From positions 1 to 39,227 of the forward strand of contig JAFLVH010000009.1 in NCBI GenBank assembly GCA_022508365.1: a stretch of 39,227 nt of DNA. The letters run 5' to 3'. The notes under the pieces are model-generated. The model did not search any database. It saw nothing but the letters and a program-made list of their open reading frames with translations, and had not been told where the DNA came from. Every line of letters starts with the position of its first letter. The stretch's first letter is position 1. Of the stretch, positions 1 to 39,227 are shown piece after piece. Origin of the DNA: Clostridiales bacterium. GTDB lineage: Bacteria > Bacillota > Clostridia > Christensenellales > Pumilibacteraceae. Position numbers and translations under genes: made by a program.

Positions 1-651
1 CTTAATTCTGTTTCTAATGCGCAAACTCGCTTCGATATGCATTATCCAGTGACGAGTTAACGGCATTTGAATAAGTTCTCTAACATCTTTTCCACACCAA
101 TAGTCAATAAGCCAATAGGCTTTTTCGTCCGTGCTTACAACATTTAACTGTTGCAAATGTTGCTTATCGACATCGGACATTTTGCGCTTTAAATCCGCAA
201 ATGAAAGCTTGCTTATTATCTTATTTGTGCTATTCATAACTGATGTTATGTATTGATATAGCTCATCTAAATTTAACGCTTCGGAAAAGTCCGTAATCTG
301 TTTGCCGTCAAGCTCATTCCCCGTTGTTATGATAGGAGTGTTTATGCGGGTTACATAATTATCCGTCAGCAGTATTTGTTCACTGTGATCTATAAGCGTA
401 TGTGCGACAATGTCCTCGATACGGAAAATATGCCATATCGAATAGGCAATCGTTTTGCTGTGATAACCCTCATCATTTGAATAAGGGGAAGAATTAAAAT
501 CCTCTCGCGACAGTTCCATCTTAAACCCGCACAGCATATCGAATAGCTGTTGCCTCAACTCCAAAACCGTTTTAACGCCGACTTCAAACGTGTTTTCTTT
601 TTTGAGTTGACTTTGTAAAGTCTTATTAAGCTCCGCCCATTCTTTATTCAC
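1..651 (-). CDS. DinB-like protein, C-terminus beyond window edge
   Basis: The reading frame opens with GTG at 649-651 and stays open to base 1 (217 residues), so the stop lies outside the window. A strong ribosome binding site, GGAGGTG, sits 5 bases before the GTG and decides the start. The product resembles the DinB/YfiT four-helix-bundle superfamily. His74 lies in a SIWH segment, and His201 and His205 form an HxxxH near the visible end, matching the usual metal-binding triad. The length also suits that superfamily. DinB-like proteins are metal-dependent, often thiol-transferase-like or damage-inducible, but the substrate cannot be told here. It is the last visible gene of the small-gene row; the upstream Nudix stop is 25 bases away. 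Confidence 0.72.
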   Translation of the reverse strand, partial: MNKEWAELNKTLQSQLKKENTFEVGVKTVLELRQQLFDMLCGFKMELSREDFNSSPYSNDEGYHSKTIAYSIWHIFRIEDIVAHTLIDHSEQILLTDNYVTRINTPIITTGNELDGKQITDFSEALNLDELYQYITSVMNSTNKIISKLSFADLKRKMSDVDKQHLQQLNVVSTDEKAYWLIDYWCGKDVRELIQMPLTRHWIMHIEASLRIRNRIK

Positions 652-676
652 GTAAGCACCTCCGAATTGAAAATTG

Positions 677-1195
677 TCAATTGAAATAACCTTCTGCTTT
701 TAACAATTCCAGTACTCTTGCATCGCGTTCGAGCATTGTTTGGTCAGTCTGACCATGATGTACGTTCCTATTTACGCATATAGCCTTGTCGGGCGTCACA
801 TACTCCAATGTGAATTTTTCGTCAGCCTCGTAATCGTCTAATTTTTGAGGCATTATCGTCTCTTCGACGTCGCAAAGAAAGTAATAGTTATCTTGAACAA
901 AATAATCCGCATCGTCATGATCGCTTTTTTGAATTCTATGCACATAGCCGTATTCTCTTATTGATTCCGCAACAACAATCATTCCGGTTTCCTCTTGCGT
1001 TTCTCTAATCATTGCTTTTTCTTTACTTTCATTTTGCTCTATTCCGCCGCCGGGAAATTTGTAATAGTCGTATTGGGTGCTGTGAACCATAGCCACCTGT
1101 CCATTTTTGATGTGAATACAACGAGCAGAATGCCGTACAAATCCTACGCCGTTTATATCGTAATCTTTTGTATCTAATTCAAATAACAGTCGCAT
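677..1195 (-). CDS. Nudix hydrolase
   Basis: The 172-residue protein carries a full Nudix box at residues 50-72: G50, x5, E56, x7, then R64-E65 and E68-E69 with G71. These are the Mg2+ and pyrophosphate-binding residues of enzymes that hydrolyse nucleoside diphosphates linked to another group. A FPGGG segment just before the box is typical of MutT/NUDT-type folds. The substrate is not evident. The start ATG at 1193-1195 follows AGGAG at good spacing. It lies in a same-strand run of small genes, 21 bases after the stop of the SAP/DUF6434-like gene and 25 bases before the DinB-like gene, so it is probably co-transcribed with them. Confidence 0.88.
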   Translation of the reverse strand: MRLLFELDTKDYDINGVGFVRHSARCIHIKNGQVAMVHSTQYDYYKFPGGGIEQNESKEKAMIRETQEETGMIVVAESIREYGYVHRIQKSDHDDADYFVQDNYYFLCDVEETIMPQKLDDYEADEKFTLEYVTPDKAICVNRNVHHGQTDQTMLERDARVLELLKAEGYFN

Positions 1196-1216
1196 GTTTC
1201 TCCTGTAAATTGATAT

Positions 1217-1822
1217 TTATAAACTATTTATCTCATTTTTATGGCTTTCGATAAATTCACGCGAATAGACTTTGGGCAAATCGGAAGAACGTAAAATCGC
1301 CCAAAACTTGCTTGCCGCTTTTAGTTTATTCGGGTAAATATCGTTAATCTCGTCTGCGCAAAAGTCTTTTAAAAATCTATTCCATTGACAGCTTGAATTA
1401 TCAAATTTTTTATATGCTTTCTTTCCGAGCTTGATGTCAAGCAAATCGCCTAACGTAAAGCCGCTATCCTGCTTTTCCTTTACTGCTTTTACGGTCGCAA
1501 CCATATCGGCAGTAAACTTAAAATTTTTATCGCCCGTTACCTGTATATAAAAATCTCTAAAACGTTGTCCGAATGTAAATCCGCAATCGATTAATCTTGT
1601 TTCAAGAGTAAGAGTTTCGATGTTACTTTTAATTGCTGCTTTTGGTTTATGCGGAATAATCACACCGTCAAAGTATGACTTAATTACATTATTCAATTCG
1701 GCTTTCCCACCGACATATTCCAAATGCAACGCTTTACATATAGCTTGCAATTCTTCCAAATACCAATAGTATTTTATAAATTCGTCGTACGATCTTATAT
1801 CTTCAAACCGAGGTCTATCCAT
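1217..1822 (-). CDS. SAP-domain / DUF6434-like protein
   Basis: This protein of about 201 residues starts with an acidic and aromatic helix-rich segment (YDEFIKYYWYLEELQ) followed by a helix-extension-helix reading LQAICKALHLEYVGGKAEL, which fits a SAP motif often associated with DNA or RNA binding. The second half contains repeated short helices with conserved Trp, Phe and Lys (FRDFYIQVTG, WNRFLKDF, ASKFWAILR) that I recall from DUF6434-type proteins of Clostridia. ATG at 1820-1822 is preferred. A TTG four codons upstream also keeps the frame open, but it has no ribosome binding site. The function is unknown; nucleic-acid binding is an inference from the SAP motif only. Confidence 0.65.
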   Translation of the reverse strand: MDRPRFEDIRSYDEFIKYYWYLEELQAICKALHLEYVGGKAELNNVIKSYFDGVIIPHKPKAAIKSNIETLTLETRLIDCGFTFGQRFRDFYIQVTGDKNFKFTADMVATVKAVKEKQDSGFTLGDLLDIKLGKKAYKKFDNSSCQWNRFLKDFCADEINDIYPNKLKAASKFWAILRSSDLPKVYSREFIESHKNEINSL

Positions 1823-1854
1823 ATTTATTACCAAGTTAAATTGAAATTTAGAAG

Positions 1855-2268
1855 TTATACTTTGACTTTTATTTCAACGATTTTAATCCCCGACGCATTT
1901 ATTGCTAATTCAGAGCCACAAAATACGATATTACCGAACTTCCCGTCGTTTTCCATTTCAACAAGTTTATTACTATTCGGATAAAGCCCATCTAAAAGGT
2001 TATAAAAATAATCGCAGGCTTCGGCATCGTCCAACCAATAAAATTCAATATATTCGTTCTCTTTCTTGGCTGTTAAATGAGTACCGCTATACCCGCCCCC
2101 TAATTCATTGGAGAGTGTAACTGCATATCCGGCTTCTTCAAGATTTATCTGCATTTCATTACTCGTTGGAATGACTGTACCTGTATCTTTGTCAGTACAA
2201 GCCGCAAAGCACAAACAGATAACAACCAATAAACAAATTAACAATACATTATTCAATATCTTTTTCAT
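1855..2268 (-). CDS. Small lipoprotein of unknown function
   Basis: The 137-residue product begins with Lys-Lys, a hydrophobic run rich in Leu, Val and Ile, and a lipobox ending in FAAC near residue 20, so it should be lipid-anchored on the outer face of the membrane. The mature part is short and has no motif I recognise. The ATG at 2266-2268 was chosen because GAGG lies 6 bases before it. Starting further upstream would bury the signal peptide. It sits between the SAP-like gene and a conserved gene with CxxC motifs, and the sequences before it and before the SAP-like gene share a 16-base block. Confidence 0.7.
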   Translation of the reverse strand: MKKILNNVLLICLLVVICLCFAACTDKDTGTVIPTSNEMQINLEEAGYAVTLSNELGGGYSGTHLTAKKENEYIEFYWLDDAEACDYFYNLLDGLYPNSNKLVEMENDGKFGNIVFCGSELAINASGIKIVEIKVKV

Positions 2269-2297
2269 TTTAAACCTCGTTAAATTGAAATTTATCA

Positions 2298-3107
2298 TCA
2301 CAAACTTTCTATCGCTGTATATACTTTTTCCGTCCATTCCCAAATATCTTTGCAATCATTCTCAATATACAAAACTTTGTTTTGCAGTTCTGACGGAATT
2401 ACATCTTCCATTTCCAAGCGTAATTCGGATGGTATAACAATCGCGTAAACCCACTTGGACAAATCTATCTCATCCTTGATTTTCATAGGTAAAACGCCGT
2501 CAAACACTCTTTGAGGATGCTTTACCAAATCCTCATAGCGAAAGTAAAATCTTATTCCTGCGGTAAAATTTGTGCTTAAATCTGTTTCGTTCGGAAACCT
2601 GCCTACTTTTCGCTCCATTACAAGCCTGTCACCCGATTGACAATTCCCCCAAGCGAGCATGACATAATCAAAGTAATCGGCAGGGTCATTTGCCGCATTC
2701 CGTTTTTCATTTACAAGTTGTTCTATCGGGACTCCTCTCGCAAGACGGGCAGAAAGGAGTTTTCCAGATTGAAATATCCTTATCGCATTTTCGGGTGACG
2801 TTGTATGGCAAACAAACTCTGTTACGCAGCCTTTTCTATGCGGACAAGCAGTGCATTCAGTAATCAATTTCGGGCGGGGTGTATCAATGTATTTTTCTCG
2901 TTTACTTAATTTTCTATGAATGGCATTGAGTACGCGCTTATCATCGCATTCTATCTCGCACTCTCGTCCTTGCCTATTTTCATAGTCTATAAACTCAATA
3001 ATGGTACGAATCTCCCAATCTGTAATGTTCGGATAATCGGACAGTTTCTTATAAAAGACGCCATCCCACACTTCCGTATAATCAAAATTCCCTATCTTAA
3101 TAAGCAT
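2298..3107 (-). CDS. Conserved protein with Cys cluster and ART-like motif
   Basis: This 269-residue protein resembles a family in Clostridia that I recall carrying the doubtful label phosphate ABC transporter ATPase. No Walker motif is visible, so that label should not be used. Residues near 85-100 contain a CTACPHRKGC cluster, possibly a metal site. They are followed by VCHTTSPENAIRIFQSGKLLSA, which has the H-T-x2-N-x3-I-x2-G-x-L-x-S pattern seen at the start of DarT-like ADP-ribosyltransferase folds. A second signature, DYFDYVMLAWGNCQSGDRLVMER, follows. NAD-dependent transfer activity is only an inference. The ribosome binding site is weak (GCGGTG). The gene lies 15 bases after the GNAT stop. 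Confidence 0.6.
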   Translation of the reverse strand: MLIKIGNFDYTEVWDGVFYKKLSDYPNITDWEIRTIIEFIDYENRQGRECEIECDDKRVLNAIHRKLSKREKYIDTPRPKLITECTACPHRKGCVTEFVCHTTSPENAIRIFQSGKLLSARLARGVPIEQLVNEKRNAANDPADYFDYVMLAWGNCQSGDRLVMERKVGRFPNETDLSTNFTAGIRFYFRYEDLVKHPQRVFDGVLPMKIKDEIDLSKWVYAIVIPSELRLEMEDVIPSELQNKVLYIENDCKDIWEWTEKVYTAIESL

Positions 3108-3122
3108 TTTTGCACCGCTAAA

Positions 3123-3695
3123 TTACAGTATATCACCCGAGCGCAAAACGTAGTAGTCATCAAATATTTCACCCGCATTGCCCTTTAAAGCAATCTTAGG
3201 CGACATAAATCCCAACTGTTTAACTGCCGCAAGTCGTTCGGATGCGTTAGCGTTGACCTTTGTTACAACCTTGTCGCCGAATAGGTCAAAAGTAAGCTTC
3301 GATACCACAGTCAATATCTCCGTAATTACGTCGGCTTTTTCAAAGTCGCTCCTAAGATCCAAGCGCAACAGTCCGCAATTATCATAGTCCTCCACCTCGT
3401 CCTCACGGTGGAAAAGCTCGATTGTGCCTATCGCTTCGTTTGTTTCTTTACAAACTATTGCCCAGCGTACGAAGTAGCCGTTATCGTAGCTGAACAGCCA
3501 AAATTTAACGGCTTCTTTCATTCGTTCGAGCGTAGTGTAATGAAAGTCGTCGCCGTGGCAATTATCTCCGTTAAAGAACGGCACGGCTTTTTCGTCGGAA
3601 TAAACCTTCAACAAGTCTTCCGCGTCCGCCATGGTAACACCGCGCAACAAGAAATGCGCGCTTTCGAATGCCGGTAAGCTTTTGTAAACGTCCAT
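3123..3695 (-). CDS. GNAT-family N-acetyltransferase
   Basis: The 190-residue product fits the RimJ/RimL-type GNAT fold. It has an N-terminal ERLLLR-like segment (SAHFLLRGVTMADAEDLLKVYSD), a central strand WAIVCKETNEAIGTIELF, and a late segment NANASERLAAVKQLGFM equivalent to the N-x2-S-x3-xKxGF motif of acetyl-CoA-binding members. It probably acetylates an amino group on a small molecule or a protein terminus; the target is unknown. ATG at 3693-3695 is preferred because GGGAGG lies 6 bases upstream, although the frame is open a further 17 codons. It is followed on the same strand by the conserved Cys-cluster gene after 15 bases. Confidence 0.82.
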   Translation of the reverse strand: MDVYKSLPAFESAHFLLRGVTMADAEDLLKVYSDEKAVPFFNGDNCHGDDFHYTTLERMKEAVKFWLFSYDNGYFVRWAIVCKETNEAIGTIELFHREDEVEDYDNCGLLRLDLRSDFEKADVITEILTVVSKLTFDLFGDKVVTKVNANASERLAAVKQLGFMSPKIALKGNAGEIFDDYYVLRSGDIL

Positions 3696-3713
3696 AAAAT
3701 ATCCTCCCGCGGT

Positions 3714-3729
3714 TCGCTCTGATGAGCGA
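3714..3729. other. Short hairpin before the GNAT gene
   Basis: TCGCTC and GAGCGA form a 6-bp stem around the loop TGAT, just upstream of the GGGAGG ribosome binding site of the GNAT gene. It lacks a T-tract on either side, so it is more likely a leader structure or chance than a terminator. Confidence 0.3.
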
Positions 3730-3764
3730 GATGCCAAAAAAATCACAAAAGATATAGGTTAATG

Positions 3765-4544
3765 TTAATTGCCGAGCATATCCTTCAAATTGTCAACAAT
3801 ATTGGTCAGAATGCTTTTTAACTCCTGCGGATTGACAAACATTGCCGCAAACAGTTTATTCAAATTCTCCTCAAAATCGCACGGAAGCGCTTTGCAATCA
3901 CGTTTACATAGAGCAACAAGACGCTTTTCGCCGGGATGAGTGAGCCGATTGTAGGCAAAAATAACGTCGAAGTAAGATTCGAGAAACGCCGCCGTTCTAT
4001 GGTTTATGCTAACCTTATCGTTACGCTTGACTGCCTTTGCGATTTGCCCGTCGTAGGCAGGCATCGTGCCGTGAAGCAAATTCATATTGCGCGTGATAAT
4101 ATTCTGCCTTAGCATTTCGGGATACGGCACTTTAAACCGCTTCTGCACCTGTGTCAATCTACCGTTTCTGTCAAAAATGATTTTACAGGTTTTGATATTG
4201 TGCCACATACAGGTTGTATAACCGTTGTATGCATTATACCGCTCTACCACAGAAGCCACTTGTTCTGCAATGTCGTCGAGGTTGCGGTAAAGAATATCTA
4301 TGTCAATGCCGTTTTTGAGTGTGCAGTTGTCTTCCTTTTCCCAATAGGAGTTGCCCAGCTCTATGTACGAGCAGTATTTTGTCAAGATAGCGTTTCGCAC
4401 GTCATCGGCAATTTCGCTGGTGCAATACAGATAAGCGTCGTAGTCGGACTTTTCGTCGAAAGCCGTTCCCGCGCGCGAGCCGCCCAACGCTATCGCTTCC
4501 ACCTGCGGCAATCCCGCCAATTCTTCAAACAATTTTTCAACCAT
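3765..4544 (-). CDS. Nucleotidyltransferase-domain protein (DUF4037-like)
   Basis: The 259-residue protein begins with a polymerase-beta-type nucleotidyltransferase core: G21-G22-S23, then D34 and D36 in KSDYDAYLY. It therefore has the GS-x-DxD arrangement that binds Mg-NTP. A third acidic strand is visible at IDIDILY, and a helical C-terminal half follows. This resembles DUF4037 proteins and the aminoglycoside-nucleotidyltransferase-like group. The acceptor cannot be predicted. ATG at 4542-4544 has TGAGGT at suitable spacing and lies downstream of a consensus promoter, so the longer open frame (19 more codons) is rejected. It heads the row of small minus-strand genes and is the probable first gene of that operon. 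Confidence 0.78.
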   Translation of the reverse strand: MVEKLFEELAGLPQVEAIALGGSRAGTAFDEKSDYDAYLYCTSEIADDVRNAILTKYCSYIELGNSYWEKEDNCTLKNGIDIDILYRNLDDIAEQVASVVERYNAYNGYTTCMWHNIKTCKIIFDRNGRLTQVQKRFKVPYPEMLRQNIITRNMNLLHGTMPAYDGQIAKAVKRNDKVSINHRTAAFLESYFDVIFAYNRLTHPGEKRLVALCKRDCKALPCDFEENLNKLFAAMFVNPQELKSILTNIVDNLKDMLGN

Positions 4545-4572
4545 GTTGCAGTACCTCAAGTTGTCGAAAATC

Positions 4573-4601
4573 ATTATAGCATAAATGTTACAAAAGAACA
4601 A
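4573..4601 (-). promoter_or_regulatory. Sigma-A promoter for the small-gene row
   Basis: Reading the minus strand, TTGTTC (4596-4601) is followed after 17 bases by TATAAT (4573-4578), with an extended TG element directly before the -10. It lies 28 bases upstream of the nucleotidyltransferase ATG and could drive the whole row of small genes toward base 1. Confidence 0.7.
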
Positions 4602-4656
4602 ACGGTTTTCATTCTTTGTCTTTTAAATTATGCAAAATATGTAAAACTTTTTTAAA

Positions 4657-5283
4657 TTAAGGGATTAAGTAGTTACACATTGTAAACATAAAATTACCCA
4701 TTTTAAATTTCTTTTGCGAAATTTTCTCCGTCAGCTGTCTGCTTTCAATAAATTCGTCCGTTACGGTTACGAAAAACTGTTTGTCCGCGTCATTTACCAA
4801 ATAAAACTCTTTATCTGTATTTTTTATCCCGTTTAAAAAATCCGGGATGCCGAAAGCGAAAAAAGTAAATCCGAATACATTGTCCGAAATCTTCTCGCCG
4901 CGCGTCAATATTTGCTTGCCGATTAGCGCGTGTATTTCCGCATTGGGGAATTTTTCTCTGACAATCATATCTTTTTTGCCCGTTTTTTTCGTCCATCTTC
5001 CGCTCTTTTTTCGTTTATAGTTATAAGCGTCGAGATTGATTGCTTCTCTCATAAAGGAAAGATCGATTTGTTGCCAGTTGTCAAGGAGATAATCGAGGCT
5101 GACTCCAAGTAGCTTTGACAAGTGTTTCAAATTATCGATATCGGGCATCCCCTTATCGGATTCCCATTTTGTAATCGCCTGCCTTGAAACCGAGAGCTTA
5201 TCTGCAAGCTGTTCTTGTGTAAGTCCTGCACTTTTTCGAGCGGTTTTAAGCTTTTCGCCCAATGTCATCTTTGTTTCTTCCAT
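4657..5283 (-). CDS. XRE-family transcriptional regulator with C-terminal domain
   Basis: Residues 7-62 form a classic XRE/Cro helix-turn-helix (LGEKLKTARKSAGLTQEQLA, SVSRQAITKWES, LGVSLDYLL). The remaining 140 residues are a Lys-rich linker followed by a compact alpha/beta part that may sense a ligand or bind membrane lipid; I do not recognise it. XRE regulators with such tails commonly control neighbouring genes. ATG at 5281-5283 is used. A second ATG five codons later has an AAGAAA-like site and is an alternative. The gene has its own promoter, so it is a separate unit from the ABC genes behind it. Confidence 0.85.
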   Translation of the reverse strand: MEETKMTLGEKLKTARKSAGLTQEQLADKLSVSRQAITKWESDKGMPDIDNLKHLSKLLGVSLDYLLDNWQQIDLSFMREAINLDAYNYKRKKSGRWTKKTGKKDMIVREKFPNAEIHALIGKQILTRGEKISDNVFGFTFFAFGIPDFLNGIKNTDKEFYLVNDADKQFFVTVTDEFIESRQLTEKISQKKFKMGNFMFTMCNYLIP

Positions 5284-5318
5284 TTCGGTTTTTTCTCCGA
5301 ATATTTTTTATCGGTAAT

Positions 5319-5347
5319 ATTGTATCAAAATAAAAAGCACAATACAA
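5319..5347 (-). promoter_or_regulatory. Promoter of the XRE regulator
   Basis: On the minus strand TTGTAT (5342-5347), a 17-base spacer and TACAAT (5319-5324) form a good sigma-A promoter 35 bases upstream of the regulator start. Confidence 0.6.
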
Positions 5348-5384
5348 GAAGAAATCGCTTGCAAAAGGGCAACGCTCCGTAGCA

Positions 5385-5446
5385 AAATGTTCATTATGGC
5401 ATAGTTATCTATCATTTTTCGGTAGATGCTTTTTAATGGAACATTT
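5385..5446. repeat. Imperfect inverted repeat between XRE gene and ABC permease
   Basis: AAATGTTC-ATTA at 5385-5396 is mirrored by TAATGGAACATTT at 5434-5446 with one bulged base. An inner ATCTA/TAGAT pair lies inside. The copy TATGGCATA at 5395-5403 recurs at 5452-5460 as a direct repeat. It may end transcription from the ABC permease (its stop is at 5461) or be a remnant of a small mobile element. Confidence 0.4.
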
Positions 5447-5460
5447 CGTGGTATGGCATA

Positions 5461-6204
5461 TTACTTTTTTTTGCTTCCGACTTTCTCAATAATTGCAACC
5501 GTCGCTATCAAGAGTAAAGTATAAAATAGCAAATAGAGAATGTGCGGATAAATACATTTTGCGCCGACCGAATGAATTTCGCTTGCAATTAAGACAGAAT
5601 GACCGAATGGCAGCAAATTTATAAATGTCGCAAATCCGCCCGAAAACGCACTTACAGGCATAAACACCCCACCGAATATTCCCGTAAGCGAAATAAAAAT
5701 AGATGTTATCGGGCCCGTTTGTTTTTCGTTTTTACAAATGCATCCTATTAAAATGCCTATGCAGATATAGAAAAAAGCAGATGGCAATAGATATATAATG
5801 CTTAAAAGAAGGTTTATACCGAATGGAAACTTAAAAATCAGAGCTATCAAAAAAAATAGCACGGTTTGAATGAGCGCCATAGGCAAAGCAGAAAGAAAAA
5901 AACTGCCGTAATAAGTGAACTTACTAATCGGAGAAATATTGATACGTTTGATAAACGAAGTGTTTTTATCGGATGAAATTTGCATAGCGACAAATAAGCA
6001 AATAAATGTGTACCCGAAAACACAAATTCCTGCGGCATAGTTTGCAATTTCAAAATTTTCCGGAACAAATTCCATATTGGTAAATATCAACTGCATTAAT
6101 AGTAGCATAACAAGCGGAAAGCCTAAACAAAAAACCAAACTTAAAGGCTCTCTCAGCATTTCCTTGATATTTCTTTGCGACAAGACCAAGCAATTTTTCA
6201 TCAT
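5461..6204 (-). CDS. ABC-2 type export permease
   Basis: The 247-residue protein has about six hydrophobic segments and the layout of ABC-2 permeases: a cytoplasmic N-terminus (SQRNIKEMLREPLSLVF), an amphipathic loop, and a late segment SLTGIFGGVFMPVSAFSG before the last membrane spans. It forms the membrane half of an exporter with the ATPase encoded just upstream, and the two genes overlap by ATGA. Such pairs export drugs, peptides or lipids; the substrate is unknown. The start ATG at 6202-6204 lies inside the stop region of the ATPase gene, which implies coupled translation. Confidence 0.87.
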   Translation of the reverse strand: MMKNCLVLSQRNIKEMLREPLSLVFCLGFPLVMLLLMQLIFTNMEFVPENFEIANYAAGICVFGYTFICLFVAMQISSDKNTSFIKRINISPISKFTYYGSFFLSALPMALIQTVLFFLIALIFKFPFGINLLLSIIYLLPSAFFYICIGILIGCICKNEKQTGPITSIFISLTGIFGGVFMPVSAFSGGFATFINLLPFGHSVLIASEIHSVGAKCIYPHILYLLFYTLLLIATVAIIEKVGSKKK

Positions 6205-6911
6205 TCTTCCTCCGTCAGCATAATAAAAGCGGATTCAAGATTGTCCGTTTTGCAGTTATTGACGATTTCGTCACGAGATCCGATTACCTGCATTTTTCCG
6301 CGACTTATTATGCCGATTCGGTCTGCCAAAAACTCAACTTCTTCCAAATAGTGGGTAGTGAGCAGAATAGTTAAGTTGTCTTTGATTTCTTTTATTATTT
6401 CCCATAAGGTTTTGCGAGATTTTACGTCAAGCCCAAGCGTCGGCTCGTCAAGGAAAAGTATTTTTGGTTCCGTAATCATTGCAAGCGCTATACTAACTCT
6501 GCGGAGTTGTCCGCCGCTGAGTTTCTTACACTGCACATTTTCTTTTTCTTTAAGCGCAAATTTATCTATGATAGCGTCGATTTTGCTTCTTCTGTTTTCG
6601 ATGCCATATAGAGAAGCTATTAATTCCAAGTTTTCTCTGACGGTTAGGTTTTTAGCCACAGCGCTTTCCTGCGGAGAAATATTGATTATCTTTCGGATAT
6701 TATCCCTTTCTCCCAATAGGTCAAAACCGTTTATCGTTGCCGTTCCGGAAGTCGGTAAAAGTCCGGTTGAAAGAATGTTTATCAAAGTGGATTTGCCTGC
6801 ACCGTTAAGTCCGAGCAAAGCAAAGCACTCGTTGTCGTTTATTGAAAATAACACGTTATCAACGGCAACAACTTTTGAATACTTCTTTGTTATGCCTTTA
6901 ATTTCAATCAT
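6201..6911 (-). CDS. ABC transporter ATP-binding protein (exporter type)
   Basis: The 236-residue ATPase shows Walker A GLNGAGKS at residues 34-41, the signature LSGGQ, and Walker B ILFLDEP followed by the D-loop and the switch His in TTHYLEE. It fits the CcmA/DrrA-like class that pairs with ABC-2 permeases, such as the one directly behind it. The start ATG at 6909-6911 overlaps the end of the AbrB-type gene by 8 bases. An in-frame upstream extension would run deep into that gene and lacks a ribosome binding site. The three genes should be one operon controlled by the AbrB-type protein. Confidence 0.92.
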   Translation of the reverse strand: MIEIKGITKKYSKVVAVDNVLFSINDNECFALLGLNGAGKSTLINILSTGLLPTSGTATINGFDLLGERDNIRKIINISPQESAVAKNLTVRENLELIASLYGIENRRSKIDAIIDKFALKEKENVQCKKLSGGQLRRVSIALAMITEPKILFLDEPTLGLDVKSRKTLWEIIKEIKDNLTILLTTHYLEEVEFLADRIGIISRGKMQVIGSRDEIVNNCKTDNLESAFIMLTEEE

Positions 6912-7125
6912 TATTGTCCCCGTTTTTAGCCTTAAAAATTTCTTCGGCAAACTTCAAATAGTCGTCATATTTTGCAATAGCAATACCTCTTTGTTTATCG
7001 CCAAGCAAAATCAAAGTGTCGCCTTCGTTAAAGCCGAATACTTCTCGCGCTTGTTTCGGAAGAACAATTTGTCCTTTGCCAGACAATTTTGTCGTCCAAA
7101 TAAACTTATCTTGTTCGTCGCCCAT
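6904..7125 (-). CDS. AbrB/MazE/SpoVT-type DNA-binding protein
   Basis: The 73-residue protein contains the swapped-hairpin AbrB core: TTKLSGKGQIVLPKQAREVFGFNEGDTLILL, here described by its parts TTKLSGKGQ, IVLPKQAREVFG and GDTLILLGD. It is a small dimeric transcription factor and, by position, the likely regulator of the ABC pair that follows in the same operon. AAAGGAGT lies 8 bases before ATG 7123-7125. Three head-to-tail 9-base repeats lie between the -10 box and the start, a good candidate for its own binding site. Confidence 0.9.
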   Translation of the reverse strand: MGDEQDKFIWTTKLSGKGQIVLPKQAREVFGFNEGDTLILLGDKQRGIAIAKYDDYLKFAEEIFKAKNGDNND

Positions 7126-7136
7126 TAAAAATACTC

Positions 7137-7163
7137 CTTTCTTACAAATCTTACTTATCTTAC
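7137..7163 (-). promoter_or_regulatory. Triple 9-bp direct repeat, putative AbrB-type operator
   Basis: On the minus strand GTAAGATAA, GTAAGATTT and GTAAGAAAG follow each other without gaps. The shared GTAAGA recurs exactly every 9 bases, and the last copy overlaps the start of the ribosome binding site. The position between the -10 box and the start codon suits autorepression. Confidence 0.5.
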
Positions 7164-7172
7164 TTTTAGGAA

Positions 7173-7202
7173 ATTATATCACATTGCAAAAATAAAAGTC
7201 AA
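7173..7202 (-). promoter_or_regulatory. Promoter of the AbrB-ABC operon
   Basis: On the minus strand TTGACT (7197-7202) and TATAAT (7173-7178) are separated by 18 bases, 47 bases before the AbrB-type start codon. Confidence 0.7.
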
Positions 7203-7303
7203 GCGTAAATAATATTTGATTTAAAGAATTTTTCGTCAAGTATCTACAAAGTAGTTCATGTTCTCGAATAAGGATGAATTCCTGTTAAACCACCTAATAC
7301 CAC

Positions 7304-7332
7304 TTGTCATTAATCTATTTTTGTGTTATGCT
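7304..7332 (+). promoter_or_regulatory. Promoter of the XRE-recombinase unit
   Basis: TTGTCA (7304-7309), 17 bases, TATGCT (7327-7332) precede the XRE start at 7361 by 28 bases. The remaining stretch 7203-7303 shows no gene or clear repeat. Confidence 0.55.
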
Positions 7333-7360
7333 TAATACGATTTTAATATAGAGGGTATAT

Positions 7361-7732
7361 ATGAAAGAAAAACATACCATTGTAGCAAATAGAATGAGAG
7401 AACTCCGCGAAGGTATTAAGCTATCCCAAGCAAAACTCGCAGCTCTTTTAGAAAACATCGAGCAGCCTGCAATCTTCCGCTATGAAAGCGGTCAATCCTT
7501 CCCACCTTACGGGGTGCTTATGCAGTATGCCGATTTCTTTGACATCTCGCTTGACTATCTTTTCGGCAGAACGGATAATCCGCAAGGCAAGTTATACAAC
7601 TTCCAGCCAAAAGTGTGGAAAAACCAAAGTCAAATGCAAGAGTTAATCGAAATGTGTTTCGATCCAAGCTCGCCGGCTAATGCGAAGTTAAAGGATTTGC
7701 TTTTACAGCTTATGGAGGAACAGAATAAATGA
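7361..7732 (+). CDS. XRE-family regulator linked to recombinase
   Basis: This 123-residue helix-turn-helix protein has its DNA-binding domain at residues 8-68 (RMRELREGIKLSQAKLA, AIFRYESG, ISLDYLFGRTDNP) and a short helical tail. The start ATG at 7361 has GAGGG nearby. Its last codons overlap the recombinase start by ATGA, so translation is coupled. Small XRE proteins placed directly before a serine recombinase usually control its expression in integrated elements, and I infer the same here. It is the first gene of a two-gene plus-strand unit set between minus-strand neighbours. Confidence 0.87.
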   Translation: MKEKHTIVANRMRELREGIKLSQAKLAALLENIEQPAIFRYESGQSFPPYGVLMQYADFFDISLDYLFGRTDNPQGKLYNFQPKVWKNQSQMQELIEMCFDPSSPANAKLKDLLLQLMEEQNK

Positions 7733-9249
7733 GAGCAGTAATTTACGCAAGATATAGTTCGGATAATCAAAGAGAAGAAAGTATTGAAGGTCAGCTTCGT
7801 GAATGTATGGAGTTTGCCGCCTATAACGACATTCAAGTTATGGGTAATTACATAGATAGGGCTTTATCTGCAAAGACCGATCACCGCCCCGAATTCCAGC
7901 GTATGATAAAGGACAGCTACAAACACGCTTTCGATTGTATCATTGTATGGAAGTTAGACCGGTTTTCGCGTAACCGTTACGACAGCGCACATTATAAAGC
8001 CCTACTCCGCAAAAACGGTGTTAAGGTTGTTTCGGCAAAGGAAACAATTGCCGAAGGCTCGGAAGGAATACTCCTTGAATCAGTCCTCGAAGGCATGGCG
8101 GAATACTATTCGGCCGAGCTTGCCGAAAAGGTTGTGCGCGGCATGACCGAAAATGCACTAAAAGGAATTAACAACGGCGGGCAAACTACTTTTGGGTACA
8201 AACTCAATGCGGAAAGAAGATTTGAGCCGCACGAAACATATGCCCCTATCCTTGTGGAAATATTTACCATGTATGCCGACGGCAAAACGGTAAAAAACAT
8301 CGTCGATTATCTGGACGAAAAGAAGATACTCTCCTATCGCGGTGGCAAAATCAACATAATGGCAGTTCAAAGAATGTTATCCAACCGTCGTTATTTGGGT
8401 GAGCTTAAATTCCGAGATATTGTAGTCCCGAACTGTATTCCCAGGCTTATATCTGATGAGCTATTCGAGAAGGTACAACGGCGTTTGGAAACCAATAAGA
8501 AAGCTCCGGCAAGGCACAAAGCGGATGAAGATTATTTGCTTACGCTAAAACTTTTCTGTGGCAAATGCAAAGCGCACATGATCGGCGAAAGCGGTATGGG
8601 CACTTCAAAGGTTTACCGTTACTACAAATGCGCTAACACAAAAAAGGTACATATCTGCGATAAGAAACCTGTGCGTAAAGAATGGATAGAAGATTTAGTA
8701 GTTAAAAACGCTATGGAAATTCTACAAAATGACGAGTTGTTGAATTATCTTGCTGAAACTGCTTTCAGATTGCAAGGTGAAGAAAATCCGAGAATACCCC
8801 ACCTGAAAGGACAGCTCGCCGACATTGAAAAGCGCATTGAAAATCTTATGGGCGCTATCGAGCAAGGCATCATCACCGACACTACCAAAGACAGACTAAA
8901 TCAGCTTGAAAAGAAAAAGAAGGAAATCGAGATAGCTATTTTGCAAGAACAAATCAAAAAGCCGTTCCTCACAAAAGACCAGATCCTATACGGTTTGGAG
9001 CAGTTCAGAGACCTCGACGTGAGCACGACAGAAGGAAAACAGCGGCTAATTGACGGGTTTGTTAACGCAATTTACCTGTATGACGATAGATTCGATATAA
9101 CACTAAACTTTAAAGGCGGAACAAAAACGGTGTACTTTTCAGAGATAGAGGCCGCCAAAAATTCGGGTTTTAAATCGCTCACTGTACCAAATAGAATGCC
9201 ACCGCTTAGTCGGTGGTTTTTTATTTGGTACACTCACAGGAGTGAGTAG
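7729..9249 (+). CDS. Large serine recombinase
   Basis: The 506-residue protein belongs to the large serine recombinases. It has a resolvase-type catalytic domain at the N-terminus with IYARYSS (nucleophile Ser10 likely) and VWKLDRFSRNRYD. A recombinase domain follows, then a zinc-ribbon-like segment near residues 281-310 with CGKC and later Cys residues, and a coiled-coil region (LEKKKKEIEIAIL). It catalyses integration, excision or inversion between short att sites. The last 25 or so residues (from LTVPNRM) look unlike the family, and their codons run through an intrinsic-terminator-like hairpin. The reading frame may therefore continue past its natural end into the element's right junction. 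Confidence 0.92.
   Translation: MRAVIYARYSSDNQREESIEGQLRECMEFAAYNDIQVMGNYIDRALSAKTDHRPEFQRMIKDSYKHAFDCIIVWKLDRFSRNRYDSAHYKALLRKNGVKVVSAKETIAEGSEGILLESVLEGMAEYYSAELAEKVVRGMTENALKGINNGGQTTFGYKLNAERRFEPHETYAPILVEIFTMYADGKTVKNIVDYLDEKKILSYRGGKINIMAVQRMLSNRRYLGELKFRDIVVPNCIPRLISDELFEKVQRRLETNKKAPARHKADEDYLLTLKLFCGKCKAHMIGESGMGTSKVYRYYKCANTKKVHICDKKPVRKEWIEDLVVKNAMEILQNDELLNYLAETAFRLQGEENPRIPHLKGQLADIEKRIENLMGAIEQGIITDTTKDRLNQLEKKKKEIEIAILQEQIKKPFLTKDQILYGLEQFRDLDVSTTEGKQRLIDGFVNAIYLYDDRFDITLNFKGGTKTVYFSEIEAAKNSGFKSLTVPNRMPPLSRWFFIWYTHRSE
9183..9232 (+). terminator. Composite hairpin inside the recombinase 3' end
   Basis: An inner stem CCACCG/CGGTGG (9199-9204 with 9211-9216) is followed by six Ts, as in an intrinsic terminator. 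An outer 11-base pair TGTACCAAATA/TATTTGGTACA (9183-9193 with 9222-9232) encloses it. It lies upstream of the recombinase stop codon. Confidence 0.6.
9232..9247. repeat. Perfect small palindrome at the recombinase stop
   Basis: ACTCAC and GTGAGT form a 6-bp stem around AGGA, directly abutting the previous hairpin and covering the recombinase stop region. Its function is unknown; it could be part of an att site. Confidence 0.4.
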
Positions 9250-9402
9250 CGCACCGCAAAAAATAATGTATATTATAAAATTACAAAAAGAAAAATAGAA
9301 CAATGTTTTACACAAAATATTTTCGGTGCTCTGTTCGCTAACCGCTTGGCGCTTGCGCCAAAGGTCGCCAGCGCTATTGCGGGCATTCTCCGAGGGTGTA
9401 CC
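9250..9402. other. Non-coding stretch with a GC-rich hairpin
   Basis: No supported gene lies here. The left half is A-rich. The right half is markedly more GC-rich and holds the 7-bp perfect hairpin TTGGCGC-TT-GCGCCAA (9346-9361). The change in base composition suggests a junction or a dispersed repeat next to the recombinase. Confidence 0.35.
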
Positions 9403-9436
9403 AAAAATCCCGATTGCATAAGCAATCGGGATTTTT
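9403..9436. terminator. Bidirectional intrinsic terminator
   Basis: AAAAATCCCGATTGC, loop ATAA, GCAATCGGGATTTTT: a perfect stem with A- and T-tracts on both sides. It can end the recombinase transcript from the left and the reductase transcript (stop at 9477) from the right. Confidence 0.85.
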
Positions 9437-9476
9437 ATTTTTCACTGTTCACTATTAACTTACGATTTAAAATATA

Positions 9477-10022
9477 TTATAACACATCCGCAAGTGCCGC
9501 CGCTTGTTTGCAGCCGTCCGTTTTGTTGATGTCCCCTACATTCAGCACGCTCGGGATAAGCACTTCGCCGACAGACTTCCATTTCAGCAAAGCGGCAGTC
9601 CGTTCGTACGGAATGCGAACGCCGTCCATAACAGACATATCGTCCTCCTCGCAGCATGTTATAAGCGCACACTCTTTGCCCGCAACGTCCTTACCGGCAA
9701 TACAGAATGAAAACAGTCTGTCTATTACGCCTTTAATCTGCGCAGGGAAAGAATACCAATAAACAGGCGAGGTAAATACAACCACATCGGCTTCCAGTAT
9801 CGACGGCGCAATCAGATTGAAATCGTCGTCAAAGCTGCACGCCTTGCCTGATTTGTAGCACGTCTGACAAGCGTGGCAGCCTCCCACCTTTTGCATGGCA
9901 GCGTCAAACCTGGTAACAGTATGTCCCTTTGCCTGCGCCGCCGCTATAAAAGCATCCGTCATGGCAAAGCTGTTTCCGTTTTTTCTGGGGCTGCCTGTAA
10001 TAACAACAATTTTTTTACCCAT
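9477..10022 (-). CDS. Flavodoxin-family / NADPH-dependent FMN reductase
   Basis: The 181-residue protein starts with VVITGSPRKNGNS, the phosphate-binding loop of the FMN reductase/flavodoxin fold, and continues with VVFTSPVYWYSFPAQIKGVIDR, the second flavin-contact region. Between them lies a Cys-rich segment GGCHACQTCYKSGKAC that is common in clostridial iron-sulfur flavoprotein-like members, although its spacing here suggests disulfides or a metal rather than a proven cluster. It probably reduces flavin, quinones or other electrophiles in the cytoplasm. It is divergent from an HxlR-type regulator, an arrangement typical of redox-stress control. AGGAGAC lies before ATG 10020-10022. Confidence 0.87.
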   Translation of the reverse strand: MGKKIVVITGSPRKNGNSFAMTDAFIAAAQAKGHTVTRFDAAMQKVGGCHACQTCYKSGKACSFDDDFNLIAPSILEADVVVFTSPVYWYSFPAQIKGVIDRLFSFCIAGKDVAGKECALITCCEEDDMSVMDGVRIPYERTAALLKWKSVGEVLIPSVLNVGDINKTDGCKQAAALADVL

Positions 10023-10066
10023 ATTTGTCTCCTAAAACATATTCCGACTGTCTTAACAAAACAGCC

Positions 10067-10096
10067 TTGACAATGTGTATTATATTATGGTATGAT
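10067..10096 (+). promoter_or_regulatory. Promoter of the HxlR regulator
   Basis: TTGACA (10067-10072), 18 bases, TATGAT (10091-10096) points at the HxlR gene. It overlaps completely with the opposing promoter for the reductase, so the two should exclude each other. Confidence 0.6.
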
Positions 10097-10107
10097 TAAT
10101 TTGTCAA
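10079..10107 (-). promoter_or_regulatory. Consensus promoter of the FMN reductase
   Basis: On the minus strand TTGACA (10102-10107), exactly 17 bases, TATAAT (10079-10084) is a perfect sigma-A promoter. Its -35 box and that of the opposing promoter are the arms of the inverted repeat CTTGACAA (10066-10073) / TTGTCAAG (10101-10108). Confidence 0.75.
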
Positions 10108-10108
10108 G

Positions 10109-10130
10109 TACGCACAATAAAGTGCGATAC
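10109..10130. promoter_or_regulatory. Putative HxlR operator dyad
   Basis: CGCAC (10111-10115) and GTGCG (10122-10126) form a dyad with a 6-base spacer, extended by TA on the left and ATAC on the right. It lies between the plus promoter and the HxlR start. Symmetric sites like this bind dimeric winged-helix regulators; assignment to this protein is an inference. Confidence 0.4.
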
Positions 10131-10164
10131 TAACAAAAAGTATAGTGTAAACGAGCGATAAAAC

Positions 10165-10503
10165 ATGGAAAGCACAAAAAGATGCATAGCCTCCGAAAAA
10201 CTGTGCGACACGGGATTCAGCTATACCCTGTCGCTGATAAACGGCAAGTACAAAATGACTATTCTCTATGCGTTAATGGAATTTTCCGTTGTCAGATACA
10301 ACGAGCTGCAACGGTACATAAAAGGTATTTCTTATAAGACATTGAGTCTGTCTTTGAAGGAACTGGAAAATGACGGGCTGATTATCCGCAAGGAATATCC
10401 GCAAATCCCACCCAAAGTGGAATACAGCCTTTCCGAACGAGGAAAGTCGTTGATGCCCATTTTGGACAGCATGTGCGAATGGGGCTTCAAAAACAGAATT
10501 TAA
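10165..10503 (+). CDS. HxlR-family transcriptional regulator
   Basis: The 112-residue winged-helix protein matches HxlR/MarR-like regulators: the N-terminal helix LSLINGKYKMTILYALM, the recognition part YNELQRYIKGISYKTLSLSLKELENDGLI, and the wing PPKVEYSLSERGKSL. Cys7 is placed like the redox-sensing Cys of YodB-type members, and Cys14 is also present. It probably responds to electrophiles or disulfide stress and controls the divergent flavin reductase and itself. The ribosome binding site before ATG 10165 is weak (ACGAGCG). Confidence 0.9.
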   Translation: MESTKRCIASEKLCDTGFSYTLSLINGKYKMTILYALMEFSVVRYNELQRYIKGISYKTLSLSLKELENDGLIIRKEYPQIPPKVEYSLSERGKSLMPILDSMCEWGFKNRI

Positions 10504-10508
10504 TTTAT

Positions 10509-11039
10509 ATGAATAACCGCGCAACTAATACCTTTCGTCACGCAACACATGATAATGTGCCGCCGATTATAGACGGCAGATGCACCGTGCTTTTACTTGG
10601 GTCCATGCTCTCGCCAAAGTCGGCGGAAGCCTCGTTTTACTACGCGCATCCGCAAAACAGATTTTGGCGCGTGTTATCTGCCGTGTTCGGCTGTGAATGC
10701 CCAAGCACCAATCAAGAAAAAATTAATCTTGCACTCTCCCACCGTGTTGCGTTGTGGGACGTTATCTCAAGCTGCGATATTTCAGGCGCGTCTGACAGCA
10801 CCATTACCAATGTGAAATACAACGATATATCAGGTCTGCTCGAGCGATATAAAAACATTACTAGCGTTTTTACCACAGGCGGAAAAGCGCACGAACTACT
10901 CATGCGCTACAACCAAGATATAAACAATTCCGTAATTTCCAATGCGATGCGTTTGCCGTCGACAAGCCCGCAAAACTGTAAAATTAAGCTTGAAGAACTG
11001 ATTGCGGCATACTCTGCAATCGCAAAATGCATCAATTAG
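10509..11039 (+). CDS. DNA-deoxyinosine glycosylase (UDG superfamily)
   Basis: The 176-residue protein has the signature of the family 6 hypoxanthine-DNA glycosylases: LLLGSMLSPKSAEASFYYAHPQNRFW split as GSMLSPKSAEAS and FYYAHPQNRFW, then RVALWDVISSC, and near the end RLPSTSPQN, equivalent to the third motif. It should remove deaminated adenine (hypoxanthine) from DNA in base-excision repair. ATG 10509 is chosen because it follows the HxlR stop (10501-10503) by 5 bases and fits the family's N-terminus. No clear ribosome binding site is visible, so coupled translation is likely. Its stop overlaps the end of the convergent acetyltransferase gene by 4 bases. Confidence 0.87.
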   Translation: MNNRATNTFRHATHDNVPPIIDGRCTVLLLGSMLSPKSAEASFYYAHPQNRFWRVLSAVFGCECPSTNQEKINLALSHRVALWDVISSCDISGASDSTITNVKYNDISGLLERYKNITSVFTTGGKAHELLMRYNQDINNSVISNAMRLPSTSPQNCKIKLEELIAAYSAIAKCIN

Positions 11040-11656
11040 CTTAATAGATTTTGCTTGTACTTTAGCGCGTCTTGCTCCGTTATCTCGCGTATCACCTTAC
11101 AAGGATTTCCGTACGCCAGACTGTTATCCGGTATACGTCCCGCAACAACCGAACCTGCGCCGATTACACAGCCCGAACCTATAACCGCTCCGGCAAGTAT
11201 GGTGACATTGCCGGCAATCCAGCAATTATCGCCTATCGTAATGGGCGCACCGTACTCTCGGTCGGTCATTCTGCCGTCCTCGGTCTTATAAATATTGCGG
11301 TCTTGAGGTCTTAACGGATGTTTTGGCGTCAGTATAGACACATTGGGTCCGACAAAAACATTGTCGCCTATCGTTACCGGGCAGACGTCAAGCACGGTAA
11401 AATTGAAGTTGGCGTAAAAGTTTTTTCCAAGCTTGGTAAAAACGCCGTAATCAAAGAATATAGGACCTTGTAGGTATACACCCTCTTGCTTATCAGTAAT
11501 GAGCTCGGCAAGGATTTTTTCACGTGTTTCCGCGTCCTCTTCAAACGTGTCGTTATACATCTTGCAAAGTCTGTGCGCCTTTTGTCTGAGTGCAAGAAGC
11601 TCGGAAGAATTGGGATCGTAAATCTTGCCTGCGAGCATCTTTTCCTTTTCGGTCAT
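11036..11656 (-). CDS. maa: Sugar O-acetyltransferase (maltose acetyltransferase-like)
   Basis: The 206-residue protein begins with the Maa/NodL-type N-terminal helix region (EKMLAGKIYDPNSSELL) and continues with left-handed beta-helix hexapeptide repeats (VTIGDN, ITIGDNCWIAGNVTILAGAVIGSGCVIGAG, seen as repeats of I/V-x-x-G). The catalytic His lies in LTPKHPLRP. It transfers acetyl from acetyl-CoA to a sugar such as maltose, glucose or a galactoside. ATG 11654-11656 was chosen, with GAGG about 11 bases upstream. A GTG three codons before is too close to that site. It follows the Mrp gene on the same strand. Confidence 0.88.
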   Translation of the reverse strand: MTEKEKMLAGKIYDPNSSELLALRQKAHRLCKMYNDTFEEDAETREKILAELITDKQEGVYLQGPIFFDYGVFTKLGKNFYANFNFTVLDVCPVTIGDNVFVGPNVSILTPKHPLRPQDRNIYKTEDGRMTDREYGAPITIGDNCWIAGNVTILAGAVIGSGCVIGAGSVVAGRIPDNSLAYGNPCKVIREITEQDALKYKQNLLS

Positions 11657-11669
11657 AATTTTCACAACC

Positions 11670-12500
11670 TCAATGCGACTTTATCGGCAAACCGCTTTCC
11701 AAGATATCCGCCGCAGGCGCGATATAATCAAACTGTTCGCTATCCATGTTTCCGCCGTCCGCCGCTTCTACAAGCCGCGCGTCGTACGGGATTTCGGCAA
11801 GCACCGGCAGGCTGAATTTTTGTGCGATCTCACCCACCGCCTTGCCGCTGCCAAACACGTCAATGCGCTTTCCGCAGTCCGGACAGACAACATAGCTCAT
11901 ATTTTCAACAATGCCCAACACCGGTATTTTCATCATATTAGCCATGTTGACAGCCTTTTCCACTATCATGGAAACAAGCGACTGCGGCGTGGTGACAACC
12001 ACTATGCCGTCAACCTTGATAGACTGAAACACAGTAAGCGGAACGTCGCCCGTGCCGGGCGGACAGTCTACAAACATGTAGTCCACATCACCCCATATAA
12101 CGTCCGTCCAGAACTGCTTAACCATACCGGCGATAATAGGGCCGCGCCAAACAATAGGGTCGCTCTCGTTTTCGAGCAAAAGATTTGACGAAATTATCTT
12201 GATGCCGGCTTTTGATTCAAGAGGAAATATGCCGGTGCCGTCGCTTTTTACGTCGCCGTGAACGTCGTACATTTTGGGTATGGACGCGCCGGTGATATCG
12301 GCATCAAGAACTGCCGTGCGATATCCCTTTTTGTTCATAGCGCCTGCAAGCATGGCGGTGACGGACGACTTACCCACGCCGCCCTTACCGCTTACAACGG
12401 CAACTACGCGCTTTATGCGCGACAGTTCGTGCGGATTGTCCGTCTGCGGCGCTGAACATTTTGCTCCGCAAGTATTGCAATTATGAGTGCATTCGCTCAT
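11670..12500 (-). CDS. mrp: Mrp/NBP35-type Fe-S carrier ATPase
   Basis: The 276-residue P-loop protein has the deviant Walker A SGKGGVGKSS at residues 37-46, DADITGAS (switch I/A') at about 66-73, and DCPPGTGD at 145-152. C206 and C209 form the CPDC motif that bridges a 4Fe-4S cluster in the ApbC/NBP35 dimer. The N-terminus carries extra Cys residues (CTHNCNTCGAKC), as in NBP35 proteins, which could hold a second cluster. It should assemble or carry Fe-S clusters in the cytoplasm. Its ATG overlaps the stop of the O-antigen-ligase-like gene by ATGA. Good ribosome binding sequence AAAAGGAG precedes the start. Confidence 0.93.
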   Translation of the reverse strand: MSECTHNCNTCGAKCSAPQTDNPHELSRIKRVVAVVSGKGGVGKSSVTAMLAGAMNKKGYRTAVLDADITGASIPKMYDVHGDVKSDGTGIFPLESKAGIKIISSNLLLENESDPIVWRGPIIAGMVKQFWTDVIWGDVDYMFVDCPPGTGDVPLTVFQSIKVDGIVVVTTPQSLVSMIVEKAVNMANMMKIPVLGIVENMSYVVCPDCGKRIDVFGSGKAVGEIAQKFSLPVLAEIPYDARLVEAADGGNMDSEQFDYIAPAADILESGLPIKSH

Positions 12501-13972
12501 TGTACTTCTCCTTTTTCCGGTTGCACCCGGTCTGCGGCTGCATTGTCAGAGTCTTCGGCTGTATTGTCCGAAGCGCTTGCAGGCGCTTCTTTCTGCTGCA
12601 TATCGCGCTTAGTTGCTTTTACGTCGCACTCTATAAGCGCAAGCATAATTCCGTAATACAGCAAATGCGGCGGCATGGTCATTGCTATGTCCAGCATGGC
12701 GTTGCATAGCATTGCCAGTATGCACAGCGCAACAAACACGCGCTCTGGCGTAAGCTTAGCCGAAAAAGTCAGCCGAACAGTTCGATATCTATGATAAAGG
12801 TATGCCAAAAGCCCTAAAAAGCCGGTGCAATACAAGTACGTAAGCGGTGTGCAGTGAAAAGAATAATACCAGTTGTTTATCGGCGGCAAATACCAAATTC
12901 CAAGCCCGAATACAGGGTATGACTTCCACGCACTGAATCCGCTCTTCCACAGATTTGTCCGTCCGCTCAATGTGGTATTGCCCGAAAACAGCTTTTTTAC
13001 AAGGTCAAATATTTGTTGTCTAAGAACTATGGCAACGGCAAGCACGGCGACAACCGCAATACCGAAGGCTATATAATATCCCAGTCGCCCCGTCTTCTTT
13101 TTGAAGCACAGCCACACGGCAACAATAATCGATCCCGGCAACGCCACAAGCAAAGACGTACGCGAAAACGTAAACGCTATCGTTATCAGCTCCAAAGCGA
13201 CCACAATCAAAAAAAGATATCCTCGCTTATATATGTATACCATATAGAATGTAATAGGCAAAGCAATTACAACAAACGCCGCGGCGGTATTGGAAATGGC
13301 GTAACCGAAAACGATTAGGTCTTTATCCGGATTTTTGAGATTGATATCGTGTATCGCATACTGCTTGACTACGGCAAAAAATATCACGACAGCCGCCGCA
13401 ATCATCGCCCAAGCAAAGTACTCCACGGTTTTTCTGCCGTTGTATTCCCCGCAATTGATAAGCAGTGTGTACGGCAAAAACATGGTGACGGAAATTGCCA
13501 ACGCCATGCCCACTCCCGTCCAAGACATGGACGGTGCGCCAAGCCCCCCTATCACCAAAAAGCCCGTTACCACAGCAAGCGAAATTGTCAAATATCCGCG
13601 CTTAAAGATACATTTCCATTTTTTATAGTAAACGATGTTAAAGACAAATGCAACAAGCAGCAACACGAGCGCAATGCATAAAACAACAATATAAAGCGGC
13701 TTGCCGTAGTACCCCGACTGTGGCTTGGTCTCCTCTGACATTATAAACGTGCACATTGTCAAAAACGGAACGAGCACAAAAGAATTTTTGCAAAACAACA
13801 ACGCCGGGACAAGCAACACAGTAAGAAGCAATACCCCGACTACCGGAATGTCAAAGGTATGACTTAACACGCAAACAAAGCCGAAAGCAACAATATACCA
13901 GACGGAATTACATAAACGGTCCGCCGTTCTTCCGAATTTGCTATTAACAATTTTATCAAATTTCTCTTTCAT
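12497..13972 (-). CDS. O-antigen ligase/polymerase-like membrane protein
   Basis: The product has about 491 residues and at least ten hydrophobic segments. Its Wzy_C-like core holds FTFSRTSLLVALPG, SGRTNLWKSGFSAWKSYPVFGLG and a downstream His in the extracellular loop (SFHCTPLTYLYCTGFLGL). These match ligases and polymerases that join surface glycans. The acidic C-terminal tail is cytoplasmic and Ala/Asp-rich. The open frame reaches 14008 through a TTG, but that TTG is part of a -35 box. ATG 13970-13972 is preferred although no ribosome binding site is seen. It overlaps the Mrp gene by 4 bases, and no other glycan genes lie nearby. Confidence 0.78.
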   Translation of the reverse strand: MKEKFDKIVNSKFGRTADRLCNSVWYIVAFGFVCVLSHTFDIPVVGVLLLTVLLVPALLFCKNSFVLVPFLTMCTFIMSEETKPQSGYYGKPLYIVVLCIALVLLLVAFVFNIVYYKKWKCIFKRGYLTISLAVVTGFLVIGGLGAPSMSWTGVGMALAISVTMFLPYTLLINCGEYNGRKTVEYFAWAMIAAAVVIFFAVVKQYAIHDINLKNPDKDLIVFGYAISNTAAAFVVIALPITFYMVYIYKRGYLFLIVVALELITIAFTFSRTSLLVALPGSIIVAVWLCFKKKTGRLGYYIAFGIAVVAVLAVAIVLRQQIFDLVKKLFSGNTTLSGRTNLWKSGFSAWKSYPVFGLGIWYLPPINNWYYSFHCTPLTYLYCTGFLGLLAYLYHRYRTVRLTFSAKLTPERVFVALCILAMLCNAMLDIAMTMPPHLLYYGIMLALIECDVKATKRDMQQKEAPASASDNTAEDSDNAAADRVQPEKGEVQ

Positions 13973-13979
13973 CTTGATT

Positions 13980-14008
13980 ATTGTATCACTATTGCCTTTT
14001 TTCGTCAA
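13980..14008 (-). promoter_or_regulatory. Promoter directly at the start of the ligase-like gene
   Basis: On the minus strand TTGACG (14003-14008), 17 bases, TACAAT (13980-13985) predicts a transcript starting within a few bases of ATG 13972, that is, leaderless or nearly so. Confidence 0.5.
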
Positions 14009-14026
14009 TAGAAATCAATAATTCAA

Positions 14027-15085
14027 TTAGCTTAACTTAATTTTGTCATCGGCAAGCCGTTTTGCAAACGAAAGCAACATAGCGTTTGCGGCGGCGGCAT
14101 CCTCGCCGTACCACGTGAGCGAAAAGCAGTGATTGGAGCCGTGATAATTTGCGGAATAATATTCATGATACACGCCGTTGTTTTTCAGAACGTCTATCAT
14201 GGCGTCGCCCTGCCCTTTGCAAAAAATATCGTAGTCCGAATAAATAAGAAAAGTAGGCGGATAATTTTTGTTTACAAGTTCAATGGGAATAAACACATCT
14301 CGGTATTGGTATTGGTCCAAATCGCCGGGCTTAACTCCCGTCATACTTAGCAGCACGCCGCGAGAGAGCAAGTGCGTTTTTTCAATAGCAGTGCGAATGT
14401 CATATACGCCGCAATTCAACAAAACGCCGAAAACTTTGAACTTTGGACAAATCTCAAACGCTTCTCTAAGCTTGTCCGAACAATTAAACGCCGCCATCAT
14501 AGCCGCGTAGTATCCTCCGGCGCTGTCCCCACCGACAAAAATTCTGTCGGTATCTATATTGAAACGCTCGGCATTGTCATACACAAAGTTAGCTGCGGCG
14601 ATTATGTGATTTAACGGATCGGGAAAATTAAACTCCGGCGCGAGCCCGTAATTGACGCAAAAAACGCTAAATCCGTTAAGCGCCAGATACTGCGACCGCC
14701 CTTTTCGGTACTTTTTGTCACCTGCGGAAAACCCTCCGCCGTGAATCAAGATTATGGCAGGCTGTTTTTCGTCTGTCTTGGTGCGGTAAAAATCCAGCTT
14801 GCATGTATTCGGAAGTGCCTTGTCGTAAACTATGTTAGGCTCGACAGTAATGGTTTCGACGTTGTCTTTTTTGACGTAAGGGCAAGCGTTTTGAGAGAGC
14901 GCAAAAAGTATATCGATAGCCCTAAAAAGCTTTTTTGTGCGGCGCACAATTCGCCTATACTTTCGCTTATCACTTTTGGTCGGCGCGGTCCCCTCAAGAA
15001 AATCTTCGATTATCGCATCGTTCTGCTTTCTCACCCGCCTGATTTTTTTTAAATCTTTTTCTTCCTTTTTGCCCATATAGCACAA
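14027..15085 (-). CDS. Alpha/beta hydrolase, esterase/lipase (HSL type)
   Basis: The 352-residue enzyme has the oxyanion motif HGGG at 115-118 and the nucleophile elbow GGDSAGG with Ser188. The likely Asp286 lies in YSDYDIF, and His319 lies in HGSNHC. These together form the catalytic triad of hormone-sensitive-lipase-like esterases. A very basic N-terminal 60 residues and no signal peptide suggest a cytoplasmic enzyme; it probably hydrolyses short acyl or acetyl esters. The TTG at 15083-15085 is preferred because AAAGGA lies 5 bases upstream. An ATG three codons later is possible but its spacing is poor. Confidence 0.86.
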   Translation of the reverse strand: MCYMGKKEEKDLKKIRRVRKQNDAIIEDFLEGTAPTKSDKRKYRRIVRRTKKLFRAIDILFALSQNACPYVKKDNVETITVEPNIVYDKALPNTCKLDFYRTKTDEKQPAIILIHGGGFSAGDKKYRKGRSQYLALNGFSVFCVNYGLAPEFNFPDPLNHIIAAANFVYDNAERFNIDTDRIFVGGDSAGGYYAAMMAAFNCSDKLREAFEICPKFKVFGVLLNCGVYDIRTAIEKTHLLSRGVLLSMTGVKPGDLDQYQYRDVFIPIELVNKNYPPTFLIYSDYDIFCKGQGDAMIDVLKNNGVYHEYYSANYHGSNHCFSLTWYGEDAAAANAMLLSFAKRLADDKIKLS

Positions 15086-15132
15086 AACAATCCTTTTATA
15101 AAATAACTGTCTTATCTATTTGTTGCTACATT

Positions 15133-15161
15133 ATTTTAGCATGACCGAACAATCATGTCAA
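15133..15161 (-). promoter_or_regulatory. Promoter of the esterase gene
   Basis: On the minus strand TTGACA (15156-15161), 17 bases, TAAAAT (15133-15138) with an extended TG element lies 47 bases upstream of the TTG start. Confidence 0.72.
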
Positions 15162-15201
15162 CTAACCTAGTTAAATCGTTTCTCGCGGCGACGTAAATAT
15201 C

Positions 15202-16551
15202 CTATATCGGAATTATCATAATTGCATTAAGGAGAAGAAGCGATAATGTAAACAAGTGGAATATTGTCTTGACGTTTTTGATTATTTCCATTGTGTGCAC
15301 GTTATTCTGCGGTACCCATATAAGTCCTATCGAAATTACGGCTGTTGTTATATTAAGTACAAAAATTATGGAAACAGCGGCTGTAATTGTACCCAGATAG
15401 CTGGCGCTCAATGGGAGTAAAAAAGCAATTACCGTTATCAGCATCTGCGTGTTCCGTTCGACAACGACCGCTCTTTGCTCAAACCAATTAAAAGCGTCTT
15501 TTATGGAAACGGAAGCCGCTTTTATTTCTTTGCGTTTAGTAAATAGTAAATTCAACAAGAAAAATAGATTACCTACAGCCCAAGGGAATAGATATAATGA
15601 AGTATTGGATTCGAGCCAACCCACAATATACATAATGTAAAAGAGAATGTTCCATATCAATGTAGCAACATAATAAAGAATAGTGGAAAACTTGATTTCT
15701 TTATCTATATCTCTCAAACCCCCGCCGGCTTTCTTTTTCCAATTTTCGGTGTAATTATTTGACGAACCCACGGCGCTTACAAAAATGTAGCCGAATGTGC
15801 CGAATAAAATGCTGTTTGAGAAAAACCATAAAGCAAAAGAATCGTATAGAGCGCTCCAACGGAATGCTCCGCCTGTTGTCATATAAGCAGAATTCAAAAT
15901 CGCGCCGGCAAAGCTCGGTAAGACACATAACAGCAAGAAAAACAGTATTTTAGTCGCCGATTTATTTATAATGGAAAAAATCAAATCAACAAGAAGCAGA
16001 AGCCCGGAAAAAATATATAAAATTAAATGGTGTTCAAAATTAAAGCTGAAAATTATATAAAGACCGCCCAAAACAACCATTAAAAACTTATAGTCATTGA
16101 CGATTCCTTTTTTGTCAACTACTTTTTCTGCCAAACGCGTGAATTTGAATACAAACCATATAACCAATGCTTGCAAGACATTGGCGGAAATATTGAAAAC
16201 AATACCAAGTAACGAAGTCTTTATAGTTATGCAAAATAATAAAGACGAGATTGCCGCAGTAAGCACGCCCCAAAAACCGTAAAAATAGACCGTAAACATT
16301 ATGATAAGTATAGATACAAAAATTATATATACCGTGCTTGAGCGGTCGTTATTTATTGTTCTTGTCGTAAGAATGCTAATCAGCGCTGTTATAACCGAAA
16401 TCAAAAGACAAGCCCATATTCGCATGCTGATTCCGTTGTATTTTACAGTATATTCATAGTTGCCTACCGGCTTAAGCTCGTCTAAATCAGACGCAAGACC
16501 GCCTTTTGTTTTTTCTTCTATCGGGTCATTAGTCTTTTGTTGATTATCCAT
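15202..16551 (-). CDS. Unknown polytopic membrane protein
   Basis: This 449-residue protein is not recognised. After an acidic, soluble 40-residue N-terminus (DELKPVGNYEYTVKYNG) it has about ten to twelve membrane segments. It also has one long cytoplasmic or outer loop near residues 265-290 (NYTENWKKKAGGGLRDIDKEIKF) and a second near 350-370 (KRKEIKAASVSIKDAFNWFEQR). The early part YGFWGVLTAAISSLLFC, followed by NISANVLQALVIWFVFKF, recalls the membrane sensor or S-component layout, but this is only a resemblance. TGAGGTGAC precedes ATG 16549-16551. It is divergent from the PnuC-like gene. Confidence 0.6.
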   Translation of the reverse strand: MDNQQKTNDPIEEKTKGGLASDLDELKPVGNYEYTVKYNGISMRIWACLLISVITALISILTTRTINNDRSSTVYIIFVSILIIMFTVYFYGFWGVLTAAISSLLFCITIKTSLLGIVFNISANVLQALVIWFVFKFTRLAEKVVDKKGIVNDYKFLMVVLGGLYIIFSFNFEHHLILYIFSGLLLLVDLIFSIINKSATKILFFLLLCVLPSFAGAILNSAYMTTGGAFRWSALYDSFALWFFSNSILFGTFGYIFVSAVGSSNNYTENWKKKAGGGLRDIDKEIKFSTILYYVATLIWNILFYIMYIVGWLESNTSLYLFPWAVGNLFFLLNLLFTKRKEIKAASVSIKDAFNWFEQRAVVVERNTQMLITVIAFLLPLSASYLGTITAAVSIIFVLNITTAVISIGLIWVPQNNVHTMEIIKNVKTIFHLFTLSLLLLNAIMIIPI

Positions 16552-16575
16552 AATGTCACCTCAATAAAAAAATGT

Positions 16576-16604
16576 ATCATAATTTTTATCAAAATGCAAG
16601 TCAA
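16576..16604 (-). promoter_or_regulatory. Promoter of the unknown membrane protein
   Basis: On the minus strand TTGACT (16599-16604), 17 bases, TATGAT (16576-16581), 25 bases before the start codon. Confidence 0.68.
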
Positions 16605-16619
16605 AATAACATTTATTGC

Positions 16620-16649
16620 TTGACAAAATAATTCAAATTTTTATATTAT
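16620..16649 (+). promoter_or_regulatory. Promoter of the PnuC-like gene
   Basis: TTGACA (16620-16625) is followed by TATATT (16642-16647, spacer 16) or TATTAT (16644-16649, spacer 18). It is back to back with the divergent promoter. No riboswitch-like fold is evident in the short leader. Confidence 0.6.
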
Positions 16650-16691
16650 TAAATTGATTAAGTATATGGTAAATTTTAGGAGTGAACGCAT

Positions 16692-17420
16692 TTGAGAAAT
16701 CCTTTTAAGAGCTTTACAAAATTTGAATGGGCTTTATGGATATTTTCATTGGTCGCCATTACGGTATCGCATTTTGTGTCGGGCAGTAAAGATCACCTTA
16801 CGTATGCTACTTCCTTGGTGGGAGTAACCTCTTTGATATTTACAGCTCGCGGTGATGTTTTGGCGCCTTTTTTGTTAATAGCGTTTGCTGTTTGTTACGG
16901 ACTTGTTTCGTTTTTTTTCGGTTACTACGGAGAAACCATGATTTACGCATTTATGCAAATGCCGATATGTATTGTTTCAATTGTAACTTGGTTAAAAAAC
17001 GTTAGTGGAAAGCAAAGCAAAATTGTAAAAGTCGGCACCTTAGACCGAAAAAAGATTATTATAATGGCAGTATTAGCCGCCGTTGTAACTTGCGCATTTC
17101 ACTTTATACTTCGCTATTTCGGGACTAAAAATCTCATTCCCAGCACAATCTCCGTATTTATGAGCTTCATAGCTCTATATCTTATGGCATTGCGAATTCC
17201 TCAATATGCATTGGCTTTTGTTCTGAATGATATGGTGCTTATTGTTTTATGGTCTTTAGCTTGCACCGAGTCGATAACGTATATTTCGTTGGTTGTTTGT
17301 TTTTCTATTTTTATGATTAATGATTTATACAGTTTTTACAGTTGGAGAAAGCGAAAGAAAGAAAGTCAAGAAACCGATAATATAGAAACCGATAATATAG
17401 AAACCGATAAAAACGTGTAG
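16692..17420 (+). CDS. pnuC: PnuC-family nicotinamide riboside transporter
   Basis: The 242-residue membrane protein matches PnuC. It has about seven hydrophobic segments, an early WALWIFSLV, the central FMQMPICIVSIVTWLKN, and the late NDMVLIVLWSLACTESITY and MINDLYSFYSW that line the vitamin channel. It should take up nicotinamide riboside by facilitated diffusion for NAD synthesis; related members carry thiamine or riboflavin, so specificity is uncertain. The start is TTG at 16692-16694, supported by AGGAGTG 7-8 bases upstream. The C-terminus ends in repeats of ETDNI encoded by a 15-base tandem repeat. Confidence 0.85.
   Translation: MRNPFKSFTKFEWALWIFSLVAITVSHFVSGSKDHLTYATSLVGVTSLIFTARGDVLAPFLLIAFAVCYGLVSFFFGYYGETMIYAFMQMPICIVSIVTWLKNVSGKQSKIVKVGTLDRKKIIIMAVLAAVVTCAFHFILRYFGTKNLIPSTISVFMSFIALYLMALRIPQYALAFVLNDMVLIVLWSLACTESITYISLVVCFSIFMINDLYSFYSWRKRKKESQETDNIETDNIETDKNV
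17370..17410 (+). repeat. 15-bp tandem repeat at the pnuC 3' end
   Basis: GAAACCGATAATATA occurs twice head to tail (17370-17384, 17385-17399), followed by an 11-base partial third copy. It is in frame and codes for the repeated pentapeptide ETDNI. Slippage here would change tail length without shifting the frame. Confidence 0.85.
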
Positions 17421-17463
17421 AATAATCGCCCATAAAACGTGAAAAAGTAAATAGTGAATAAAT

Positions 17464-17499
17464 AAAAATCGGCAATGCTTATACGCATCGCCGATTTTT
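17464..17499. terminator. Bidirectional terminator abutting the tRNA
   Basis: The two arms pair as AAAAATCGGC-ATGC with GCAT-GCCGATTTTT, including one G-T pair, around a short loop, with A- and T-runs at both ends. It begins at the last base of the tRNA CCA end and can also stop the convergent pnuC transcript. Confidence 0.85.
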
Positions 17500-17582
17500 G
17501 GTGCGGTTAACAGGACTTGAACCTGCACGGAGTTACCACAAGATCCTTAGTCTTGCGCGTCTGCCAATTCCGCCATAACCGC
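17499..17582 (-). tRNA. tRNA-Leu(AAG), CCA encoded
   Basis: On the minus strand the acceptor arms GCGGTTA and TAACCGC pair perfectly. The D-arm GGCGGAATTGGCAGACGC and the long variable arm are typical of tRNA-Leu. The anticodon stem CAAGA/TCTTG encloses CTAAGGA, giving anticodon AAG (17546-17548) for CUU codons. The T-arm GCAGG-TTCAAGT-CCTGT is intact. CCA is encoded at 17499-17501. A34 would need conversion to inosine by TadA to read CUC. It stands alone with its own promoter and terminator. Confidence 0.95.
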
Positions 17583-17595
17583 AAATTGCTTAATT

Positions 17596-17624
17596 ATTGT
17601 ACTAAATCCGTTTGACTTTGTCAA
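17596..17624 (-). promoter_or_regulatory. Promoter of the tRNA-Leu gene
   Basis: On the minus strand TTGACA (17619-17624), 17 bases, TACAAT (17596-17601), 13 bases before the mature tRNA 5' end: a strong stable-RNA-type promoter. Confidence 0.8.
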
Positions 17625-17653
17625 CTTATTTTACCGTATTACAAAATAAAAAT

Positions 17654-18292
17654 TTACTCAAACGCCAAAATCTTTTTTAAAGCGCTTTCGGAAAGAGCGT
17701 TTTCGATGCGCATTTCCGCATTGGCGGTGATTGATAAAAACTTTAACTCGTAATCGAGATCGCCCATCGGGTTATATTTACAATCGTAAGTGCCTATGCC
17801 GACTCTTATCCCCCTGCCTATCGCCGCGCACACGGGCGCAAAGCCGTGACCGTAGCCGGCGTCCGCAGTAGGAAGAAGTATAAGCGGCACGTTCTCCTGT
17901 GCCATAAGATCCAAGTCGTCGTTGTCCAAGCACACGCCGCCGGCTATAGTACACATACTTAATATCCCCAGCTTGTGCAACAGCATTATAGGCGAAAGCT
18001 TGTATCTTGCTTCGATTATACCCGCCTCTTCCAGATCGAAAGCGGCACGGACAACCGCGCGCGCGTTGTTATCGATTATGTAGTCGCACGCGCCGCCCAG
18101 CACATCCTCGTCGAGCATATCATCTAAATATATATCGCCCACACCTGCAGCGAGTGACTTACTATACGGCAAAATGATTTTTACGCCGCTTGCTTCTACC
18201 TCATCGTCGCAACACGCCATAACGGTATCGCAATATTTTTTGGCGTTGCTTACGTTGGCAGTACACAATGCGTTTATACGTTTCAACGGCAT
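17654..18292 (-). CDS. Short amidohydrolase-like protein without usual metal ligands
   Basis: Residues 98-185 of this 212-residue protein follow the C-terminal barrel half of chlorohydrolase/deaminase-type amidohydrolases (LSPIMLLHKLGIL, TIAGGVCLDNDDLDLMAQ, LPTADAGYGHGFAPV, GIRVGIGTYD). The expected metal or proton-relay residues are replaced: the AHCV histidine by Gly118, the VHCP histidine by Leu, and the GTD aspartate by Tyr169. The usual N-terminal HxH part of a 430-residue enzyme is absent. It is probably not a hydrolase and may bind a ligand or have a structural role; a decayed enzyme is the alternative. Its ATG lies one base after the galU stop, so it is coupled to galU. Confidence 0.55.
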   Translation of the reverse strand: MPLKRINALCTANVSNAKKYCDTVMACCDDEVEASGVKIILPYSKSLAAGVGDIYLDDMLDEDVLGGACDYIIDNNARAVVRAAFDLEEAGIIEARYKLSPIMLLHKLGILSMCTIAGGVCLDNDDLDLMAQENVPLILLPTADAGYGHGFAPVCAAIGRGIRVGIGTYDCKYNPMGDLDYELKFLSITANAEMRIENALSESALKKILAFE

Positions 18293-18293
18293 T

Positions 18294-19157
18294 CTATCTA
18301 AGTTCCTCTGCGGCGCACTTTATATATTCGGCAAACTTATCCTTTAGCTCGGGATTTTTGAGCGCAAAGTCCACCGTTGCGGTCAACGCGCCGAATTTGT
18401 CGCCCATGTCGTACCGCCTGCCGTAAAGCTCGTAGGCGTACACCTTGTCGTCCTTAATCATAGCGTAAATAGCGTCGGTAAGCCCGATCTCGCCGTTAAC
18501 CTTTTTTACATGCGTAATATACTCGTACACTTCGGGCGTGAGCACATACCTGCCGACAGCGGCGTAGCGCGACGGCGGATTGCTCTTGGGCTTTTCCACC
18601 ATGCCGTTGCACCATACAAACCTGCCGTCTATTTTTTTAGGGTCGACAATGCCGTACTTGTCGGTCTCCGTTTCCGGCACCTGCTGAACGCCGAGCACAA
18701 GAGCATTATGCTTTTCGTACGCCTCGCAAAGCTGCTTTGCTGCCGGAACGTCACATACAAACAAGTCGTCGCCGTTTGCCATGATAAACGGGTCGTCGCC
18801 GGTAAAAGCCTTTGCATGCATAACAGCGTCGCCGCTGCCGCGCGGATATTTTTGCGTACTGAACGTTATTTCGGCGTTTTTAGTTATATCCCTTAGCTTT
18901 TGCAGCATTTCGGGCTTGTTCTTTAACGCTTTTTCAAGCCGAGGACTGGGCGTAAAGTAGTTTTTAATCGCCTGCTTGCCCGTACCCAAAACTATATGGA
19001 TTTGGTCTATTCCGCTTGAAATAAGCTCGTCTGCAATAAAAGACAGTACCGGCGTGTCTATAACCGGCAAAATCTCCTTGGGGATTGCCTTGGTCGCAGG
19101 CAAAAACCTTGTTCCCATGCCGCCGCACGGAATAACCGCTTTATGGATAGATTGCAT
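18294..19157 (-). CDS. galU: UTP-glucose-1-phosphate uridylyltransferase
   Basis: The 287-residue enzyme carries the nucleotidyltransferase signature VIPCGGMGTRFLPATKAIPKE at residues 8-28. It also has the metal-binding NGDDLF, the sugar-contact EKP in NGMVEKPKSNPP, and GEIGLTDAI. It makes UDP-glucose from UTP and glucose-1-phosphate, feeding surface glycans and the Leloir pathway. Full length for the bacterial GalU family. GAGG sits 4 bases before ATG 19155-19157. It is placed behind the coiled-coil zinc-ribbon gene in the long core operon, and its product also suits galactose metabolism from the galactan locus. Confidence 0.95.
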   Translation of the reverse strand: MQSIHKAVIPCGGMGTRFLPATKAIPKEILPVIDTPVLSFIADELISSGIDQIHIVLGTGKQAIKNYFTPSPRLEKALKNKPEMLQKLRDITKNAEITFSTQKYPRGSGDAVMHAKAFTGDDPFIMANGDDLFVCDVPAAKQLCEAYEKHNALVLGVQQVPETETDKYGIVDPKKIDGRFVWCNGMVEKPKSNPPSRYAAVGRYVLTPEVYEYITHVKKVNGEIGLTDAIYAMIKDDKVYAYELYGRRYDMGDKFGALTATVDFALKNPELKDKFAEYIKCAAEELR

Positions 19158-19173
19158 AAAACCTCGCTTAAAG

Positions 19174-19905
19174 CTAATTCATTAAGACTATAATTCTGTG
19201 GCAGTTTTCGCAGCGGCACCAGCCCTGATCGCGTAAAAGCGCATTGCCCTTTTGCGGCAAATCAAGTCCGCATCCGCCGCAGTTGTACATATTTTTCTTT
19301 TCGTCACCGACAGCCGGAACAACAGGCGGAAACTTGTTTTCCTCCACAAGCTTAGTATATTCGGCAAAAAGGCTTTCGTCCAAAGACTTTCTAAGCTCGT
19401 CCAGCTCGGACTTAAGCTTAGTAAGCTCTGCCGCTTTGGAATCGACAAGCTTGCCGTGCTTATCGCGCGCCTCGGCAAACTTCTGCTGCGCGGACTTGCC
19501 GGCGGTAAACGCCTCGGTGCGGCGCGAGCACACCGTCTTGGCGCGCTCCTGAATGTCGTGCATTTTTCTGTCCGCAGTCTGGAACTTGGATTTGAGTCCG
19601 TCAAGCCGTTTTACGCGGCGCTCAAGATCTTCATCGCTCTCGCTCTCCGTACTCTCAAGCTCTTCGAGCACCGCCAAGTTGTCCTCAATGTATTTTTGCA
19701 GCTCCGCAAACATATCCAAGAGCACACCTGCCTGCTGTTCGCACTCGCCTATTACGCGCTTGGCATCGTTAAACGTGCGCTTGTACTTGTTCATCAATGC
19801 AAGCGCCTCGTCGCGTTCGATAAGAGTGTTGAGTTTGCGAAGCTCTATATCCTTTTTTTGATAGGCAATCATCATCTTAAACGATTGTTTGATCTTTTCG
19901 TCCAT
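19174..19905 (-). CDS. Coiled-coil zinc-ribbon protein (CdsZ/CT398-like)
   Basis: This 243-residue protein is a long charged coiled coil (residues about 5-190, rich in Glu, Lys and Leu heptads) ending in a C4 zinc ribbon: CGGCGLDLPQ and, 20 residues on, CRCENCHR. The form resembles CT398/CdsZ-type proteins, which often lie next to nif3 and rpoD and have been linked to nucleic-acid or sigma-factor contact in other bacteria. A scaffold or RNA-associated role is an inference. AGGAGAG precedes ATG 19903-19905. The gene directly follows trmK by 40 bases, with nif3 missing from between. Confidence 0.8.
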   Translation of the reverse strand: MDEKIKQSFKMMIAYQKKDIELRKLNTLIERDEALALMNKYKRTFNDAKRVIGECEQQAGVLLDMFAELQKYIEDNLAVLEELESTESESDEDLERRVKRLDGLKSKFQTADRKMHDIQERAKTVCSRRTEAFTAGKSAQQKFAEARDKHGKLVDSKAAELTKLKSELDELRKSLDESLFAEYTKLVEENKFPPVVPAVGDEKKNMYNCGGCGLDLPQKGNALLRDQGWCRCENCHRIIVLMN

Positions 19906-19945
19906 AATACTCTCCTAATTATATATGATTAACTGATGTTGTTAG

Positions 19946-20560
19946 CTACGGCGTAATATTCTGTAATCGCATTGCCGCCGTTACGTCCGACAATCGTTGG
20001 CTGTTGGCGTCGGGCGCGAGACTGTATGTTGCGTAAAGCTGATTCAGTCGCCGTGCAAGCGCATCGCTCGGTTTGTCGCAGTCCACTCCGAAAAGCGTTT
20101 GAAGGTGCGATAGCTCTTTTACACCGCTCTCCTTGTCCGCACGTATAACCGAATAATACTTGTTTTTGTCATAAATGGGTATGTCACGGTCTATGCCGTA
20201 ACCTAGCTCTATAAGCGTTGTTCTGACAAGTCCTTCGTCGCGATGCGGACTGACAATAAGCGTCTTGGGAAGCGACTTTGCCTCGCGCAGCAACCTTGCA
20301 ATAAGTATTCCGCCCATTCCGGAAATAATCGCCTCGTCGCACTCGTACCCAAGCCCGTCGCAGCATATAAACGTTACGTTGCTTGCATGTGACAATCTGT
20401 CCCTAGCCTTTTGCAGGCATTTTTCGCTTATGTCGGACGCTATGACCCGATCGGCAATATCCAAACAGTATTCCGCAATCAGTCCGTGGTCGCACCCGAC
20501 GTCGGCTATAACCCCGGACGGAACAATGAGCGATTTGATTAAGTCCAGCCTTTTGCTCAT
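19946..20560 (-). CDS. trmK: tRNA (adenine-22-N1)-methyltransferase TrmK
   Basis: The 204-residue protein has the SAM-binding motif IADVGCDHGLIAEYCL, then SDISEKCLQKA and the catalytic-face IISGMGGILIARLL. The SPHRDE segment follows, all characteristic of TrmK/YqfN. It methylates N1 of A22 in certain tRNAs. Its ATG immediately follows the rpoD stop (TAA-ATG), which implies coupled translation, and this order is typical of Firmicutes. Length is slightly short of the usual 230 residues because the C-terminal helical part is reduced. Confidence 0.93.
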   Translation of the reverse strand: MSKRLDLIKSLIVPSGVIADVGCDHGLIAEYCLDIADRVIASDISEKCLQKARDRLSHASNVTFICCDGLGYECDEAIISGMGGILIARLLREAKSLPKTLIVSPHRDEGLVRTTLIELGYGIDRDIPIYDKNKYYSVIRADKESGVKELSHLQTLFGVDCDKPSDALARRLNQLYATYSLAPDANSQRLSDVTAAMRLQNITP

Positions 20561-21874
20561 TTATCTGTCGGTAAAATCCTTTAAGCGCTTGCTGCGCGTG
20601 GGGTTTCTGAGCTTTCTTAGCGCTTTGGCTTCGATCTGACGAATGCGCTCACGTGTCACGCCGAACTCCTTGCCGACGTCCTCCAAGGTGCGCGGATGCG
20701 CGTCGTCCAGTCCGTACCTTAATCGAATAACCATTTCCTCGCGCGGCGTCAGCGTGTTAAGCACTGCGGCAAGCTGCTCTCTCAGCATGCCCGCCTCCGC
20801 AAAGTCCTGCGGCGCCTTGGACTTTTCGTCCTCCAAAAAGTCGCCTAAGTGGCTGTCCTCTTCCTCGCCGACGGGCATTTCCAGCGACACGGGATCCTGG
20901 CTTATGCGCTGTATTTCCATCACGCGCTCTACAGGCAAATCCATTTCCGCGGCGAGCTCCTCGGGCGTGGGGTCTCTGCCCAGCTTTTGCACAAGCAGCC
21001 TTGTGGTGCGCGCAAGCTTGTTTATTGTTTCCACCATATGCACGGGGATGCGAATTGTGCGCGCCTGGTCGGCTATAGCGCGCGTAATTGCCTGACGAAT
21101 CCACCAAGTAGCATACGTGGAAAACCTAAAGCCCTTGGTGTAGTCAAACTTTTCTACCGCCTTCATTAGACCGAGATTGCCTTCCTGAATCAAATCAAGC
21201 AGTTGCATTCCGCGCCCGACATAGCGTTTGGCTATTGCAACGACCAGTCTGAGGTTGGCCTCGGTAAGCTTATTTTTTGCGTACTCGTCGCCCTCGGACA
21301 TACGCCTTGCAAGCTCCGTCTCCTCGTCTGCGGTAAGCAGCGGAATTCTGCCGATATCTTTAAGAAACACCTTGACGGGATCGTCCGCGCTTGTTTCTCC
21401 GCCGATGAGAGTGTCAATGCTTTTTAGCTCGGCGTTTTTCACCTGGCCGTCGGTGATTTCAATATCGCTCTCGCGAATTATGCGCATCGCCTCCTCCAGC
21501 TGTTGCGCGTCGGCGCCGCATTCTATGGTAAGCCTTTCGCCGATCTCTATATTCGACAAAAAGTTCCGCGCTTTGCCGAGCGCTATCAGTTTGGACAGCG
21601 CATTGTTCATTTTGGACGTAAGTATGGGCGCGCGCTTGCCGTCTTTGAGTATGCAGATTCCGTTATCCTCAAACAGCTTGAGCGCATAATCCATATCGTT
21701 TGCGCCTGCCTCAAGCGGAACAAGCTTGTCGAGTATCAGATTGTACTCGATGCCGCCGTCAACGGCCATCGCAAGCAGCTCGTTAAGCGCAGAGGTAATC
21801 GCCTCGGACGGCGCGTACGGCTCCTCCGTCACAACCTCTTCAACAACCTGCTTTTTTTCCTTGTGTCCCTTCAT
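20561..21874 (-). CDS. rpoD: Primary sigma factor RpoD with duplicated region 1.1
   Basis: The 437-residue sigma factor has region 1.2 from [16 protein letters not shown] (165-180), regions 2.1-2.4 including [34 protein letters not shown] and [18 protein letters not shown], region 3, and region 4.2 with [18 protein letters not shown] near the end. It directs RNA polymerase to the TTGACA/TATAAT promoters seen across this window. Before region 1.2 lie two similar segments of about 55 residues, 24-78 and 88-142, each shaped like sigma region 1.1 (ALNELLAM / ALSKLIAL and later FEDNGICI / IRESDIEI). AAAGGAG lies before the ATG. It follows dnaG by 11 bases. Confidence 0.96.
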
Positions 21875-21885
21875 GTGTGTCTCCT

Positions 21886-23667
21886 TTAACTGTGGTATTT
21901 CTTGATTTTCGCAAGCTCGACGGTAATCACGCCGGCCTTTTCTTTATATTTTTCGTCGCCCGTGCTTTTGTAAAGCGCCAAAAGCTCCTCAAGCTCCTTG
22001 GAAAGCGCGCGGCGGTATAGCTCGTTCTGAACTTCCATAAACTTCTTTTCGCCGTCGCCAGGCAGTCCGCGATAGTCGTACAGCTCGCTTAACGCGCTGT
22101 TTTCGTATCCAAACGCCGTAAACACGTCGCCGGGCTTAAACCCGTTGTTATCCCTGCACCAACTGTACAGCGTGGCGGTAAAAGCATCCGGCATTGCCGC
22201 CGTAACGTCTTTATCGTAATTCACATACGGCTCGGCATTTATCAGACAGAACAGAAAAAACCTTACTGCGTTGTCGTACTCGACGCGTGCGCTCTCACCG
22301 ATTTGAGCTTGTTCTCGCTCCCGTTCACGCTCTTGCTCCTGCTCGCGCTTTTGCATTACGGCTTTTGCGGAAAAGTTTGCCTGCTGCTTTAGCGCGTCCA
22401 CAGAAAAACCGGTCAGCTTTGCCACATAATCGAAATACTGCTCCTGCTCTATCGGGTTATCCAGCGACATGACTACGCTTGTCGAGCTTTCTATGGCAAA
22501 CTGTGCTTTTTGATCCGGGTCGTCAAGGTTGTACTTGGACTTAAGCACGTCTATCTTGTGCGCGGTCAGCGGCACCGCCTCGTCCAAAAGCCTTTGATAT
22601 CCTTCCGTGCCGTAACGCTTGATCACGTCGTCCGGATCGAGCCCTTCGGGAAGACGCACAACCTTTACCGTAAGCCCGCACTCGCGCAAAATATCCAGTC
22701 CGCGCATTGTCGCCTTTTGCCCTGCCGAATCGCCGTCGTAGCTGATATACACGAGATCGCTGTACAGCTTGATTTGCCGCGCCTGCCTTGTGGTGAGCGC
22801 AGTGCCCATGGACGCCACCGCCGTGTCGAATCCCGCCTTGTGCAACGCTATTACGTCCATATAGCCTTCGGTCATAATGACGTAATCGATCGGCCCCTTA
22901 CTCTTGCGCTTTTTCAGTAGATTTATGCCGTAAATAACCCTGGACTTGTCAAAGATGTCGGTCTGCGAGCTGTTGCGGTATTTGGCAAAGTTGACTTCCT
23001 TTTCAAGCGTTCTGCCGCCGAATGCAACCACATTGCCCATATTATCTATTATCGGGTACATTAGGCGTTTGCCGAATACGTCGTATTCCCTGCCGTCCTT
23101 GCTTTCCGCTATGCCGGCGGCGTGCATCTGTTCGTAGGTGTAGCCCTTGCCCTTTAGATAGTCAAGCATCTCGGTAAAATCGAGACTGGCGCCAAGCCCG
23201 AACTTTCGCACGATCTGCGGCGACATCTCACGCTCGGCTATATAGTCGTTGAATACTTTGGCGCGCGGACTGCTCAAGTTTTCGTGATAGTGCCTTGCCG
23301 CGTCGCGCATGAGATTGAGCAATGTATCGCGCTGCCTTTTGTCGATACCGCTGTGAAAGCTGCCTGCCTTGGGCTTGGGCATTTCCATACCTGCCTGTTC
23401 GGCGAGCATTTTAAGCGCGTCGATGAACTCGATATTTTCCATCTTCATCACAAACGACAGCGCATTGCCGCTTACACCGCAGCCGAAACAGTGAAACAGC
23501 TGCTTGCTCGGCGTAATTGAAAATGAGGGTTGCGTTTCATGGTGAAACGGACAGCACGCCCAATATGTGCCGCCCTTGCGCTCGACCTTGACATAGCGCG
23601 ATATAAGCGACACTATATCCGTCTTGTCAAGCACGTTGGAAATGAAATCGGAAAACTCTCTGTCCAC
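21886..23667 (-). CDS. dnaG: DNA primase DnaG
   Basis: The 593-residue primase shows the CHC2 zinc site (C39, H42, C60, C63). The RNA-polymerase core has KFGLGAS and AFGGRTL, and the TOPRIM motifs follow: E267 in TEGYMDV, then D311 and D313 in YDGDSAG. The C-terminal helicase-binding part is present but weakly conserved. A low-complexity Glu/Arg/Gln stretch (441-455) links the domains. The start is GTG at 23665-23667 with AGAGGG close by. It synthesises primers for replication and sits in the order dgt-dnaG-rpoD usual for Clostridia. Confidence 0.96.
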
Positions 23668-23702
23668 AAACCCTCTGAAAAACTAATTTCTAATATCTTT
23701 TA

Positions 23703-24707
23703 TTAAAGCTTTGACCAGCTGCGCGGAACGGTCAAGCCCTCAAATGTACGCACCGCATAGTGATCCGACATGGTGGAAATATAATCGCACACACGCCGCT
23801 CTATAGGCTCGTCGTCGTAAATAAACTGCTTGGGCAATTCGCTCTCGTGATCGACAAAGTACAAATACAAGTACTCTATCATCTTGATAGCCTTTTTTTC
23901 CTCGGACTTGGCAAGCGAGGCGGTATAAACATTGTCAAACATATACTGCCGTAGCTCATCGGTTCCCACCGCAAAATCCTTAGACTGCGCAACGGTATTT
24001 TTGCCATAACTCTCGTTTATTATATCGCATATCATGGCGGAAATGCGCTTGGAATGCGTATCGCCGAACATCTCCTTAAAGCGCGAAGGAATGTCCTCCG
24101 CCTTTATCACACCGCCGCGAATGGCGTCGTCTATGTCGTGATTTATGTATGCTATTCTATCGGCATATGCCACAACCTTGCCCTCTAATGTGCACGCCTC
24201 ATAGCCGCCCGAATGGTTGAGTATGCCGTCGCGCACCTCGAATGTAAGATTCATGCCCTGTCCGTCGTTTTCTATTTTGTCCACCATGCGAAGGCTTTGC
24301 TCGTTGTGCCTGAAATGCGTAAACTTTCCTAGTGCGCGCTCTCCGGCATGCCCGTACGGCGTATGTCCGAGGTCGTGCCCCAAGGCAATCGCCTCGGTGA
24401 GATCCTCGTTCAGCCGCAAGCAACGCGAAATGGTGCGCGCTATCTGGCTGACCTCAAGCGTGTGCGTAAGCCGCGTTCTGTAGTGGTCCCCTTCGGGCGA
24501 AAGAAAAACCTGCGTCTTGTGCTTTAACCGCCTAAAAGCCTTGCTGTGAATAATGCGGTCTCGGTCACGCTGAAATTCCGTACGCATGGGACAGGGCTCG
24601 AGCGGCTTTAACCTGCCCTTGCTGTCCTTGTCCTTGCACGCGTACGGCGAGAGGTACTTGTCCTGAAATTCGTATGTAACAGACTTATAATCCATATTTT
24701 TAGACAT
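23703..24707 (-). CDS. dgt: Deoxyguanosinetriphosphate triphosphohydrolase-like protein
   Basis: The 334-residue HD-domain enzyme has RDRDRIIHSKAFRRLKHKTQVF near residues 47-68, H82 in RLTHTLEVSQIARTI, and H111-D112 followed by GHTPYGHAGE. These are the metal and catalytic residues of the dGTPase family. It cleaves dNTPs (dGTP in the type enzyme) to nucleoside and triphosphate. AGGG lies 8 bases before ATG 24705-24707. It is the first gene of the core operon that continues into dnaG and rpoD, and its promoter and a palindrome lie just upstream. Confidence 0.94.
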   Translation of the reverse strand: MSKNMDYKSVTYEFQDKYLSPYACKDKDSKGRLKPLEPCPMRTEFQRDRDRIIHSKAFRRLKHKTQVFLSPEGDHYRTRLTHTLEVSQIARTISRCLRLNEDLTEAIALGHDLGHTPYGHAGERALGKFTHFRHNEQSLRMVDKIENDGQGMNLTFEVRDGILNHSGGYEACTLEGKVVAYADRIAYINHDIDDAIRGGVIKAEDIPSRFKEMFGDTHSKRISAMICDIINESYGKNTVAQSKDFAVGTDELRQYMFDNVYTASLAKSEEKKAIKMIEYLYLYFVDHESELPKQFIYDDEPIERRVCDYISTMSDHYAVRTFEGLTVPRSWSKL

Positions 24708-24734
24708 TACACAACCCTATTGTTATACGGACAC

Positions 24735-24752
24735 ACTTCTACATTTAGAAGT
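24735..24752. promoter_or_regulatory. Palindrome at the transcription start of the dgt operon
   Basis: ACTTCTA (24735-24741) and TAGAAGT (24746-24752) pair perfectly around a 4-base loop. The site begins about 7 bases after the -10 box, so it covers the predicted start of transcription and could be an operator or a 5' stem-loop of the message. Confidence 0.5.
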
Positions 24753-24758
24753 AATAGT

Positions 24759-24787
24759 AATTTATCATATTTACGGTGTAATGTCAA
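24759..24787 (-). promoter_or_regulatory. Promoter of the dgt-dnaG-rpoD operon
   Basis: On the minus strand TTGACA (24782-24787), 17 bases, TAAATT (24759-24764), 52 bases upstream of the dgt start codon. Confidence 0.7.
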
Positions 24788-24804
24788 GTAAAAAATAAAT
24801 CAAC

Positions 24805-24838
24805 AAAAAATCGGGCCTGCAGTCATACATGCCCGATT
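24805..24838 (-). terminator. Intrinsic terminator behind the SHOCT gene
   Basis: On the minus strand AATCGGGC and GCCCGATT (24831-24838 with 24809-24816) pair around a 14-base loop and are followed by a run of Ts. It ends the transcript of the SHOCT-domain protein (stop at 24855). Confidence 0.8.
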
Positions 24839-24854
24839 AGTGAAATCTACTATT

Positions 24855-25844
24855 TTACATCTTGTCGATAATATCCTGTCTTTTTGCCTGGTACTCTTCT
24901 TCTGTGATTATGCCCTTGTCATACAGCTCCTTGATCTTTTTGAGCTGCTTTTCGGGATCGCCGCCGCCGCTACGGGACGATGCGCCGCCCCAGCCGGTAG
25001 CGTCGGTCTCTGTGTCTATAAGATCGACCTCGCCTTCCGTCAGCGCTTTCATATCGCCCTTCATAAACAGCTCCACCTCCTTGCGCTGCGCCTGCGCACC
25101 GAATAAGCCGCCTGCTACACCGAGCGCAACAGTCATCAAGACCGTCGGCACCCAGAACTTGGTTTCAAAGGGTAAAAATGCGCTTCCCTCAAATGCCGCC
25201 ATTGTAATGCTGCCTACAATCCAGGACAGATACACGTCCAAATACAATAACGCCACATACATTATAACGCGCAAAACAAGATAATTCTTTCCGTATCGCA
25301 TGGCATTGGTTACAACAACGGTGGCTACCGCAACCTGTATCGTGACGATAATGGAAGCGCGCAACATCGTAAACGATGTGCCGAAGTTATGACCATTGTC
25401 GTTGCCGGAGATAAGAACTTTCACGCTGTCGCCTACTACAAAGACCGAAATAATCCAAAGCAACGAACATGCTGCAATAAGCCCAAGCGCTCCAAACACG
25501 GCAATCTTGTGCCAAGGAGCAACCGGTTCGCCGTTGGAGACCTTTCTGCGGTCGCGCTCGAACTGGGTAATCCAAGGCAATGTCATTCCGCCGCCGGCGC
25601 ACAGCGCATATACGATAAAGATGAACTTAAACATCCATTCCTGTCTCATATCCTTTACGATAACCGCAAGTATAAGAAGCGTTGTTATCATTATAGACAC
25701 AAAAATCACAGCCATTCGCACGGTGCGATACAGCTTGGACTTTTGCTTGCGCATCTGGCGAAGCGCAGCTCTGTACTCTGCGCTCATTCCGCTACGGTGC
25801 ACTGTTGTAGTACTTCTTCCGAAGATACAATCGAAAATTCCCAT
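24855..25844 (-). CDS. SHOCT-domain membrane protein
   Basis: The 329-residue protein has a basic N-terminus, about seven to eight membrane segments between residues 40 and 260, and a SHOCT motif at the extreme C-terminus (IKELYDKGIITEEEYQAKR). SHOCT is a short helical domain found at the ends of many bacterial membrane proteins and thought to aid oligomerisation. The Ser/Gly-rich linker GASSRSGGGD separates it from the membrane part. Function unknown. GTGGGG lies before ATG 25842-25844. It forms a single-gene unit with its own promoter and terminator. Confidence 0.75.
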   Translation of the reverse strand: MGIFDCIFGRSTTTVHRSGMSAEYRAALRQMRKQKSKLYRTVRMAVIFVSIMITTLLILAVIVKDMRQEWMFKFIFIVYALCAGGGMTLPWITQFERDRRKVSNGEPVAPWHKIAVFGALGLIAACSLLWIISVFVVGDSVKVLISGNDNGHNFGTSFTMLRASIIVTIQVAVATVVVTNAMRYGKNYLVLRVIMYVALLYLDVYLSWIVGSITMAAFEGSAFLPFETKFWVPTVLMTVALGVAGGLFGAQAQRKEVELFMKGDMKALTEGEVDLIDTETDATGWGGASSRSGGGDPEKQLKKIKELYDKGIITEEEYQAKRQDIIDKM

Positions 25845-25929
25845 AATAGCCCCACTTGTAAATGTTTTGCTTAAACCGCATGCTTAGATGTATACGCCGA
25901 AAAGTACTGCACGCTCAAGTATTTGCAAT

Positions 25930-25958
25930 ATTTTATCACAAAATTATCACTTTGTCAA
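25930..25958 (-). promoter_or_regulatory. Promoter of the SHOCT gene
   Basis: On the minus strand TTGACA (25953-25958), 17 bases, TAAAAT (25930-25935), 86 bases upstream of the start codon. Nothing else is seen in 25845-26009. Confidence 0.75.
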
Positions 25959-26009
25959 GCAGCAATAAAAAATTTGGTCTTTAAGTATGACAAGTAGACA
26001 GATTATTAC

Positions 26010-26594
26010 TTACTCTTCTGTATTAGCTTTGTTAAGTAGCGCGTTTAAGCCCATTATGATAAACGGGACTAAAACCGCCTGCAAGACCATGCCGAGTAGC
26101 CCGGTCTGAATCTGCGACCAAATGACCGCGGGCGTAAACGGCGTTACCGATTGGAATATCAACACTAGCAGCATAAATACCGTTCTTCCGGACACCTGTG
26201 CAAGCAGCACCGCAGGAAACGCCATCCAACCGTTTTTCGCAATCTTTTTGCTAAACAGTCCGGATACTGCAGCAAACACGGCAAGCTCGACAATCATAAA
26301 CGGAAGTCTGCCGAGCGCAGGCATGGGATTGCCAAAGGCAAGAGTTATCAAAAAGCTGACTATAGGCGACGCGATACCTACACCTAAACCCCAAGCCCAG
26401 CCCAAAATACAACCGCCTATCAATACGGGCAAATACATGGGAAGCCACTTTACACCGCCCGAAACGCCGAGCGCAAGGTGTAAAAGCTGCGGCAAAATAA
26501 CCGCAAGTGCAACAACGCCGAGCGCGATCGAGGATTTTACCGTTATCCTTGCTTTGAAGGAAAGATTTTTCCTTACCAAAACATTTTCTATCAT
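26010..26594 (-). CDS. ECF transporter S component, substrate unknown
   Basis: The 194-residue membrane protein has about six hydrophobic segments and the S-component pattern KWLPMYLPVLIGGCILGWAWGLGVGIASPIVSFL, summarised by P-M-Y-L-P-V-L and G-W-A-W-G-L-G-V-G. It continues with LGRLPFMIVELAVFAAVSGL. S components bind a vitamin or metal and work with a shared EcfA-EcfA'-EcfT module encoded elsewhere. The specificity is not clear. ATG 26592-26594 is chosen because AAAGGAG lies 8 bases before it. It follows the GH42 gene by 70 bases on the same strand but has its own promoter. Confidence 0.78.
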   Translation of the reverse strand: MIENVLVRKNLSFKARITVKSSIALGVVALAVILPQLLHLALGVSGGVKWLPMYLPVLIGGCILGWAWGLGVGIASPIVSFLITLAFGNPMPALGRLPFMIVELAVFAAVSGLFSKKIAKNGWMAFPAVLLAQVSGRTVFMLLVLIFQSVTPFTPAVIWSQIQTGLLGMVLQAVLVPFIIMGLNALLNKANTEE

Positions 26595-26614
26595 AGTTAT
26601 ACTCCTTTTCACAC

Positions 26615-26643
26615 ATTATATCAAATGCGCAAAAATAAATCAA
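26615..26643 (-). promoter_or_regulatory. Promoter of the ECF S component
   Basis: On the minus strand TTGATT (26638-26643), 17 bases, TATAAT (26615-26620), 20 bases before the start codon. Confidence 0.7.
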
Positions 26644-26664
26644 GAGAAACAGATTCAGTCGCTA

Positions 26665-28608
26665 TCAAATCTTTTCCAGCACTCGAACGGAATACGGCGT
26701 CATCTCGCAATAGCCGATAATTGTTTCGCCGCTTATTCTGTCCTTATATGCCCCGTCAAGTTGGATATATCCTTCGGCATTTTCAAGCTCTACGGCTATG
26801 ATTGCGGATTTCTCCCCGTCTATCCTTGACAGCGATACATTGTCGCTCGCCTCAAAAATCGGCTCGGCTTCCACCATGTTTTTGATGTCGCTATGCGTGG
26901 GCACGCTGCCGAGGATAACGACAACGCCCTTGCCTATGTACTTGCCGGCAACCACGGTTAAACCGTCAAATTCACCGCCCGCATACTTGGCAAGCGACAC
27001 CGAATTCTCGCCCACCTCATATGCGTCGAAGCACATGGACGCACCGAACGATTGCTTGTTGTCCGTCCACTCCGCGCGGAAAGCGTCGCTGTCAATAGGT
27101 CTTTGGTATTTTGTATACACCCCGACAAGCTCCTCCAAAAACGAGTGCGGCGCGTCGGTGTACTTTGTAACGTTTTCGTCCACTATATCCGACATAGGCC
27201 CGACTATCCAAGTGCCGCCGTTCTCCACAAACTTGACTATGCGCTCGTAAAAACCGTTCTCACGCGCGTGGCATAAAAACGGCGAAATGACCGTCTTGTA
27301 TCCGTCGAGCGAATGCTCCGTGTCGATAACGTCCACGTTGTAATGTCTGAGCGCCTTGTAAAACTTGTCGCGCACTGTAGCTGTGTAGTCAAAGTTCTTC
27401 AGCATAGGCGCCGCCATAAAGGTGTTAGCCGCAGTTGACGAATAGTGTAGAGCTATATCCGATTTTACACTGCCGCAAAGGATATCCTTGCAGCTTTCAA
27501 TCTCTCGTACGGCACGCGCCACCTCCTCGCTTACGCGGTACTGCCTGCCTGCAGTATTGTACAGCGCGCCGTGCGCCAGCTCATGTCCGTTCCTGTGCGC
27601 GCGGAACAGCCAGTACATATTCATATCCGCGCCGTGCGCAAACGGCAGCCACGTGTTAACATAGCAGTTGCCGACAGGTCGATAGCCGCAGTCTGCCACC
27701 GTGCTTCCGTTCCAGCCGACCTGCGTTTCCGTAACCCAAAAAGGTCTGTCCTTGACCGAGCGCAAAAAGTCGTACCAAAACTCCGTTTCGTACAGCTCGG
27801 CGGCGGTGTTGTAATGATTGAATTGCACCACGTCGAGCGAACGGTTGATATCGTAGTAGCTTAGATTGTTGTTAGCCATCATGTCGGTACCTATCGGCGC
27901 CCTTGTGTACTTATGCAATATTTCCGCCTGTTCCTCCACGTACGTGCGAATATTGTCGCACTGAAAATCCCACCACGCCTTAACAAGCGACGGGTGTTTC
28001 CACTGATCGGGAAGAGGCGGATTTACTGCGTCAAAGCTTTGATAGTCAAGCGACCAGCGCGCCATTCCCCACGCCGTGTTGAGCGCGTCGATTGTGCCGA
28101 ACTTGTGCTTTAAAAACTTTCGGAACTTGTCCACGCACAACGGACAAAAGCAGCCGTCGCCGTAAGGATACAGCTCGTTATCTATCTGCCAGCCGATTAT
28201 TCCGGGGTGCGATCCGAACGCCTTTGCCATCTCTGTGACGATTGCCCTGTTCTTTTCGCGCATAATGGGCGAAGTCTTGCAGGGATGACACCGCCAAGAA
28301 GTCTGCGACCTAACGCCTCTGTCGGACACATTGCGCATTTGCTCGTACTTATCCAACATATAGCGCGGCGGCGTGCACGTGGGCGTGCACATAACGGTAT
28401 GTATGCCTGCGGCATGAAGCTTATCCACAACGGAAATAAGCCAATCAAAATCAAACTCGCCTTCTTTGGGCTCCATTCTTCCCCAAGCAAATTCACCTAC
28501 GCGTAAAACGTTTAGTCCAAGCGCCTTGCACCGCTCTATGTCCTTGTCCACCTCTTTAGCGTCCCATAGCTCGGGATAGTACGCCGCGCCGATAAATAGT
28601 TTTTTCAT
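26665..28608 (-). CDS. ganA: GH42 beta-galactosidase
   Basis: The 647-residue enzyme is a full-length GH42. It has YYPELW at 10-15, the acid/base Glu145 in QIDNE, the nucleophile Glu294 in WVTETQVGWNG, and a Cys set C107, C153, C155, C158 matching the structural zinc site of the family. A trimerisation domain and a small beta domain follow. No signal peptide, so it acts in the cytoplasm, removing beta-linked galactose from imported galacto-oligosaccharides. AAAGGTGGAG precedes the ATG. It lies behind the galactan operon but starts from its own promoter. Confidence 0.95.
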   Translation of the reverse strand: MKKLFIGAAYYPELWDAKEVDKDIERCKALGLNVLRVGEFAWGRMEPKEGEFDFDWLISVVDKLHAAGIHTVMCTPTCTPPRYMLDKYEQMRNVSDRGVRSQTSWRCHPCKTSPIMREKNRAIVTEMAKAFGSHPGIIGWQIDNELYPYGDGCFCPLCVDKFRKFLKHKFGTIDALNTAWGMARWSLDYQSFDAVNPPLPDQWKHPSLVKAWWDFQCDNIRTYVEEQAEILHKYTRAPIGTDMMANNNLSYYDINRSLDVVQFNHYNTAAELYETEFWYDFLRSVKDRPFWVTETQVGWNGSTVADCGYRPVGNCYVNTWLPFAHGADMNMYWLFRAHRNGHELAHGALYNTAGRQYRVSEEVARAVREIESCKDILCGSVKSDIALHYSSTAANTFMAAPMLKNFDYTATVRDKFYKALRHYNVDVIDTEHSLDGYKTVISPFLCHARENGFYERIVKFVENGGTWIVGPMSDIVDENVTKYTDAPHSFLEELVGVYTKYQRPIDSDAFRAEWTDNKQSFGASMCFDAYEVGENSVSLAKYAGGEFDGLTVVAGKYIGKGVVVILGSVPTHSDIKNMVEAEPIFEASDNVSLSRIDGEKSAIIAVELENAEGYIQLDGAYKDRISGETIIGYCEMTPYSVRVLEKI

Positions 28609-28635
28609 AGCTCCACCTTTTGATTGTTGATATTT

Positions 28636-28664
28636 ATTATAGATAATTCAGCGGTCATTTGCAA
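28636..28664 (-). promoter_or_regulatory. Promoter of the GH42 gene
   Basis: On the minus strand TTGCAA (28659-28664), 17 bases, TATAAT (28636-28641), 27 bases upstream of the ATG. The spacer contains no clear regulator site. Confidence 0.65.
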
Positions 28665-28671
28665 GTAATTT

Positions 28672-28710
28672 ATAAAGCGCCGCAAGGGTTCTCTCCCCAC
28701 GGCGCTTTAT
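28672..28710 (-). terminator. Hairpin ending the galactan transport operon
   Basis: ATAAAGCGCCG (28672-28682) and CGGCGCTTTAT (28700-28710) form an 11-bp stem just after the stop of the surface galactanase (28725). The T-tract is poor, so some read-through into GH42 is possible. Confidence 0.65.
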
Positions 28711-28724
28711 TAGTTTACAATACA

Positions 28725-31364
28725 TTAGTCATTGGAAGCCGACGATTTAAAGAAGAACTGTGCGTTGTCGATATTGCCCCAGCCGCCGTTTTCCGTCTTA
28801 TCCGTTTTGATGTGAATACCCACCTTGACGGACGCTACGGTGCTGTCTATTACAATCTCGTTAACAGCAGTTCTGTGCCATTGCTGCCAACCTGTAGCCT
28901 GAATATCGTCGCCGTGGAGTACAACCTCTTGTTTGCCGTCGTTATAGGTGATTATAGCAAACGAATAGATTTCCTGGTTATCGCCGCAGTCGCCGCCTGA
29001 GAAGTCGACGCTAAAGCTGAATGTGCCGTAGTTGTAATCCGCAATAGCTTTTGCAAGGTCTACCTCCTGATACAGCTCGAATTCAAGCGCGGCAGAATCC
29101 CAGAAGTGGAAGGAATTGGTTCCCATCTTGGCGTTTTGCGCCTCGTTGGAAACGTACAGCTGCAGCGCCTCAGGATTACTCGATATGCGATTTACCTTCC
29201 AGGGTGACGGAACGTCTATCTTATTGTCGGTCTGAGGATACCCGGCGGTGTCCTCAAAGCTGCCGTCGACAAGCAGGTTCTTGTTTTGCACATACACCGT
29301 GCATTTAGCGACTCCGCCGTAAATGGTTGTGCCGTAGACGACATAGTCTTTTACGGTGTGAATGTACTCTGCAACGTCGGAAAGATCCACATCCCACAAC
29401 GCGTCGGTCGAAACAGTAGAGTCGCTGTTGAGCACTACGGTAACCTTTTGCGGAAGGACCACGGTTTCTTCGTCAACGGTGTAGAACAATTCCGAATCGT
29501 AGATGTAATCGGCAGCCCAGTCTACAATCTGTCCGTCCTTAGCCAGCTTAAACAGCTTTAGCGACTCAAGCGCCTTAAAGTCTACAGAGCTGAAGAACGC
29601 CTGATTGTCAATTACAACGCCGCCCGCAGCTTTAACGTCGTTCTCTTGATAGCCGTCGCCGCCTATGGACGCGGGACCGGACTTAGCGGACGCCCAGCCG
29701 CAGCCGGTGGCGTTGCACTTTTCCATAGTGTCCGCGCGGTTGAGTGCGGGGGCAACCCAAGTGCCCTCCCAGTAGCACACTCCAAGCCCGTAATCGCCGA
29801 GCGAGGCGATGGCGTCTATAACGTCCAGAACCGCATTGGCCTGACCCTGAACGGTAAACGGCTTTGTCCTTGTGGAAAGCGCGGTGTTGCCCGTTTTGTC
29901 AAAGTCCTCGTCGGTAAAGGCATAAGAGGTTTCCAGCACCATTACCTGCTTGTTGGATATTTCGTGTACCCTCTTCAGCTTAGACGTAAGGTTATCCAGC
30001 GTGCCGTGCCAGAACGGATAGTACGACGATCCGAACACGTCGTAATCTACATTGTTGTTTTTGAAGGTAGTGGCATAACCGGCATAATCCCTGCTTTCGG
30101 GATTGGTAAGATGGATTGCCACCTTGGCTCCGCCGTTTGCCACCGTGCCGGTGACTTCTCTTACCGCCTTTGCGCCTTGGTTGATATAAGCGCAGTAAGT
30201 AGCGGGTGCGCTCGCGTAATCCGCTCCGCAAATAGCCCTGGTTGTCTCGTTGCCGATCTGCACCATGGTTATTTTTACGCCGGTGTTTTTAATCTTTTGC
30301 ATGCATTCCTTGGTAAACTCGTATATGGCGGTTTTACGCTCCTCCACAGACTTGTTTGCCCACGCCTTGGGCGCGGATTGCTTGCCGGGATCCGCCCAGA
30401 AGTCCGAATAATGGAAGTCTATTATCACGCCCAAATCGTACAGCTTGCAGCGCGTTGCTATTGCCACGGCGTTTTCAATGTCGCAGTTGCCGCCGCCGTA
30501 GCTGTAATTTACATCGCCGTAGTGACCCTCTTGATACGGATAATTCCAGACGCGAATGCGAATGTCGGTAATCCCGTTGTCATGAAGAATTTTATACACG
30601 TCCTCTTCTTCGCCGTCGAAGTTTTTATACACGACGCCGGCTTCCTCGAGCGACGGGACGGCGGAAGCATCCATACCCATGATAAAGTCGTCACGATCCT
30701 CGAGCGCGGATATCTTTCTGACGTACAGCGGATTAACTTCCGCATCTGCCGCCTCGCCCGCAACCTTGACAACGCAAGTCGCCTTTTCCCCGTTGTTTGC
30801 CGTGGCGGTGACAATGGCGTTGCCGCCAGCAATCGCCGTAACATTGCCGTCATTGTCGACCGACGCAACGGTGGGTTTGGAGCTTGCCCAAGTCAAGGTT
30901 TTGTCAGTAGCATTATCGGGCAAAACCGTAGCGGTTAGCTTGGCGGTTTTGTTTTCCTCAAGGTCTAGGTTTAAAACGCCTGTGTTTAGCTTGACGGAGG
31001 AAACTTGAACGGCGGCATTGCTCGGATCGATGACCGTGACCGTACAATTGGCGGATTTTCCGCCTGCGGAAGCCCTTACAATGGCCGTTCCTTCCTCAAT
31101 GCCTTTTACAGCGCCTTTGTCGCTGACGGTTGCAACTGACGTGTCGCTGGACTTCCAAGTGATCTTGGCAGTGCTTCCGAACGGCGTTATCGTGGCTTGC
31201 AACGTTGACGTGTCGCCGACGTTAATCATAAGCTTAGAAGGAAGGTCTATGCTTTTGACTTCTGTCGAGCCCGTGTCCTGTACGCCGGAACACGCCGCCA
31301 TAAAGACCATAACGAAGCTCAGCATAAAGCAAACTAAAATTTTAGACAATTTGTTAGATTTCAT
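28725..31364 (-). CDS. ganB: Surface lipoprotein GH53 endo-beta-1,4-galactanase, multidomain
   Basis: The 879-residue protein has a lipoprotein signal with Cys25 in FMAAC. Two Big2 Ig-like domains follow (about 36-112 and 120-202), then a GH53 catalytic domain (about 225-610) with acid/base Glu373 in QIGNE and nucleophile Glu478 in VLETSYAFT. A Big4-like segment (635-692) precedes a C-terminal region (about 696-878) resembling CBM61, which binds beta-1,4-galactan. It should sit on the outer face of the membrane and cut galactan side chains of pectin into oligosaccharides. Its ribosome binding site GAGGAG overlaps the MsmX stop codon, so it is co-translated with the importer. Confidence 0.94.
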   Translation of the reverse strand: MKSNKLSKILVCFMLSFVMVFMAACSGVQDTGSTEVKSIDLPSKLMINVGDTSTLQATITPFGSTAKITWKSSDTSVATVSDKGAVKGIEEGTAIVRASAGGKSANCTVTVIDPSNAAVQVSSVKLNTGVLNLDLEENKTAKLTATVLPDNATDKTLTWASSKPTVASVDNDGNVTAIAGGNAIVTATANNGEKATCVVKVAGEAADAEVNPLYVRKISALEDRDDFIMGMDASAVPSLEEAGVVYKNFDGEEEDVYKILHDNGITDIRIRVWNYPYQEGHYGDVNYSYGGGNCDIENAVAIATRCKLYDLGVIIDFHYSDFWADPGKQSAPKAWANKSVEERKTAIYEFTKECMQKIKNTGVKITMVQIGNETTRAICGADYASAPATYCAYINQGAKAVREVTGTVANGGAKVAIHLTNPESRDYAGYATTFKNNNVDYDVFGSSYYPFWHGTLDNLTSKLKRVHEISNKQVMVLETSYAFTDEDFDKTGNTALSTRTKPFTVQGQANAVLDVIDAIASLGDYGLGVCYWEGTWVAPALNRADTMEKCNATGCGWASAKSGPASIGGDGYQENDVKAAGGVVIDNQAFFSSVDFKALESLKLFKLAKDGQIVDWAADYIYDSELFYTVDEETVVLPQKVTVVLNSDSTVSTDALWDVDLSDVAEYIHTVKDYVVYGTTIYGGVAKCTVYVQNKNLLVDGSFEDTAGYPQTDNKIDVPSPWKVNRISSNPEALQLYVSNEAQNAKMGTNSFHFWDSAALEFELYQEVDLAKAIADYNYGTFSFSVDFSGGDCGDNQEIYSFAIITYNDGKQEVVLHGDDIQATGWQQWHRTAVNEIVIDSTVASVKVGIHIKTDKTENGGWGNIDNAQFFFKSSASND

Positions 31365-31367
31365 ATT

Positions 31368-32570
31368 TTACTCCTCGCTTTTTGTTTCGGGTGCGTCAAC
31401 CACGTCGTCCGAAGGCTGTTCTGCAGACTGAACGGTACCGTTGCCGTCCGTCAGTAGATTGTGCTCGGTTTCCGCATTGAAGAAGTGCATTACCTTGCTG
31501 CGGAATGTGATATAAATGCGCACTCCGGGGACAAGCGCCGCAAGCTGGTGCGGAGCAATATCCACTGTGGGAACGCGAATTACAATCTTCTCCTCGGTGC
31601 CCGTGACTACGTGGAGGTGCAGCTCGCTGCCCATCATCTCTTTTACGCGGATTTGGCAAGGTACCGCATACGGATTTTTGCTGTTGGACAGAGTGATATG
31701 CTCGGGACGAACGCCCAGCACAATATCCTGCGGCTGAACGTCTTTCGCTTTTAACGCCTCGCCCTTGTCTCCGCCTATCGGCATTCTCACGCCGAACGGA
31801 CTGACAAAGTACTCGTCACCATCTCTTTCAAGCTTAGTGCGCATAGTGTTCATCTTGGGCGCGCCGATGAATTCCGCGACAAACAGGTTGTCGGGCATTT
31901 CAAACACCTCGGTCGGAGATCCCACTTGCATGATAAAGCCGTCCTTCATAATGACTATGCGGTCGCCCAAGGTCATGGCCTCGGTCTGGTCGTGCGTGAC
32001 GTATATAAACGTAGTATTGATCTTTTTGCGGAGCAATATTATTTCCGCACGCATCTGATTGCGCAGCTTTGCGTCGAGGTTACTTAGCGGCTCGTCCATG
32101 AGGAAAACCTTACTGTCGCGTACCATCGCACGGCCGATAGCAACCCTCTGGCGCTGACCGCCGGAAAGCTCACGCGGACGCCTGGTCAAGTATTCGGTTA
32201 TGCCAAGCACTTCCGCCGCCTCGGTGACGCGCTTATAGATCTCATCGTTGGGCACCTTTTTAAGCCGCAGGGAGAACGCCATGTTCTCGAACACGGTAAG
32301 GTGCGGATACAGAGCGTAGTTTTGGAAAACCATCGCAATGCCGCGGTCCTTGGGCTGAAGGTCGTTTACCACCCTGCCGTCTATTTCCACTGTGCCTTCG
32401 CTGATATCCTCGAGACCGGCAATCATGCGGAGGGTTGTACTCTTTCCGCAACCGGACGGTCCGACAAAGACGATAAATTCCTTATCCGCTATGTCGAGGT
32501 TAAACTCCTGAACGGCAACGGTATTTTTGCCGTAGATCTTTTTTACATTGGTCAATTTGACTCTTGCCAT
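31368..32570 (-). CDS. msmX: MsmX/UgpC-type sugar ABC ATPase
   Basis: The 400-residue ATPase has Walker A GPSGCGKS at 37-44, LSGGQ at 135-139, Walker B VFLMDEP at 155-161 and the switch His in VTHDQTEAM. The C-terminal OB-type regulatory domain holds VLGVRPEHI. It powers import by the permeases encoded just before it. The last 26 or so residues are an acidic tail not needed by the family. ATG 32568-32570 is set by GGAG; the open frame upstream is ignored. In many relatives MsmX is a shared ATPase encoded elsewhere, but here it lies in the operon. Confidence 0.93.
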   Translation of the reverse strand: MARVKLTNVKKIYGKNTVAVQEFNLDIADKEFIVFVGPSGCGKSTTLRMIAGLEDISEGTVEIDGRVVNDLQPKDRGIAMVFQNYALYPHLTVFENMAFSLRLKKVPNDEIYKRVTEAAEVLGITEYLTRRPRELSGGQRQRVAIGRAMVRDSKVFLMDEPLSNLDAKLRNQMRAEIILLRKKINTTFIYVTHDQTEAMTLGDRIVIMKDGFIMQVGSPTEVFEMPDNLFVAEFIGAPKMNTMRTKLERDGDEYFVSPFGVRMPIGGDKGEALKAKDVQPQDIVLGVRPEHITLSNSKNPYAVPCQIRVKEMMGSELHLHVVTGTEEKIVIRVPTVDIAPHQLAALVPGVRIYITFRSKVMHFFNAETEHNLLTDGNGTVQSAEQPSDDVVDAPETKSEE

Positions 32571-32580
32571 AATAAACTCC

Positions 32581-33633
32581 TTATCCCTTAACGGCGCCGC
32601 CCGTAACACCGGCGACATAGTATTTTTGCAGGAACATAAACAGCAGCGTAATGGGCAACGCCACTACCACACCGCCTGCACAGAATGTGGTGTAATACCT
32701 ATCCACACGCGTCTCTCCGACGAGCCACTGCAAACCCGTTGCAACGTTAAAGCCGAGCGGATCGTTGTTGGACATGAACCTTGCGGTAATAAAGTCGCCC
32801 CACGGCGCCATAAAGCCCATAAGAATGGTGTAGATGATTATCGGCTTGCTCATGGGAATGATTATCTTATAGAAAATCTGGAACTTGCTAGCTCCGTCCA
32901 CCATTGCCGCCTCGTCCAGCGAATGGGAAATGGTGTCAAAAAAGCCTTTGCACACATAATAGCCCATGCCCGAGCTTGCCACATACAAAATGGCAAGGCC
33001 GTAAGGCGCTTTGGACCCTGTAAGGCCCCAGCCAGACAAAAGCGTGTAAAGCAGAATGAGCGTCAAAAATCCGGGGAACATGCCCAAGACGAGCATTGCG
33101 TTCATGAGTAGTTTTCTGCCCTTAAACCTGTTTCGGGAAAGCGCGTAGCTCATCGCCAAGATAAACAGCGTCTGCACTACCGCGCAGAAAAGCCCCAATA
33201 AAAAGGTGCTTAAAAACCATTTACCGAACTCCGTTTCCTTAAACAGTCTTATGTAGTTGTCGAAGCCCCATTTGTGCGGAATAATATATCCGGCAAGACC
33301 TGTTGATTCCACACGGAAGGATTCAAAAACTATAAAGATAAAGGGTAAAATCCACAGAATGGACATCAACGCCAAAACAACGTGAATTATGGTGTTGCTT
33401 ATAGCGCGCTTTGTAGTCTGCGACATGTGCGTCTTGTTTTCCGCGGCCTGCTCCTTGGCGGACTGAACGTGCTGAATTTGCGAAGCTTCCTGCTCGCTTA
33501 AAAACTGCTGCACTCCGCTTTCGTCAAGCTCTATGCTTTCATACTCCGCGCTGTGGGAATCGATATCCATGTCAAACTCGACAACGCCCTCTGTTTCTTC
33601 AAAATATTCAACTTGTTTGATGCTGTCTTTCAC
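32581..33633 (-). CDS. ganQ: Galacto-oligosaccharide ABC permease, MalG type
   Basis: The 350-residue permease has six membrane segments in residues 75-345 and the cytoplasmic EAA loop SLDEAAMVDGASKFQIFYKIIIP, here read as EAA-x3-G. That loop docks onto the ATPase. It resembles GanQ/MalG. Unusually, about 75 acidic and Gln-rich residues precede the first membrane span (EEQASQIQ-like stretch). The usual length is about 280 residues. Its ATG overlaps the stop of the upstream permease by 4 bases, and the ATPase follows after 10 bases. Confidence 0.93.
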   Translation of the reverse strand: MKDSIKQVEYFEETEGVVEFDMDIDSHSAEYESIELDESGVQQFLSEQEASQIQHVQSAKEQAAENKTHMSQTTKRAISNTIIHVVLALMSILWILPFIFIVFESFRVESTGLAGYIIPHKWGFDNYIRLFKETEFGKWFLSTFLLGLFCAVVQTLFILAMSYALSRNRFKGRKLLMNAMLVLGMFPGFLTLILLYTLLSGWGLTGSKAPYGLAILYVASSGMGYYVCKGFFDTISHSLDEAAMVDGASKFQIFYKIIIPMSKPIIIYTILMGFMAPWGDFITARFMSNNDPLGFNVATGLQWLVGETRVDRYYTTFCAGGVVVALPITLLFMFLQKYYVAGVTGGAVKG

Positions 33634-35165
33634 GAGAAATCATCCTCCCTTTTAGTCGCAGGCATAATGCTGAACACAACAAGCGAAAGCACCGATACCA
33701 CTATAAAGATAAGAATACCTATGACGGACGCCATCTTGTAGTTGGCTTCGTTGCCGGTGGTTATGCCGAAAAGCCAGGTGATAAGAATGGTGGTGTCGCC
33801 GGCTACGTAACCGCCTACGTCGCCCCAAACGTAATTGTTAGGTCCGCCCTGCGTCAACAGATAAATGACGTTGAAGTTGTTTATATTGCTGACAAAGCTT
33901 GTCAAAAGGTACGGGCCTGTTACAAACAGCATATACGGCAGTGTGATCTTTGCAAACTGCTGGAATGCGTTTGCCCCGTCTATTCGCGCCGACTCGTAAA
34001 GGTCTGCAGGAATGTTCATCAGTATGCCCGTGGTGATGAGCATAAGGTACGGAATACCCACCCAAACATTGATGACAAGCACCATTATTTTAGCAAGCGT
34101 GCCGTCGCCCCAGAACCTTATCGGACTGTCTATCCAACCCCACTTCATCAGCGTGGCATTTACAATTCCGTTGGTGGAAAAAAGATTGGATATGTACAGC
34201 AGCGATATAAACTGCGGCACGGCTATCGTCATAACAAGAACTGTGCGCCAGAACTTTTTGATCTTTATGCCCTTTTTGTTGATCATTATGGCGACGAACA
34301 TTCCGAGGAAGTAGCAGCTGAACGTTGCGAAAAACGCCCAAATCAGCGTCCAAGCGAGAATCTCGCCAAATGCCACCTGCAATCCCGATCCAAACGATAT
34401 GACGGAATTAAAGTTGTCAAAGCCGACCCAGCTGAACAGATTGGTGTAACCGTTGTGGTTTTTGTCGTAGTTGGTGAACGCTACCAAAATCATAAAGATT
34501 ATGGGCAGCACCGTAAACATGGTTATGCCGAATACGGGAAGCGCGAGCAAAGTCTTGTGGAAATCGTTGTCCAGAAGGGACTTTATATCCTCGCCGGATG
34601 TCTTAATCTTTTTTCCATTGCGAGTAATCTCGTCGCACAGCTTGCACTGTTTTACGTTAAGACGCCAGGTGTAGATTAGCGCGACAATAAAGAATATCGT
34701 CAGCAGTCCGTACAGCAATATCTTAAACGAGTTGTCGCCGGCTACGGTAACTTCCACATACTCACCGGGCAGAAGCGGACTTTCCACAAGCTGTTTGCCC
34801 GACTGAACGGTGCCGAGCGTGCCGAACTTACTAAGCCAGTAGCCGCCCGCAAGCACCATGTACAAAATGAATACAACCTCAAGTATAAGGAACACTGCGC
34901 CTCTTAGCCATTGCTTATGGAAGAAGCTGCCGAAGCCCATCACAAGAAATGACACGCGCGTGGACCAGCTTCCGTTTTTAAACGTGTACCAAATATCTCT
35001 AAACGTGTCGGCGGTCTTTAGCCCGAAGTTTTTAAAGAACCTTCCGATTTTTTTGCCCTTGTCGACAAACCAACCGGGAATGGCGCAGAAAAAGCACTTG
35101 AGCTTGTAGATAAATTTTTGCCACCGCGTAAGTTTGAGATAATCAAGAGAATTCAAATAAGTCAT
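33630..35165 (-). CDS. ganP: Galacto-oligosaccharide ABC permease, MalF type
   Basis: The 511-residue protein resembles GanP/MalF-type permeases. A cytoplasmic N-terminus of about 70 residues leads into membrane segments, a soluble loop near 110-150, and the transport core (about 210-505). The core carries the EAA loop SARIDGANAFQQFAKITLP. It forms the membrane channel with the MalG-type partner encoded behind it (4-base overlap). GGAG lies before ATG 35163-35165, and the solute-binding gene is 36 bases upstream. Together they import galactan fragments. Confidence 0.92.
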   Translation of the reverse strand: MTYLNSLDYLKLTRWQKFIYKLKCFFCAIPGWFVDKGKKIGRFFKNFGLKTADTFRDIWYTFKNGSWSTRVSFLVMGFGSFFHKQWLRGAVFLILEVVFILYMVLAGGYWLSKFGTLGTVQSGKQLVESPLLPGEYVEVTVAGDNSFKILLYGLLTIFFIVALIYTWRLNVKQCKLCDEITRNGKKIKTSGEDIKSLLDNDFHKTLLALPVFGITMFTVLPIIFMILVAFTNYDKNHNGYTNLFSWVGFDNFNSVISFGSGLQVAFGEILAWTLIWAFFATFSCYFLGMFVAIMINKKGIKIKKFWRTVLVMTIAVPQFISLLYISNLFSTNGIVNATLMKWGWIDSPIRFWGDGTLAKIMVLVINVWVGIPYLMLITTGILMNIPADLYESARIDGANAFQQFAKITLPYMLFVTGPYLLTSFVSNINNFNVIYLLTQGGPNNYVWGDVGGYVAGDTTILITWLFGITTGNEANYKMASVIGILIFIVVSVLSLVVFSIMPATKREDDFS

Positions 35166-35201
35166 TCACTTTCTCCTTTATCTACCTAATACTTTAAAGT
35201 T

Positions 35202-36497
35202 CTATTTATCAAGCAGTGAACGCAATCCGTCAGCATAATCGGAAAGCGCCTTTTGCAAAGCCTGCAAGTCGCCTGTTGCGGCGTCTTTTACGCTGCCGGA
35301 TAAAACCTTAACCTTGTTCCACCAGTCTGCGGGATACTGTCCTTGCGGTACAGTGGCGGTCTCCTTTAATGCGGAGAGCGCGACGTCGGCTTTTACTGTG
35401 GCGTTATTCTGACCGGACTTAGTGGACGGTCCCCAACCGAAGCTGTTGTAGCGCGCCATCTGACTGTCCTCGTTGGTAAGATATTGGGCAAGCAGTGTAA
35501 GCGCCGCCGCCTTATTTGCGTCACCCTCCTGCGGAGAAACACCCAAAAGCTTGCAGCCCAAGAACGATTTAAGCTGATGTTCCGTTTCGTCTACGGTGTA
35601 TGTGGGAAGCTTGGCAACGCCGAGGTTATTGCCCAAAGCGTTCTTAGCCGCCTTGTAATCCCAAATGCCGCTTACAACTGCGGCTGCAGGGCTGGCGGCG
35701 TTAAAATCGGACGCCTTGCCCGTGTCCTTGGTGTCGTCGTCCAGATAGCTTTTGTGTTTTAACACCTTTTGCAATCCTTGTGCGGCAATCAATCCCTTAT
35801 CGGAATTGAAAGTGTCATTTTCTCCCGGGAGTGTTGTAAATTTGCCTTGGTCGGTCACTGCCCAATCGGATTTGGCGCCCGCCCCGTAGAAGAAGGACGA
35901 CACGTACCAGCCGCCTTTTAAATCAAAGCTGAAGTAACGTTTTTCACCCGGATGCGAGCTTTCGTATTCCGAGCAGGCGTCGAGAATACCCTCGACAGAT
36001 CCCGCCTGTTCGTCAGAAATGACGCGCTTATCGTAATAGAGGAAGTAACCGTTGTCCTCGGTAAGCGGATAGGCATATACGGTGCTGCCGACAGTTGCCG
36101 CATTCATAGCCGTTGCGGTGTTAATCTCGGTCAAGCTGTCAACAACAGATTGAGCCGGCGGAGCAAGAAGCCTTGAGTTGACAAGCCTTGCTATTTGGTC
36201 CTGCGCAAAGCAGAAAATTTCCGGCGCGTCCTCGGGCTTGTTGGTTACGTCGCCCGCCGCCTTGCTCTCCGTTACCTCGTTGACCTTGGCGTAAAACCAA
36301 ATGCTTTGACCGTTGGACTTGTTGAAATCCGTGATAAGCTTTTGGGTAAGCGTCTTGGTGTCCTCGCCCACCCAAACGGTTATGTTGTACCTGTACTTGG
36401 CGTTTTTGCCCTCGTCCTCTTCGCCGCAACCGACAAGCGCCGCCGTGGTGCCTGTAATCATGACTGCGCCGAGCAGCGCTGCAATAATTTTTTTCAT
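35202..36497 (-). CDS. ganS: Galacto-oligosaccharide-binding lipoprotein
   Basis: The 431-residue protein is an extracellular MalE-like binding protein (CUT1/family 1 SBP). It has Lys-Lys, a hydrophobic run and the lipobox LVGC with Cys24, followed by an acidic linker. Strand NITVWVGEDTKTLTQKLITDF and NDTFNSDKG-like sugar-binding parts fit the family, as does TATVPQGQYPADWW near the end. It should capture galacto-oligosaccharides for the permeases encoded next. AAAGGAG lies upstream of ATG 36495-36497. Specificity for galactan products is inferred from the GH53 and GH42 neighbours. Confidence 0.91.
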   Translation of the reverse strand: MKKIIAALLGAVMITGTTAALVGCGEEDEGKNAKYRYNITVWVGEDTKTLTQKLITDFNKSNGQSIWFYAKVNEVTESKAAGDVTNKPEDAPEIFCFAQDQIARLVNSRLLAPPAQSVVDSLTEINTATAMNAATVGSTVYAYPLTEDNGYFLYYDKRVISDEQAGSVEGILDACSEYESSHPGEKRYFSFDLKGGWYVSSFFYGAGAKSDWAVTDQGKFTTLPGENDTFNSDKGLIAAQGLQKVLKHKSYLDDDTKDTGKASDFNAASPAAAVVSGIWDYKAAKNALGNNLGVAKLPTYTVDETEHQLKSFLGCKLLGVSPQEGDANKAAALTLLAQYLTNEDSQMARYNSFGWGPSTKSGQNNATVKADVALSALKETATVPQGQYPADWWNKVKVLSGSVKDAATGDLQALQKALSDYADGLRSLLDK

Positions 36498-36545
36498 ATT
36501 TCTTCTCCTTTTTTAATTTTAATTTTTATATTAAACCTTGCGGTA

Positions 36546-36559
36546 TTAACACCTGTTAA
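36546..36559. promoter_or_regulatory. Palindrome between GH53 and the binding-protein gene
   Basis: TTAACA-CC-TGTTAA overlaps the stop codon of the cytoplasmic galactanase and lies 49 bases before the binding-protein gene. It could be an operator for a local repressor, but no such regulator gene is visible in the window. Confidence 0.3.
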
Positions 36560-37656
36560 ATTTTAAACTCATCAAATGCTGGGAGCTTTTTCCCTTCGTA
36601 ATCGAATAAGCATTGGTTTGCCCATTCGTTGCGCGTGGACTTTATTTCCGTTGCGCCGGTGTAGCGCTGTGCTTCTTCCGACGACCAGCATATGCCCTCG
36701 CCGGGGATCCACAGCGGCTCCCACCAAAACACAGCCTCCACGCCGTGGCTTATTGCCAGCGGCAAAAGGTCCCTTACAAACTTTGCTTGACCCTCGGGCG
36801 TCAGCGGATAGTCCTTTACAAAGCCCAGCCCGTCCACCACGGAGGCGTCAATCACAAGATGCGCACCGCCGTGAGCGTTCTTTATGTAGTCCTCCAGAGT
36901 AAAGCCGTAGCCCACTTCCACAATCATAAGCCGTTTGCCGAACTTTTTGCAGTTGTCTATATTTGCGAAAAACTGCTCGAAAGTGCCGTGCCAGTACGGA
37001 TAGTATGAGAATCCGATAATATCGTAATCGATATCGGTCATCTGTCCGAAGAACTCGTTGTAAAGGTCCTGATCGTAGCTGCGCTCAAGATGCAACACAA
37101 GCGCCGCGGAAGGCTTAACCTCGCGACACGCCTTAACTCCGGCGTTGATTAGCCTTTTTAGGCTGTCGTAATTGGAACGAGGCTTAACGTCCTCGTCGAG
37201 CTTGCCGACAGGCCAAAGCATGCCGTTGGTAATTTCGTTGCCCACCTGAATGAACTTTATGTCAATTCCGTTTTGCTCGGCGGTAGCAAGAATGGATTTT
37301 GTGTATTCGTACACCTTTTTTTCAAGCCCGACTAAGTCGAGACCGAACCACGCCTTGGGAATTGTCTGTTTGCCCGGGTCGCACCAAAAATCGGAATAAT
37401 GAATGTCGAGCATTACTGAGTACCCCTTTTCTTGAGCGAGCGTTGCCAAACGAATAAAGTTTTTTAGGTCGCAAGTGCCGCCGAGATAGGGATTGCCGTC
37501 TTTGTCGTACGGATCCACCCAAACTCGAATGCGCATATACTCCACGCCGTTAGCGCGGAGCATGTCCAGCGGCTGCACCTCGTTTTTTCCGTCGTAGTAC
37601 GTGGCGCCGCGATCGATCTCCTCAAAATATGTAGATACGTCTATGCCGAGTTTCAT
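36556..37656 (-). CDS. Cytoplasmic GH53 endo-beta-1,4-galactanase
   Basis: The 366-residue enzyme consists of the GH53 catalytic barrel only: GIDVSTYFEE at 4-13, HYSDFWCDPGKQ at 86-97, acid/base Glu141 in QVGNE, and nucleophile Glu247 in MIVEVGYGF. The Asp-rich loop and WEPLW near the end also fit. There is no signal peptide, so it should cut imported longer galacto-oligosaccharides inside the cell. GGGGAG precedes the ATG. It lies 4 bases after the small Cys-rich gene and before the binding-protein gene, in the same operon. Confidence 0.93.
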   Translation of the reverse strand: MKLGIDVSTYFEEIDRGATYYDGKNEVQPLDMLRANGVEYMRIRVWVDPYDKDGNPYLGGTCDLKNFIRLATLAQEKGYSVMLDIHYSDFWCDPGKQTIPKAWFGLDLVGLEKKVYEYTKSILATAEQNGIDIKFIQVGNEITNGMLWPVGKLDEDVKPRSNYDSLKRLINAGVKACREVKPSAALVLHLERSYDQDLYNEFFGQMTDIDYDIIGFSYYPYWHGTFEQFFANIDNCKKFGKRLMIVEVGYGFTLEDYIKNAHGGAHLVIDASVVDGLGFVKDYPLTPEGQAKFVRDLLPLAISHGVEAVFWWEPLWIPGEGICWSSEEAQRYTGATEIKSTRNEWANQCLFDYEGKKLPAFDEFKI

Positions 37657-37660
37657 ACTA

Positions 37661-37921
37661 CTATTGCTCCCCGCGCTTATGCATTACGAAAGTGGGCGGA
37701 ACGTTGTCCTCGCCAAAGTCTGCTACGCGCATTTTCAGCCTGCCGTAACGGTAGCGCGCCATTTCGTTTAGCGCCACAACCTGCTTTTCGTCGCCGTGAA
37801 AGCAGCAGCGCAGGCAGTAATATTCCTTTTTTTCGCTGTCGTAGAACATGTCTACGTCTATATCGCGCATAAAGCAGGACGGACAACGAAAGTTCAGTTT
37901 GCCTTTTGAAGATTGAGCCAT
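37661..37921 (-). CDS. Small Cys-rich zinc-ribbon-like protein
   Basis: The 86-residue protein has two CxxC pairs, C13-C16 (CPSC) and C36-C39 (CLRC), followed by a further Cys and a His (CFHGDEK), arranged like a zinc ribbon. The C-terminal half is basic and Arg/Tyr-rich (MARYRYGRLKMR). It is not a family I recognise. A perfect AAAGGAGG lies 8 bases before its ATG, inside the end of the upstream gene, which it overlaps by 28 bases; translation is therefore coupled. Its place inside a sugar-use operon suggests a helper or regulator of the neighbouring enzymes, but this is only inferred. Confidence 0.65.
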   Translation of the reverse strand: MAQSSKGKLNFRCPSCFMRDIDVDMFYDSEKKEYYCLRCCFHGDEKQVVALNEMARYRYGRLKMRVADFGEDNVPPTFVMHKRGEQ

Positions 37922-39227
37922 GTCGTGACGCCTCCTTTATTCAAAGTCTTTTTGACGCTTATGTGATAGACCGGCGAGAATGCGATACCCTCTTGCACAG
38001 AAAGCTCGTCAACGTCGCCGCCCATCTCCACGCGCGTCATTACGTCGGGTATCTCGACGTAAGCAACAAGAGGATTCTTCCCTTGTTTGGAGGAAATGCT
38101 TCTGCCGAGATACCCATACTGCATTTTTTCTTCTCCTACGCCGAGCGTCAGCTTGGTCATATCCGCTTGATACTCGGTGGTGCCGAACGCGCCGGTAAAA
38201 TACTCCTCAATAGTAACCTGTTCGCCGCAAGGCAAGTCGGACAATATCTCTCTGGTTGTCACCACCCTTCCGGACTTTTCAAACACAAATGTTGAACGAA
38301 TGACTATATCCGTGCCGCTTAAATGTACGGTCACGGGATTTGCGGTAAGCTTGACGCCGCTCTCCGTCCTTTCAAACGAAGCCATTGTGCGGCACAGGCA
38401 AAGGTCGGCGCTTTCGCCTTTGTAGGTTACTTTGCAGGACTTGATTGTACCTGCGCCGGCGTAATGCGTAAAATAGCCCGCCCTGTAATTTATTTGTATA
38501 AGGTACGGATAGGACGCGTCGTACACGTTGTCCGTGCCGATACCCGTCTTTTGCGGTATACGCGCTACGTACGGTCTTAGGTCGACCATTGCTCCGCCTT
38601 GGTTAAAGTCCAAGCAAAGCCGCTTTGTGGGGTCCGCAAACCAAAAATACTGCTTGTCGCTGCCGTAAAGGATGTCCTTCCACAGCGCACACTCCGCCGT
38701 CTTATAATCGGGATGACATTCGCGGTAGAAGTCGGCAAACTCCGCCATGGTTAGGTCGAGAAGCTTACCCTGCTTTTTAAGATTGCCGTAATACTTCATG
38801 CCGTCCTCGTAGGACTTTTTAAGCAGCTCGTAAGGCGCTTCCCACCTTCCGGCTTTGTTGAGCCAGCCGGGTCCTACAAACATCATGTTGTAGGAATAGC
38901 CGTTGTTGTACTTTTCCAAATGCCGATACTGGTCTATAAGGTTGTACAGGTACGGATATTCGATAGACCCGTTGTCATCGTAATAGATCATGCCGCGCAA
39001 CACGTTTTGCGGATGAGTGCCGAAGTTGCTGCCGTTGCCGTCAAAACACGCCATAAGGTCGCGCGACAGATGCGGAATTGCAACAATGCCGCTGTCGTCG
39101 GCTTCGTCGGAAGCGGGACAGTGCGAATTTTTCTTTGACGGAATCCAGGGATTCCAGGGGCCGCCGTCCATAAAGGTGTACCAGCTGTTGTTGCAGGTGT
39201 GGTACGCCTTGGGACCTTCTTCCCAAC
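37894..39227 (-). CDS. Unrecognised large protein of the galactan locus, N-terminus outside window
   Basis: The frame is open from the window edge (39225) to the stop at 37894-37896, giving at least 443 residues, so the start lies outside. I cannot place it in a known family. The first visible third is rich in aromatic residues, Asp and His (YHTCNNSWYTFMDGG, IPHLSRDLMACFDGNGSNFGTHP, MMFVGPGWLNKAGRWE), as in a carbohydrate-active barrel. The rest is a beta-rich region (TIKSCKVTYKGESADLCLC, VIRSTFVFEKSGRVVTTREIL) as in the beta-sandwich half of some glycoside hydrolases. No signal peptide can be judged. It heads the visible operon and precedes the small Cys-rich gene. Confidence 0.6.
   Translation of the reverse strand, partial: WEEGPKAYHTCNNSWYTFMDGGPWNPWIPSKKNSHCPASDEADDSGIVAIPHLSRDLMACFDGNGSNFGTHPQNVLRGMIYYDDNGSIEYPYLYNLIDQYRHLEKYNNGYSYNMMFVGPGWLNKAGRWEAPYELLKKSYEDGMKYYGNLKKQGKLLDLTMAEFADFYRECHPDYKTAECALWKDILYGSDKQYFWFADPTKRLCLDFNQGGAMVDLRPYVARIPQKTGIGTDNVYDASYPYLIQINYRAGYFTHYAGAGTIKSCKVTYKGESADLCLCRTMASFERTESGVKLTANPVTVHLSGTDIVIRSTFVFEKSGRVVTTREILSDLPCGEQVTIEEYFTGAFGTTEYQADMTKLTLGVGEEKMQYGYLGRSISSKQGKNPLVAYVEIPDVMTRVEMGGDVDELSVQEGIAFSPVYHISVKKTLNKGGVTTWLNLQKAN

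Follow-up and report, generated by a model that had tools for sequence, protein, structure and literature searches.

A conserved gene pair beside galactan-utilisation genes may encode a two-subunit carbohydrate-active enzyme

The stretch of DNA analysed here, which we call the window, comprises 39,227 nucleotides and is the entire contig C81 of its genome. At one end lies a large gene (BIG) that runs into the contig edge; behind it follow, on the same strand, the gene of a small protein (sm) and a series of sugar import and breakdown genes (Table 1). As the window is a whole contig, BIG is truncated by the assembly, and a full-length profile search found no N-terminal piece of it elsewhere in the same genome. 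A sequence-only reading of the window had proposed that BIG and sm open a galactan operon. The import and breakdown genes do lie downstream as it described; BIG, however, is probably not the first gene. In L004, a close relative (89% identical), a gene encoding a 1169-residue protein with Big_2 domains directly precedes BIG, ending at position 7500, with 17 bases separating it from the start of BIG at 7518. The arrangement follows the import and breakdown logic of the Bacillus-type gan operon (GH53, GH42 and an ABC importer), to which the window adds BIG, sm and a GH53 that is predicted to be cytoplasmic. Further away, the plus strand carries a 506-residue open reading frame (7729-9249) that resembles, as named by eye, a large serine recombinase. 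It stands amid mostly reverse-strand genes and could be a mobile-element insertion.

Table 1. Genes of the BIG-sm locus in the window, with the basis of each assignment.
Feature	Position	Strand	Basis
BIG (large protein), C-terminal 443 of about 603 residues, predicted barrel and GalM-like sandwich	37894..39227	-	ORF 37894-39225; open at edge
sm (small zinc-ribbon-like partner), 86 aa, CPxC...CxxC	37661..37921	-	ORF, conserved Cys
GH53 endo-galactanase-type, without signal peptide, directly downstream of sm	36556..37656	-	Pfam PF07745 E 1.3e-89
ABC transporter sugar-binding protein (SBP_bac_8)	35202..36497	-	Pfam E 2.2e-21
ABC sugar permease-like protein	33630..35165	-	assigned by reading its sequence
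ABC sugar permease-like protein	32581..33633	-	assigned by reading its sequence
ABC transporter ATPase (MsmX-like)	31368..32618	-	sequence motifs
Secreted lipoprotein GH53 with Big_2 domains	28725..31364	-	Pfam PF07745 E 1.8e-101
GH42 beta-galactosidase-type enzyme	26665..28608	-	PF02449 E 3.5e-94 at 27493-28581 (genome search)

Relatives of BIG were collected by scanning about 85,000 species genomes; this yielded 352 stretches, and the analysis went on with the best 80. Among these 80, complete relatives are about 600 residues long, so the window copy is missing about 160 N-terminal residues. Neither the window copy nor the full-length relatives matched any entry in Pfam, NCBIfam or the PDB sequences, and we therefore dropped the idea that BIG belongs to a known family. 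This bears out the earlier impression that the protein fits no described family, and no match to a non-carbohydrate family turned up among the Pfam and NCBIfam models either. A literature search found nothing on the BIG-sm pair.

Sampling of 391 genomes from the class, and of 74 from the family, added further groups. The window copy belongs to a clade, M, whose members among the best 80 of the 352 stretches are 59-90% identical to it. A more divergent clade, D, shows 32-36% identity to the L004 protein, and a distant group, X, has members of about 500 residues and up with 16-20% identity. A quick tree recovers M as a monophyletic group (support 0.73) nested within D, while X sits on a long branch. 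The scanned X members L088 and L112 match no Pfam family above the cut-off, and the X members L125-L133 lack sm and, at the position of strand 7, carry GQEN as an invariant motif. A sample of 398 genomes from the whole phylum contained no relative beyond the window's own copy. Anaeroplasma bactoclasticum ATCC 27112 (L032), a strain available in culture, also has the pair. One relative (G834:C43:325-962; L105, L116) contains several stop codons and is apparently a pseudogene.

The coupling of the two genes is unusually exact. In the window, sm starts within the last codons of BIG, with an overlap of 28 bases; AAAGGAGG stands a few bases upstream of the sm ATG, and the reading frame of sm is closed by a TAA shortly before the gene. 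The overlap is exactly 28 nucleotides, stop codon included, in 80/80 M copies, and 78 of them have a ribosome-binding site ahead of sm (best 80 of 352 stretches). In the D clade the length of the overlap varies and its frame is constant. A profile of sm, run against the 391 class genomes, found 17 strong copies, each adjoining one of the 17 full-length M or D copies of BIG; G541 has two of each, and genomes of this sample with an X-type BIG alone gave no strong copy. Thus sm is an obligate companion of BIG in the M and D clades, and the description of sm as a coupled and dedicated partner in the sequence-only reading is confirmed. Its conservation, the exact overlap and the presence of one copy per BIG rule out a chance open reading frame. 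A frameshift fusion of the two genes is less likely in view of the ribosome-binding sites and the TAA that closes the sm frame.

The structure of BIG was predicted with AlphaFold for the 603-residue L004 protein with 25 aligned homologues (pLDDT 82, pTM 0.85). In the model, the segment from residue 1 to about 335 is a (beta/alpha)7 barrel like those of GH57 enzymes and polysaccharide deacetylases, and residues 337-603 form a beta-sandwich like that of galactose mutarotase (GalM). The top match among solved folds is 3lm3 (Z 30.1 over 380 aligned residues), which is BDI_3119 of Parabacteroides distasonis, a putative glycoside hydrolase/deacetylase with the same overall fold; our literature search found nothing on its function. 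The alignment is confined to model residues 1-484, identity is 17%, and 3lm3 has a serine in place of D140. Sequence homology between 3lm3 and the BIG superfamily is significant though remote: it includes the YPS...PA motif and D217, and a superfamily profile that includes more distant BIG members reaches 3lm3 by sequence only (E 7.7e-7). The barrel also matches the deacetylase-fold structures 3qbu (Z 20.0) and 3rxz (Z 18.9) and the GH57 amylopullulanases (Z 17-18), and the C-terminal 260 residues have the sandwich fold of GalM/aldose 1-epimerases (Z 15-17). The predicted domain architecture is that of a carbohydrate-active enzyme, in support of the earlier suggestion of a beta-sandwich-like second part with the look of such enzymes.

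The nearest structural families resemble BIG in fold but differ from it in other respects. Members of GH57 (the 4-alpha-glucanotransferase 1k1x and the amylopullulanases 9jlq/9ihu) share the (beta/alpha)7 barrel, and 1k1x also has a C-terminal beta-sandwich, but identity to BIG is about 10% and Pfam gives no GH57 match. GH57 enzymes have a catalytic Glu at strand 4 and an Asp, their acid/base, at the end of strand 7. In the model of the L004 protein, no carboxylate lies on strand 7 (271-278) or from its end to W282, and D140 follows strand 4. BIG also has an obligate zinc-ribbon-like partner. GH38 alpha-mannosidases have a barrel of seven strands followed at the C-terminus by a GalM-like domain; neither the N- and C-terminal GH38 models nor any Pfam deacetylase model matches the full-length relatives of BIG at E values up to 10. 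Mutarotases carry their catalytic His pair and Glu in the sandwich. A known mutarotase is rejected, as no histidine in residues 337-603 is invariant across the M and D clades; Pfam gives no match. Although its predicted fold is of the GH57/GH38/NodB kind, BIG did not show the further features by which these families are defined, as far as they could be compared, and we have not filed it in any of them.

The deacetylase-fold structures among the top barrel matches do raise the question of whether BIG is a carbohydrate esterase or deacetylase, which would use a NodB-like barrel and a bound metal to deacetylate imported pectic oligosaccharides. Acetylation is possible on pectic side chains, and a NodB-like barrel is common to BIG and CE4. 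We nonetheless consider this quite unlikely. Besides the missing Pfam deacetylase match, the Asp-His-His motif with HxxxH that marks CE4/NodB enzymes is absent: the invariant histidines of BIG (11, 46, 170, 213, 232 and 415) contain no HxxxH pair. Moreover, a GalM-like sandwich at the C-terminus is characteristic of hydrolases of the GH38/GH57 type but not of CE4.

Conservation is strongest in the barrel, which holds 162 of the 209 invariant columns. The barrel residues common to M and D are H11, R12, E80, C161, E163, E164, H213, R216, D217, H232 and R238; the two clades also have several sandwich residues in common. E80, D140, C161, D217 and the P190/P198-A199 motif are kept as far as the X group. 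D140 is missing from one divergent copy, L124, which makes any choice of catalytic residues uncertain. The most conserved segments (160-183, 226-239 and 408-418) are among the worst modelled; 45 of the 61 low-confidence residues are invariant, compared with 209 of all 603 (P 5e-11). Such conserved but poorly modelled loops are as expected if a ligand, metal or partner is needed to order them, and sm would be the natural candidate.

The four cysteines of sm (C13, C16, C36 and C39), forming two CxxC knuckles, are invariant in an alignment of 19 members, which suggests that the protein binds zinc. Its closest sequence matches, all weak, are to the zinc ribbons found in transcription factors, TFIIE among them; the best E value against PDB zinc ribbons is 0.046, and the best against Pfam, for one member, is 0.0025 to the DnaG ribbon. 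A fold search with a model of sm gave no significant match. The transcription-factor resemblance, together with the coupled and constantly paired genes, would suit a sensor or regulator: BIG, as a degenerate enzyme, would bind a galacto-oligosaccharide, and contact with nucleic acid or RNA polymerase would be made by the zinc ribbon. However, every zinc-ribbon match of sm is weak, the concentration of invariant BIG columns in the barrel fits an active site, and some of the loci already contain LacI or AraC regulators. We regard such a sensor as very improbable. The constant pairing is also what would be seen if sm and BIG form a complex, as we infer.

The link between BIG and GH53 is conserved in the M clade. 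Among the best 80 of the 352 stretches, GH53 follows directly behind sm in 63/79 M loci, and 77/79 have it somewhere in the fetched stretch. The SBP_bac_8 binding protein is kept in 60/79 M loci, homologues of the two permeases in 65/79 (33630..35165) and 64/79 (32581..33633), and homologues of the window ATPase (31368..32618) occur in 54 loci. Of the 391 class genomes, 50 contain GH53, including 9/9 with an M-type BIG (hypergeometric P 4.7e-9); counted by genus, the figure is 7/7 (P 5e-7). In the window's family, the same 5/74 genomes have both BIG and GH53. The conserved GH53 linkage that the sequence-only reading named as support is therefore seen in the M clade, and the lack of linkage to GH53/GH42 loci that would have refuted that reading is not. 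The two M-clade pairs without GH53 within 8 kb, L073 and L077 (2/79 loci), are surrounded by TatD, two-component, permease and ABC genes, and no sugar genes were recognised beside them.

The galactan setting does not extend to the whole family. While the M clade tracks GH53, all seven D genomes fall outside the set with GH53. One D copy adjoins GH31, GH78 and GH42 (L117), and others a melibiase-like gene (L120), a raffinose-synthase/GH36-like gene (L124) or PL8 (L118). As the D clade keeps the pair without GH53, the BIG-sm module is not restricted to galactan. Conversely, BIG is absent from 41/50 GH53 genomes in the 391-genome sample, which signifies that it is not required for galactan use as such. 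Genes for a GalE-like epimerase and a galactokinase flank some M loci. From these neighbours, a galactosyl substrate is our best guess; nothing points to the arabinosylated or rhamnose-linked galactan ends proposed earlier.

In two genomes (L039 and L056; G855 and G859), BIG and GH53 are present, but searches for GH42, GH2 and GH35 gave no match. Among the families searched, the last step of galactan breakdown has no candidate there, although both are metagenome-assembled genomes and may be incomplete. They hint weakly at BIG as the sole beta-galactosidase, an idea we rejected because most genomes carry GH2 or GH42; in the window itself, the GH42 of the same operon would make an exo-beta-galactosidase role partly redundant. 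The same two genomes leave the final cleavage to another enzyme and can be read in favour of a non-hydrolytic sugar enzyme of this fold that acts on galactose, such as a phosphorylase or an isomerase, as can the presumed cytoplasmic location, the nearby Leloir genes and the GalM-like domain. We find this unlikely. The possible incompleteness of the two genomes and the limits of the search (GH42, GH2 and GH35) weaken the argument, the GalM-like half has no histidine invariant across the M and D clades, which makes mutarotase chemistry improbable, and we know of no phosphorylase with this barrel.

Taken together, we favour, with a probability of about 0.6, the reading that BIG and sm together make up a single carbohydrate-active enzyme of two subunits, located in the cytoplasm. 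BIG would be the catalytic subunit, with its active site in the mouth of the barrel as in its GH57, GH38 and NodB relatives and the GalM-like sandwich packed behind; sm would be a zinc-ribbon subunit that probably orders the conserved active-site loops. Translation of sm from within the last codons of BIG would ensure that both are made in step. Judging from the absence of signal peptides, the pair is placed in the cytoplasm. In this scheme, the lipoprotein GH53 would cleave galactan outside the cell, the ABC transporter would import the products, and the cytoplasmic GH53, BIG-sm and GH42 would degrade the oligosaccharides to galactose, with BIG-sm most likely acting on their galactosyl linkages. 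Both catalysis and substrate are proposed here from fold and gene context.

If this reading of the pair is true, a sugar-processing family tied to the use of pectic galactan by rumen and gut bacteria is missing from Pfam, NCBIfam and the PDB sequences. A more specific version, in which BIG-sm is a new glycoside hydrolase family of GH57/GH38-like fold, with an active site completed by a co-translated zinc-ribbon subunit, for galactosyl linkages in many gut bacteria, we put forward only tentatively and hold to be somewhat doubtful. Should sm complete the active site, BIG expressed alone would miss activity, which could explain why the family has stayed unnamed.

Two other features of the relatives' loci were seen. 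A 164-residue protein with no Pfam match (L042:10647-11141) is encoded between GH53 genes in five Bacilli/Erysipelotrichaceae loci. In many relatives, the galactan genes are surrounded by genes for a GH13 alpha-amylase that is secreted, a pullulanase-like protein and a GH77 (for example L007:1409-3007, L007:11032-13920 and L011:6007-7521, the first type being present in 43 loci), an arrangement that looks like a combined locus for starch and galactan use.
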